A stretch of 64,000 nt of DNA from Paracamarosporium sp. OC-R06-R3 (Eukaryota > Ascomycota > Dothideomycetes > Pleosporales > Didymosphaeriaceae). This document shows positions 1-64,000 of this stretch, piece by piece. The notes under the pieces are model-generated. The model saw only the letters and a program-made list of their open reading frames with translations, searched no databases and had not been told where the DNA came from. Each line of letters opens with the position of its first letter. Position 1 is the first letter of the stretch. The stretch is taken from positions 62,001 through 126,000 of the forward strand of contig JACVRA010000023.1 in assembly GCA_019828545.1 (NCBI GenBank), written 5' to 3'. The position numbers and the translations under genes are program-made.

Positions 1-1493
1 CGAGGCAGCAATCCCCCGAAAGTACACCGAACCGTGAAGTCTCGGTGTTGCGTCACAGTGGGTTGTCGAAGAGTCCTGGTAACTTTGTCAAGATCGAGGA
101 ATACGGTATTGACGACAGTAATGACGACTTTTTTCATGATCCTTTTGAGGATAGCGAGGATTTTACGAGTGCGAGACCGCTTGAGCGAACTCGGTATAGG
201 TCTGGGACTGAGGCTCGGGCTGGATTGCGGCCGTCATCGCGAGTATCTGATGATGGCTTGGGCTCGGTTGCGAGTGAAGAGGGAGAGGAAGGTTTGTTCG
301 CTTCCATGGATATTAAGGATATGGAGGACATCGGGATCACCTGGGATATTGAGGATGAGGATTCGATTTCTTCCGCGGATACCCGAGATGAAAATGGGGA
401 TGAGGATTTGCTTTCTTCCACGGATACCCAGAGTGAACACGGAGATGAAGACGTGTTTCCTTTGGCGAATATTCAAGGATATGAGGATGGAGGTTCATCT
501 TCTTCCGCGGATACTCAAGATGAAAATGAGGATATGGATGAAGTTGAGGATGAAGATTCATTCTCTTTCAGTGATACCCAAGATGAAGATGAAGATGAAG
601 ATGACGAATGCGGGTGTGTTATCATGTTCGAAAAATCAAAGCCTACCAGCCTTGCCGAAAGACCGTGGACAATCAATATCAAAAACGAACAGGAGGAAGA
701 CGATGAGCTGCCGGAGCTCACCCTGTCCCAGGAAACCGCTGCTTCAGAGGATGCCGAAGTGTCTGGCCAATCCAGAAATCTTGCAGGCGCAGCGTCGATG
801 TACTCAGCAACCTTCACAGACCCTATCGTTGCTAAGAGCAGTACCTTGTACTCTTCCCTTGGTTTCGGAGGTATAATACCCAAGAACTCGGCAACTGCCA
901 CGCCAATCGTGCCTCGAGCACCTGTAGAGTTCGTCGAGAGTATCGACAGGGACGAGCCGCTACCTCTGCCAACCAGAAAACGCCTCTTTTTCAAAACATA
1001 CTATCACCTGAACCGTAATAGTCTGGAAAGAGTCATTCAAATTTACCTTTCTGGCGTCCAAGGCGACCGGTCTCCTAACAGATGCTGGCTCTATCACGGT
1101 CACAGATTACCGAAACCCCCAACCCGAACTCTTGGTATAGGGTTCTCATTCCGGCACAACAATCGCAGTGAAAAGTTGACTCTCAACCTCCTCTTCGTCA
1201 TGATGCTCTTGAAGGGAAGCCTTTCACAGGAACACATCGATGGCATCGTGAATCACTCCTGGCATGCTAGCCATCTCTGCGGCAACTGGACATGCCTCAA
1301 TACAAAGCACGTTGTCCCGGAGCCGGGTTCAGTCAACAGTAATCGGAACGTGTGCTTCAGGGATGTGGATGGGCCTTGTGAGCATGTTCCTAAGTGCTTG
1401 AAGCATCTGAAGCTGGATAAGGATCTACTTCGACCGAAGCTCGATTCCACTTCTACGGATATGGAAAAGGCTAGGGCAGAAGTTTTTGAGTAA
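1..1493 (+). CDS. I-PpoI-like His-Cys-box (His-Me finger) endonuclease-domain protein, 5' partial
   Basis: The reading frame is open from the first bases of the window to a TAA at 1491-1493 with no ATG before base 306, so the true start lies upstream. The N-terminal part (to about base 620) is very acidic and built from degenerate units of the type SSADTQDENxDED, surely disordered. The C-terminal part (bases 1080-1430) carries the zinc-binding loop region of His-Cys-box homing endonucleases: CWLYHGHR, then SHLC-x4-C-x4-H with the candidate catalytic His at 1272-1274, a candidate metal-binding Asn at 1335-1337 in VNSNRNVC, and C-x7-C-x-H-x3-C. These line up with the zinc sites and the His98/Asn119 pair of I-PpoI as I know them. 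The gene sits in an ordinary chromosomal context rather than an rDNA intron, so it is more likely a domesticated nuclease-fold protein than a homing enzyme. Domain call sure; function inferred. Confidence 0.75.
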   Translation, partial: RQQSPESTPNREVSVLRHSGLSKSPGNFVKIEEYGIDDSNDDFFHDPFEDSEDFTSARPLERTRYRSGTEARAGLRPSSRVSDDGLGSVASEEGEEGLFASMDIKDMEDIGITWDIEDEDSISSADTRDENGDEDLLSSTDTQSEHGDEDVFPLANIQGYEDGGSSSSADTQDENEDMDEVEDEDSFSFSDTQDEDEDEDDECGCVIMFEKSKPTSLAERPWTINIKNEQEEDDELPELTLSQETAASEDAEVSGQSRNLAGAASMYSATFTDPIVAKSSTLYSSLGFGGIIPKNSATATPIVPRAPVEFVESIDRDEPLPLPTRKRLFFKTYYHLNRNSLERVIQIYLSGVQGDRSPNRCWLYHGHRLPKPPTRTLGIGFSFRHNNRSEKLTLNLLFVMMLLKGSLSQEHIDGIVNHSWHASHLCGNWTCLNTKHVVPEPGSVNSNRNVCFRDVDGPCEHVPKCLKHLKLDKDLLRPKLDSTSTDMEKARAEVFE

Positions 1494-3124
1494 GGCGGTG
1501 CAATGGTTTGGATGATCTGATCTACGATACTTTTACAATTAGATACATCGGTCTTCTTGTTAGCCATTTCGGCGCCAGTGCATTAGTGTGCATATGGCGC
1601 TGGTTCTGGAACAACGTTGAAGAGACATCTCTCGACCTGTCTGATCTGGTCTTCAATAAACATACATAAGCTGAGTATGTACTCGTTGGTAGCTAATGAC
1701 AAGTTTAGATTTGCGGAGATGAACGCAATGTGAGGTGCATGGCCGATTCCGTGATAGGTAAGCGCGACTGGGCACTGAACAACGTCTCGTCTCGTCTCAC
1801 ATCTCATCACATCTCAGGAGTGGAGCAGCCAACACCGTGAGTGGCTGTAAAAGCAAGAGACCACGGTTCTAGAAGATTGGCGCTTGTCAGTACGCAATCG
1901 CTGTCAAAAAGAGTCGCCGGAAACCCAGTATCGTGGGGCGGTCAAAGTTGCGAAGAAGTGATAACTCAGCGCGCCTTTCTGCAGTGCTTCATGGTCGCCG
2001 CTTTGATGAATGACTGATCGGTCTAGGTTGTTACTTCATGTGCTAATTAAACAGTAGGCTTTCCCCTTGCAACACGTTTCGTTGGCGGTGGGTCTACTGC
2101 TAACCTTTCCCAGATTCCATCCTCTGGTACCCACGCGATTGCCCACTGCAGGCGTCCTTAGCGGACCAGTATCCCGGGATCTGGGAAGACTTAGGACCAA
2201 GCAGATGCGGTGACCCCACAGTTCAGGCATCTGGGGTGGTGGACTGGTTGAGTGCGCGCATCTGATGTGCCATGACCTATCGCTGCGAGGAAGAGACATA
2301 ACAGTGGGCACCCCATAGTCGCGACTGCTGAGCAGATGTAGCCCATAAAACTTGACCATGGCAGGAACGTATACAAGGTAGGTGACAAGGATTCAAATTC
2401 ACTGCGAAACATGGCATGCCGTGGGAACTAGTTTGGGCTAGTGGGCCCGTCTGCAAACGCAGCACCACCCTCTTGACCTGCCTCCTACAACAGGCAGGCA
2501 GCCGTTGTCGACCTTGTGTACGGAGTGCCGCTACCTGCGGATCAGCTGCAAGCACCCGCTGCCGCTGCCGCCAGCGCAACGCTTGAGCTGCGAGAGCCGC
2601 AATTCATCACCACCGCCTCGTCGCTGCTTCCCCTTCGGACGCGCGCCTTCCCCAAAGTCGCTCGCTGTGTCCGAGCCCAGGTCGCTTATCTTCTTCCAAT
2701 CGCCAGCACCGTCTCTTCCACCCCGCGTATCCACCTACGTCCGTCTCGTATCACCAGCAACGCACACCCCCCAGCTTCGCTTTCCCCGGCCACCTCCCAG
2801 TCTATCCGCGTCGCTCTCAAAGTGGCGACCAAGGCTAGAACTCGCGGCCGGCGCGGTGAGTCTCTTCAGCCTTTGCTTGCTCTGCTATCAGAGTCCTGTT
2901 CCCATAAGCCCCGGGCGCCTCCACTGAGTCCCCCACCAAGCAGTGCACAGTCAATACACTCCCCTGAGCCTACCTTGGACAGTTTTTGAGACTGTGTTGT
3001 TTGTCTTGACCAATTTGGGGTCTGTATATCTGTCAGGACGCCTCATTAATCCATTTCAGGCCGTCGCGCCCCTGCTGCTGCGCAACCTGCAGCACGGTTG
3101 CCCCTAGGAACTCCAACGCAGCAT
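1494..3124. other. Intergenic region and pyrimidine-rich leader
   Basis: No convincing gene is seen. Bases 1785-1818 hold a short run of CTCGT/CATCT units. From about 2540 to 2850 the plus strand is rich in CT and CG with long ATG-less open frames, typical of a fungal promoter and 5' leader. A candidate leader intron runs from GTGAGT at about 2855 to TTTCAG at 3059, and would feed the gene that starts at 3125. Confidence 0.4.
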
Positions 3125-5523
3125 ATGACGCACGCCACGAACTCGCACTCGCATTCGCATATTCGCATCATCCCACAAGAGGAGGTAGACCGTGACCTTT
3201 ACGAGGAAAAGATACCCACGTTTTGCTCACCTTCACTCCAGTTGCCGTCGTTTCCATCGAGCGACCAGGAGTCTCGTAGAGGTAGCGCTACGAGTGGAGC
3301 TTCAACTCCCAATACGACCTTTGCACAGATGGCTCGTCGCCCTAAAAAGAACGGGATGGAGGGTGTCGAAAAACCAACTTCTGGACCTATAGCGCTCTCA
3401 GGTTATATCACCTTGCAATCGAACCGCAGGAAGGGAAACAAGACCTGGCGCGCTCTGCAGCCTAAAGATCTGGGCCAAAGTGAAGGCTCGGATCAATCCT
3501 ACAACAAAACTCCTTCTTCACCTGTTGTCACTCCAGACCCTCAGCCGGCGAATGAGGTATATACAGGCACACCGTATGAGGAACCTCCTCAACCGTCGCC
3601 TCAACCCAATCGAGCGAGGGATACCCCCTTCAACTTACCAAAGGTTCGGATGAGCACCTATCAGCGCGAGGCTACTATCCCAATGGACTTGGTAAGTAAC
3701 CCATACAAACAAATGTGCGGTACGCATACACTAACTGCGGACTCTCCTAGAAATCAATGAGTGAGGGTGTCGATAATATCAGCCCAGCGGATGCTCACCC
3801 ACATTTAGTCGAAAATTACCAACGCCTTTTCGGACAGCTTCCCGACATCATTCGTCTTCATGAGCAGACTGGCAGCTTCGACGGCGAAATCCTTTTCATA
3901 GGTCATCCCAATCGCGATGTCTCTGCGCATCAATGGCTGGCTACGTCTTTCCAATGGGACAACATCGGTCTGTGGTCTCACAATCACCAGAAGATCGAGG
4001 GCTCTCTAGCGTCTGATCGATTGGCAAACTCTAGGTTCTCGTATAATACGGTTGAGTACTTCAAATTTGTGGCCGAGAACCGCGAGACCATGGTCACAGA
4101 ACACGGTCGTGCACAAGATGAACCAGAGAGTAAAGAAACAGGACCCAAGCTCGCCGAAATTAACACGGGCAATGTCAGCAAGACATTCACTCAAAAATCT
4201 GCTGCACCCTCTGCATCTCGTACCATTATCGGAGAGAAATTGGAAGACCCGTTCGTAACTCCTGCCAGCCATTTGAAGCCAGCTCCTGCGGTCGCGTTCA
4301 AATTTCGTGGAGCCAGTGGCAATGCCGGATCTATGGATTTTAACTACGAGTTTCCTAGCAAATCGGTTGCTGGAAACAAGGACTACCAGCAGATCTACAT
4401 CCAACGAGAACGAGAGCGGCTTGAGGGGCTTCGTGAACAGTCAACCCCCCAACGTGAAGTACAGGACCATCTTCGTGACGTTGAATTTGGTGAGGAGGCA
4501 ACTACCGGCTTCTCACCTCCAACGATCCACCTAAACGCTGAGATACAGGAGGCTTTACGATCCACGGAAGATATGCCGAACCGAATCGAAATTGCAAACA
4601 GATTGGCACAGCTGGTGAAAACGACCTCCCGACCTACCCTCTCGGCTGAGCAGCGCGTCGCAGTCCCGGACTTCCCAAAGACCACACTCAACATCAGGGA
4701 CTCAACTCCTGCTGGTCCGACGGTAGCGAATCCTTACCGTGTAGTCTCCACTCTGAACGCCGCTGCTGCACCGTATCACATGCCAAATAGAGAGCAGCCA
4801 TCTGAGAAATCAGACTCTTCAGTTCCAGCTCTCAATCTCCCAGTGTCTAAAGTTGACCATGCACTACGCTTCAGCGACCCTGATGACGTACGTCAAGAGC
4901 ATATGTATCCAATCGCAAACGGTTTCAAGAAGCAAGCTCCTACGAAACAGAACTGGAATGGCCCATTCTTCGCTGATTCCATGCCAACTGCGCACGACCC
5001 TACTGCTTTACTATCTGCTCAGACAACCGACGAGCAGAAGCTAGTGGACTGGTACCGCGACGGCCAAAGTGTTAGCCGTCAACGAGACTATGCCAAAACT
5101 CTTGTTGCGGCGGCATCAGCGAACAACAAGGATCGTAGCTTTGGAGTGATTGGCGAAGGCCCCGACAGGAAGCAAGATGTTCCGAAGTACGAGAACACCC
5201 ACCTCTTTGCGCGCGTGTATGAGAATCTTTCCGGATACGCAGAGAATTCTCACGTTGGTGGCGAATTCAGCTATTTCACGAGAGCATGGAAGCCTGCGCC
5301 TCTGCACCTTCGGGAGTTTGGTCCTGACAGTAACAATAGCTTCTATGGTGGTGTACCAAGGACTTCGCCTCAGTTTTTACGTGCGCCTAGCCGCCCTTTT
5401 CAGCCTTACCGTGGAGGCAAGAGTCCGTGGGGCTTTGGTGGGCCGGCGAGGAGTCCTTTCTTATCTCAGCAGAGGTCGAGTCCCGCTGCCGGTGCGTACG
5501 GCGCTGTCCCTCGCAGGTTTTAA
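3125..5523 (+). CDS. Large disordered protein of unknown function
   Basis: I do not recognise this protein. The model is exons 3125-3691 and 3751-5523, with a 59-nt intron (GTAAGT donor, CTAAC branch point, CCTAG acceptor), giving about 779 residues. The first ATG of the open frame was taken as start; the frame also runs through a possible leader intron upstream, so a longer protein is possible only if an ATG exists in an unseen exon. A His/Ser run (SHSHSHIRII) lies near the N-terminus, followed by Ser/Pro/Thr-rich sequence. One more ordered block lies around residues 190-290 with aromatic residues (ENYQRLFGQLPDIIRLHEQ and FIGHPNRDVSAHQWLATSF). The last 100 residues are rich in Pro, Arg, Gly and Phe. 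It has the look of a lineage-restricted regulatory or RNA-binding scaffold, but no domain supports that. Confidence 0.75.
3692..3750 (+). other. Intron of the unknown-protein gene
   Basis: GTAAGTAACC donor, internal ACTAACTGC branch sequence, CTCTCCTAG acceptor; removing these 59 bases joins two long frames in phase 0. Confidence 0.85.
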
Positions 5524-6369
5524 TCATCAGTAAGGCTGCAGAACCGTCCTAGCTGTTCCTGGGTTTTGGATGCTAATACCGTGAGTAGTGAGCTTAATGA
5601 CTTCCTAAAAATCACGAATGAAGTAGAACCAAAGGACATACGATTTACTCTTTCGCGTGGCGGCATACGAGAACTCCTAGCGACAACTCCACCGTTCACC
5701 TTTCATGACGTTTTATAAGATACCCCAGGAATCATGGCGTACCGGATTATATGAACTAGAGTTGCTCTTCATGTGGCTTTGTCTATTGACTGGGCCTTCC
5801 TGCACTGATGCCTACTTTATCTGGCAATGGATTAATGGTGTATGTAGTTCTCTGCAATAATACATATAGTTTGTTGTGTTCAACGTTTTGCTATTGACAT
5901 GCTGAGATTTGAGAACTCGAGGGCATGTGTGTCTCAATATGTGGCGTAGAGGCTATACAATGTGACTGCTAACATACATCTGTCCTCTGGATGTTGAACG
6001 ATTCGCTCCTTTTTTGCTCTCTTGTGGTTACTTTGTTATTCGTGGTATCTGAGGATGGAGTATTTCCGCATCCGTTCGCTCGATAAGTATTATGCAAGTT
6101 TGGAGCGGTTGACGTCAACAGTTGCAATTGTCGCTTACCACAGACATAGACCAAAGGGGAAATTACATGAAGTGGCTCGGCTTTACCGGCGTTACCAACC
6201 CCAGCCCCGCCAAGCCACGATAAGATACAATCGCGTCACATCTAGACCCACATCTTTCGCCCCTCATACCTTTACTCACGGTAAATCAACAATCGCGTTG
6301 ACGTTCACATGCACCTGCCACATTCATCTTTCACCAGCGCATACTAATTCTTTGAATACCCTAACCACA
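5524..6369. other. Intergenic region
   Basis: AT-richer spacer holding the 3' end of the upstream gene and, from about 6200, the leader of the F-box gene with CA-rich sequence just before the ATG. I see no gene here. Confidence 0.5.
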
Positions 6370-7892
6370 ATGGATGTCTACTCTGATATAGGATTGCAGG
6401 AGTGGGAATCGTCGTACGCGAATTATTTGCCCGACGAGTTGTTGCTGCAGGTCTTGGACTTTTTTCCGTCGGGTGAGGAGAGTCAGAAGACCTTGGCGAA
6501 ATTTGTGTTGGTTTCTAGGTATGTGGTTCTTGTGGCTGGTGAATGATTATCCCGGGTTCCTTTGCGATTGCTTTTCAGAGCGTGTTGTCTCAGGATTCAC
6601 TTTACAAAGGTGGAGTATGCGAGGAGAGGCAAGGCGCGCTAGATAGTCTTCCTATGCTCTATATCTGTATTGTACGTCCTGGGATATCATTCAGATGGCG
6701 CTCTGCAAGCGTTACATTCATCACATCTGCAGTTCACTGATCCTTGCATAGACAATGGTACTCCGTTGGCATCGCCCGCCTTTACGCCTCTCCCTACCTA
6801 GTAGGCCAGCGCTACAACCACTTCGTCCGCACTCTCTGTCCTTCTGTCATACCGCGTATAAAACGCTCCGAGCTTGCCGGCCTCGTCAAGTTCCTCGACC
6901 TCTCGCGCATCGTCCACCAAGGCGCAAAGTCCACCACCGCGCGCCTACTCGGTCGCACCAAGAACAACCTCGAACTCTTCATCGCACCACAAGCCTCCTT
7001 CGCGATAAACTGCTGGGCCGCCCTGTCAAAATGTACAAAGTTGAAAGTACTGGATCTGGGCCTGGTCAGCGAAGCAATAAGCTACCAAAGCCTGAACCAA
7101 ACTCTACGCCAGCTAGGCGCACTCGAGCAACTCTACATGCCACGCTGCAGCACTGAGTTCGGGCCCGGGCCTGAGCTCCTAACAATGCGCCTCCACTGGC
7201 CACCAAACCTGCAACACCTCTCTATGTCTGGCTCCATAAACGGCAAGTTCCTCTGGGAAATGCTACGCCAGCCCGAAACCTTCCCCTCAACCCTGTACTC
7301 GGTCTCGCTGCTGCACAGCCCAGGCCTCGACAAACAAGGCATAAAGCCGCTCCTCGCCAACCTCGCAGACCGCCTCACCGTCGTCGAGCTCCGCGACCTC
7401 CCCGCCGTAAAACAGGGCCGCTTCAACAACGTCATCGCCTGGCTGCCGAAACTCACGCACCTGACCATAGCAATAGACTACATTGATGAAGACTTTGGAA
7501 GACGCCCCACTGGCTTCGCGGCCGACACCCACTGGCATCTCGCCCGCCCGCTTACCTCGCTCACGCTCGTCACCTCGGGACACGCCGAGTACGACCCGCG
7601 CCGCGCCTTCACGCTCGTCGACGTCTGGGACCTGATAGACACGCGGTACTTCGGGCGGCTGCGCGAGCTGTTCGTGGCGGCGAGCACGGCATGGGAGCGC
7701 GTGGACGAGGGCGCGCTGTGGGAGACGGTGAAGATGCATCTGGAGGCTTTGGACAAGGAGAACTGGGAGAAGAGGAGGTGGCATTATGAGAGGGTGAGGG
7801 ACGTGCCTGAGGGCATGACGTACGAGGCGTGGAGGGAGACGAGGCAGGGGTGGCGCATGAGGCCTAGGGCGCAGATGGTGAGGAACATCTGA
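6370..7892 (+). CDS. F-box protein with leucine-rich C-terminal region
   Basis: Model: exons 6370-6518 and 6752-7892 with a 233-nt intron (GTATGT donor, GCATAG acceptor), 429 residues. The F-box spans the splice junction: YLPDELLLQVLDFFP, then LAKFVLVSR joined to QWYSVGIARLYASPYL, the usual L-P-x-E-h and VSRxWY pattern of the Skp1-binding F-box. Residues about 110-330 show irregular leucine-rich repeats (LKVLDLGL, LEQLYMPRC, LQHLSMSG, LTVVELRDLP, LTHLTIAID). Family knowledge makes it a likely substrate adaptor of an SCF ubiquitin ligase; the substrate cannot be read from the sequence. The C-terminus is rich in Arg, Trp and Glu. The intron is long for this window and contains a second pair of splice-like sites (TTTTCAG at 6578 and a GTGGAG at about 6611) that could bound a microexon or mark alternative splicing. 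Confidence 0.8.
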
Positions 7893-8357
7893 CTAGATGG
7901 GGAGGTGAGGAGCGACGGGTCGGTGGTGCCCTAAGGACGGTGTGGAGGCGTGGCGTGTGATATGGGGGGTTTGGACTTTTGGTTCATGTTCGGGCGGGAC
8001 GAGTCGTATGATTGATTGATTGATTGGCTTTGCAATCTGCGTTATAGGTGGATGTTGCGTAGTCGGAAAGGCTGGACGAAAGTAAACATGCATGCATCAC
8101 ACACTGTTGCAGAGTGGACACGGTGGATAAATCCAAAGCTACCATTGCAGTTTTGGCTCATGAATTCCGTCTATCAACTAACCATCCACCTGTATCGAAG
8201 TCATCCCTCCGCTCAAACCGTATGAGCTCCAAACCAGCCCAGCCCAGCCCAGCCAGGCCAGGCCAAGCCAGGGCCCAACCAACCCATCTATCATACGCAT
8301 TCAATAAAGATCGCTCATAATTTTCGTCTCGTCCACTTAGATAGTCACCATAAGCAC
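7893..8357. other. Convergent 3' intergenic region with short tandem repeats
   Basis: Spacer between the convergent F-box and SSZ1 genes. It contains four GATT units at about 8011-8028 and a run of CCAGC/CCAGG units at about 8233-8272. No gene is seen. Confidence 0.6.
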
Positions 8358-10228
8358 CTAAGCGCTTCCGTTCGCCGCCTTTCCGCCCGCTATTATACCC
8401 CTGACACCGCCCTTTCCACCAACTTCCCTGTAGATAGCGTTGATGCCGAGATCGGTACCAATGTTGATCTGGACCTCGACCTTGCCGCCCTTCTTGACAC
8501 CCTTGATAGCAGCCTCGCTGAGGACGTTGCTGACCTTCCACGTCTTTTCCCTGAGCTCCTCCTCCTCGTCGCTCTCGTCGTCCTCATCGCTGTCATCCTC
8601 GTCGTCATCCTCAGCCTTCTCCTTCTTGGGCTTCGGTTCCGGCTTGGTGACCTTGATGTGTCGCAGACCCTCGGCGAGCTTGATGAGCACGTCGCCGCCC
8701 TCGCGGGGCGTGGCAATGATGGCTGTTCTCCGGACGGGGAGAGGGGTCTCGGCGTCGACGATGGCGTGGAAAACGCCGTGGGACTCATCACCGGAGATGC
8801 ACAGGACACCGACGGCGTGCGAGAGGTGCGGTGTAACGGTAACCATGGGGTGCGTGCTCTGCTCGATATCCTCTAGCTCGAACTCCTGGATCAAGCTGGC
8901 CTGGATGGCGGCACCACGGACGGGGAGCTCGGAGGGGTTGATTGCGGTAGGAGAGGTGGAGGGCGCAAGGACGGTAGTGGTCTCGGGGAAGGCATTCTGG
9001 ATCGTGGAGGCGATCTTGGGCGTGTGTGCGTTTCCACCAGCGAGGATGACCTCGGTGATATCGAGAGGGTCAAGCTGAGCCTTCTCCACAGCGTGGAGCA
9101 CGAGACGGGAGAACGCAGCGAAGAGCTTGTTGGCGAGGAGGTCGTATCGCGTGCGGTTGATGGTGGCTGTGTAGTCGATGCCGCCGACCAAGCTCTCGAC
9201 GGAGAAGTTGGCGCTTGTGCCTATTGAGAGGGCCTTCTTGACAGCCTCGCACTCGAGCTTGAGCTTGGCCAAGCCGCGGGCGTCTTCCCTCGGGTCACTA
9301 GCGGACTTGTTCTTCTTGAGGAACTCCTTGGCGAAGTAGTCGATGAGAACCTGGTCGAGCTTCAGGCCGGTAACTTCGTAGTCGTGGAGCGTAGCAAGGA
9401 TAGAGTAGATTCCGCCTCGGGAAGCAACGACGGCGACGTCAGAGCGGGTACCGCCGAGGTCTGCAACGACGATGATCTTGTCGGCCAACTTAGCATCAGG
9501 ACGAGCATCGTATGCCAGCACAGCAGCTACGGGCTCGCTGATGAACTGAAGCACTTCAATGCCTGCCTCCTTCGCAGCCTTGTTCAGAGCCTCCTTCTGG
9601 GCGCTCGTGAAGTTGGTAGGGACAGTGATAACGGCCGCGTTGACCTCCTTTCCGAGATAGTACGTGGCCGAGTTCCGTAACCTCTTCAGGTGCCTGGTTG
9701 TGATCTCGCTGACGGTGACCTCGTTCTCCTTGTCTTCGGTATCCTTGACCTTGAAAGCGATGGTAGCCTCATGCTGGATGGGGTGCGCAGACTCGTGGCA
9801 GGGAGAAGCATCTATCGACTTGAACCTGAGTACTGTTAGAAAACTGCATCCACATTGCGCAAGAGAGGACGCACTCTTGGCCCAGGAAGTCCCTGAAGTA
9901 TGCAACCGTGTTCTTCGCGTTCCTCACAAACTGTGACTTTGCCTGTCCGCCGTGCAGTTCTTCGCCTTCTACGTATGACAATATCGAGGGGATCTGGCGG
10001 TCTAGTCGAATGCATCAGTGAAGGCTCGTAAACATCGTGGAATCAGCCACGCACCTCCATCCTCGTTGGCAATAACCTCCGCTCGTCCTTCCTGCACAAC
10101 TGTCAGAGAAAACATGCGACGGGCGCCACACAAAGACTCACACCGGTGGTGAAGCCAATCGAGCTGTACGAATTTCCAAAGGAGATTCCGATTGCGACCC
10201 GCTGAGCGGGGTCGTTCTCTGCACTCAT
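8358..10228 (-). CDS. SSZ1: Ribosome-associated complex Hsp70-like protein Ssz1
   Basis: Minus-strand model of four exons: 10228-10142, 10091-10055, 10001-9875 and 9825-8358, 572 residues (yeast Ssz1 is 538). It is an atypical Hsp70: the N-terminus carries a degenerate phosphate-1 loop (GISFGNSYSSIGF), then IPSILSYVEGEE, TVPTNFTSAQKEALNKAA, ISEPVAAVLAYD and the phosphate-2 region VVADLGGTRSDVAVVAS. The substrate-binding part is short as expected for Ssz1, interrupted by an acidic linker of Asp/Glu/Ser at about residues 460-490 and ending in GKAANGSA. Ssz1 pairs with zuotin in the ribosome-associated complex that stimulates the Ssb chaperone on nascent chains in the cytosol. It is transcribed away from RRP40 with a 255-bp shared upstream region. 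All three introns are short (49-53 nt). Confidence 0.93.
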
Positions 10229-10483
10229 ATCGGCCGAGTTTCTTTTCTCGAGGCTGTGCTGTGCAATCGCGAAGTGCAGATATGGCCGGGGATCTCAGCA
10301 AAAGCGAGGGAAATCAAACGTTTATGGCACTCCGCAGGTGATGGCGGGCCAGAAAATGTTCGAAAATTGATTTGGTCCCGCCGCTAGAAAACGTCGCGAT
10401 CTCTTGGCGCCAAGGGCATACCTCATGCTGGACGGTTGCGAGCCTCGCATTGCTCTCTCGATCGATTGCCAACGCTAGGGAAT
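10229..10483. promoter_or_regulatory. Bidirectional promoter of SSZ1 and RRP40
   Basis: The start codons of two divergent genes for cytoplasmic translation support and RNA processing lie only 255 bp apart. The interval has no long frame of its own. Shared regulation is inferred from the arrangement only. Confidence 0.6.
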
Positions 10484-11302
10484 ATGGCTGCCGATATCAT
10501 GGTCGTCCTTCCGGGCGACGAGGTCCCGCGGGATATGCTGCCCAAGCCGACGGGCAAGAAGAAGCATCTCACACTGGGCCCTGGCCTTCGACACATCCCA
10601 CCAGAGACAGTCGCGACAACCGTAGCTGGAGCTCTAGTCACCGACCACAAAAAGGTCGCCGCGTGGATAGAATCGAACAGCGGACGGGTAAGCAATCCCC
10701 AGCACACACTTTACTCTACCACCGCATTGCACCCACCATTTCCCCCCCCCCCACACACACTATACTAACTCACGCAGTACCTCCCCACAGCAGGCGACCT
10801 CGTCATAGCCACAGTGCAAACCTCGACGGCCGAAAACTTCAACTGCACACTGACCCCGCACACGCCCTACGCCTCCCTCCCGCACCTCGCCTTCGAAGGC
10901 GCCACCAAGAAAACCCGCCCGCAGCTCGCGCCAAACTCCCTCGTCTACGCCCGCGTCTCCACCGCAACAAAAGACTTCGCCCCGGAACTAACCTGCGTGG
11001 ACCCCTCCACCGGCAAAAGCGAGGGCCTGGGCCCCGTAAAGGGCGGCATGGTGTTCAAGGTCAGCCTGGGCATGGCGCGGAGACTGCTTGCAGGGTCCAA
11101 GGGCGGGGTCACGGTGTTGGAGCATCTGGGCGAGAAGGTGGGGTTTGAGGTTACGGTTGGGAGGAACGGGGTTGTTGTTGTGGATGGGGGGAGTGTGAAG
11201 AGTACGCTGGCGATTGGGAGGGCGATTCAGGAGGTTGACGAGGCGGCGTTGGGGGAGAAGGCGCAGAGGAAGTTGGCGGAGCGGGTGCTGAAGAATACGT
11301 GA
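10484..11302 (+). CDS. RRP40: Exosome complex RNA-binding subunit Rrp40
   Basis: Model: exons 10484-10687 and 10778-11302 with a 90-nt intron, 242 residues (yeast Rrp40 is 240). The N-terminal segment VVLPGDEVP and LTLGPGLRHIP is the typical opening of the family, followed by an S1-like region (YLPTAGDLVIATVQ, and FEGATKKTRPQLAPNSLVYARV) and a KH-like C-terminal domain (FKVSLGMARRLLAG, GFEVTVGRNGVVVVDGG, TLAIGRAIQE). Rrp40 is one of three cap subunits that sit on the nine-subunit core of the RNA exosome and guide RNA to Rrp44/Rrp6 in nucleus and cytoplasm. ATG at 10484 was chosen because it opens directly into the family signature; the frame upstream has no ATG. The intron holds a C10 tract followed by CA repeats and a TACTAACTC branch point, and may vary in length between isolates. 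Confidence 0.92.
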
Positions 11303-11896
11303 GAGGCTGCTGAGCGTTGAGATTATGCTGCGGCTGTAGGTGGCGGCGACGATTGTCGTGCATGCGTCGAACTTGGAATGGAGAGGGCATCACGATGGCA
11401 CCGTCTGAAATGCGATGCGCTCGCTTCAGACGTTCTTCAGGGCGCTGGGTTTTTGCGCTTGCCAGTGAAGATCCAATAGGGATGGAAAGCGTCCTTGTGG
11501 ATTTGACCTGCCTTAGGCATGCGTCTGACGAGCCACAAGCTTTTACCAGCCAGAGACGCAGAAGATGAATGTCCAGCGAACGAGGTTTGGTAATTGATTA
11601 CCAACAGAAACTGCGAAGATAAGTATGTTAAGAAGCACAAGCCATATCCATTGGAGAGATAGTGCTGCGGCGGCAGCCTGCCTCCATATTATATATCCTG
11701 ATGTAATCTTCTACGAAATGCATCACTCGCCATGGTTCATGTGGAATTCGATCAAATCTTCATCTCTTAACTATCGCAACACATTCCTCTACTCTTCAGC
11801 CTTGTAATACAACTACATGTTCATTTTCTCTGTTTTGTTTGCCTCTGCGACATCTGTCCTGGGGTCATACAGGATCCATATCAATGCGCCCAACCC
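11303..11896. other. Convergent 3' intergenic region
   Basis: Spacer between RRP40 and the aspartyl-tRNA synthetase gene, whose 3' ends face each other. Only short open frames without protein character are present. Confidence 0.6.
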
Positions 11897-13642
11897 TTAC
11901 GGCGTCACCCTCTGGGGGTCCCTAGGGAACAGACTGGTCATCCTGATGTTTGGCAGACCCAGCCAGAACTGCACGATACGCTCGAGACCAAAACCACCGC
12001 CTCCATGCGGCGGAGCGCCATACCTAAAGCTGTCCACATACTCCTTTGTGCCAGCACCGTTGGGGTCAATCGGCGGGTCGTGTTCCCGCATCATCTTCGC
12101 CAGTAGCTCCGCATCGTGGATACGCTGCGCGCCCGAGCAAATCTCCTGACCACGCATGAAGAAGTCGTAGCTGTTGGACAGCTTGGGGTTCTCTGGAGAA
12201 GGCATGGTGTACGCGGGTCGCACCGCCAAGGGGAACTGATCGAGCACGTAGAAGTCGGAACCGTATTTTTCGAGGACGAGACGACCAAGCTTCTTCTCCT
12301 GCGGCGTGGTCAAGTCATCATACTCGCCCGCTTCTCCGACATCTTCGCCCTGCCCTTGAGCCTCGCGCAACATCTTGATACCCTCAGGGAACGGGATGCG
12401 TGGAACCTTGCCGCTCTCAGGCAGCTTGAACTCTTCCACGTGGTAGGTACTGCGCACGAGGTCGGTCTCTTTCTTATATCTTGTGTTCAACCCCTTGAAG
12501 ATGAATAGCATAAGGTCCTCTAGGACGCCCATAACCTCGTGGTAGTGTTCTTGGAACTCCATCTCGAGATCTAGACCAGTGAACTCAGTCAGATGGCGTG
12601 CCGTGTTGGAGTTTTCGGCGCGGAAGACGGGTCCAATCTCCATAACTTTCTGGAAACGCGCAGTGATGAGCATCTGCTTGTACAGTTGCGGCGACTGTGC
12701 GAGATAGGCGGGCTTGCCGAAGTAATTGACCTCGAAAACGTTAGCACCGCCCTCGGAGGCAGCGCCTAGAATCTTGGGCGTCTCGACTGGGATGAAGCCT
12801 CGCTCGGAGAGGAATTCTGTGAACAGCAAACGAACACCACCCTTAATGACGAAGATAGCGTGGTTGATCTTTGCGCGGAGGTCGATAGTGCGGTTGTTCA
12901 GGCGCGTATTCAGAGACACGATCGGGCGGCCGTCACTCTCTGTTACTTTCTCTTCTTCCTCTCCTAAACCTTCACTAGGCAACGGGCGCTCTGCGTCCTC
13001 AACCTGGAGAGGTAGAGGAACCTCTGCCTTCTTCTCGATGAACAGTTTCTGAATGTGAATCTCAAAGTCCTTAATCGTCGCGCTCTTGATCGGATCCTTT
13101 ACTCTCTTGACCAATCCTGTAACGGCAAGCAAGCTTTCAGTGCTGACAGTACCGCAGAACTTGACCATCTGCTTGCTCAGCTTGTCGCTCGCCGCGACGA
13201 CCGCTTGCACGGTGTTCAAGCCCTGGCGCAGGTTGACGAATGCCAACTTCGCCGACTGAGCACGCGCATTCTCGACCCAGCACCTGAATGTGACCTCCTT
13301 GTCCTCGTGCTCTGCAATGGTGGACAGGTCGATGCGAGGTACGCCCGTGGGTTTGAACTCCTTGGAGCCAGTGAGTGGCAGCTCGCCGTAGCTGTCCTTG
13401 GACACATCTTCGGCATCAGCAGCCTCCTTCTTCTGGCGCTCGGCGAGCTCCCGAGCTTTGGCAGCCGCTTTCTTCTCAGCCTGAACGTGTTAACCTCAAA
13501 GTTTCGGTCCGCTGCATTACCGCAGGAGAGGCGATCCAATCGCCGAGCCTACTTTTTCCTTTTCCTTCTGAGCCTTCTTCAAAGCATTCTTCGAGGGTTC
13601 TGCCGGCGCAGCAGCAGCGGGCGCGTTGTTCTCTTCGGCCAT
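11897..13642 (-). CDS. DPS1: Aspartyl-tRNA synthetase, cytoplasmic
   Basis: Minus-strand model: exon 1 13642-13553, exon 2 13480-11897, 557 residues, the same length as yeast Dps1. The N-terminal lysine/alanine-rich extension (KNALKKAQKEKEK, AEKKAAAKARELAERQKKE) is the tRNA-binding tail of fungal cytosolic enzymes. It is followed by the OB-fold anticodon-binding domain (VTFRCWVENARAQSAKLAFV) and the class II catalytic core with motif 2 (FRAENSNTARHLTEFTGLDL) and motif 3 (GGGGFGLERIVQFWLGLPNI), ending in FPRDPQRVTP. It charges tRNA-Asp with aspartate in the cytosol. The intron donor is GTAGGC, slightly off consensus, but the acceptor and reading phase leave no better choice. Confidence 0.95.
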
Positions 13643-14663
13643 GTTTGCGATGGTTGAGTCAAGTCGGAGCTACAGCCTGCGAATTTAAACGTGGTGGGGC
13701 AACTTTCTTACCCCGCCAACGCGTGAGCGTCACCGGCCCTCCCTCGCGCCTTCCTGGACAGTCACACCATAGTGAAGCCTCATCGAGAGACCTAAACATA
13801 GAATACCATGAGAAAAAAAAACACTCCAGCGTATGCTTTACAAGCGCAGATAAGGTGCTGCGCAGCACTTGCAAGCGTCCTTTCTTGTCAGCCTGTGAAC
13901 ACTGTAGCATACAGCGATACACCCGCGAAACCCTCTCAAAAACTATCAATACCGTAACTCCAAAAGCCCAAACGTAGAATGGAACATCATCGACCGCCCT
14001 TAACCTGAGTCAAAGCGATGATGAAGGGCGGCTCAGGATCCATCACCATCGCATCAGGAGACAGCACCCAGAGATTCAGTTCAGTGCAAAATACAGCCCT
14101 CGAGCGGACCACATGCATTATAATATGCCATCCGACACATACTGTCTGTCGCAGACAAGTCGGACGCACTAAGAATGCCGAAGCAACCGGCCGTGCAAAA
14201 AGAAAAAAGCCACGAGCAGCATAAATATATGCCCATTATCACCGTCCATGCGAGCCTCCTAGCCAGCAAGCGCAAACACCCGTAAACCCTGCCAAAGCAA
14301 TACATCCGGAAAGCCCCAGCGGGCGTGATCAATAAGAAGACCCGACCGAGCAAGACCATGTATGCCCCCGTTCGCCCGTGCGCCGATATGCCCATGCTTG
14401 CTAAAGTCGCTATGCCGTAAACCAAAGATACCCCCGCCCAAGAAAACGAATGACACCGCTAACATAAAAATCCGCAATCCTGGTAGAACCCCCCGCACGC
14501 TCCATATACGTACTTATGCTTGGGGTGTGTGTCGGCTCCAGACTTCTCGTTCTCGACCTGCCCATTCTCTGAGATTGACTCGTTCCAGGCAGACGAGACT
14601 CATCGTGGGAGCACTACGACCCGGATTAGAACTAGATGATAAGAAGTAATCTAGGGAAGAGAA
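13643..14663. other. Intergenic region between DPS1 and KOG1
   Basis: About 1 kb containing the DPS1 promoter and the KOG1 3' end. Small overlapping frames occur on both strands, with no recognisable domain. Confidence 0.5.
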
Positions 14664-17600
14664 TCAAGCAGTACCATCCCAAACCTTGACCACTCCCGAT
14701 GCGCTCCTGGTATGCTGTTGCTTCGCCACGTTGCACGCGTGCACGCTGACGAAATTGCTGTGGCTCGCACTTGCAGCGATCATCAGACGGTGAGGATGGA
14801 ATGCTGTTGCTGTCACTGGCTGGCTGCGGTCTCGCAGGAAGCCAGAGTACGGCTCCCACTGACTCACGGGTTTGCCGGTGTTGATGTTGAAGATTTTGAC
14901 CTGGTGGCGCTGGGTGCCCACAGCGAAGACGGGCGCGTGTTCATGCACGCTTAGCGTTTTGAGGTGGTCACTGGTTGCCTGGATTGTTTTGACGCTTTTG
15001 TCCATGCGTATGTCCCAGAGCTTGACTTCGCCATCGCGACAACCCGAGATAAGTTCGCGCTGGCCGCCACGCTGTAAATGCACATTTGTGATCCACTGCT
15101 TGTGCTCTTTCCAGACCTTGACCATAGCTGTGGCGGGCTTTTGCCTCTGATCATAGACACGGACGGCACCGTCGCCGAAGCCCGCAATGAAGACGTTGCC
15201 TTCGACTTGATCGGAGGTGAGTGAGGTGATGCAGGAGCCGGATCTTGCAGGTATGTCCTTTGATATGTTAGCTAACATCGGTCTTCGAGGTACATTACAC
15301 TTACGCTTGTGCAAATCTCGGTGCCGGCGTTCCACACGCGAATCACCTTCACATCGCCGGCTACCAAGATTGACCCTCTGCCCTGTTGCCAGTCGAAAAC
15401 AAGTCCAGCATTCCTATTGCTGGGAACCAGATCGGTTAGAGCGCGGAAAGCGGTGACAAGCTCAGTCTTGGCCCTGTTATCGTAGTTGCGGAAGATCTTG
15501 ACGACACCGTCGGAAGAGCCAGTCATAAGAAGAGCTTGGTCATCCTCGTTGATAAAGCGTGCCTCGGTGATTCTGGAATCTGTCGGGTTGCCATTTGAAA
15601 AGCAATTGATCCTCCGCGTTGGGCCGCCAGAGTATTCGATCACATTGATTATATCTCGGTTGTCGGTGACCACCATGTGTTCTTCAAATTGATGGAAACA
15701 AATCTTCATTGGCTGGCTGAGATTGTCAAACAGCGCGTGCTGATGGCTCCATTGGTTGGTGACAGCCACCTCTTTCAGCGGCTGGGTTTCTGCAATGATC
15801 TTATCATTGCGGTTCCGGCGCCAAAGTCGTCCATTGTAATCTGTGCTGCCGGGTTCGTCGGCCTCGGTTGGTTTCATCTGCGGCTCACGGAAATACTCCA
15901 CTGACCACTCGAAGACCCGGCTCTTCAAAGGAAGTTGAGGCGGTACTCCCAGGCTTCGAGGGAGAAATCCCCTAGTTTTAGGCTGCTCTTCCACGCTGTA
16001 GCGTTCTGGTGTATGTGGACGTGTCTCAGCTGACGAATTGTTCTCATCAAGTTTGGCGCGGCCGGGACTCTTCTGTGGGGAGTTTGAGGAATCTTGGCCA
16101 GTCCAGATAGTTTTCAGCGAGGCGGCAACACTTCCTGTTCTTCGAAGTCCCCCTAAAAGAGATAAATAGCTCGCCTCTTTCGAGGGCGTCGGTGGTTGGG
16201 AAGGCTGCTGTGCCGGCTTCTCTTGATATACTCGTCGCTGTGTGCGGTTCACAGGACTTCTTCGGACAAGCTCGTCGAACAAAGGTCCCGCGAACTTGGC
16301 TAGAGGAGACTGAAGAAGCGCGAGCAGAACGAAGTCGACAACGGTGCTCGCATCTCTGGCCACTTCAGGATGAGGATCAGCCGCCATTACCATGACCTCT
16401 CTCCAGATTGCGGCATAGATTGTATTCTGCGAACACGAAGTGGAGAGAGGTGCAATAGCTGACTGCGCCGCGCGACCCTTCATAAAGAGGCCGCCATCGC
16501 CATGTCCATTCTCCTTCGCAGAATCATCGCTGCTGACCTCCTCTGACATTTGTTCGAAAGCAGCGACCAAGAACTTGGTCTTGTAGCGGAGAACGAAAGT
16601 TGAGAAGAAAATTAACAATTCTCTGCGGACCATGCTGTTCCCATCCGTGGTCATCACAAGAATCATGGAAGCGATCGACTCCTCAATGGTAGCAACTTGA
16701 GCTGTCACATCTCGGATGCCCAAGAACGCAGTGAGAGCGTGCAGCATTGCTGCACGGACTTCCGACACAGGGTCAAAAACAAGCTCGCATAGACGCTCAT
16801 GAGCCATGCACCTGATGCCGACCCATTTAGCCTCTTCGTAATTGACCCAGAGCTTGCTCAGACACAGGCAAGACCATTGTCGTAGGAGCGGATTCTGAAA
16901 ATCTTTCAGGTGATCCAAGCAGCTCTCCACAAGTTCCGGGCTCAAAGAAGCGCGCTGGCCCTGATTGTAATCTTTGCAGAACATTGCAATGATGAAAGCA
17001 CACATCGCTCGATGCTCGCTAGCATTCTGGATGGGGATGCCCGAGTTGGGGTTGAATATGTTGATGAAGTATTGATATCCGTTGTCCTTCAGAAGATCGG
17101 TCTGACATGATTGGTCAACCGCCAGGATGCGTGCCCATATGAAGACCATGACAGGTTTCAGCTCATTGGCTTGCGATTGCAGGAGCTTAAGTACGTAAGG
17201 AAATATACCAATGCTAAGCGCTAGGTTGACAGCCCAGGGTCCATGGTCTAGGAAGCTCGAAAGGAGGATCAGAGCTCGCAGACGATGGACTTGACTGAGA
17301 AGCACCTGTAGAACTATTGGCAGTTGTTCGGGAATCTTCTGCTCGACAGCACCTTGCTGCAGATAAACCTCGAAGGCAGTCAACTGCTCAGAGAAGAAAT
17401 CAGAGTGCTTATAAGAGTACTCTTTGTCACCGCGAGCTTCTGCCTGAAGATCAGGAAGCTGGGCCAATATGAGTTCGACCGCTAGATCCCAGCTGCGCCA
17501 TAAAGGATGGTCGTGCGTCTGTGGAATTTCAGGATGGGATACGGGGTTACAGTGGTATGCCCTCATGATACGTTGTGCAAGAAGATAGTTTCGGAACAGT

Positions 17601-18895
17601 GCTGCGACCATGAGATCCTGTCTGAAGAGTTTCTTAAAAAGGGGTTTGGACAGGGAATTCCAGGCAATAGTATCCGTGATAGCTGTGAAGATCCAGTTCA
17701 ATTCGCCAATGGGCGTTCTACGCTCAGAGACCTTGCCTGGGATGTTGTGTGCATCACGAAGAGTGACGTTGCTGGGAAGTGGGTTCTGCAGGATAAAGAA
17801 CTTTACTGCCATAGTGATGGGATCTGTCAAACACGAGGTGAAGACGTCGGCAGGAAGATCTGGGTTTGTCGGCAAAGACTCCTTCTCTCGGCAAGCTGCA
17901 AGGTGAATGCAGTCATGGAAGTCCACCACTTCTACGTTGGGGTCCCGCCGCTGCGCCTCTTCAAACTCCAACTGATGCTTCTCAGCGAATCGGAGGAAGT
18001 TGGTGATGATGAGCCCCGCATCAGAGCAATCGTAGACGAACAAGCTAGGCGCGCCTATCCAGCTCTGAAGATCGTAAAGAGACAGCGGTATGTACTGGGT
18101 GTAGTTTCGATTGAAGACCCATATCTCGCCAGATGATGTCGGCCGAGGCACGCCGTGGCCATTGTAGTGGAACAGGACCCTCTCGTTGCGTGCATTACGG
18201 CGAAGTGTAGACGTGTATTTTCGGGTCTCCTCAGTCGTCGGGTCCAGGAGAAGCTTGTAGCGCGTGCGCATGCTCAACTGCTCATACTGCGTCTGCAGAG
18301 CCTTGCCAATCTGATTCATGGGCGTGTGTCCCGGAGTCTGCGAGGTGACTGTGGGATCGATCCAGCACTCCTCTTTTGCGCACGGGTTCGTCTTGATCAC
18401 GTCGGGCGGGTCGACTCCAATGTTCAGACACAGGGCAAGTACGGCGGATACGGTCTTGAGGCGGTCACGCATGCGCCATTCCTGGAGCGGGTACGCGCTG
18501 CCTTCGCTCTTGGGGATGCCGCCCGTCTCATGTTTCTTCTCCGTATAGTACATGAAGAAGGAAGATGTGAGGAGCTGGTTGTATTCCTCCGAGTTGAGCT
18601 GGTCGTCCCACCCGTGCCGTATTTTGAAGTGGCCGTCGACACTGGCCGCTTCGTCGGCGCTCTCAGAGGGGGCGTCGAAAAGGCGGGGCCCAAAGTCGCT
18701 CTTTGCACGCAACATGAGCGGACGAGAAGGCGCGCGTACGCTGCTTGGGCGCGAGGAAACTGCATCTGAGTCGTTTCCGTTCATGGCGACCAGGGTGTGG
18801 TGTGACGCCGATGCCGTGCTAGGACGTGCAGGCGTTGCACTCTCGGGGCTCTGGGGCTGCGAGGACGCAGGAAGCTGTGCTGGGGTGCCGTTCAT
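14664..18895 (-). CDS. KOG1: TORC1 subunit Kog1/raptor (WD40)
   Basis: Minus-strand model: exon 1 18895-15305, exon 2 15257-14664, 47-nt intron with GCTAACA branch point, 1394 residues. After a Ser/Pro-rich N-terminus (about 75 residues) comes the raptor N-terminal caspase-like domain (WRMRDRLKTVSAVLALCLNIG, HYNGHGVPRPTSSGEIWVFN, SLFVYDCSDAGLI), then HEAT-type helices (residues about 480-830) and a C-terminal WD40 propeller (about 1030-1394). The caspase-like fold is not known to be an active protease. Raptor recruits substrates to TOR kinase in complex 1 on the vacuole surface and is central to nutrient control of growth. The start was set at the first ATG of the frame (18895). The frame continues upstream of it to a GTG at 18952 but shows no ATG, and a 16-codon upstream ORF starts at 18999. 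Confidence 0.94.
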
Positions 18896-18948
18896 GGCGG
18901 GCGCGCGCAAGGCCAGCGGGTTGACGTGTGGGGATTCGTTTGCTGTCC

Positions 18949-18999
18949 TCACGGCGAGGTGGGAGCTGCGGTGACGGAAGTCGCAGCGGTTGGGCCCAT
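18949..18999 (-). promoter_or_regulatory. Upstream ORF in the KOG1 leader
   Basis: An ATG at 18999 opens a 16-codon frame (MGPTAATSVTAAPTSP) that ends at a TGA about 54 bases before the chosen KOG1 start. It lies in a different frame from KOG1. I tested whether it could be spliced into KOG1 through a GTGAGG donor at 18952, but the nearest acceptors give the wrong phase, so it is more likely an upstream ORF. Confidence 0.35.
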
Positions 19000-20124
19000 G
19001 TCGCAGGGCGTGTATTTGAGCGCGGGCACGAGGTGAATGAGCTGGAGGGCTAGTCTAGCGCAGACACAGAGGGCACGGCGGTGAGGCAAACGGGGGAGGA
19101 CGTCGCCTGTTCGAGGACGTCGTCGCATTCACGGCAGCAGTGCGTTTGCGAAGCTCCAGAACGGGGCTAGCCACATTGGGCCGCCGGTAACATTGTGAGG
19201 CCAATGACGCCGGAGCTTACTCGAGCGCTGTGACGGCCGCAAAAAGGCTGGTGGCACTGTTGCGTGCAAGAGCTGCTGATGAGTTGCTTGTACAAGCCAG
19301 CGTCCAGTGACATGGCCTGCGATATGTGGCTGCATGGCCATTTGCCATTTGCCATTTGCCATTGTCTGGCAGCTTCGAACACACAAGACGACGCTGTGCG
19401 CTGGGTGGGTCGTCGACCAGCGCTGTGAGGCTCCCCAAACGGTCCGGCCTAGCTGCCCGTAGCCGCGGGTGTGGAACAGACAACCATTGTGGGACAGCTG
19501 GACTCTGGCCTCTGGACTCTGGCCGCTGGCCTCTGTGAAAGTCGATTTAGAGCTTTCATATGCACGTCAGGAGACCAGCCGCACCCCTGCCGCCGCCAGA
19601 TCGCACTCAGGGGCATCGGAGGCGCGCCAGGCGAGCAGCCCAGCAGCCCAGCAGCCCAGCAACCCAGCAACCACGCATTGCTGCGACGGGCAATTTGTCA
19701 AGCGCAAGCCCGAGTGCTGTCGACGGCGAATCCCAGCTAGCTGCGCCGTCGTCTTCATTCATCGACGCGTCTTGGTCGCTGTCGCCCGTGTAGATCGTCC
19801 TTGGCGCCTGCTCCTGCGCACTCCGCGTCCCAGTCCCAGAAAACCGTTGCGCTCTCCTCCTCCGCCGTTGAGCGTCCCTTTGCCCTGCCTGTTCCCTTTT
19901 GCCATCCCGCCCACGAAGACATGCGCGCCCCGGCTGATGCGCCATCCGCTTGACGCCCGCGCCGCCCCTCGACCCGCCGCCGCAGTCCACCAGCCCCCGG
20001 CTGCTGAGATTCCGCCCACGAGCACAACCACGCCGACTCCCGCCCCCAGACTGTGCGCATACCGGATGCGTCTTTGAAGGCGCTGGAACCCTCCTGACGT
20101 CGCCTTCGGCGCTTTCCCCCCGCC
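19000..20124. promoter_or_regulatory. Divergent upstream region of KOG1 and the kelch gene, with short tandem repeats
   Basis: No gene is supported. Four tandem 7-bp units of the CCATTTG type lie at about 19338-19365. A run of AGCAGCCC/AGCAACCC units lies at about 19636-19672, and a TGGACTCTGGCC duplication at about 19498-19535. Bases 19800-20100 are CT- and CG-rich, as expected for the leader of a filamentous-fungal gene. Long open frames on both strands here have no ATG context or domain. Confidence 0.5.
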
Positions 20125-23100
20125 ATGTCGTTTCTCTTCGGAAAGAAAAATAAACAGCAGGGCGGTGCCCTTCCGCCCGCAACGCGAGACATTGGCTCCT
20201 CGCATGGCCCGCCGCCAGCAAACTCGCAGATACCCGCACCGAATGGAACAGGCGCACGCGACCCCGCTGAGAAGCAGAGGAACGGCCCAGGCGCCCAGGC
20301 CTCGACACCCGGCAATTCGAGCGTGAACAACAGTCTCAGCTCGCTGCAAGGCCCTAGTAGTGCAGCGAGCCCTGAGCCCAAGGCTCTCCGCGAGCAAGGG
20401 AATGCTGATTTCGCGGTATGTGCTGCATTCGTCGCCTCCTGCTCACTTCTTCACCTCGTGTGGAATCTTGCTCGCCATGGTGCTGCATGCTAATTACAAC
20501 GTCCAGGGCGGAAGAAACACTCGCGGCCCCCCAGAATCATCCCCGTACCCATGGAGCACTCGTCGCTTGAACTTTACCACGTCCGCCTCGCCTTTCCCCC
20601 GATATGGCGCTGCCATCAATTCTTCCACCGGCTCTGCCGGCGTCATTTACATCATGGGCGGTCTTGTCGGAGGTGCTACGGTCAAGGGCGATCTTTGGGT
20701 AGCGGAAATGGGCAACGGGAGCATGGGTTGCTACCCCATATCGACAACTGGCGATGGGCCTGGTCCCAGAGTAGGCCACTCCAGTCTGTTAGTCGGTAAC
20801 GCCTTCATTGTCTTTGGAGGAGACACAAAGTTGGATGAAAATGACGATTTGGATGATACACTTTACTTATTGAATACCTGTAGGTTACCAAGGAACAAGT
20901 CACCACCACTATACTGATCGTGTCTAGCAACAAAACATTGGTCGAGAGCGCTACCGCAGGGTCCACGCCCAACAGGGCGGTACGGACACACGCTGAACAT
21001 TTTAGGGTCCAAGATATTCATCTTCGGAGGTCAGGTCGAAGGCTTCTTTTTTAATGACCTGGTCGCTTTCGACCTGAACTCCTTGCAATCTTCGGCAAGT
21101 CGATGGGAAGTCCTGCTTCCCAATCAAAATCAAAAGGATAGAAACCCGTCGTCGCCCCAAGGTCGCTCCCCGCCTGCCCGAACCAACCACTCTGTAGTCA
21201 CTTGGAACGATAAGCTCTACCTCTTTGGTGGCACTGATGGCGTTACCTGGTTCAACGATGTCTGGACCTACGACCCTCGTTCAAACAGTTGGAGCGAACT
21301 CGAATGCATTGGATATATTCCCGTTGCCCGGGAAGGCCACTCTGCGACTCTTGTCAACGACACTATGTATGTTTTTGGCGGTCGAACCCAAGACGGTGTA
21401 GATCTTGGTGATCTCGCAGCTTTCCGGATATCTTCTCGTCGGTGGTACATGTTCCAGAACATGGGACATTCCCCATCACCTCGTTCAGGACACAGCATGA
21501 CCGCCTTTGGCAAACATGTCATTGTTGTGGCCGGTGAGCCATCGTCGTCTGTTGCTGACAAAAACGAACTGAGCCTTGCGTACGTTTTGGATACATCCAA
21601 GATAAGATACCCACCCAATGAAGCTCCACCAGCTCAACAGAGTCTGAATGCTCCGAGGAAAATGAGTGGTGGCGAAAGGACCAACGTACCCCCAGGAAAA
21701 GCTGGCTCGCCTCCAGCTCGTGGCAGCATGATGCCTAGCGCGCAAGAACCCAGGCCACAAGATCTCATGATGAATGGTGCTGGGCCAGCTGGATCTCGAC
21801 TACCACGCGCGGCGGGCCCAGCGCCCTCCGGACCTCCTCCTCTGCAACAGGCCCCGCAGCCGAGAGGACCTGTACCTGCGAGCGGTTCCAGAAGCAAAAC
21901 CCCTACCAAAGGGGAGAGGGGTTATGGACCGCCATTGGATACCCGTGCAGCATCGTTTGAACGCGAAAACATATCTCCCGTCTCCAGAGAGAGCCCATCC
22001 GGCCATGAAGTGAAACCACAGTCACTTAACGAGGTGGCTGTGAATGGAACCAGGAAGTTATCAGAAGCCAGCCAGAGTCAACCCAAAGAGTCCATGGATA
22101 CTTCTCGATCAGGGAGTCTCGTATCACGGAACACTTCGAAATCGCATCGACCGCAACATTCCCTTGAAAGTATCGAGCAGGCCGCATCGAGACGTTCGAA
22201 TGAAAACCAACAACGTGCAATGAGTCGGGAAGCCGAGCGACCGCCTGATAGTGGAGTGGGCGCATCACCAGCGCTCACCCAGCTAAACAACGAACTTACT
22301 CAGCAAGTGGAAACATTGAAAGTGCGGAATGCATGGTATACGTCCGAGCTTGCCCTTGCTCGCAAGGCCGGGTATAACCCAGGGACAGCCACCAGCCCCG
22401 TGATTGACGAGAGGTCAGCAGAAGCCTTTGGCGATGAGGAGAAGCCTTTGTTTGAGGCGCTTCTGAAGATGAAGAACGAATTGGAAAGAGTGCAAACGTC
22501 TATCAAATCGCAGGGCGAAGATGCAGCTCGCAGAATTGCTGAGGTTGAGAGGCAACGGGATGCAGCTATCAGTGAAGCTATCTATGCTAAAGCGAAATTA
22601 GCTGCTCATGGTGGTGGCAGTCAAGGAGGCACCCCTCAACCCGACGCTACTCGCAGTACCGCTACCCCAGACATGGACCGCGTAGCTGATATCAACCGTC
22701 GATTAGCGGCATCACTGGCTGCCCAGAGCGATCTGTCCATCAAGTTGGAAAAGCTGACCCACGAAGTTGAGGCCGAACGCAAAGCGAAACAGTTGGCGGA
22801 CGACACTGCAGAAGCTGCCCAGAAGCGAGTGCAGGAACTTGACTCTTCGCACCAGAAGAATGCTGCTGAACTCGAGGGGTTGCGAGCTGCATTGCACGAA
22901 GCAGAACAGATAGCCAGAGAAGCAACAGCGAGCGCAGCGGAAGCGGAAGCAACATCGAAGCTTTTGTCCGTCGACAAGAACGAGCTCAGTACCAAGGTTA
23001 CAAGAGCTTTTGAAGAGTCCAAAAATCATTCCTCCGTTTTGCAGTCACTCAAGGATGCCTTGTCTGCTTCGTCGGATAAGTCTGGCCTTTTAGAAAAACA

Positions 23101-24793
23101 GCTGGAGGACGAGCGGTTCCAACGGGAAAGCTTGCGGCAAAAGCTTGCTCAGTTACGCGTGGAGCATGAAAATCAAACCACAGAGCTGGAAGCGGCATCA
23201 CAGAAGCTTCGCGATTCCGAGGAGCTTGCGGAGAAATATGCCGAAGAGGCACGCCTACATCGTGAGGCTGTCCTCTCTGGGCTTGGTCAGATCACCAATC
23301 GCGACGAAGGGAACGATGAAGCGACGGACGAACGTGTGACTATTCTTCAACAACAAGTTGAAACTGCGAACGTTCTAGTGCGCAAGAACCAAACAGCAGC
23401 GGATGCAGCTTCGGAGAAGTTACGACGAGCAGAAGAAAGAATTGCCGGCCTCGAAGCATATCAAGAGCAGTCTAGTCGTGAAGGGCTCAATATCAGGAAG
23501 CAGTTGCAGCAAGCAATGCGGGACATGCAAGCCGCTGAAGCTGAGAAGGCTGAACTGCAACAGCAACATGAACGATTACGGTTGGACAGCAATGCTTTCG
23601 AGGTACAGCTCAAGACGTTGAAAAATCTCCTCGAAGAAAGAGGCGTGAGCGCCGTTGACGCACGCCGCTCCCGGGTTCTAGACAGTCCTAGCTCGAGATT
23701 TGGGACACCGGAGCTTAACCGTGTGCGCGAACTGGAACAGCAGATCGACTCCATGGGCAAGGCACACGAAGAGCTACGTTCCGCATTCGAACAACGCGAG
23801 CATGACGTCAGCCAACAATGGGAGGAGAAATTGCAGGCACTGCACAACGATCACCAAGCTGCTGTCAAATACCTTCGTGGTACGGAGAAGATGCTCACAA
23901 AGATGAAGCAAGAGCTCGACCGGTACAAACAAGAAAAGGCCAAACTCGAGGAAGAGCTTGCGCAAACCCGGTCAGCCTCGCAAAGCCCGACCAAAGAGCA
24001 GACCGCAGAGTGGGAAGCCGAGCGTGAAGCACTACGCAGCCAGATCTCATCCACAGAAGAGAACATGAAGGCATCGGTTGCCAGGCTTGAGACTCAGCTC
24101 TCTACCCTCCAGGCTAATTTGGCGGCTGCGCAACAGGAAGCTGCAGCTGCAACAAAGAGAGTCAGCGACGCAGAGTCCTCTGCCCAACAATCCCGCACAG
24201 ATCTAGAAACCTTGCGTCTGCAAAACGCGGAGTTGGAAGAGCGTGCGCGCGAAGCTGAGACACGCGTACAGATGTTCCTAGACCAGTTCGAGACATCTGT
24301 CGATAACTACCGCCGCCGGTCTCAGCCTGCGGCGGCTAGCATAAATGGACAAAGCCGCGGACATCGCCCGCACGATAGCATTGCTTCGGGTGATTCGATG
24401 TACAGTGATGAGGGCACTGCCACTCCTGACGCGGGCAACAGACCCAGCTCAGCAGCCACACGAAACTCCATGGCGCTTGACAACCTTGCTTCTGAGCTTG
24501 ATGCTCTTCGAAGCAACTGGGAAACTACAAACAAAGCTTACCGCCTGTCCGACCGCTTTGACTTTGAGCGTACGCCTACCAGTGAGAAGGGCGACTTCAG
24601 CGACCTTTCAGAATGGAGGCAACGAATGGATATGGACGACGATGATGACAGGGAAGGTTTCAAGAAGCCAGCTGAAATCCACGACTCGCAAGTAACACCG
24701 ACGTCAGCCACGGCACCTGCACCTGCGGCTACGGCTGCACGCACGGTTGGCTCTCCCACGCCCACTGGCCCTGGAGGCGCAACCATGATATAA
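20125..24793 (+). CDS. Kelch-repeat, coiled-coil cell-end marker (Tea1/KelA type)
   Basis: Model: exons 20125-20415, 20507-20879 and 20928-24793, about 1509 residues. After a Pro/Ser-rich head (residues 1-100) come kelch repeats up to about residue 400, recognisable as GGLVGGATVKGDLWV, HTLNILGSKIFIFGGQ, HSVVTWNDKLYLFGGTDG, HSATLVNDTMYVFGGRTQDG and HSMTAFGKHVIVVAGE, a beta-propeller. A Ser/Pro linker follows and then a coiled coil of roughly 700 residues (about 720-1390). This architecture is that of fission-yeast Tea1 and Aspergillus TeaA/KelA, which ride microtubule plus ends to the cell tip and mark sites of polar growth. Both introns were placed because they restore the kelch frame exactly (LLNT joined to STKHWSRALP). 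No prenylation motif is seen at the C-terminus (ATMI). Function from family knowledge. Confidence 0.88.
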
Positions 24794-25955
24794 ACTACGA
24801 CTAAGGCGTTCACCGGATTGCTTTTGGATGCTAGAAAATCGAGTACCCGTACCTCTTCTACCTTCTACAGCAGCACCGGCTAGCTATTCTCGGATTATTT
24901 GATTGGCGCTAGATGGGCTTTTTTTTTTCCTCATCTACGCACACATCATATGCCTACCCGCGACGAGATTGTGCGTTCGCCGAGGCCCTCTCTTCTGTTC
25001 CCCGTATTATACCATTTTCTTGGGCCACGTACCTTGTTCTTTTCACTTCTTCCCCCCTTGCTCCATGGCTTGCGCCATGCTCTAATTCGTAACTCTCACT
25101 AATTTTGTTGTTGTTGTTTGTTTGCTGTTTTGTATTAACTTCTGTTTTGGGCGTAAGCAATCCAACGATTGGATAAGGGGTTGCTTGTGATGAAATGACT
25201 TGTGTTTAATGCTTGGCTAGGTTCCCTGAGACGAAGGGTAGGCCTGCCTGGGAAATACCAATATTGTTGTTGTACAGAGATGAGTTCGCGATGCTGTGTT
25301 GTTGTGAGTAGTGGGTGGCGAGCTTGGAGCGTGACACTGCAGCTGATCCTCTACACGCTGAACAGAGGGCGGCGGTGGCTTGGATGTCATCGCTGCGTGC
25401 GTGAAATGTGTAACCGTGTATAGTGGAGCAAGGAAGGCTTCCGCAGCTCGGGTCAGGCCATGCGATGCTTGCTCCAGCCCAAGGTGATTCGCTTTCTGGG
25501 TCAATGGCTTGCACCGACCTTGGTGCGTCTAAACTTCATCCTGCGGCCGCAGCACAAAAAAGCTCGATATTATCGACTATTCGATTTCGGTCGTTCGGGC
25601 AGTGGGGCTGAATAGTCAATGAGATCAAGCTTCTTAGACACGTCGTTAGCGCGTCGTGGCGCGCATGTCTGCCTGGCGCGATCACAGGCAGCGACCAGTC
25701 GCGCGAGTGTCGCGTAGGCAGGTGATTCCACTTTTCCATCCTTTGAGACCAATCTCGAAAATGGCTACGATTTCGACTAGTATTGCCTAACAAGGCGATA
25801 TGGACAGCAAGATGGTATAAGAGGGCCACTGTACCGTTGTTCCTCAATTCGTAACCCCTCCAGCTGCACCTTCCCGTCCACTCTAATTTAAAGGCGAAAG
25901 GCATCTAAATCACTGCTGATTCTCCGTTTCTTCTGTCTCACTGCATTTCTCATCC
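24794..25955. other. Intergenic region
   Basis: Spacer with a T10 tract at about 24918 and T/G-rich 3' sequence near 25100-25140, then the promoter of the ankyrin gene. No gene recognised. Confidence 0.5.
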
Positions 25956-28900
25956 ATGGCCATGGCTTCTCCATCAATGCTTCCCGCTGTTCCAGTTAAG
26001 CATGCCGACTTCATCTCTTATATCGAGTCGCACCCCGACACACAACTACCACAGCTCCTTGAGCCATACAAGCAATACGATGCGAAACTTCGTGAGGTAT
26101 TCGCGCAGGAGCCGGATCATTCTGCGCTGAAAGACCAACATCTCAACATTGTTCCTGTCTTCAATGGCCATGAGCAAAGCCTCAAGATCCGAGCACGAGA
26201 TCTGGACTCCGAGTCACAGCAGGAGAAAGAGAGATATATAATGCCGCTTGATGCCGATGAGAGGCGGCCAAATGACTCGCCTGCGATTGTTCAAGACGTC
26301 AAGGAGTTCCAACAGAACTTCTCTCTGTTCTGCGAGTCGTCGCTCGTAGACCTAGATTGGAGTAACGTTGTGGCTGCTGGGTCTTCCGTGGTCACCTGTT
26401 TGTTGCCTGTTCCAGAGCAATACAAGAAGTCGAAGCGGGCTTTGAGGCAGTACTACCATGAAACCATCGCTCCGGCTTCGGATGTTGATCTGTTCATCTA
26501 CGGTCTCAATGAGGAAGAGGCTGTCAAGAAGATCATTGAAATAGAGCAACGCATCAAGGATAGTATCCTGACCGAAACCACAACTATTCGGACGAAAAAC
26601 GCTGTCACCATTGCCAGCCAGTACCCGACTCGTCACATCCAGATCGTGCTACGCGTCTACAAGTCAGTATCGGAGATCCTGACTGGCTTCGATGTCGATT
26701 GCTCCTGCGCGGCTTACGATGGGACGCAGGTCTGGGCCGCACCTCGAGCCTTGACTGCATACATGACGCAAGCCAACACCATTGATTTGACACGCCGATC
26801 TCCTTCATATGAGAGTCGCCTGTCGAAGTACTCTCATCGAGGCTTCGAAGTGTACTGGCCTTTGCTGGAACGCTCGCGTGTGGATCCTACGATATTTGAG
26901 CGCAACTTTGCACGTACCGTCGGTCTTGCGCGATTGCTCGTCCTTGAGCGGTTACCGACCAAGACGGAGCGCGAGTCTTACATGGATGAGCGTCGCCGAG
27001 AACGCGGTCGCCCAGCTATCAATCGCTTCCGTAATTTTTCGATGCGGGGCAATATTAAGGATAACTATGAGGACGAAGTTCCAGAGTGGCTCGAACAGGA
27101 GGATGATGTTAGCGACTATCGTAAGTTTCACAAGTGTTTCCCCGAGACATACAACACGGCCTGTGAATTGTTGAATGAAGACTATCCATCAACTGATCGG
27201 TGCTAATCAATCGCTAGACACCTTCACCATCCCTTACGGTCCGAAATACCACGCCAAGAAGATTGAGAAGCTCTTGTATACCAAAGATTTGCTCCTTAAC
27301 TCTGAGTGGAATAAGCCGAAAGATCGCGAGGTCAACCTGCATCGTCACCCTGCTTTCTTTGGATATGCCGAGGATGTCATCAATGACTGCTGCGGGTCCT
27401 GCCCAGAGCCGGTAACGCCTGAAGAACACGATGTCGCAGAAGAAGAGGCGAAGATCTACGTTTCAGGAAAGATCTCTTTCATCAAGGACAATCCTGGGCG
27501 TCAAGCGATTGGCTCGTTCAATCCCATTACAGACGATGACTGGACCGAAATGGCTTACGTCGGGAACACTGCTCGATTGTGTCAAGCTATTGTTGACGAA
27601 GATCTGGAGCATGTGGTGGATTGGTTGGAACAAGAGGGATCTGACCCTAATTGCCGTGACTACAGTGAGTACTATTGCATACTGCTATCAAGACGTCAAA
27701 CTGACCTGTTACAGCTGGTCGCACCCCGCTACACTTGGCTGTGACTTCTTCGTCGCCTGAAATCGTTCGGGCTTTGATTGATCATGGCGCCCGCCTGGTG
27801 GCCCGTCTTGCTGATGGAAGAACAGCGCTACATTTGGCAGCCGCTCGTGGAAATGTGGACATGGTCAAGATGATTATGCAAAAGAGCGAACAGAACGAAG
27901 AAGAAGAGGACAAGAAAGAGGATGCTCGCAAGAAAGCGCGAATGGCTGCGAGAGAGTCCGACAAAGAGGTGGCTAGTGAACAACCGATAGCAACCAACGC
28001 AGATGATGATATCGATATCGACATGATCGATGAAGATGAGGCCGACTCTGATGATGAAGCGCGTACAACAACTACTGGATCCTATGTCAAAGTCAAGGAA
28101 GCAGGGGAGAAGGCAGACAATGTGGTCCCAGATGAGGACGAAGACGATCCCGATGTGTATGATGTGAATGTCCTGGCATGGGATCTTCAATGCTCACCGC
28201 TGCATCTGGCGATACTGAATGGACATACCAGCGTCGTCAAAGAACTGGTCCAGTCATTCGGCGCCGATGTGCTTCTGCCGATCAAACTCCTCCATGATCA
28301 CGACAAGTCGCCCAAGGGTGCTATCTTGACACTCGTGTTGTCCCTATATCTTCCGTTGGAGAAAGCTCAGGAAATGACCAAAACGTTGCTAAGCCTCGGT
28401 GCAACTTCCGCCCAAGCCGACACCAATCAAGTCACCGCACTTCACTACCTCTCTACTATCCAGCCTGACTTACTCGAAATATTGATGAATGATGATGAGC
28501 CGGCAGCAAAACGAGCGATCAACCATCTTGGCGTGTTTGGATCGCCTTACAGCCCGTCCACGCGGAGTCCACTGATGAGTGCAATTTCTGGACGCAAAAC
28601 ACTCGCGGCTCTGAAGCTGCTTGAATTTGGAGCTACTCCCACAATCAATTTCAAACAATGGATGAAATCGGTGGAGTCACAGTACGATAGCATGGCTCAA
28701 AACGATTCCGATAGGAATCAGGTACTGTTCAATCAAGACGTTGAGCAGCCAATCCTGCTAGCAATTTACAACGAGCTTCCCGACATTGCTCTGCGGCTTT
28801 TGGAGATGGGTGTGGATCCCAACATTCTTCCCAAAACAACTCAACAGAATCTCATTAATCGGTTCGGTTACAGTAGCTACGAGATGGAATCGTTGCTTGA

Positions 28901-31637
28901 CATCGTTCGAAAGAAGGTTACCGAGCTCCGTACTCATCTCCGCAGCGGCGAAGAACCAGGAAAACCCTCAAAGCCCAATATCGAGTTGAAGGAAGGGGTC
29001 GACTACCTTGAAGGCATTGAGCAGGGTTCGTACAAACACTTCATCGCTCAGATTCAGCTAGCACGCACAAGAGAGTCGGACAAGCGGGCCACTGAGAACT
29101 ACGAAAATCAACTCAAGACATACAATGAGCGCAAAGGTTGGAAAGAAAAGGCCGAAGCCATTAAAACGATGGCGAGTAAATTTGAGGAGCTCGAACAAGC
29201 TTTGGTCAATAAGGGCGCGAAAACGTTCATAGATCTCCATCCAGACTTCAAGAAGGAAGAGAGGCAAGCATACAACTACAACCAGAACTATTTTAGTTAT
29301 GGTGGGTTCGAACCGCCGCCATTCGAGATCAAGTTCGGTTTTTCGGTACATGATCTAACCGACGAAACGCGAGCTGCCTATACCAAACTGTGAGTACCAT
29401 GCAATTGTCTTGGCTTGCTGATTCTAACTGAGATCGTAGGTTCCAAGCTGTTTGGGAAGACGACCTGGAGACGATTAAGACTCTGACCCTAGCTCCTGGG
29501 GAAAACAACGAACCGCTCAGAATCAGTGTCGAAGACGGGGAACGAAACAGTGTGTTCGGCATCGCACTTCTTCGCGGTCATTACGATCTCGCACGAGCAC
29601 TTGTTAAGATATGTTTCGCACAGTACCAGCCGCTAGAAGAAGACGAGTCCAACGCACGGTACCGACTAGGTGATGAGGACGAAGACGACGAAAGTGATAC
29701 GAGTGATGTCCCTGTGTACAAAGAACTCGTGGATGATAAATTCACCATCGAAAACATTGGCGAGGTTGTGACCCAGGTCAAGAGCAATGTTTCGCCTCTT
29801 CAATTCATGTCAATGGGAGTCGCGGCTGCCAATTATACGAAGTACTGCCTGCCTGACAAGCAGATCACCTTCGGAATTGACAACCGCAAGTTTGATGTCG
29901 CCGCAATGGGAGATTCCACACACAGTCCCGGAGCCTGGTCTATCATTACTGGCGACAAGTCGTTGTTCACGTTCCTCCTCGACCTCGATGTTGAGTGGAC
30001 GGATAGATTGGCCAAGAAGCTTGACGGATCTTGCGGCGTGCCATCTTTCGTCTTATATGATTTCCAGCTGGCTATCGAACATGGGCGCACAGAAATGCTG
30101 GCAGATATGATCAAACACTCAGGTGCGGGATTGCAATTGGAGTCGCTCGTCAAAAATTCTGGAGTAAAGTATCGCGAGAAGCCAAAGTACTACCAGGGTC
30201 TTAGTGTGAGTACCCCTCGCTGCTATGTGTGGGGAGTTCAAAGTCTAATGGTTCCAGGTTCATGGAAAGAAGCGTCCTGCTTGGATCAATGCCGCTCGCG
30301 GCACCTATTCTGGGGCTGTCTCAGACAGCGACCCACCACTGCTGAAGGCCTCCTTTAGCGGAAGCCTTGAATCCGTTGAGTGGTTCCTCAGTGATTCGCC
30401 AGCACGTCACTACCTCGATTTCGCCGAAGCATACAAGCATGATAAGTACATCGATCACCTCAACAAGCATGCAGGCGGTTTTGAGAAACTGCTTAGGAGG
30501 TGGCTGGGTACTAGGAGTAAGCCTCTATGCTCCTTTATGGACTGGAAATGCTAACGTATGCTAGATGAGCTCGCACTGCATCTCGCGGTGATGGCCGAGC
30601 CGAGATACGAAAGCTTGAAGCTCATCAAGTACCTGATCAACGCCATGCCCGAATCTCTAGAACTCAAGTCCACAGACGGACACACCCCTCTCAGCATCGC
30701 GTTCGCGCTCCACCGTTTCAACGCTGCCAAGATCCTCATCGAAGCGGGTGCAGACCAAACGGTTCGCACTTCCACCGGCTCCAACCTTCTCGATGTTCTC
30801 CTTGTCGATCCCTACACGAATTCCACAATCACCGACAACGCGAGTCTTAAGCGCATGCTAGGCCTTCTTGATCACCGTCTTATCCCTTCGCTCCTCACAG
30901 AGCGCACTTCGGTGTATCCTGGTTCTCTGACACCCGTCATCCACTTGGTGCAACGCGTTCCTGGCTGGAACCAGCCTGAGGATATCAACGCAGATGTACT
31001 AGATACGCTACTCGACTTTGCCGCTCCCACCAACTACAAGTTCCTCGAGCTGCTCGACGGTTCGGGCGATACGCTGCTGCACTGGGCAGTCAAGCAACGC
31101 CGTCGCACATACGTTACTGCCATCCTGAAACGCCGACCCGACCTACTATACCGTGAGAACAGCGTCGGACGCACGCCTCTTGAGATGGCAGAAGACGCTT
31201 GTCTCGCAGACAACGTGCGCAACGCACCACCCCTTTCTAGTATGCCTGCCTTCCATGTCGGCTACATGCCATCTGTCGCGGCGCAACCTGCGGCGAGCTT
31301 TGCCAAAGATTACACTGTCTCTGGAGCTGCGACCACTATGGAAGACATCCGGCGCATCTGCAGCGAGTTTGCAACGAAGAAGCCGGAGAAGAGGAAGCTA
31401 GTCAGCTTGCTAGATGCGAACGAGGTTGCGAACCGATTGGCTAAGCGGCACATGGGGCGTCGGGTTGCGCAGGCTGTCAGGAACGATGATGACGAGGAGG
31501 CGGATGTGGTGCAGCGTGAGGTGGACGAGGTGAGGGACTGGTATCGGAGTGCTACGCCAGGAAACGGGAAGATAGATGTTGAACAGGCGACGGACGTCGA
31601 GATGGCTGACGGGATGGCAGGCACAGCAGAAGCCTGA
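25956..31637 (+). CDS. Giant ankyrin-repeat protein with nucleotidyltransferase-like N-terminal domain
   Basis: Six-exon model: 25956-27120, 27218-27664, 27715-29389, 29440-30205, 30258-30516 and 30565-31637, 1794 residues, all junctions in frame. Residues 130-260 carry AAGSSVV (about 141-147), SDVDLFIYG (about 175-183) and LTGFDVDCSC (about 242-251), which resembles the GS and Asp-h-Asp signatures plus the third Asp of the polymerase-beta nucleotidyltransferase fold. Ankyrin repeats follow from about residue 537 (GRTPLHLAVTSSS, GRTALHLAAARGNVDMV, CSPLHLAILNGHTSVVKELV) and again in the last third (TPLSIAFALHRFNAAKILIE, TLLHWAVKQRRRTYV). An acidic Asp/Glu-rich insert interrupts the first repeat block. 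The ankyrin part is a binding scaffold; the enzymatic idea is inference from motifs only. The second in-frame ATG (25962) is an equally possible start. Confidence 0.87.
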
Positions 31638-33202
31638 CTGTAGAATGCGGTGGGCGTTTTCACGAGGCAGGTTGGAATTGTTGACCGTCTTTCTCTTTCG
31701 ACTCAAGACCCACGCGGGAACTATATGTTTCTAATTGATCTGAAATTATACTACGATTGTTAATATATACGCAAGTAAGGCAAACAATCAAGAAGCCATG
31801 AAACAAACACAAACAACAATCTTGCTTCACGGAACCTCCTTCGCCAGAACCAATGCCACCGGGGTACCAAACCTCACCTCACATACACATACACTTTCCC
31901 CACAACACAACAAACGCGAATCAAACCCCACCCTCCATACCCTTCATCACGCTTGCTCCGCCGCCCCCTGAACCTGAACCCGAACCTCCTTCCCCTCCGC
32001 CCCCCTCCTCCGCCGCCTCCACACCCAGACCAACACAACAGCAACAACGACGACGGCAACGACAATCCCAATGACGATGCCTGCTACGGCACCGCCTTTG
32101 AGCTTCTTCCCCTTCCTGCCTTTCCTGCCGGGTTTGCGGGCGAGGAGGTGCACGAGGCTGCTGGGGGCGGAAGTTAGCAGGGGTGGTGGAGGGATAGGGA
32201 TGGGGCTGAAGAGGGGAGGAGAGGGGCGTACGCTGTGTCGCCGAGGGCGCGCCGCGGGGCGAGAGGTGTCATTGGTACTGTGGAAATGGGTAGGTACGTG
32301 CGTGGATGAGTAGACTGGAGGCGCGGGGATCTCTGTGACATCCGCAGTGAGGCTGGCCGACCGCTGGCCACGACGTGCTTGCGCGACACACGCAGGCAGG
32401 CAGTCACACGCCCGCCCTGTACCCATGCAGAAGCGGGCATGAGCCCCCGTTTGCAGGCGCGCTTCCCCGCCGCTTTACCTGCTTTCGAGCGCGAGCGCGG
32501 AACCTGCCTATTCGCCAGGCGCCGCGGCGTGCGACCTCAGCTTGGTGCTGCCTGCAACCATGGATACGAGGCTGAGATTGGGAGGCGCGGCCTCGTTGGC
32601 GGGGCGGAGCGTGCCATTGGTGGCTGCGGTCGGCCTGTTTGGTTTTTCATGCTGCCAGCGGCTCATAGGGCGTCTGTGGCTTGCTGTCCGTGAGCGCATA
32701 AGGTGGTGGGCGGAAGGAAGGGGAGAGGTATCGCTGAGGCTTGCTCAGAGGGGGTTGCTTGGCGGGTAGCTGGTGGCTTCTTTTGACGTGTGGTCTGGGG
32801 TGTTATCGGACGGAATGGTGGGGAGGTGTGAATGTTTGGATGCCCTGATGTGTGCTAATGCATGTGCTTCCTTCAATGTTACAATCAACGCTAGCGAGAC
32901 GAGACAATGCATGGAGAGACGGCAAAGGACGAAGAGCACGGTGAACAATGGGACTGGGATATCTTCAATTGCTAATGCCAGATGCTCACTGCACGCTACC
33001 AATTGGCGTGAGCGGCTCTGCATACACTGACGGAAGGAAGCATATCTTTCATGAAAACCTGAGATCGTAACTATCGCGTCTTCATCAATGTAACCGAAAC
33101 ACCATAGCCATGCGAATTCATAACAATTTCTGGGACTGGGAGCGTATATGGGAGGATCCTTGTCTGTACATTGGATACCTCGTTTGGACGAACGGACTTC
33201 GC
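31638..33202. other. Intergenic stretch with one possible membrane-protein gene
   Basis: Between the ankyrin gene and the PLDc_N gene. Apart from the transmembrane ORF listed at 31947-32426, I see nothing coding. The GC content is locally high around 31950-32600. Confidence 0.5.
31947..32426 (-). CDS. Possible single-pass membrane protein (partial model)
   Basis: A 159-codon minus-strand frame from an ATG at 32426. It has a Cys-containing start (CDCLPACVAQA), a Ser/Pro/Thr-rich middle, a basic stretch, and one strong transmembrane segment, GAVAGIVIGIVVAVVVVAVV, followed by WVWRRRRRG as a cytosolic stop-transfer. This layout is common in fungal cell-wall-sensor-like or cysteine-rich surface proteins. 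The frame stays open upstream with more Cys, and no signal peptide is visible, so a 5' exon is probably missing from the model. I cannot name a family. Confidence 0.4.
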   Translation of the reverse strand: MGTGRACDCLPACVAQARRGQRSASLTADVTEIPAPPVYSSTHVPTHFHSTNDTSRPAARPRRHSVRPSPPLFSPIPIPPPPLLTSAPSSLVHLLARKPGRKGRKGKKLKGGAVAGIVIGIVVAVVVVAVVLVWVWRRRRRGAEGKEVRVQVQGAAEQA

Positions 33203-33562
33203 CTATGAAGGGATAGCCTCGTATCCGCTGGAGTTGTGGGCGGCGCGGTTGGAGAAGAGGTAGTAGATGAGCATGCCGACGAGCGGGAAGAGGAAGACAA
33301 CGAGACACCAGATGAGCTTGTTCAGCGGTGGGCGGTTCGACTTGATGATCTCAACTGTTCATGTGTAAGCAAGTATCCCCATATTTATTGTGCAAGCTTT
33401 GTACGTACCCCATGCAATAACGTCGAGCACAAGGACAATGAGACCAACGATGCCACCTCCAGTGGGGCCCTGCCAAGAGGTACCCTGGGCGGTGACGGGC
33501 GCAGCCTCGACAAGCAAGGACAGCGAGAGCTGGAGAAGCGCGGCGAGCACGAACTGGAACAT
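33203..33562 (-). CDS. Small PLDc_N-type integral membrane protein
   Basis: Two-exon model: 33562-33409 and 33354-33203, 101 residues. The first exon encodes a hydrophobic leader (FQFVLAALLQLSLSLLVEA), then GGGIVGLIVLVLDVIAW. The second gives EIIKSNRPPLNKLIWCLVVF and FPLVGMLIYYLFS, ending NSSGYEAIPS. The ExxKSxRPPxxKLxWxxxVxxFPLxGxxxYYLFxxR pattern is the PLDc_N domain, which precedes the catalytic part in bacterial cardiolipin synthases but occurs alone in many small fungal proteins. The protein has two to three membrane spans and no catalytic HKD motif, so it is not itself a phospholipase. Its job is unknown. The intron removes a frame that would otherwise stop early. Confidence 0.8.
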
Positions 33563-34366
33563 GATGGCGGATAGTATTCTTGATGGTGCGGGATTGTGGT
33601 TATCGTGAAGTGTAAGAGGGAGAGTTGGAGGCGGAGCGGGGTGTACTTATGAGGCACTGCAGCCTGGTAGTCTTACGCGGCCCAAGCGCCTTGTTTTCCT
33701 GTGACGTCACGGCTATGGAATACGTACTTGGTCACGCGGTGAATTCATTCTACTCTATACAAGTATCTTTGCTACGCTAGTACTTGTCTACAGTGCGTAG
33801 AGTTGTGCGGGGTGCGTAGAGACGTTTGTTCTCTCACGAACATTAGGTCCTACAGTAGCCCTGTGGAGTTGACTTCATTACACGTTACCTATCAATGAAT
33901 AGCCATTACAAACGGTCAAGCCCACATGCACGCCTGGGGCCTCTTATCGCCCCGCCCAGGTATCGCCACGGCTGCGATGGCATAATTCAATAGACACATA
34001 CGTCCTTCGTAGCACTTGTGATGTGGAGAGCAGCATGGGTAAGGATTCATGCGTGACTGACATGCGGGGCTCGGGTCATCCGAAATGCTGGGACGATCGA
34101 GATCTACTTGCCAGACCTTCGTTTCCTGACGGGGCCCACAAGGTCCTCCACATTAGCAGACTTTGTTTGTGCGTCTCTTCGACGAAGCATGGCTGCAGAG
34201 TCGCACCGACATGTTAGATCTAACGTCACTTCTGTTCCTCAGGCACCTGAGGCCAAAGCCACGAGTCCCCTTGCTGAGATGGCCAAGCAATGCAATGCAG
34301 AAGAAAGCAAAACTCATCATTGATATGTATCTACGACCTAATTAAACTTGCATACCAAAATGCACT
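33563..34366. other. Intergenic region
   Basis: AT-richer spacer. Small plus-strand frames at 34020-34345 have no recognisable domain. It marks the start of the accessory-looking stretch that continues to about 41.3 kb. Confidence 0.5.
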
Positions 34367-35618
34367 TTAATCTGACCAATCACAAAGCGCGACCTCCCAT
34401 CGGTACTTGTCGCTGTCGGCTTTCCTTTGAGCTGCAAGTCGCAGGGCCGACTCTGCTGCTCTGCGCTTCAAAAACTCCACAACACAAAGGGATTCTGGAA
34501 CCGGAAACGGTTGAGTAAAGATCGATGACAATGTGCGAGGATCGTTTCGTTTCGGAAGATCATGGTATCCGCAGCTCAGAAGGCCTTTGTAGAGCACATC
34601 CTCGCTGTAAGCTGAGTTGCGCTCTGCATCCGCTTGCTCGACCTCCAAGCTCTTCTGGTGGCGCCATCGACCGTGTCCGTAGTGTAAAGCCAACCAGCAT
34701 TCTTCTGCAAACGATGGTGCCATGATTGCGAGGAGCGAGAGTAAGGTTCGGGTCGAGTGGTAATGAACGTCACTGTCAATTGGCGAGATGCTCTCCTTTC
34801 CCTCGTAGCTGGCAAGAGAAACCGCAAGGCAGGTGAGCTGTGACCGAACTTGGAAAGGGTCTACAGGTTTTGAACTGCCTATCATTCCCAGAATGGCTTC
34901 CTGCGAGGCAAGCCATAGAGCACAAGCGTCTTCATCTATGACGGGTACGTTTGGACGCGGCGGCGTTATATGAACGAGGGATTCAAGGCCTTCCGTGTTG
35001 TAGTCGATGAACTCGTCTTTGTAGATAAGGTCGAGAGACAAGCGTGAAGGGTGAGCCTGAGTGTCTGCGTATATTTGATGGGCAACCCGTACCGCATCCC
35101 AAACGCGTTCGAGCCACCTCTGAGTGTTCTGGAATAACCGCTCACGAAGAGCAAGACCCATATCCGCGTCTCGGCAAAACAAGACACAGATCCGAGCGAC
35201 ATCTGTGCCATATCTGTGACTGTAGGCACGGAGGCGGTCCACGTAGGATTTGTTCGACGGATTGTTTTTTCGCGGAAAGGATCTGTTGCACCATGCTTGT
35301 CTTGCCGTTTCGAGAAGTAACAGCTCGGTTCTCGAAAGACAGTATCGACTGGAGCACCCCCATCAATGTGTTCCGGCCGACGTGGTCCACATAGAACGGA
35401 ACCATGGGGTTGATATGGGAATCTAGGTCCTTCTCTTGCTGTATCTTCGTTCCCCGACAATCCCATTTCTCCTGCCATCTCTTTTCCATCCCAAGGAAGT
35501 CGAACTTCGAGTTGGTAGCGGTGGACAGTCGACGAGGTGCGCTCGACGCAAAGCATAGAGCTTGGGGAGGCCTGAGGAACGTGCGATGGTGTTTGAAGAC
35601 CGCTCTAGACGATGGCAT
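34367..35618 (-). pseudogene. Gutted mitochondrial leucyl-tRNA synthetase copy
   Basis: From an ATG at 35618 the minus strand encodes a mitochondrial-type leader (basic, Ser/Ala-rich, ending RRLSTATN) and KFDFLGMEKRWQEKWDCRG, the usual N-terminal opening of LeuRS. The HIGH-bearing catalytic half and most of the editing domain are absent. After a short degenerate stretch a different frame (from about 35290 to a stop at 34367) encodes the C-terminal part: YGTDVARICVLF, QRWLERVWDAVRVAH, LLAIMAPSFAEECW and SIFTQPFPVPE, all typical of the LeuRS anticodon-binding region. The KMSKS position is replaced by a corrupted NPSNKSYVD. Roughly 500 codons are missing and the two parts differ in frame, so this is a pseudogene or a domain fragment. 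Family assignment is by motif reading, not by search. Confidence 0.62.
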
Positions 35619-36729
35619 CTTGAAAAGCACTGTAGTTGGCTGGAAGTTGGAATGCAACAGGATAGAGAGAAAGTTCACTAGGAATTACGAGGCACAAATG
35701 TGAAGGTAAGTTGGAAATATAGTCAAGAGCTCCTACGTTGGCTGTTGCCGACTAAGTAGGAAGTGTAGCGCTGAACAACCACGTGTAACACAGCATGAAT
35801 CTAATGTCTTCTCGCCAACATTTGCAGTATTGACTGCAAGCCACCCCGCAAACAGAAAATGCAGCGACTCAATGCAGAGGCGATATCGCCAGCGACGAGT
35901 CTTGCAGCAGCATTCCGTGGTGCCTGTTTATATGAAGCTGGTGATGCTCAAGTGGCGGTGCGTGCTCTTCAGTACCCCGTGGTAGGATGGCTGACGCGGC
36001 ACAAAATTGTATTCAAGCTTCGTTGCTAAGTTGTCATCAACGCATCCTGCCTATATCGATATCGAATCCTACAACATCCAACCTCCCAACAGTAGACGTG
36101 GCGGTGGCCACAGAGGCCTCGTAGAACAAGTGCGAAGCCTAGATTTCGCAATTGAAATGGTACGAATACGGATAAGGGCACCGGAGCCAATCGAGGCAGG
36201 GGGATTTGAAACTCTCTGATAGTGGCATGTGGGTACTCTGCTTCTATGCGTGTCACACTGAACGTCAGGCGGAGAGTGACTGCCTTAGTAATTAAGTTCC
36301 CAAGTTACGCTAACGTCACCGATATTCTAGTTTTCACATGCATTGTGATACCACACCCCAATAAGCAACTATGCGTTCTGACAAGAATCAACCATACATC
36401 GCTTTACACCCTAGCAGCGTCGTGAATAATGAAGAACGCAAGTAAGCCAGATAATGTCTAAACCATCTTAAACGTACATCGATCCAATCAGATAACACTA
36501 GGGCTTCTTGGTCGGATTAAGGGAAAAGCAAAGGCATGGTACTAGGAAGACGTTATCACGCCGCGAGTTCTTCGCGGGATGGATGCATGAGATTCCTTTT
36601 AGAGAACGTTCGAACCACCAACAACCTCTTAGCGCGCATCTTCATTGCCAAGATTCAATATGAGCAGCGGCTTATCGCTTTTCACTGCGTTGTTCTAGTC
36701 GTCCAAGGCGACACGACTGCCCCTGGCGA

Positions 36730-36837
36730 CACGATCGTCCATGGCTACACAATCGTCCATAGCAACACGGCAGACAATCGTCCATGGCCACACAGCAGGC
36801 AATCGCCCAAGGCCAGACAATCGTCCACGACGACACA
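36730..36837. repeat. Degenerate minisatellite, core CAATCGTCCATGGC
   Basis: Five imperfect direct copies of a unit built on ACAATCGTCCATGGC follow each other with spacing of about 17-27 bp (ACGATCGTCCATGGC, ACAATCGTCCATAGC, ACAATCGTCCATGGC, GCAATCGCCCAAGGC, ACAATCGTCCACGAC). No conserved spacer is present, so it is not an array of spacer type. Confidence 0.75.
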
Positions 36838-37036
36838 AATTGGAGACATCATACTTATATCACTGGCATCTTGAGATCGCGAAGGATGGAAAGTGTGTTG
36901 ATACCGCCGACCTGGACTGGCAGAAGATTGAAGCATTCGTAATCGAGTATGTAGCAGAGAAAACTGCTAGTGGCCGCTGTAACTCCACTACGGAAGCTGA
37001 AGCCAAACTAGGATATGCTTGAGAACAAGGAAAGCG

Positions 37037-37362
37037 TTATTTACCCCACCATCCATTCCGAACGTCCTCCATTTTGCGTTCCTCGAGGCGTGGCAGGGCC
37101 AGGATCTTGTTCAGCATGCCTTGCCATTCCTTCCGCGTAACGTTGGTAAACCACGTCGACATAATCCGAATATTGCGGATCCAGAAAACTCCCAATAAAC
37201 GAGCCCAACGATATTGTCCCCGTGGACGACAACATTAAACGGACCGAAGCACGGGTCTCTCGTGATACACGGGAGCCGTTTCCGAGTCCACTGCCTGCAA
37301 TCATGTAGAGCATCACATTGGATCGCAAAAAAATTCCGCGAGTCGGATTTGCCGGTGCCCAC
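37037..37362 (-). pseudogene. Frameshifted remnant of an APH-like phosphotransferase
   Basis: One minus-strand frame reads FNVVVHGDNIVGLVYWEFSG, which resembles the NIIV-x-G-D-x-I-V-G-h-I-D-W-E-F-A/S-G region of fungal aminoglycoside-phosphotransferase-like kinases. A second frame, shifted by one base, continues as WFTNVTRKEWQGMLNKILAL and ends ERKMEDVRNGWWGK before a TAA at 37037. The catalytic Asp-Trp is Tyr-Trp here, and no intact N-lobe is found upstream. I read this as a decayed gene end; family call moderate. Confidence 0.42.
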
Positions 37363-38047
37363 GCAGCAGCTTCCGCAAGAAGCCTATTCTGGTGTTCGCC
37401 TGCAGAACCCCGTATTTCCCTGGTCTTCTTTCTATGGGCGCCAGCTTGGCAACCACCAAGGTGTGCTGCCCGCTAGGCCTAGGCTGCGTCCGGGGTCACG
37501 TTATATTCCCTATCACTAAGTCACCACTTGATTGCTTAGACATGCCAGAAATGCTGAAGGTAGAACGAAACCGGGGCGCAAAGCCCTGCGACCCAACCAC
37601 TTGCATCGAGATCGTTCAATCTGGCGCTAGTCCGAAAAGAGTAGGAGACCGTAGACATGGGTGTTCAAGGACACGAATTCCTACAGGGCAAGCATCGAGT
37701 TGTAGACTCGTAACTCTGCCTCACAGCGAGAAATACGGATTGTTCACATCACAACTATCTTTTTAGCATGCTGGTATCCTACGCGTGTAGTTCGGTGGCT
37801 ATGTCCGAATCCGAAGCTAACACCGACTTTGGCCGAAGATGAATGATGAGTATATATGTGTAGCTCAAATCAACGAGGTTTGCGTGTCCATCTCAATCCT
37901 TTCCTCCCAGAACTATCTTGTATATCACGCATTCTCTTCTACCATTTGTGCTAGATTATTAGACAGCTCGGTGGAAAATCCACTCCTCCAACTAAACGTT
38001 TGTCAAAACGCACGTGACCATCTACTGTTATCCGCCTATCTCAAACT

Positions 38048-39301
38048 ATGCATGTCCTCATCAGCGGCGGGGGTATTGCAGGTCCAACTTTAGCCTGGTT
38101 TCTCGCTCGGATCGATGTTCAATGTACGGTCTTAGAAAAGGGCGACGCCATGAGACCCCACGGCCAGTCCATCGAGCTGCAAGCCACTGCCCTCCAAGCA
38201 TTCAAGAAGACAGGACTGTGGGAGCAAGTCCGCCAACGGCATACGACAGAAAAAGGTACACAGTTTATTGACTCCAACGGCCGGCCCATTGCACCCTTCC
38301 CGGTCCGTGAGGGCCTCCAGGCAAGCTTCACCTCAGCCTTCGAGATTCTCCGCGGAGACCTTGCAGACATCTTGTACCAGGCTACCAAAGACCATCCAAA
38401 AGTCACATACCGTTTCAGCACCACAGTGTCCCGTGTTATCGAGAACGGAGAACAAAGCGTGAAAGTCGAGCTTAGCGACGGAAGTGTCCACGATTTCGAC
38501 CTCCTAGTCGCGGCAGACGGCCAGTGGAGCAATGTTCGGAAACAGTGTTTCGATCCGAGCACTGTCACCACCGTCCACAAAGGCATGTACGGCGCATACT
38601 GGACCATCCCGCGCATACCCTCCGACAATGACTGGTGGAACATATACCTAGCCCTGGATCGCCGCATAATGGCACTGAGACCCGACCCCTACGGCACAGT
38701 CAGAGTATACATCACCCGGATGCCGCTCGGCCCCACGCAAGAGAAGACATGGCGACAGGTTTCACGAAGCGACAGACAGTCACAAGAAGATCTCCTTAAG
38801 AAAGAGTTTGCGGATGCAGGATGGCAGGCGCAACGCTTCCTGGCTGGTTTGGACCAATCGCCAGACTTCTACTTCCAGGTCATCGAGCAGGTCCGCATGT
38901 CTCAATGGTCTTCCTCGCGCGTCGTGTGCCTTGGTGATGCCGCGTATGCACCGACTCCGCTTACCGGTGCGGGGACTTCTCTTGCGGTACTGGGTGCTTA
39001 CGTCCTTGCGGGCGAGATAAGCAGGTTGCAGGCTGGCGAACACCCTTCCAAGGCACTTGATGCGTATGAGGCCAAGTTCCGCCCGTTTGTCGAGGAGACG
39101 CAGAAGATACCCGCGGTGATTCCTGGAATAGCACATCCGAGGACGGCATGGCAGCGATGGCTATTGTCAACGGTCTTAAGGTGCGCGGCTTGGGTTATAG
39201 GAATATCGTGGATGGCGAGGTGGTTGGGGAGCGAGGAGACTGAGGATGAGAGTTTTCCGCTGCCGCAATATCCCCGGTTCGATGAGTTGAAGGTGGAGTA
39301 A
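38048..39301 (+). CDS. FAD-dependent monooxygenase, group A (salicylate-hydroxylase/TetX-like)
   Basis: Intronless 417-residue gene. The N-terminus is a dinucleotide-binding beta-alpha-beta fold, LISGGGIAGPTLAWFLA, followed by an acidic strand end (VLEKG). ILRGDLADIL carries the conserved Arg of the PHBH fold, LLVAADGQWSNVR is the DG motif, and VVCLGDAAYAPTPLTGAGTS is the GD motif that binds the FAD ribityl chain. The C-terminus has a hydrophobic stretch (WLLSTVLRCAAWVIGISWMA) that could form a membrane anchor. Such enzymes hydroxylate aromatic or polyketide substrates with NAD(P)H and oxygen; the substrate is not readable. It stands alone among decayed genes with no polyketide or peptide synthetase nearby, so it is not part of an evident secondary-metabolite cluster. 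Confidence 0.88.
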   Translation: MHVLISGGGIAGPTLAWFLARIDVQCTVLEKGDAMRPHGQSIELQATALQAFKKTGLWEQVRQRHTTEKGTQFIDSNGRPIAPFPVREGLQASFTSAFEILRGDLADILYQATKDHPKVTYRFSTTVSRVIENGEQSVKVELSDGSVHDFDLLVAADGQWSNVRKQCFDPSTVTTVHKGMYGAYWTIPRIPSDNDWWNIYLALDRRIMALRPDPYGTVRVYITRMPLGPTQEKTWRQVSRSDRQSQEDLLKKEFADAGWQAQRFLAGLDQSPDFYFQVIEQVRMSQWSSSRVVCLGDAAYAPTPLTGAGTSLAVLGAYVLAGEISRLQAGEHPSKALDAYEAKFRPFVEETQKIPAVIPGIAHPRTAWQRWLLSTVLRCAAWVIGISWMARWLGSEETEDESFPLPQYPRFDELKVE

Positions 39302-41297
39302 GCTGGGTTTGTGTGGTTAATGTCATGTTCTGGTACTGGAGCGCCTTTTTGCTATTTATTTGTATGAGACCTGTTTCGTTAGAACGATTTTTGTTTCTTT
39401 GTGTTCTCGCCAATATCATGTAAAGTACATAGCAGAAACTAACCAGAAATTGAACACTCTTATGGCAGAAGAGTGTAAGAATATGCGAAGATGCTGAGCA
39501 AAGAGCGACGAACAGAAAAACACCGTATAGATGATAATGAGCCATGTCATAGACCAGTGACTGCTGTAACTTTCAATACTGGCTACTAAAAACTGTTTGT
39601 CTTGCTTCAGCACGGGACTACGCTCATATAGCGATGTCTCCAAGTATTCGAGTCTTATAATGGCCATCTGAAATTCGCTTATTGGCAAATCCAGATAAAA
39701 ACTATCCCATTTTCATCTCATACACAACTCACCACAGCTTCATCGCAGCTTCACATCCAGACAATCACATTACAACACTTTTGTTTAACATGAAGAGCAC
39801 CATTTCAATACTCGCATTAGCCTGTGCTATCCCAGCAGCGGGTCATGCTCCACAGGCAATTTGCAACGCCAAAAAGGGCGAGTCTCGTGAAGGCCTCGAC
39901 TCAAGAGCCTGCGAAAATAAAAGGGGCCACTTCGAACCCTAAGTTCATCCCTTTTCATTCCCATGAGTTTATAGTGCCCCAGCTCGTCTTTATCTACACA
40001 GATGATCTGCCGTGAGTAGTCGCCGGGGAAGTTCAAATAAATCTACGCATCCAACTGCTCCGAAGCCAATAAACACAACGACAGCGCCACTGACCTATGC
40101 GTTCGCAACTGATAAATACCGCGAGTATTCCAGAAAGATGATAAGCACATACAAATGCATATTATGAGCTCTCGTAGAACACCCGTCAAGAGATATAGCG
40201 TCACCACAATGTCAGCGTTCAAAGCTCGTCATGAACTTACAAGGCATGTTATTTTGATGTATTTACGAAACGCAACCTGTCGTATGTACTACTCTGCCCA
40301 TACGCCAGCCCAAGCTCAGATATACCAACACGCAGACGACCTCCCAACGACTTGAACGTATATACATGCCCTCGCTTGCGCCGGATGACCATGCCCATCG
40401 GTACGCGAGAGGTGTTGCTTTCGTCAAGCAAAGGACATTATGTAACATCGTACGTACATCATCCTACAACGTTGCTGCTGAAAACCGCCCGATGAAAAGC
40501 GTCCGGATATCAAAAGTAAGGAACTTGTAGTGTGCAGAAATACACCTGAGCTCGTCCTGACACAGCCAAGCTATGGTATGGAGCCAAGCACAGGTCACGG
40601 ACCAAAAATTAAGTCTGTATAATAGCGAATATTGGAGGCGACATGGCCAACGTTGTTTCTGAAGCCAAAAAAGCAATGTGGTATAGGCCCATCAATAATA
40701 CCAGCCTGAAAATAGGGCTTGGTCGAAGTCATGGCGTTGATATCGCAACGTCATGACGAAAACAGAGGCGTCGAACAGGAGTAGGACACAAGTGTGAATC
40801 CTCCCTGTTTTCCAATATTAAATAATTCGGAGGTCGAAATTCTCCGAACGTTTGTCTTCTGGCTGTGTGCCATGCAAGAAGAAAGTTTGGTACAAAAAAC
40901 CTTGTCCAGATTGCCGTGGCAATAAATTTGGAAGGAGAAGAGGTGGACAAACATCTCAAAGGAGATGAAATTCTTATGAACATAGAGGTCGCAGGCGAGG
41001 GTAGACCATCTTGGTCATGAAGCGCATGAGTCTGCAAGACCAATATCTGGAAGTGTTTATGTAGCGTCTCCGTAAATGAAAAATGTGTGACGCTGAGATG
41101 GCTCAGTGCGAAGAAGGTGATCGAAGGCACGATCCCATGAAAGGGTTGATTTTAGCTTTGTTGTGTGCTTGAGGTTGCTCCAAGATATGAAAAAATTTCG
41201 CATCGTTAAGCAGGCGTCGGTGGATTCGGTCTGGAGAAGCTGAGGCTCTTCTCTGTGAGTACAGGACAGGCTGTAGATCATGTCGCTATGTTCGACA
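39302..41297. other. Gene-poor accessory region
   Basis: About 2 kb of AT-richer sequence between the monooxygenase and the 3' end of palI. Apart from one tiny secreted-protein candidate at 39790, I see nothing that reads as protein. Confidence 0.5.
39790..39942 (+). CDS. Possible small secreted protein
   Basis: A 50-codon frame begins with a plausible signal peptide, MKSTISILALACAIPAAG, followed by a short mature part with two cysteines (QAICNAKKGESREGLDSRAC) and then a charged tail. A CA-rich, T-rich leader precedes the ATG, as for real fungal genes. Size, secretion signal and the gene-poor surroundings are those of candidate effectors or killer-type peptides, but the frame is very short and a missing 3' exon is possible (a GTGAAG lies inside the frame). 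No homology can be claimed. Confidence 0.3.
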   Translation: MKSTISILALACAIPAAGHAPQAICNAKKGESREGLDSRACENKRGHFEP

Positions 41298-43634
41298 TTA
41301 CATAGCGTTGGCACCGGGGTATCTGCCGTACGAACATATGAATTAGCACATGCCTTCAGTCAACTATGCACCCCAGATTGACTTACCGTCCTGTACCAAG
41401 ACCAACGTTCGCCATGGGATTAACACCACCACGACCCCCTCTGCCCCTTCCTCTACCTCCACCACGGCCTAAGCTGGCTCCTGGAATTGCAAAGTCGGGA
41501 TTGGCAGCGTTAGCCTCTAAGATCACGTCTTCTTGTCTCAAAGGACGCCGTGGACCATAGGGGCCGAATGGTGCGGGCATTGGAGGACCTAGATATTTGA
41601 CTCTGTTAGTTTATGGACCTGGAATCTATGTACTTCGTCATGACTCACCAGGAGGCGGTCTCCAATTCGGATTAATACCGCGTTGTGAAACTGACGTGAA
41701 GTGGGATGCCTCTGACGCGGCCGGGGAGCGAGAGCCATCATTTTCAAAAGAGGATTTGTGCAGAAGATTCGGGTCGCTTGCATTCAACGAAAGGTTGGAG
41801 TTGTTTGGATAAGAGTTTGCAACACCGGGCACCAATGCAGAGGGCAAGGGACCTGGCGGCGCGGCTTGATAAGGCTCAGCAAATCTAGGATCCACGTCTT
41901 CGTAGTAGTCAGAGGCTCGTTCGTTGCTGGGTGCCCCGACAGTCGACAACTGTGCAGGTAACTCTACTGGAGAATCCTGAATAGGAGACAGCCCGCGGCT
42001 GTTGCTACTGTTCGTTGTTGGAAGCGTCTGCTCAGAGTTGTTATTCCAGTTTGCACTGGGACCCGCAGCACGACCGTCCCTGAAAGCGGTCAGTTTCATT
42101 ACAATCCTTATCGTGGAATTATCGAGATATGATCGAGTGCATCATGGAACAGGCAAGACTTACTCTTGTGTGGAGTATTCTGATGACGGACTAAGCGGCC
42201 CAGATTTGCGGCGCTGGGGAGCTTGGGCAGGAAATCCATTCTGCTGTAAAGCGAGCATCCCCTGAACGTCACCATCGCTGTCTCGTAGGCCGTAGCCCCG
42301 GTTATCACCAGTCCTTGAATCCATCTCAATAGCTTGGCCAATTGGCATGTGCTGTTGCGTGGGTGGTGACGGACCACGTGCGTTGTATGGCCGTGAGGGC
42401 ATGTTTTGAGCGTAAAAATCATTGCTGTATCCAGGCGGGAGAGGGCCTCGTCCAAAGTTCCCTGGGCCTGGACGTGCTCCATTTGGATTCCAGCCTGGTG
42501 GTGGCGGTCCTCGCATCCCTCCTCTTGGCGGCCCGTAACCTCTAGGACCATAGCCTCTGGAAGGAGGCCCTCCCCTTGCGCGACCATAAGGCCCTCCTCT
42601 GCCTGGGGAAGGACCCATTCGAGGTACATCTTGCATGGCGTAGGGGTCACTCGGCACAGGTGGAATTGGATTTCCGTATTGATCTACCGGTGGCCGTCCA
42701 CGGCCGGAGGGAGCGCGACTTGGGTTCACTGGTCTACTCGCATCATCGGTATGAGCGGTGCTGTTGGTCTTGAGGGAGGGGTTGCGAGTGTTAAGCGGTA
42801 TGGTATCGTCTTGCATTCCAGGTTGCTGAACTTCATATGTTGCAAAACCGACCTTGTTAGAATTGTCGGAAAGCATTGTTTCGCCGGACATGGGAGGCGG
42901 CGACTCAGCTTTTGGTAAGGCCTCAACGGTGGTGACAGTGGCATCGACGTTACGGTTAGCGTAGTAATTTTGACCGTTCATCTCTGCATTCTCCGCAATT
43001 CTTCTCTTTCTCGCCTTGCGGCTGACCAAGGTCCGCCTCATGGCGCAAGTTACCACACCGCTCGCGACGATAATAATGGTCGCTGCCAGCACAATCCATC
43101 CTCCCCATGCCAGATGCGGGACAAATAATAGAATGTCCACCAGAAAAGCGAGCAATGACACAAGCAAGGTGGGGAACGTGAAGATAAGCAGCGCAAGCAG
43201 ATAGCGCGGCGAATGGGCAGGAGAATGGAAGTGTGCGGCCACGGCGAGCGAGAAGCATATTAAGGTCATGAGCGCAGCCACAGGGTGCACAATGAGGATC
43301 GAGGAGAGCGAGTGGCGGGTCGCCGATGGCAGCGAGAACTCAGACTCAGGCGATGCATCGGTGAAAAGATTGTCTACAGCGGAACAGCGTCAGTGTTGGT
43401 CGATGTCTTTGTGTCCGACGCGACCGTCTTGTCTCTCGCCCACGTACCAGTATCATAGCCAATCATTGGCCCCTTGCAATTGTCTCCATCGCAATAGCCA
43501 AAGGTGCCAAAACGGACACCGCTGACAGTAGCAATCGGGATACCCTTGATGATGGGCGTAGAGAGCGTGGACAGGAGAAGCAGCGCGAAGGCGGCGAGGA
43601 AGAGAATCGACAGGGGCGTGGCCGGTCGCAGCAT
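41298..43634 (-). CDS. palI: pH-response membrane protein PalI/Rim9
   Basis: Minus-strand five-exon model: 43634-43448, 43373-42164, 42079-41649, 41588-41387 and 41322-41298, 684 residues. The N-terminal part has four membrane spans of the SUR7/PalI family: an N-terminal span (LSILFLAAFALLLLSTLSTP), an extracellular loop with the GTFGYCDGDNCKGPMIGYD cysteine motif, then three hydrophobic segments (LMTLICFSLAVAA, YLLALLIFTFPTLLVSLLAF, GWIVLAATIIIVASGVVTCA). The long C-terminal tail is Pro/Gly/Arg-rich with RGGP and GRGGGRGRGRGG repeats, as in Aspergillus PalI. PalI helps place the ambient-pH receptor PalH in the plasma membrane at the head of the PacC pathway. The last exon is only 25 nt (adding YPGANAM); without it the frame ends at a TAA that overlaps a perfect GTAAGT donor at 41386. 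Confidence 0.9.
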
Positions 43635-44573
43635 GGTGGTGAAGGCGGGCGAGCGCTGGCGAAGTCCAGCCTCAGCGAAGGCGACCGGTCGTCTGGCTGT
43701 ACAGAGGTGGAGGAGTTGAGCGCGCCACGGGAGTGCAGGCGGTCGCGCTCAGACTGCGGGCTGAGACGGAGATGGGCCCTTCGATCTACGCGCGACGTCC
43801 CAGGGAAGCGAATGACCGGGCGTGAAGAATGCGAGGCTGGGGCAGCATGCCGATTGCGATTGCAGAGCCTTGGAAGCGAGAGGAAGACGGGCGACGGCGA
43901 CAATAGACGTATCTCCAAGAGGGCCGTTTGCAGCGGAGCCGTTGCGAATCTGCGGGGGCGCCGTCAGGTCGTGTTCAGAGGGAACCACGCGGCGCCCAGA
44001 CTAGTCCAAGATACGAGATTAGATACTCGTGCCTGTGCACTCGCCTCAGGTAGCGCGCTACACATCATGCGACAGTCTGTCTCTGCGCGCGCGCTCTCAA
44101 TCTCGAACCCGCTGGCCCCCCGCGATGCTTACACGCAGTCAGGTGCGAGGCAAGAAATGCTCGTCGCCCTTGATTGAGCCGCCAGGCGCCTCATCAACCC
44201 GAGAGCACCATGCGCATCACACGGAGCCGCACGATAGCCATGCACTGCCCCTATTGGACCGTGCTGTTGTAGCGTTAAGCCCCCATTATTGTCTCCACAC
44301 AGCCGCGACGATCTAGCCCCTGTGTGCCCAATGTAAAACATGAATCGTCTGCTTGCTTCGCTTCGTTCCACACGTTGATTGAACACCGAGCAATTTGAAG
44401 TTGAAATGTTTGATTCTTTTGGAAGGACCATCGTTATGCGCACTCTGCAGTGTCCCAGTTCCGTCCATGTCCCTATGAGCGACCAACGCCTATTCTGGAA
44501 TCCCAGGGATGCACACAACTCGTTTATCATCCTCATATGCCTCAAACGGCATCCGTCAACCCCCGCTCTCCAT
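43635..44573. other. Upstream region of palI and 3' end of the eS4 gene
   Basis: Frames in 43700-44300 on both strands are compositional; no domain is recognised. CG-rich near 43640-44000, then AT-richer. Confidence 0.5.
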
Positions 44574-45746
44574 CTAGTGACCAGCAAGAGCATAAGCCCG
44601 GCGGCGGTCACGCTCCTCTGCGATGGAAAGCTTGACACCCTTGCCCTTGGGCAGGCTGATCCATGGCTTCTCACGGCCAATAACGCTGTGCTGTGGTTAG
44701 CTATTGTGGGCAAAACCAGATCTCTGGGAGTCCTTACAAAACGTTGCTCTCACGGGTGGTGAACTCGTTGTCCACGGCATCCTTGACGTGCACAATGTTG
44801 AAACCTCCATCGTGGCGCTCACGGTGGGTGATGACACCAACACGGCCCTGTTCTTTCGTCAGCGCATGCCATTGCATCAGTGGAAGCTAGTTGCGTACCA
44901 TGTTACGACCACCGGTGATCATGACGATGACACCAGTGTCGAACTTGATGAAGTCGGTGATCTTGCCAGTAGCGAGGTCAATCTTGACGGTGTCGTTGAC
45001 CTTGACGGCGGGGTCGGGGTAACGGATCCTGTTTCATTCAGCAAGTGTTTCTCACACTGCCGGAGCCTGGTCTGGTGCTCGGTGTCGAGATTGTCTCTCG
45101 ACACCTTGCCCACACTGTGCCCAACGGCTGATAGAGGCGGCAAACTCACGTTCGCGCATCATGCGTAACACAGTAGGGAATACCGCCACGGCCGAGCTGG
45201 ACACGCTTGACCTTGCCCAGCTTGTATGCCGCCTCCTCGCCAGTTATCCTGTGTACGGTGTAACGGCCCTTGGTGTCGAAGACGAGACGGAAGTTTTCAC
45301 CGGTCTTGTCGATCGTGATGACATCCATCAATCCAGCGGGGAAGGTGGAGTCGGTGCGCACTTTGCCGTCAACCTTGACGAGACGCTGCATGAGGATCGA
45401 CTTGACCTCGCGCGCATTGAGGGCGTACTTTAGGCGGTTTCGCAGGAAGATGACGAGGGGCAGCGAGTCGCGAAGCTTGTGGGGACCGGGGGAAGCCTTC
45501 GGAGCATAAGCGCCTGAGCGAAGCTATCAGTGTGTATTCTTCAATTGTACGGCTGTGGTTGTACAAACCAGAAAGCTTGTCGAGAAGCCAGTGCGATGGC
45601 GCACTGAGACGCTTCTGGTGCTTCTTTCTATGAGAGCAAGTTAGCGAAACTTCTTCAGCGTTTGGGTCCAAGGCATTGTGCGAAAACGCGGGTATGCAGT
45701 CGCATGCAGGACATTCTCAAGGGACTACTTACGGTCCACGGCCCAT
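44574..45746 (-). CDS. RPS4: 40S ribosomal protein eS4
   Basis: Minus-strand six-exon model: 45746-45733, 45627-45569, 45513-45150, 45028-44899, 44847-44738 and 44685-44574, 262 residues (yeast eS4 is 261). The first exon is only 14 nt (ATG-GGC-CGT-GGA-CC), then [39 protein letters not shown] (S4-like RNA-binding region), [24 protein letters not shown] and the KOW-like [20 protein letters not shown], ending [14 protein letters not shown]. It is a structural protein of the small cytosolic subunit. Intron-rich 5' ends with a minimal first exon are usual for fungal ribosomal protein genes. All five introns keep the frame, and the protein has no gaps relative to the family. Confidence 0.95.
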
Positions 45747-46174
45747 GATTGCTGTGTTGTCAAAGGTTAGTGGGTGATGCTGAGCGGATGAAGGTTGTCT
45801 CTAAGGTAGGGTTATTTTGCGTGTGAGCCAAGCCTCGCTTATTGCTGACTAAATTTTGAGCCGGTTTCCTCACACGCTAGTCCTGATTCAACCCTAAACT
45901 CTTCTAAGCGAGCAGCAACGGCTTCAACTTCCTCACGAAGATGTCAGTCTTTCGTATGCGCGGAAGGTGTAATAATTATGTGAATCACTATTCCGAGTGA
46001 CATCTGTGGACTATGTTCGTAAAAGTTTCTCATTACTTTCTTCGCTACTGCTTGCTGTCTATGTAATGCCTACTACAAAAACTCCCATTTCACGGGTAAA
46101 CTTTTGGGCCTACTATAGGAATTCTTGAGTGGCCTGTGAAATCTAATTTTATGTCCTACGCACACTCTGCGTGT
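45747..46174. other. Upstream region of RPS4
   Basis: Holds the eS4 promoter and the 3' end of the aspartate-semialdehyde dehydrogenase gene, both genes on the minus strand. A pyrimidine-rich GATTCAACCCTAAACTC stretch lies near 45890. No gene. Confidence 0.45.
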
Positions 46175-47446
46175 TTATGCAAAGCCCTTGAGCACCGCTG
46201 CTTCGGCGTTCAAGATCGATGAGCCAGCCGCACCAATCACAGCTATAACAGGTCAGTATATGTGTCTCAAAGATGGGTTTTTGTATCGGAAAACATACTA
46301 TTGTGGCTCAAGGCAACGAACTTGATGTCAAAGATGCCTCCCTCGTCTTCTCGGATGCGGCCCACACTGACCGCATAACCTCTATCCGTCTCTCGATCTA
46401 ACCTGGGCTGCGGACGATCCGGCTCATCCATCACTGCGATTGCCCGAGTGGGCGCAGACGGGCATCCCAACTTCTGAACATCAGATACATATTCCCTCAT
46501 GGCTTGTTTGACCTCTTCGGCGCTCGGTGGGGGCCTCCGCTGGAAGCGTAGCGAAACGCAGGCCGTATGTCCATCGAGGACTGGGACGCGATTGCAGGCG
46601 GCGGAGACCTTCATGGGCTGGTCCACGAAACCAGTTACCTCGCCGTTGACGGTTCCTAATATCTTTTGCGCCTCAGTTTCGAGCTTGTCCTCCTCGCCCG
46701 AAATGAAGGGTACCACGTTATCGATTATGTCCATGCTGCTGACACCAGGATATCCGGCACCTGAAACGGCTTGCATTGTTACCACCGAGACCTGGTCCAC
46801 TGGCCCGAACTTCGCTTGGAGCGCGGCAAAAGGGATGACGATGCCGATGACAGCACAATTCGAGTTGCATACCAAGAATCCCTTCTCCAGGCCATGGTGT
46901 TTTCTTTGATGCGCGATGACGTCGAGGTGTGGGAGGTTGACGGTCGGCACAACGAGTGGGACAAGGGGATCGCGACGGTAGTTCTTTGCGTTTGAAAAGA
47001 CGGCGAGGTTGGCCTTCAGGAAGTCCATTTCTACTGTTGCGTTAGCCAGCGTCATCGCTCGTACAGATATTCGCTGAGCATACCAACTTGGCCCGCGACA
47101 TCGCTATCCAGCCCCGAAAACACCAAGTCGCACTCTGCGAACTCTTCCGGTACACACTTCTTGACAACCAAATCACCTATGCGTTGGTTGAATGGCAGCG
47201 CCTGCTTCCATTTCACCGCGTCCCTATACTTTTTACCGGCCGATCGCTCCGAGGCTCCCACAGCATGTAGCTCAAAATGCGGATGCAGCGCGAGGAGCAG
47301 GATGAAGCGCTGGCCGACCGAGCCTGTCGCGCCGAGAACGCCTGGATATGATAATGAGCATGATTCCACCGCGCAATTGATACATACGCACCGCACTTCT
47401 TCTTGGGAAAGTTGCTGTTCTTTGAGGTAAAATGTTCGGCGTCCAT
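46175..47446 (-). CDS. HOM2: Aspartate-beta-semialdehyde dehydrogenase
   Basis: Minus-strand four-exon model: 47446-47392, 47341-47084, 47033-46299 and 46242-46175, 371 residues (yeast Hom2 is 365). The NADP-binding loop [13 protein letters not shown] is created by the first splice. Then come [22 protein letters not shown], the active-site cysteine in [22 protein letters not shown], the catalytic-base region [17 protein letters not shown] and the last exon [15 protein letters not shown]. It reduces aspartyl phosphate to aspartate semialdehyde, the branch point to threonine, methionine and isoleucine in fungi. The path is absent from animals. The intron near 47083 has its branch-like CTAAC only about 10 bases before the acceptor; the choice CAG at 47034-47036 is the only one that gives VVEMDF in frame. 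Confidence 0.94.
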
Positions 47447-50400
47447 TGTGGTTGACTGTGCTTCAGAGTCTCGTCCCCCAGTCGCGCGTTCGTTGTCGTG
47501 TGCTGCTGTGACGCAGGCGGGGTGCTAGAATTATTGGTAGCGGGGTTAGTTCGAGCGAGGAAAATCAAAACCATCTCCGATCCCGGAGCCTCACGGTACG
47601 CCAGTGGAGGTACCTTGGGTTCATATGCAGCTCAAGTAAATATCGATCCAATTAGAGCGACATGTATCTTTACAGTATTCCCTGAAAGATTCATTGCAAG
47701 GGCCATTGGATAGCAATACAACCACGATGGTTCGTGAGCGTTACCAAGGAGCTTGACAAGCAAGTCGCAATTGCAACGACCTCAGGCTCCCTCGCGACAT
47801 GCGACAGTTCGCCGAATGAATATCTATTCGACCCACTCTGCTGCTACGCGTTGGTAGCTGCAAGCTCTCGCTTCTGCAACGAGTAACCTTCAATACTGCA
47901 CATATATAATAGAGAGAGCTTTCGCTGGTTCAATGGTTCTTGTTCGCTATAAACACGTGACGAGATGCACAAGTTGCTGACAGCAATCCATCACAGGGAT
48001 ACTTACGTATGGTGCCATTAAGATCAGATCTAGCAGCGAAAGCATACGTTCTTGCAACCACCATGGTACAATAGAATTTACTCTCCCACGGTGGCCTGGT
48101 TGATCGCCTGCATCACATCACACCACATTTCCCGATCCGCATTGATATGCCGTAGAGCACGCCTCCCATGATGGACCATCATACCAATCCAAAATGTGAG
48201 CTCTCAGGCGCTCGGAGATGGCCGTCGAGGACTGGTCACAAAAAGCACGAAATAGCCAAGCTGGATCTACAGGGGTAGGCATCTTGATTTGTACCCTGGT
48301 CTCGTTGCTGCAGTTGCGAGGCGAGGCGTTCTGATCCGCGCTTTCGACACGAACATGGCTGAACTTTGTGCTTCATACTCGAAACGCATACAAGGCATTC
48401 TGTGCAGATACGGATGAGGCGTGGTATTATTCTTCCGCCTGTACTTCCTTCCATCCGAGGACAAGGTGTGTCCAATACGGGACCCATTCTGGGCACATTG
48501 ATAGACTACATCGTCCTCATTGACAAAGTAGACAATGTTCAAACGGTCTCTAAAACGCCATCGAACGCCTTCATCACATCCTAAACCATCTAGCTTAAGA
48601 GCATATGGTCTGAGAGATAGACGCGATGATTCGCCTTAGCCATGATCCTAAATGTGCTTGAGTGGCGATGACAGAGCATACAAGGGTCCAATGCGACCAG
48701 GTCTCGCGGCTGAGCGTAGACAAGTCTCCCCATGAGTGCATTAGCATGCTACTGATATGCACACTTATCGGCTCTCTAGGGTACCATCATAATTCAAGGA
48801 GGAGCCGAATTCTACATGGTCTATCAAGGAATGGACGCCAACCGTTCAGATTAACGATGCGCCATAGGGTAACACGCCTGCACGGCGAGCACAATGTATG
48901 TGGTACGTCGCGTGGGGCTCACGTTCCGAAGCCCGTCAGTGTGCGGCCGACATCATTTTTGGGCCATGATGCATGTTTGCATATTAACTGCAGAGCGACC
49001 CCTGGCGGCATGGGGACGCAAATGGGCCAGCCATGCAAGATTTAACGAAGCCCCATGCGGTTAAGTCCTTTCTAGACGACACCCTGCATCTTTCTGTAAT
49101 GTTGTTCGCGCCGACGGGTTTCGACACCATGAACCTCGTGTACCTGATGCACCGAATCACGAATATGGCGGTATGGATGAACTCCCCCATGACCTACTGC
49201 GAATCCAGGCTTGCAAGGCGAGTAACACAAAACTCTGTTTGCAGCAGTACGGGTCAATGCCTACTATGAAGAGTAGCCTATCGAACACAAAGACGGAACA
49301 GCAGGCAAACGAGGGGATGAAGGAGAGCCCTGGAAGTGTTCTACTGCACGCGACTGACGGAAGTTGAAAATGATTGTGGAAAACGTGGCTAAGGAGCTAC
49401 GTGTTTCCCAGAAGTGTCCTCCCCTTTGGCACTCCCGGATACGAACCATCATGGTGACCCAACCTTGTGCGACATACGAACATTGACGAGCTTCTGAAGG
49501 CTGGTATGCATGGAGTCTGCCCGCGAGCGTACGGGTTCTAAGACCAAAGCAGAACTCGTGATTTTAGGTTCTGATCTGTTGCTGATTCAAGACACGGTAA
49601 AGCCACCGGATTGGCTCGAGCGCTTCAAACATACGACAACCCAGATGGATCAAGTGGGGTGGTTAGGCAGTATCCCTGCTTCATGGAACAAAGTAAGAAG
49701 TCATCACGCTCTTACCAGCATTTTGGGGTCGCCTAAAGGCACAGAGAGTGTCTCAGACTCAGCAGGGAACAGGTTTGGGGGGTTGAATTTCCTGCATGCC
49801 CGGTAAGAGCAACGGCTTCCCTGCCTATCGAGGTTTGTGCTGCTACACGTTGCATGCTACGTAGGGAAGTGCCAGAGAGATCGGTTCATTGTGAATAACA
49901 GGTCTGCAACGATGTAACGAGACGACTGCTCTGTTTAGAAGCAAGTATGTAGTGATTGTGCTCGATCCGCCTCGCTGTGATACACTGGCATCACCCGGCG
50001 TCAGACCCGTTTGGCGTCTATTCACAGCGACGCGCAGGCGAGGAGGATTCTGCCAGAGGCACTGCAGCGTCGGGATATGCGCGGTGCGGCGCGGACGGCG
50101 CGTCTCGGGGCAGCGCTGGGGGCGGCTTGGCTAGCAAAAGGCGCGGATGGCGTTTTCGTGGGTGTGACCGCCACTACTTCGGATACAACCCGTGCCTATT
50201 CATCTCCACTGCAAAGAAAACAAACTCCACAAGCCACGCGCCAAAGCAAACAGCTGGAAGGACTGTGCGAGGGATCATCCCCTACGTGCCCCACGGAACT
50301 CGCGTAATCACCGCCACTGATATACTGCCCTTGACCAAGGAACAATGGCTAAGGTACAGTACCAAGCGGAATGCGAATCGATACATCGTCGTCTACGTTC

Positions 50401-51333
50401 GTTTCCTTGCATGAATGCGGATCGTGTGCGTTGGCGAGGATTCCACCGCCCGCAAGCAGTCATGGGGCACACTGCACGCACAGGGGCTTCTATGCGAGGG
50501 GAAGCCAGGGTTGGACTGTCGACGAGCAGGACGGCACAGCATCCAGTGGGCAGCTCTCCTCTTGTCTCACCGGTACAAAGAGTCTGCGTACAGAGTGCGG
50601 GGTCCTGCTCAAATGCAACTGTAAGCAACATTTCGGCGCGAGTTCCAGACATCACTCACGCCGGCGTCTGTTTATCGCTACCGTGAAACCTTGATTCGTC
50701 TAGTAGTCTATTCATAAAACTTTCAGGACCTTCTGTATACCTGAATCACGGCACAGTAATCCCTGAGACGCCTGGAATTTTCTTTCAAGGTCTAGAGCGC
50801 GGGATAAGGAATAATGACCTAGCTGAGTTATGCAAGGACGCCAACCCGACTGTCATTGGTTGGCTCGAGCCCTTGCACTGCTGGGGGGACTCATACCAAC
50901 TCTAGTGAACTTCGAATGGACTGCTATGTTGTAGTCTTTCCGTAGTGGTTCTGTTGTGCTTGTAGTACTATATCATCTATGCTCTTCGTAGAGAAAGCAC
51001 TGTTTCGATCCCTACATGTCGCACATGTCAACCCCCGAGTGTCCTTATGCATGACAATGACAAGCTTTTGTCATGCATAATAGCGGTGCGGAAGACCGGC
51101 ATAGCTTTGTGTAACACCCACAGGATGTGCTGAGATTTTGTGGCGCTCGAATCGGATGCATATTGCTGCTGGGCTCCTTTTTAACGCGCACCCTCATGAT
51201 CAAAGTTGTTCGTCCACGGCCAGTCTCTCCAAAGACTTTCACGCGTCATGAAGAGTGCATTCTGTCTATAAGAATTTCAGCTAGGGCAACGTAAAGTGCT
51301 TCAAGATCACATTCGCTACTGCTAAACATTACA
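47447..51333. other. Gene-poor region, proximal part
   Basis: Nearly 3.9 kb with only short, overlapping frames and no domain I recognise. A GC-rich patch at about 50030-50170 stands out from the surrounding sequence; frames there (49956-50414 plus strand, for example) are rich in Gly, Arg and Ala, as expected from base composition. I see no terminal inverted repeats, transposase or reverse-transcriptase motif. Confidence 0.45.
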
Positions 51334-52913
51334 ATGGACGCTTCGGTCAATCCTTCTTTTGTGCCCGCTGCGGTTGGCTTGTTACTACCTAACTTGCGTA
51401 CTTCACTAACTTGATTCAGGAACGTGCGCTCTCTGGATTTTTCTCTCACATATTCCCGCACACTAAATTGAAAGTCACCTGTCAGCCAGGCCCGCTTCCG
51501 AGCCGTATCGATGCGTGGATACTCCCTGATCATGGCGAGATTGCGGAAAAAAGGTTCGAGGAACATAGGGAATCAGAGCTGAGAAGAGTTGCAGAGGAAG
51601 TGCTCGAGATGTTTCTCGATATCATGGTTGGATGACCTCTCAGAGTTAATAGTACAGCAACTGACTTCACCAGAGAGCATCCGATCCGCTTACGCTCAAG
51701 CGGGTAAAGCATAAATGGAAGATTTCGAACATCGAGGACACACACTTCCTCTACTACTTCCAAGAAGAAGAGAAACATACCGAAACTTTGCTCAGGATGA
51801 TTGAAGATCATTTGCTCTCGCTATCCGGCCGTTATTCAGTCGCGCCTCCAGGAAGTATCCTTGTTTTGGGTGGAGAACGTATTGTTGCTCAACTCGCAGT
51901 AGGTTCGGCCTGACATTGAATGATCTGGGTTGACACTCCTTAGCTCGATGCTATAGAAGAGTTCGTCTGGAACGTGGTACCCACCAGGCTTGTCAACGCT
52001 TATCGCCCCAATTCCACCTTCAACTCGTACTCTTCGTGGATTCATCCCCACCGCATCGAGAGTATAAAAACCCAACACGGAACAAGCATTAGCCAGCAGA
52101 TAGTGGATGAAGAAAGGAGTTTCGTTGTGTCTGAACTGGTCCACGATTTCCTACACCACACAGTAAGTAAGCCTTGAAAAATGCACGAATGCGAACGTCA
52201 GTAACGATGCATAGGCTCTTGTTGGAACAGTAAAAGATATGGTTCTCATTGGAAATATTGAGAGATGGAGGCTCAAGAAGATGAGCGAATTTCACCCTGC
52301 ACTCAGGTATCAGTTGCAAACGGATAGGCGATTGAAAACTCTCGAAATCATCGGAAATGTGGTCGATCGTTGTCTTTGGAGGCTTGAGCTGGAGTCCAAA
52401 AAGTGGATGGAGATACCGCTGTGTGTACTTCGGGGCGTCCTAAAAGAATGGGCGACGGTCAACGTCACCCAGACGGGTTGGGACATTCCCGACAGGAATC
52501 GAGTTCCATCTTGGTGGCCTGACGTTTTGCGCGTCAGCGCTCTAGACATTCAGGGTGTGTCAAGGGCCTTCATTCAATAGGGGTACTCAGCTAACAATCC
52601 AACAGAGGCAGCAACACTTGCCGTAGATCTCACCCATTGCCACTCGAGTTATTATTGGCGTCGCGAATTGGAAGCAAAGGCGCAGAAAGGGATGGAAGAG
52701 ATGGCTGAACGGGTGGCGGACGAATATTACAAGGATTTTTTGGAGAACCAGGTTGCAGGACAGATGATTCCCCACATCTTTGGCATCGTTGGACACTCTC
52801 ATGATGAGAATGCTTGGATGTTTCAATCCCAGTTGGCCGAAGTTTTGTGTTCTACCGAGACGCCTGGATTTCATTGTGCTCCTTCGCACCCTTACAGTCA
52901 CTTCAGCGGTTGA
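51334..52913 (+). CDS. Unknown protein, six-exon gene in a gene-poor region
   Basis: I do not recognise this protein. A spliced model explains five neighbouring frames: exons 51420-51626, 51674-51898, 51944-52162, 52215-52554 and 52606-52913, with four in-phase introns of 45-52 nt (donors GTTGGA, GTAGGT, GTAAGT, GTGTGT; acceptors all AG; a clear GCTAACA branch in the last). A first exon 51334-51372 (MDASVNPSFVPAA) can supply an ATG but needs a weak GTTGGC donor. The product, about 445 residues, is rich in charged helices: EEVLEMFLDIM, DTHFLYYFQEEEKHTETLL, GSILVLGGERIVAQLALDAI, EFVWNVVPTRLVNAYRP, HTALVGTVKDMVLIGN and EMAERVADEYYKDFLENQ. Consecutive phase-compatible introns argue for a real gene under recent constraint. 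The 5' end and the final exon are the least certain. Confidence 0.5.
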
Positions 52914-55900
52914 CAGATCTCTCGCTGTCCCCAGTATGCTATCTAGCCTCTTGGGACAGCTTGAAAGGTATTCTTGGAAAATATTTGTTTGAGGATATGG
53001 AGGGCAGGTAGTCATTACTTGTATATTCAGATTGTTTTGACTGCGCAGTCAGAATTGTACATTTGCACAGGTGAAGTTTTGGTCCTACCTCAGACATTGT
53101 GAGCCAAGTCGATAGTTTGACCAGTGTGATGAAGAAGCACATTCTTTTTGCTTAGGTACATGTGTGTTATGCCGTTCTTGTGGATATAGGCGACGTCTTT
53201 GGCAACTTGAAAGCTTCATCTTTTCCGTACAGCGTTGAGAATGCTGTTATCCTTCTTATCGATGTACGACTAAAGGTCATCACATAAGTTGCAATCAATA
53301 CGAGAGCGATTTTCATAAAGAGACGTACTCGAGCTCTTGAAAGCTTCGAAACGTCTGCGGCCTGTTTAAGCAGCACTCACATGCGTAAGCCTCGTTCGAG
53401 ACAAGTGATGAGCTGGTCTGACTAGATGTGGCCATCGATTTTGGGTCTGCAGATGACCGCTTTGCGTTGTGGAATCAGGCTATACTTAGAGGTAAGTGGG
53501 GAAGCAAAAGTGTATGAGCAGATAATATTCTCATTCATCCATGAAGTTTCTCACATGAAACGTCAGCCAGACGCTCCAATCGTCCTCGATATCTTTCATC
53601 ATAGTGAAGCACATAACATATCCTCATTAGTCGATCGTTGGGCCCCGTGGAATTGCGATCGACCCCTGTTAGTCATCGCCTGTGCCGACAAGAGTGAAGG
53701 TAACGCAACCCGCGGGGTGCCAAGATCATCCCTGCAGGCCTCATTTTGATACTTCGGCAAGGCTAGCGCCTTGAAGACGGTAGACAGGGAGCCTACTTCT
53801 GCGTCGAGGTGGCCCCTCACTGTACAAGCAAAAGGGAAAGACCCACCATGCCGAGGAACGTAGTACGGAAGAAAGGAGCGGCTCCATCTAGACTCGTGCA
53901 AGACAGCCACCAGTGTTATCAGCATCCCACCTACGTTTGACAGCATGGTCTTTTGCCAATTATAAATGCTACACACCGTGGGACTATTCCGTACTGCAAC
54001 ACTTGACATAGACTTTCGTTATCGAGAACCTTAAGCTTAGCTACCACAGAATGGGAGCTTCTAAGACACTTTTACAGCCTATTTCCATGTTTGGGGAGCC
54101 GGCCGGAGAACCCAGGGGTATCTGTTGTGGAAGGAACGGCATGGCTATTTGTCAGTATGTCGGCAACGCATACCCAGATGAGAACTGCGTGGAAGCAACA
54201 TATGTGGTGAGAGGGTTCAAAGTAGGCATTGAAATTCCATACCCTCAGCCTAACAAGATATTTCCACAGAGGTATGTTTTGGGCCAACGCCGCTATTCAA
54301 ATACTGATTTTGAAAGCGCATCCAACCGAGAAGATGTCTTCAATGAGAGGAATGTCGAAGAGAAACGAATTGATACGGGGATCAGAGAGACCAGCGAGTG
54401 CCATGGGTAGTAGAGGTTGCTGGTCATATCAAACAGTTTTGTGAGCGTTAACATCAATGAACTACAAATCCTTCAGTTGGGACATCAGAGCTGCGCGCAA
54501 TACATTCTCTTGCACTTGAGAACAATGGGGAATACCCCCCGACAGATCGGCCTCCACCTTGTATATTCCTTCCCGTATCTGGCAAGCCAAGGTTTTCATC
54601 CTTGAATGGCTTCCAATTTCTTATTCGAGATGTTTTCGATGTGATGCCAGGTAGTGTGCGATATGCAACCCGTTGCTGTGCGAAATGACTGGGCAAGACT
54701 CAAACCATTGAAGCACAATCATGCAACACCCCGCTTTCATTCCGCTTCCACGCTCCAGCCATCGGATTGATCGCGTGTACCTCACGAAGTTCTTTGCGAT
54801 CGCGTATGGATAGTGAGAGCTTGCATTGACTTACGATCATGCAGATCGAGCGCTCCGAAACCCATCTAACCTACTTAAAAAGAATAGACAGACGAATGAA
54901 ATATTTGACTCAAATTTTAGTAATGTGATTGCTGCGAGCGCTACGTGGAGGGCTATTGCACAAAATACAAGACAGGCCAATTTTGAAGTCTCACATTGGA
55001 CACAGGCGAGTCAATTAGGAAGGTCTAGTTCATCTTGACGAATGTCTTAGCATTATATCATAGCATTTATTATACGAGCGATTGTCAACACATCTACGAT
55101 CCATGGCCAGGTGGCGATGTAAGCGGTTCTTGCAAGGTGGCTAGCAAGACATCCCAGTATCGCTTTGAGAACTGACCAAGATTGTCCGTGATTCTGAGGT
55201 GTCTTCAGAGCTTTTCAAACTCACTCGCAGATATCTCAAGCTGTCGAAAAAAAAGAAACCCTGGGACCTCTTCTATTCGTCGCTCGATAACTGAGAAGCT
55301 GTGTAGAATTCGATCGTCGTTCAAGCACAAGATGAGGACATTACTGTCTTCTAGATTCAAAAAGGTCACAGTCTTGAATTTTTGAGTCGTCATGTGGAGA
55401 GGCGGAAAGATTGAATGCGTGGGTGGCTCGTTTATAAAGTGTGACCAAAGTCTCATCATATGACCAATTTGCATGGAACGAAGATAGGACCTATTCATAA
55501 AGAGACTGCTTGAGATTCAAGGTGTAATAGGATGCGAATGCTAGGAATGCCCGTGGGACATGACGTCCTTTATGCTCAGCGGCTGCGGTACAGAGAACGT
55601 GAACCACCCATATAAACACAAGATCGAAGGCGTTCTGGATCCGTCACTAAACGTCATTCGTGCTTCCACTTGCAGGTGATGATCCTAGTAGGGCCCCTCC
55701 TCAGGTGCAACGGGCTATGCTCATGCTATGCGAGACAATTATGTTCGCAGACGATTTCGTTGCAACACCACAAGTGTCACCATGTTCCCCTCGCTGCTTA
55801 TCGCCAACGGAGTCATTGATGACGATTCTTGTGTTATTTACCTTGCAATCCCAACATGTGATTGTACTTTCGGTTCGGTGCTCGCATGAGCGGATCATAA

Positions 55901-55987
55901 TTCATCATGAATGACGCTTATTGAAAATAGAATCTATTCGACTTGACACTTTACTAATCTCAATTCTAGAATTTTGCTCCGCTTTCT
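52914..55987. other. Gene-poor region, distal part
   Basis: About 3 kb with scattered protein-like pieces but no model I could close. Examples are plus-strand VDIGDVFGNLKASSFPYSVE and ENAVILLIDVRLK near 53190-53280, DAPIVLDIFHHSEAHNISSL near 53570-53630, and a 119-codon frame from an ATG at 54051. They may be the exons of one more unknown gene or its decayed remains. AT-rich sequence increases toward 55 kb. Confidence 0.35.
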
Positions 55988-57337
55988 TTACCATTTGTTA
56001 TCAATGATTCTGCCGTTCTTCCGATTCACCATCCGTGTCACCGGCTGCAGTTCATCTAGCTTACCTCCGAATTCGATCCCCTTGCGCATGACCTGGCGAT
56101 AGTTCCGACCCGGCGAAACCTTCCCCAATACATAACCTTGACGAGTCTCCACACAGTCGGGCACGTTGATACTACGACCGACCACAGCTTCCATGCCTTG
56201 CCATGCAAACGTGATAGCTTCCTTCGCGTCGCCTGGAATGCCGGCCTCCTCTAACATCATGATTTTTGTATCTGGAAAGGACTTCTGCAAGAACGATGTG
56301 ATGTTCGGGTTCTTAGCGCCGCCGCCGCACATGAAGATCTCAGCCAGAGGTCCATATCCCTGAGGCATATACCGGTGGTAGTGCTCAACAATGGCTTGGG
56401 CAGTGACACGAGTGATTGTCGCCACAATATCGTTTTGTGAGAGACCCTTTGCAAGTCCTTTTGCAATCATGTCGTCGGCGATGGTATCCCGGAATACCTC
56501 ACGACCAGTGGTCTTGGGTGGTTCTAGGGCAAAGTAGGGATGTGTTGTAAGAAATTCATCTACCATTTCTTGATCGACCGTTCCCGCTGCACCCATCTTG
56601 CCGTCTTTATCGTACTCCATCTTGCCGTTCGTAAAATGTCTTACCGCAGCATCAATGAAGACATTGCCAGGGCCCGTGTCGAAATCGAAGAACTCCTGGT
56701 TCAGCTCTCCATCCCGATCCGGGGGAATGAAACATACATTGGCGATCCCCCCAATGTTTTGACATGCTCGGAGCTTTGTAGGGTGGTGGAGTACCAGCGA
56801 GTCGAAAAATGCGATAAGTGGAGCACCCTGCCGACCAGCAGCCTGGTCTGAGACGCGGAAGTCTGTGACAGTTGTGATTCCCGTTCTTGATGAGAGAAAT
56901 GTGCCTTCAGCCATGGTTAAGGCAGATTTGGTATGTCCTTTCTCGGGCATGCTGAGTAGCCATATTGTCTGGCCATGCGATCCAATGACATCGATATCAG
57001 AGAGGGGTATGTCGTGTCTGGATGCGAACTGAATTGCGGCGGCTGCAAACGTCTCTCCCAGCAGTACGTTGACTTCTGATAGTTCCTCAGGCGTGGTGCG
57101 GTTGTGATAGATCATGTTCATCACGCGCTTCTTTATGACGGGCTCTAGGGGTATTTCGTCGTACGCAATGAGCTCGAAATCCATTGGCGATGAAGGCGAA
57201 TCCTGGCGAAATCTGCACAGAGCACAATCGATGCCATCCATAGACGTCCCTGAGTTCATCCCGAGGACAGTCAAATCCAAGGGAGCAACATGATGAACGC
57301 CATTCGGGCCATGACTGCCATTGGTGAGAGAGACCAT
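55988..57337 (-). CDS. Levoglucosan kinase (AnmK family)
   Basis: Intronless, 449 residues from the ATG at 57337 (the frame extends six codons upstream to a GTG only). It belongs to the anhydro-sugar kinase family of the ASKHA fold: [13 protein letters not shown] (28-40) is the ATP phosphate loop, [11 protein letters not shown] (119-129), [11 protein letters not shown] (164-174), [11 protein letters not shown] (193-203), [14 protein letters not shown] (217-230) holding the family's catalytic Asp (about 220), and [13 protein letters not shown] (334-346). Bacterial AnmK acts on anhydro-MurNAc from peptidoglycan, which fungi lack. The fungal members are known as levoglucosan kinases, with Lipomyces starkeyi as the type, converting levoglucosan plus ATP to glucose 6-phosphate by coupled ring opening. 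Length and the [20 protein letters not shown] stretch match that fungal branch as I recall it. Its neighbours, a regulator and a sugar transporter, fit this use. It may derive from an ancient bacterial transfer. Confidence 0.9.
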
Positions 57338-57791
57338 AGTCAAGAAGGATGGCACATGCAGAAGTCAGATAAGATGATTGTACTCGGCTATAAGGGAGAC
57401 GTTGAGTTCACGCCACGTGCCATGTTCGCCCCTCTTGATCTACGGCCTGGGCTAAAAACGGCAAAGATTCGGTCGTTGGCCCGCAGACGGAGGGCCACAA
57501 CCTGGGAAAACACCTGGTAGAGAGTGTGGGGAAGCAACGGATAGGAGTAGTATCCCATCCTAGTAGTGGCAGGACGCGTCTACATGCGGCAATGTAAAGC
57601 GGCAGGAGATCCACAAGTGGGTCGGCAACCGAGTGGTCAAAGCTCAGCTGGGCCGCTAAGCCGAAAGCAGAAGGGATGAAAGGCTGCTTGTTCCTTGCTT
57701 AAATGGCTAAAAGCCCCTTCCAGGACCGCGACATCCCCTTGCCTCCGTCTCCACTCTTGCACCCGGCATCGACGCCCCTGTCCCTAGTTAC
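57338..57791. promoter_or_regulatory. Divergent promoter between levoglucosan kinase and its putative regulator
   Basis: 454 bp separate the two start codons. Candidate Zn2Cys6 half-sites are present: CCG-N4-CGG at 57481-57490 (inverted), and CGG triplets at 57443, 57459 and 57470. Such triplets are common by chance, so binding is only a suggestion. A CTATAA lies near 57388. Confidence 0.4.
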
Positions 57792-59552
57792 ATGCATACA
57801 CAAATGGTCAGCGACTCCAACCGGCCAGTAAAGCGCCGACGTGTCACTCAAGCCTGCGATTACTGTCACCGGCGCAGCATCCGCTGTCAGCTTGCAGAAG
57901 GAGACATTCATCAGCGGTGCATCAACTGCATCGACTTTGACCAACCATGCACGCGCGACCGCGTTGTGAGACGTCGAGGAGTAAAGCCAAACCGGAGTGG
58001 ATCGCAGCAAACGCCTTCACCCTCACTCCAAGCTGCACAAACGACAGACTCTAGTGGCCTAATCCACGTGCGTCCCTCGTCTGCCATGCCATGGACAGCA
58101 CCCCATGTTGCTAGCCAAGCTGCCATTGTCGATCTCATCGAAGTCTATTTTGAGGTGGTCTACCCCATCTTCCCTCTCTTCCATCGCCCGAGCTTCTCGC
58201 GCAAGATCTCTCGCGGCGAATATGGAAACAATCGACAGATGTTCGCCGTGACAATGGCGGCTTGTGCGCTCGCTTCTGCTCGAGCGGCTGATAATGCCCT
58301 GTTCGACGCCATGTGGGACGGACAGGGCCTCGGTAGTACACCATCGGAAGTCTTCTACGAGGCAGCTATCAATGCTTTACCCAAAACGGACACTCCCGAG
58401 CAAAGTCTTGATCTTATGCGTGCATATGCATTGCTGTCACTTACTGCTATTCAATATGGTAACACACGTGATATGCAAGGCTATCTCGGCAAGTATCATG
58501 CTTTGGTAGCCATGGACGGGCTGCACGACGAGGCCAACTGGCCCCAGGACCTTACAATCGTTGAATTGGAAGAGCGTCGACGGCTGGTAAGGTGCACCAC
58601 TCTATGCAATTTAGCCCGCCGTTGACTGATACAGTACTGGTCCATGTATACCCTTGACATATTTTCTTGCATTGTCTTCAATAGCGTGATTCGTAGTCGG
58701 GAAGAACAGTCTAATGTTCGATATACGACAGAGCTAGACGATGCCTACTTCGACAACAGCGGTTACCGGAACGAAACCCACTCTCCAGTTGATGCCACCA
58801 GTCCATCTAGTATTGTTTCAGACAGCTGGATTCGCGGATGGAACATCACGACTGACTTATGGCGACTGCTCGAGCATGTCACGATGAAGTTGCATAGCCA
58901 TACAAAAAAGAAGCGTTCTTTCTTGGAGGTTGCAACTAATTTTGAAACGTCTCCGTCCACTAGAACTCTTCAAGCTGAGGTAGATCGTATCTACTACGGC
59001 TTGCCATATCATTTTCGACAGATCAAAGAAAGAACCGGAGACCAGAGCAAGGATAGGTACGGTTTTCAAGCGGCGAACATCACTGCTACTGTGCAACTCT
59101 TACGAATGGTTCTTCTGGCATCGGAACACAACACTGTCGAACAGCGCTGTCAGGTTGTCAGCGAAGTCGTCAATGCTTTCATGCGCATACCAACCTCATA
59201 TTTACGAGCCATTAGCTGTCCGCTACTACATCACCTCCGAGGGATTGGCTCGGTGCTCGGGGGCGTCCTTGAAGAGCCTTTGGTAGACTACCAGTATCAA
59301 CAGGTCCGTACGGTATTACTTTCACTGGCGCAACTACTAGAAAATCTAGACATTGGCATTCACTCAGTCAAATCTGCGCAGAAACTCAGAGGTCTTGTTG
59401 TTCAAATCGACGACCACATGGCATCTCGCGGGAGCAGTGCATCTACCACGGCCATTTACCCGGGTTCTCACGGTCGTGATTTGCAGCTACCACAGGATTT
59501 TCTATCAGCATGGCCATGGAAAACGGGTTTCATGCAATTTCCCGGGACTTGA
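57792..59552 (+). CDS. Zn2Cys6 transcription factor
   Basis: Model: exons 57792-58586 and 58635-59552, 48-nt intron, 570 residues. The N-terminus shows the binuclear zinc cluster: ACDYCHRRSIRCQ, then CINCIDFDQPCTRDR, i.e. C-x2-C-x6-C, a loop, C-x2-C-x6-C, preceded by a basic KRRR. A Ser/Gln/Pro linker follows and then the fungal-specific middle homology region (VDLIEVYFEVVYPIFPLFHR, RRRL joined to YWSMYTLDIFSC, WNITTDLWRLLEHV). It binds CGG half-sites in the nucleus. Located between a levoglucosan kinase and a sugar porter, it is the natural candidate for the pathway-specific activator, with the sugar or a derivative as signal; that role is inferred. The second ATG at codon 5 is an alternative start. 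Confidence 0.88.
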
Positions 59553-59976
59553 GTATGTGAACGACTCAGCGCCATAAGACCATGAAGTTTCATGACTTAA
59601 CCACGTTAGTCCGATCCCTTTGATTGGTATACATACGACCATTGCCGCGCTTCTATGGTGTGGGGAGCATCCCGCAAACGTCCGGTATATGGCAGACTAT
59701 CGGCTTTCATTGGTCTAGACAAACGAACTGACAGTATTTTGGCGTTCAGCCTTTTAACCGCTCAACCGTGCGGGGGAATTCCAGGTCCATCATCCTTGGC
59801 AACAGCTTCCCCATGGCGTCCCGCGTTTAGGAATTCCATCTTGCGTGACTTCAAACTCGGCCACCATTTTTACCTCATGAGCCAGTCCGATGGCTATAAA
59901 ACCACGGTGAATCCTTGCGCTACAGCGGACGACAAGCTGAAGGTTTCCTTTTCGCGACAGCATTACCGTCTATACC
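59553..59976. promoter_or_regulatory. Upstream region of the sugar transporter gene
   Basis: 424 bp between the regulator and the transporter, both on the plus strand. A CCG-N8-CGG arrangement lies at about 59671-59684. Long open frames without a plausible start fill the rest; I see no separate gene. Confidence 0.35.
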
Positions 59977-61590
59977 ATGGCTTTCCAACCATGGCAGCGC
60001 ATTCCCGGCAGGGTTTTGATGTTCCTCATCAATGCCTTTATTTTCATCGCACTAATCTTCGAGGGATATAATCAAGGTGTTTTGGGCACCGTTTCTGGCA
60101 CTCCAGGCTTCATCGACACCATGAACATCGGCGCTGATGGCGTAGTAACGGATTCGACTAAGCAGGGAGGTCTCTCTGCAGCATATTATTTCGGTGCCAT
60201 GTTTGGAGCCTTCATCGGTGGTTGGGTCGGGGACAAGTACGGCAGAAAAGTTGGAGTCTTCGCTGGTGCATGGCAGGGCGTGCTTGGAGGAGCGCTGCAA
60301 GCCGGCAGTATCAACTCCAACATGTTCATCTGCGCCCGAGTCATCACTGGTCTTGGAATGGGTTTTGTCATGGCTATCGTTCCTCCATGGGTCTCAGAGT
60401 TGTCTCAGGCGCACGACCGCGGTTCCAACTTTTCGTTCATTTTTGTCGCCAACTTCCTCGGAATCACGATCGCGAACTGGTTGAATTTCGGCGTACGAAA
60501 TTCAGCCATTGAATTCAGGTGGCGTTTCCCGCTCGGGTTTATGTGCATTCCGGTCTTCATCGTCGCCGTGACGGTGTTGGCTGCACCCGAATCACCGAGG
60601 TGGCTGATGGCGCATGATCGACGCGACGAGGCTGTTCAGATTCTGTGCAAAGTACGAGGCGATATTGATCCCTCTGATCCTTCGATCAAGGAAGAACTCG
60701 AGCATCTGCATGCCATCGTGGAAGCTTCCAAGCATCCGAGGAACAGCTACGTCAATCTAGCTTTGGGTGGGCGACAATCAGGCGTGTTGCATCTTGGTCG
60801 GCGTGCAATCCTCGGCTTTGCATTACAACAGATCCAGCAGTGGTCCGGGATCATCGCTGTCGTCACTTGGAGCAGTAAACTGTTCTCATTAGCAGGCTTC
60901 GACGAATTCAAGTCCCTGTGGATGGGTGGCCTGGTAAATACTTTGGGAATATTTGGAACAGCAGCGGCAGGCTTGATCATCGATCGCATTGGTCGCCGAA
61001 TGAGCTTGCTAGTGTCTTTCAATCTACAAGGTATTGCATTGTTCGTGGTTGCTGCTCTCATCAAATCTTCCGAGAACTTTGCGGAAAGCGATCCTGGCAT
61101 GTCAGAGCGCCTTGGCCAAGGGGCAGCCTCGTTCGTCTTCATCTACCTGTGGTTCTTCACCATGTTCAACATCGTTCCCTGCTGGCTCTATGGTACTGAA
61201 ATTTGGCCACAAGATGTCCGCGCCAAGGGGTACTCCTTCACTATCCTAGGTTGGGCAATCGGCTGCGGCATGACTACTTTCCTGATCCCTATCATGCTCT
61301 CTAAGATCGGATGGTATACATTCATCTTCTTTGGCATCATGAACGCCGTGGTGATCCCGTTAATCTACTTCTTCTACATCGAACCCGCAGGCCACAGCTT
61401 GGAGGAAGTAAACTTGTTGTTTACAAGCGACAGTCCTTTCGTCAAGCGCAACGTTGAGGAATACGAGAGACGAGTTGCCGCTGCGGGCGGGAACGCGGCT
61501 GTTGCTGCGCGCCGGCTTATGGAAGAGGTTGATGGTATTGTTACTCCTGATGATATAAAGATAGAGGAGCTGAAGGATGCGCATGCTTAG
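59977..61590 (+). CDS. MFS sugar porter, candidate levoglucosan transporter
   Basis: Intronless, 537 residues. Sugar-porter signatures are complete: GYNQGVLGTV in helix 1, GGWVGDKYGRKVG between helices 2 and 3, ARVITGLGMGF, PESPRWLMAHDRRDEA after helix 6, LQQIQQWSGI in helix 7 (the QQxxG-like sugar-binding site), GLIIDRIGRR, and WLYGTEIWPQDVRAKG before the last helices. About twelve transmembrane segments and a hydrophilic C-tail are predicted by eye. Sugar porters of this type carry mono- or disaccharides with protons across the plasma membrane. Its place next to the anhydrosugar kinase suggests levoglucosan or a related sugar as cargo; this is inferred from context. Confidence 0.9.
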   Translation: MAFQPWQRIPGRVLMFLINAFIFIALIFEGYNQGVLGTVSGTPGFIDTMNIGADGVVTDSTKQGGLSAAYYFGAMFGAFIGGWVGDKYGRKVGVFAGAWQGVLGGALQAGSINSNMFICARVITGLGMGFVMAIVPPWVSELSQAHDRGSNFSFIFVANFLGITIANWLNFGVRNSAIEFRWRFPLGFMCIPVFIVAVTVLAAPESPRWLMAHDRRDEAVQILCKVRGDIDPSDPSIKEELEHLHAIVEASKHPRNSYVNLALGGRQSGVLHLGRRAILGFALQQIQQWSGIIAVVTWSSKLFSLAGFDEFKSLWMGGLVNTLGIFGTAAAGLIIDRIGRRMSLLVSFNLQGIALFVVAALIKSSENFAESDPGMSERLGQGAASFVFIYLWFFTMFNIVPCWLYGTEIWPQDVRAKGYSFTILGWAIGCGMTTFLIPIMLSKIGWYTFIFFGIMNAVVIPLIYFFYIEPAGHSLEEVNLLFTSDSPFVKRNVEEYERRVAAAGGNAAVAARRLMEEVDGIVTPDDIKIEELKDAHA

Positions 61591-61854
61591 AGGATCGCGG
61601 AGCTTGCTCCTGTCTTTTGTACGATGTTAGGGTACTTCGCATACCGGAATCCGGCGATTCATACATGTAGTGTCTGTTGAAACAAATATCCACATGCTCA
61701 TCTTATTACAACAAAAGTCTTGCAAAAGGACATCACACACGCGTCAAAAGCTTTCACACCCATTCTCGCTCCTTGCTTTGAAAGGGCCAAGACGAAGGTA
61801 GTTACGTCGTAGGACTATGATCCTTTTACCAATCATGAGCGTATGCCTCTCCTG

Positions 61855-62574
61855 CTAGCCCGTCTTTTCTAATTCCTGCATATACTCCTCCGCATTCTTC
61901 TCTTCAACCGCATCAAGACCTAATCTTTCTCCCACTTCCCCCGCAAATATCTTCCCTACGTCCCTAACCTCGATGCCCTCAACACCCTCCCGCTCAAAGC
62001 TCGTCGTCCTCTTCCCCTCGAGCCCGCACGCCACAATGCGTCCAAACCACCACAAATCAGTGTTCACGTTCAATCCCACTCCATGACTGGTGATATTCCG
62101 GCGCATATGCACGCCAATGGCAGCGATCTTGTCATCGGGCGTTGTCCACACGCCCGTATGCTCCGTCGTCATTGCCTTTATGTTGTATCGCGCACATGTC
62201 GCTATCAGCGACTTCTCCAAAAGACACACATAATCTCTGGGCGTGAGTTTGTGCGTGCGCAGGTCGATGATGGGGTAGGCAACTAGTTGGCCCGGTCCAT
62301 GGAAGGTCGTCTGCCCTCCACGCAGCGCCTCGACGAACTCAGCTTGCCCACCGTTTCGCAGGTACTTCTGCTGCTCTGCAGAGACGGTGCCGATCTCTCG
62401 GCGGCCGCACGTGTATACCGGGTTGAACTCAGCCGTTATGATGTGTGGTGGTGGAGCGGGGAGGCTAGAAGGCGGCTTCGAAGCAAGGAAACGGGAGACG
62501 AGCGTTTCTTGCAGGGATTGGGCGGTGCGATACGAGATGGGGCGCGGAAAGTGGACGTGGATGAGGGGCCGCAT
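61855..62574 (-). CDS. LIP2: Lipoyl(octanoyl) transferase, mitochondrial
   Basis: Intronless, 239 residues. Signatures: FNPVYTCGRRE, EALRGGQTTFHGPGQLVAYP (the RGG-x2-T-x-H-x-P-G-Q motif), TEHTGVWTTPDDKIAAIGVH with the catalytic-site Lys, and ITSHGVGLNVNTDLWWFGRI. The usual thiol Cys is represented by ACGLEGKRTTS. It moves octanoate from acyl carrier protein to the lipoyl domains of glycine-cleavage H protein and 2-oxo-acid dehydrogenases in mitochondria, the first step of lipoate synthesis. It is slightly shorter than other fungal forms, and its N-terminus is basic (RPLIHVHFPRPISYR) but not a classical presequence; an upstream start is excluded by the short distance to the divergent POP7 gene. 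Confidence 0.9.
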   Translation of the reverse strand: MRPLIHVHFPRPISYRTAQSLQETLVSRFLASKPPSSLPAPPPHIITAEFNPVYTCGRREIGTVSAEQQKYLRNGGQAEFVEALRGGQTTFHGPGQLVAYPIIDLRTHKLTPRDYVCLLEKSLIATCARYNIKAMTTEHTGVWTTPDDKIAAIGVHMRRNITSHGVGLNVNTDLWWFGRIVACGLEGKRTTSFEREGVEGIEVRDVGKIFAGEVGERLGLDAVEEKNAEEYMQELEKTG

Positions 62575-62790
62575 CGGGCCAACGGTGAGCTGCTCAGCTT
62601 GGTATGGTCATGATGAAAGGCTCAAGTTCGGTGAAGCTTGAGAAGGGCACTGACGCTGTTGGAGCCGTCGGTTCGCGTTCCGAGCCGATATCGATAAGGA
62701 AACTTTGGACGCGTCGAGCGAGCCATCCAGCCGTCGCTTTTGCGCGTCACCACAATTGTCACGTTTCAAAGTTACGAGAAGAAGCACGTC
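62575..62790. promoter_or_regulatory. Bidirectional promoter of LIP2 and POP7
   Basis: 216 bp between divergent start codons of two conserved genes. No longer frame starts here. Sharing of control is inferred from spacing only. Confidence 0.55.
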
Positions 62791-63644
62791 ATGGGCAAGA
62801 AGAGGTCAAGCGACGGGAAAGAGAAGCCCTCTGGGCCAACTCAACATCGAGCCCCAAACGACACACCTTCAGGCGCACAAGCTCCCCTCTCTTCAAGCGC
62901 ACCTTCGGATTCATCACGGGACGCCAAAAAGCAGAAACACTTACATGGCGATCCCAAAGCATCTCATCAGGCTTCCTTTCGGAAACAGAAGCGCAAAAAG
63001 TTGCCAAAACTACCTCCCAGTACGTTAGCTTGTTCCTCAATCCCATGCGCGACTGGTACTGAAGGAATTTTGTAGACGCCTCCGTGTCGAAACGCCCACT
63101 CCACCGCCCTGCGATTCCTACGCCTTTCTCCTCCTCCGACCATCCAAAAATACTCTATATTTCACACTCGACACCCTTCATCCCGACCCTGAAACGCATC
63201 CGTAGCTTGCTCCTCGAGAGCTCCAAGCGACAAGCCCAATCACAAACCTCGCAGCTCTCTCGGAATCGACAACAAGGGCGGAACCGAAGACCACTCGAAC
63301 CGAATGGACGTCTTGCGCCCGGGGACGTGGAGCTGGACATTGCTGAAGCAGGGAAGGGTAAGGGCGAACGTGGAGGTGGAGAAGATGTCTATGTCAAGGC
63401 GACAGGGAGGGCGATCGAACGCGCATTAAAATTCGGTTTGCATTTCATGGGCGAGAGTGATTGCAGGGTGAGAATAGAAACGGGGAGCGTGATGGCGGTG
63501 GATGATATTGAGATACGCCACGACGAAAAGGAAAAAGTCGCAGAGGGTAACAATCAGGCAAAGGAAGGATCAAGAGACGATGACGTGCCTGAAACGAGGA
63601 TTAGAATGGTAAGCTCGGTCACGGTGACTATCGGGCTTAAGTGA
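62791..63644 (+). CDS. POP7: RNase P/MRP subunit Pop7/Rpp20 (Alba-like)
   Basis: Model: exons 62791-63019 and 63076-63644, 56-nt intron with GTACGT donor and TTGTAG acceptor, 265 residues. A basic Lys/Ser/Pro-rich N-terminus leads into the Alba-like core: HPKILYISHSTPFIPTLKRI, RSLLLESSKRQAQ, then VYVKATGRAIERALKFGLHF and MVSSVTVTIGLK at the C-terminus. An insert of about 60 residues, rich in Arg, Gly and Glu, widens the domain compared with the human form. Pop7 pairs with Pop6 on the RNase P and RNase MRP RNAs in the nucleus and nucleolus, used for pre-tRNA and rRNA maturation. The family match rests on the Alba core; I did not find other domains. Confidence 0.8.
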
Positions 63645-64000
63645 AGCTTTCCATGTCAAACAACGGGAGGATAAGAACAATTGAATTGGGAAGCGCATAC
63701 GACGAACGAGTTCACGAAAGATACCCCGGTTAGCATCTTGCACATCTTTTATAGAGGCACAAGGGAGCCGTCTGAAAAACAATTTTGTCGCCGAATGGCG
63801 GCAACGACACAGAACAATGGGGACCAATTTCAGTGTAAAGATAACAAAACCTAGGCTTGTTCGTTTTGTCCGTCACTGACGTTGGATCGACTAGACCTGC
63901 AATGTGTTCACGATACATTCATAACGATATGACTTCTCGATCCCATTCTTTATGTAAGAGATACTAGGCGACTCGCAAGCGCGTCAATCCAGGCATTGAA
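63645..64000. other. Downstream end of window
   Basis: 3' end of POP7 and AT-richer spacer. Small frames on the minus strand have no recognisable domain. Confidence 0.45.

Follow-up and report, generated by a model that had tools for sequence, protein, structure and literature searches.

A probable levoglucosan-utilisation cluster of kinase, Zn2Cys6 regulator and sugar porter genes in Paracamarosporium sp. OC-R06-R3

What function might be shared by an AnmK-family kinase, a Zn2Cys6 regulator and a sugar porter encoded side by side in a fungal genome? The first-pass annotation of the 64,000-nucleotide stretch analysed here (the window) had described three adjacent genes spanning positions 55988-61590. 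Re-reading of the sequence gave the same span, and the three genes are all intact, each with family domain support (Table 1). The kinase and regulator genes are divergently oriented, and a LipB-like gene (61855-62574, minus strand) is the next downstream of the porter. We consider that the trio is probably a dedicated catabolic cluster for levoglucosan (1,6-anhydroglucose), providing import, one-step activation and its own control. The porter would import levoglucosan and the kinase would open the anhydro bridge and phosphorylate the sugar in a single ATP-dependent step, yielding glucose 6-phosphate. Since this product would feed glycolysis, no further enzyme would be needed. The Zn2Cys6 protein would turn on the kinase and porter genes when levoglucosan is present.

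Table 1. Features of the kinase-regulator-porter locus (window positions)
Feature	Position	Strand	Description
AnmK-family kinase gene	55988..57337	-	449 aa, intronless, PF03702 283.5 bits
Kinase-regulator divergent gap	57338..57791	.	454 bp
Regulator exon 1	57792..58586	+	Zn2Cys6 cluster and start of Fungal_trans domain
Regulator intron	58587..58634	+	48 bp, GT..AG
Regulator exon 2, up to stop	58635..59552	+	sequence reading
Porter promoter region	59553..59976	.	424 bp
Sugar-porter MFS gene	59977..61590	+	537 aa, intronless, PF00083 255.6 bits

The kinase carries most of the argument. In one alignment it was 70.7% identical to the levoglucosan kinase (LGK) of Lipomyces over 427 columns, and 30.2-33.3% identical to two bacterial AnmKs. 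The PDB search gave a similar picture: the closest solved relative was Lipomyces LGK (686.8 bits), against at most 171.2 bits for AnmK. The catalytic and nucleotide motifs GTSMDG, FDTGPGN and CGGGA are all intact, and FDTGPGN was present in all 120 kinase homologues among the matches listed. The predicted catalytic Asp is D220 of this motif; its counterparts in the alignment are D212 of LGK and D182 of P. aeruginosa AnmK, both of which we take to be the catalytic residues. Two LGK-type segments lie beside the GQT motif; of the 120 homologues among the matches listed, 103 had the first, ten residues long, in identical form, and 110 had the other, ALTMAEG. At the counterpart positions both AnmKs, and a paralogue on contig C41 of the same genome, have a His (RH or WH) after GQT and an LQ/VQ..P segment. 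These are absent from the window kinase, which has WLLSMP and ALTMAEG in their place; the AnmK-defining role of the His and LQ/VQ..P segments is a reading from two AnmK chains. The kinase scored under every NCBIfam AnmK cut-off listed, as did the C41 paralogue, hence this result is non-discriminating alone. Its predicted structure had a mean pLDDT of 64.5, with values below 50 around the GQT and FDTGPGN motifs; the model was set aside, as there is a crystal structure of a 71% identical protein. We saw no LGK-like bacterial source in the contig database with two peptide patterns, and an alignment scan returned 40 bacterial-titled loci, all at most 38% identical; a single-protein scan of this database for fungal or close bacterial relatives gave no matches. 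On sequence grounds the levoglucosan kinase step of the cluster appears well supported, and the earlier assignment of the kinase to the levoglucosan type is strengthened by the LGK identity and the LGK-type segments.

We then consider whether the three genes keep company in other fungi. Contigs were compared across the best-homologue lists (120 kinase, 119 of 120 porter and 120 regulator rows), an exact length match being taken as a shared contig. Among the matches listed, 34 contigs apparently carried homologues of two or more trio genes: four all three, eight kinase and porter, 16 kinase and regulator, and six porter and regulator. Shifted controls produced 2 matches in 24 comparisons; co-location is thus more than chance. 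Nine of the shared contigs are shorter than 31 kb, and one of 6,438 bp bears all three genes. Kinase and porter occurred together in 12 cases, two on contigs of 4.4 and 6.4 kb, and the named ones presumably belong to Chaetothyriales and Sordariomycetes. Locus tags were neighbouring for two of the trio genes in six genomes (the Neocucurbitaria tags step by 10), and named homologue hits span Exophiala, Fusarium, Xylaria, Trichoderma and Beauveria. Most homologues were without a partner among the matches listed (28 of 120 kinases, 18 of 119 porters and 26 of 120 regulators had one). By the contigs listed, exceptions include Elasticomyces, with the kinase (LTR10 017560) apart from the regulator homologue (LTR10 009524), Torrubiella, with porter (VHEMI 01730) and regulator (VHEMI 04132) apart, and Xylaria venustula, with the kinase on contig 88777 and porter and regulator on contig 148145. 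Covariation of identity across shared contigs, tried as a check on orthology, gave rho values of 0.60 for kinase and porter (n 12), 0.57 for kinase and regulator (n 20) and -0.25 for porter and regulator (n 10), a mixed result that is given no weight here. Conserved synteny of the trio, a co-location across lineages that characterises fungal catabolic clusters, was found among the matches listed, with some genomes as exceptions. In Zymoseptoria, AnmK, MFS and transcription-factor models are numbered G1889-G1891 / contig42g00010-00012 in Table 1 of PMC7317419.

The regulator, of 570 aa over two exons whose limits were read from the sequence, has an alternative in-frame ATG at 57804. Its Fungal_trans domain scored 65.6 bits (cut-off 23). 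The Zn_clus score, 16.5 bits, lies under the 21-bit cut-off, yet the six-Cys array C-x2-C-x6-C-x10-C-x2-C-x6-C is present, its spacing counted by eye. The protein thus combines the six-Cys binuclear cluster and Fungal_trans domain of a Zn2Cys6 transcription factor. The first cluster Cys was found in 105 of 120 homologues among the matches listed, with a gap in the other 15. As to possible targets, the 8- and 9-mers shared by the kinase-regulator gap and the porter promoter were not beyond chance, as 63 and 66 of 300 Markov-resampled controls reached them, and a common promoter motif was rejected against these controls. CGG-N15-CGG occurs in both regions, to be taken as no more than a lead.

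The porter is a member of the MFS sugar porter (SP) family by its Sugar_tr domain, with a TIGR00879 score of 223.2 bits, slightly below the 237.8 cut-off. Its relatives on most shared contigs are 60-66% identical, that of Z. tritici 62%. In its own genome the best match by E-value is 33% identical and others reach 38-43% over partial stretches; the porter is without a close paralogue among the matches scored (81 of 210 candidates). In Gal2, Q341 and W455 are reported as steric barriers to levoglucosan, according to the part of PMC9476349 consulted. The porter has large residues at Q288 and W403, which were mapped to these positions by motif, not by alignment; in this it departs from what would most simply be expected of a levoglucosan porter. 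This retained bulk is in line with a reading, unlikely in our judgement, in which levoglucosan is the substrate of the kinase but not of the porter: the porter would transport a different sugar or a polyol, the regulator would govern some of the genes and not others, and the three would be neighbours through shared regulation or history. Also in its favour are the six contigs with porter and regulator homologues and no listed kinase, among the best 120 kinase matches, and the failure to find a promoter motif common to both regions. Against it stands the co-location of kinase and porter on 12 contigs, including the two very short ones. In addition, the TM7 motif of the porter, QQWSGII, has Ile at the position of the glucose-porter Asn, and this Asn is missing in all 120 porter relatives among the matches listed, a hint that the substrate is not one of the usual hexoses.

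Another candidate substrate comes from the remaining AnmK-family genes, one on C41 and one, whose catalytic Asp is lost, on contig C85. The first-pass annotation had leaned on the premise that fungi have no peptidoglycan. This holds for their own walls but needs qualifying, since the C41 gene, whose product is 42.5% identical to the window kinase, adjoins MurQ-, NagA- and PBP4B-like frames. Finding an AnmK-family gene in a fungus consequently does not by itself point to levoglucosan; the case rests on the sequence being of LGK type. The genome-wide MurQ search gave its best match on C41 (E 2.6e-42), a weak one on C53 (5.2e-4) and none on the contig of the window kinase; no NagA-like frame was found among the neighbouring frames scanned. 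The C41 paralogue is the likelier anhydro-muramate kinase. We regard it as highly improbable that the window kinase acts on 1,6-anhydro-MurNAc (or anhydro-GlcNAc) of bacterial walls: such a role would fit its Pfam and NCBIfam label and the MurNAc-type gene set elsewhere in the genome, whereas the LGK identity and segments, the scores below all listed NCBIfam AnmK cut-offs (C41 too), the absence of a MurQ match on the contig and that of a NagA-like frame among the neighbours scanned argue against it. Very unlikely as well is a cluster for another 1,6-anhydrosugar (mannosan, galactosan, cellobiosan) or for 1,6-anhydroglucose released enzymatically and not by fire. Homologues in very different fungi do suggest a common substrate that is not solely fire-derived, but the LGK identity favours the glucose isomer, and a glucosidase, needed for cellobiosan, is absent among the neighbouring frames scanned.

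Returning to the levoglucosan cluster, its LGK-type kinase gene and its recurrent clustering are supported, and these parts of the compact catabolic cluster first proposed hold; from the clustering we infer the porter substrate and the targets and inducer of the regulator. A wider proposal, to which we give slightly less than an even chance, sees in the porter one member of a fungal importer family devoted to levoglucosan, which lost the TM7 sugar-binding Asn, and in the regulator a levoglucosan sensor, both kept with LGK through much of Pezizomycotina; the AnmK family of one genome would be split into a route for levoglucosan, a char sugar, and a MurQ/NagA route for anhydro-muramate from bacterial walls.

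Each year, biomass burning yields some 100 million tons of anhydrosugars such as levoglucosan (PMC4752346), and the consulted parts of PMC8753852 and PMC9476349 describe levoglucosan transport as little understood and as a limiting step in engineered microbes. The open-licence literature searched yielded no fungal levoglucosan regulator, no native fungal levoglucosan transporter and no paper on a fungal MurQ/AnmK cluster. The kinase type is already known. The conserved cluster supplies a concrete candidate levoglucosan importer and a candidate biosensor, and suggests that many ascomycetes use levoglucosan as a matter of course.

Fungal catabolic clusters with a Zn2Cys6 activator and an MFS permease exist, for example for quinate; they have the activator/permease/enzyme architecture seen in the window, while enzyme and substrate differ. 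The Lipomyces starkeyi LGK (PDB 4yh5, 4zlu and others) has the same catalytic motif and GQT-side segments as the window kinase but is treated as a lone enzyme in the portions of the literature consulted, whereas the window kinase is clustered with a porter and a regulator. Assayed in crude extracts of yeast, the Lipomyces enzyme reached 1.67 +/- 0.89 U/mg where the empty vector gave 1.25 +/- 0.77 (PMC9476349), hence clear activity is not to be expected of every LGK-type gene. Bacterial AnmK (PDB 3qbw, 3cqy) shares the PF03702 family and the catalytic Asp motif, but differs by its 30-33% identity and by the His and LQ/VQ segments missing in the window kinase. XylF, proposed as a likely levoglucosan transporter in engineered E. 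coli (PMC8753852), is a candidate importer like the window porter; it is a bacterial ABC component in an engineered strain, and the porter an MFS protein adjoining a native kinase. The consecutively numbered Zymoseptoria AnmK, MFS sugar transporter and transcription factor lie beside the LGS locus and, in the portions of PMC7317419 consulted, are given merely as neighbours of this secondary-metabolite locus, with no proposed function. Finally, bacterial levoglucosan dehydrogenase loci group lgdA, lgdB1, lgdB2 and lgdC with ABC or MFS transporters and regulators, and LG kinase seems to be the sole route in fungi (PMC10066097, part consulted). Enzyme, transporter and regulator are thus assembled for levoglucosan there as proposed for the window trio, but with an unrelated, oxidative multi-step chemistry in place of the single kinase step.

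All three genes described in the first-pass annotation, a kinase divergent from a Zn2Cys6 gene and a sugar porter, were located in the window (see the table), within a 43 Mb genome of 337 contigs that is probably pleosporalean, judging from the nearest named protein matches. The levoglucosan-kinase claim was supported as well: the top solved relative of the window kinase is the Lipomyces starkeyi levoglucosan kinase (LGK; 686.8 bits), kinases of 1,6-anhydro-MurNAc (AnmKs) scoring at most 171.2 bits, and in a joint alignment it is 70.7% identical to LGK versus 30.2–33.3% to two bacterial AnmKs. In the same alignment, its own-genome paralogues on contigs C41 and C85 reach 42.5% and 28.8%. Two segments at and after the GQT motif split the LGK type from the AnmK type: the window kinase and LGK share a 10-residue segment (identical in 103 of the 120 homologues listed) and ALTMAEG (identical in 110), where both AnmKs and the C41 paralogue instead show His (RH or WH) together with LQ/VQ..P. 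We infer that these GQT-side segments line the sugar pocket. FDTGPGN, holding the catalytic Asp, is retained in all 120 homologues listed, the nearest named one being from Neocucurbitaria (88%). LG kinase is apparently the sole levoglucosan route used by fungi, according to PMC10066097.

Features of the trio and its surroundings, other AnmK-family loci, and locus tags in other genomes
Feature	Position or locus tags	Remarks
AnmK-family kinase	within 55988-61590	minus strand
Zn2Cys6/Fungal_trans regulator	within 55988-61590	divergent from kinase; single 48-bp intron
Sugar-porter MFS	within 55988-61590	
LipB-like lipoyl transferase	61855-62574	next after trio
Rpp20 RNase MRP/P subunit domain	63063-63641	
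Second AnmK and partner frames	C41, about 227558-239970	loci L004, L006, L007
Third AnmK-family gene	C85:474489-475676	= L008:8490-9677
Neocucurbitaria	kinase 012200, regulator 012190	neighbouring tags, step of 10
Exophiala oligosperma	kinase 003647, porter 003646	neighbouring tags
Rhinocladiella similis	007477, 007478	neighbouring tags, two trio genes
Cyphellophora europaea	01950, 01951	neighbouring tags, two trio genes
Fusarium decemcellulare	porter g9728, regulator g9727	neighbouring tags
Akanthomyces lecanii	05587, 05586	neighbouring tags, two trio genes
Exophiala xenobiotica LTS15	kinase 002473, porter 002471	

The trio recurs as a cluster in other fungi. Protein searches supplied the best 120 homologues per gene, and a contig was taken as shared when the longest encoding contigs were exactly equal in length, a proxy that on large contigs is compatible with non-adjacent genes; porter row P0123, which gives no length, was left out (120 kinase, 119 porter and 120 regulator rows used). 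The synteny check suggested by the first-pass annotation, run on these best homologues, gave at least 34 shared contigs (all three genes on 4, kinase and porter on 8, kinase and regulator on 16, porter and regulator on 6) versus 2 chance matches in eight shifts of the three pairings. Nine of these are below 31 kb, among them contigs of 6,438 bp (all three), 4,408 bp (kinase and porter) and 3,742 bp (kinase and regulator). Named organisms on shared contigs include Neocucurbitaria, which we take to belong to Dothideomycetes, Exophiala, Rhinocladiella and Cyphellophora, presumably Chaetothyriales of Eurotiomycetes, and, among others, Xylaria, Fusarium and Trichoderma, presumably Sordariomycetes. 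Most locus tags agree with the window order kinase-regulator-porter; the kinase adjoins the porter in E. oligosperma, and from these few cases gene order may vary. Among the matches listed, homologues lie on separate contigs in Elasticomyces LTR10, Torrubiella hemipterigena and Xylaria venustula, and some of these may be paralogues. In two Zymoseptoria species, gene models annotated as anhydro-N-acetylmuramic acid kinase, MFS sugar transporter and transcription factor bear consecutive numbers in Table 1 of PMC7317419 (Z. tritici: kinase-porter-regulator; Z. brevis: kinase-regulator-porter), where they are listed, uninterpreted, as neighbours of another locus. A Z. tritici porter is among the best porter homologues listed (62%), the sole tie to Zymoseptoria compared by sequence.

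The LipB-like and Rpp20 genes beside the trio are ordinary neighbours. To its left (about 47.1–55.9 kb, 47100-55900) the open frames listed are all short (minimum lengths 80 and 170 aa), and matches to 48000-55900 elsewhere in the genome are limited to short 64–77% pieces on contigs C9 and C258.

Levoglucosan would most likely enter via the porter, be converted in a single step to glucose 6-phosphate by the kinase, and presumably induce the regulator, which would switch on both genes; in nature the sugar may come from fire or smoke. Of the assignments behind this levoglucosan reading, that of the kinase is the strongest and that of the regulator the weakest. The zinc cluster of the regulator retains the first Cys in 105 of the 120 homologues listed, the other 15 being gapped, and the nearest named match listed is from Paraphaeosphaeria sporulosa (83%). 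No word common to the two promoter regions (the divergent gap and the region before the porter) was found above chance, so kinase and porter are presumptive targets. Among the candidates scored in the genome (81 of 210), other porters are at most 43% identical to that of the trio, over partial stretches; relatives on shared contigs are 60–66% identical in 16 of 18 and 78–81% in 2. TM7 reads GIN in STP10 and GlcP, its Asn presumably binding sugar; Leu, Ile, Met or Val replaces this Asn in all 120 porter relatives listed, a substitution that may have changed the specificity of the family. However, Gln and Trp hinder levoglucosan in yeast Gal2, according to PMC9476349, and with positions mapped by motif they are kept in 104 and 110 of the 120 relatives listed; these bulky residues appear to count against a simple levoglucosan-porter story. 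Elsewhere, a GH3 frame adjoins sugar-porter matches at C3:43988-46620, another possible sugar-use pair.

Three AnmK-family loci emerged when the genome was searched with Pfam. The C41 AnmK reading frame requires three introns and is therefore no bacterial contaminant. Its neighbours match MurQ (N-acetylmuramic acid 6-phosphate etherase), NagA (GlcNAc-6-phosphate deacetylase) and PBP4B (serine beta-lactamase-fold hydrolase), with an MFS fragment and a Zn_clus protein; NamZ was searched for in connection with this set and not found. The set would convert anhydro-MurNAc to glucosamine 6-phosphate, and is probably a fungal gene set for consuming bacterial-wall anhydro-muramate, probable only because all three NCBIfam matches fall below curated cut-offs: MurQ (148.7 bits versus 302; second comparison 163.8 versus 168) and NagA (152.6 versus 225.65), scored as single exons or frames, and PBP4B (156.1 versus 385), scored as a whole frame. 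A third MurQ stretch has internal stops, as expected of unspliced introns. The C85 gene, with Val at the catalytic Asp position and GTSMDG lost, is by these residues a predicted pseudokinase; by eye, the opposite strand carries a Zn2Cys6-like frame upstream of the gene, and the one piece of this frame that was tested gave no Pfam match.

One genome thus holds two settings, an LGK-type gene with porter and regulator and an AnmK-like gene with amino-sugar enzymes for its product. In the open-licence literature searched, we found no description of a fungal MurQ/AnmK-type cluster, nor, as already remarked in the first-pass annotation, of a native fungal levoglucosan porter or regulator. Fungal LGK is already known, and the trio would be a fungal catabolic cluster of known type, offering a candidate importer and regulator open to direct testing; the C41 set is possibly more surprising. 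In gene neighbourhood the latter is similar to what we take to be the E. coli murQ-murP-yfeW arrangement. Transporters and regulators also accompany known levoglucosan loci of bacteria (PMC10066097), whose chemistry is unrelated to the kinase step of the fungal trio.
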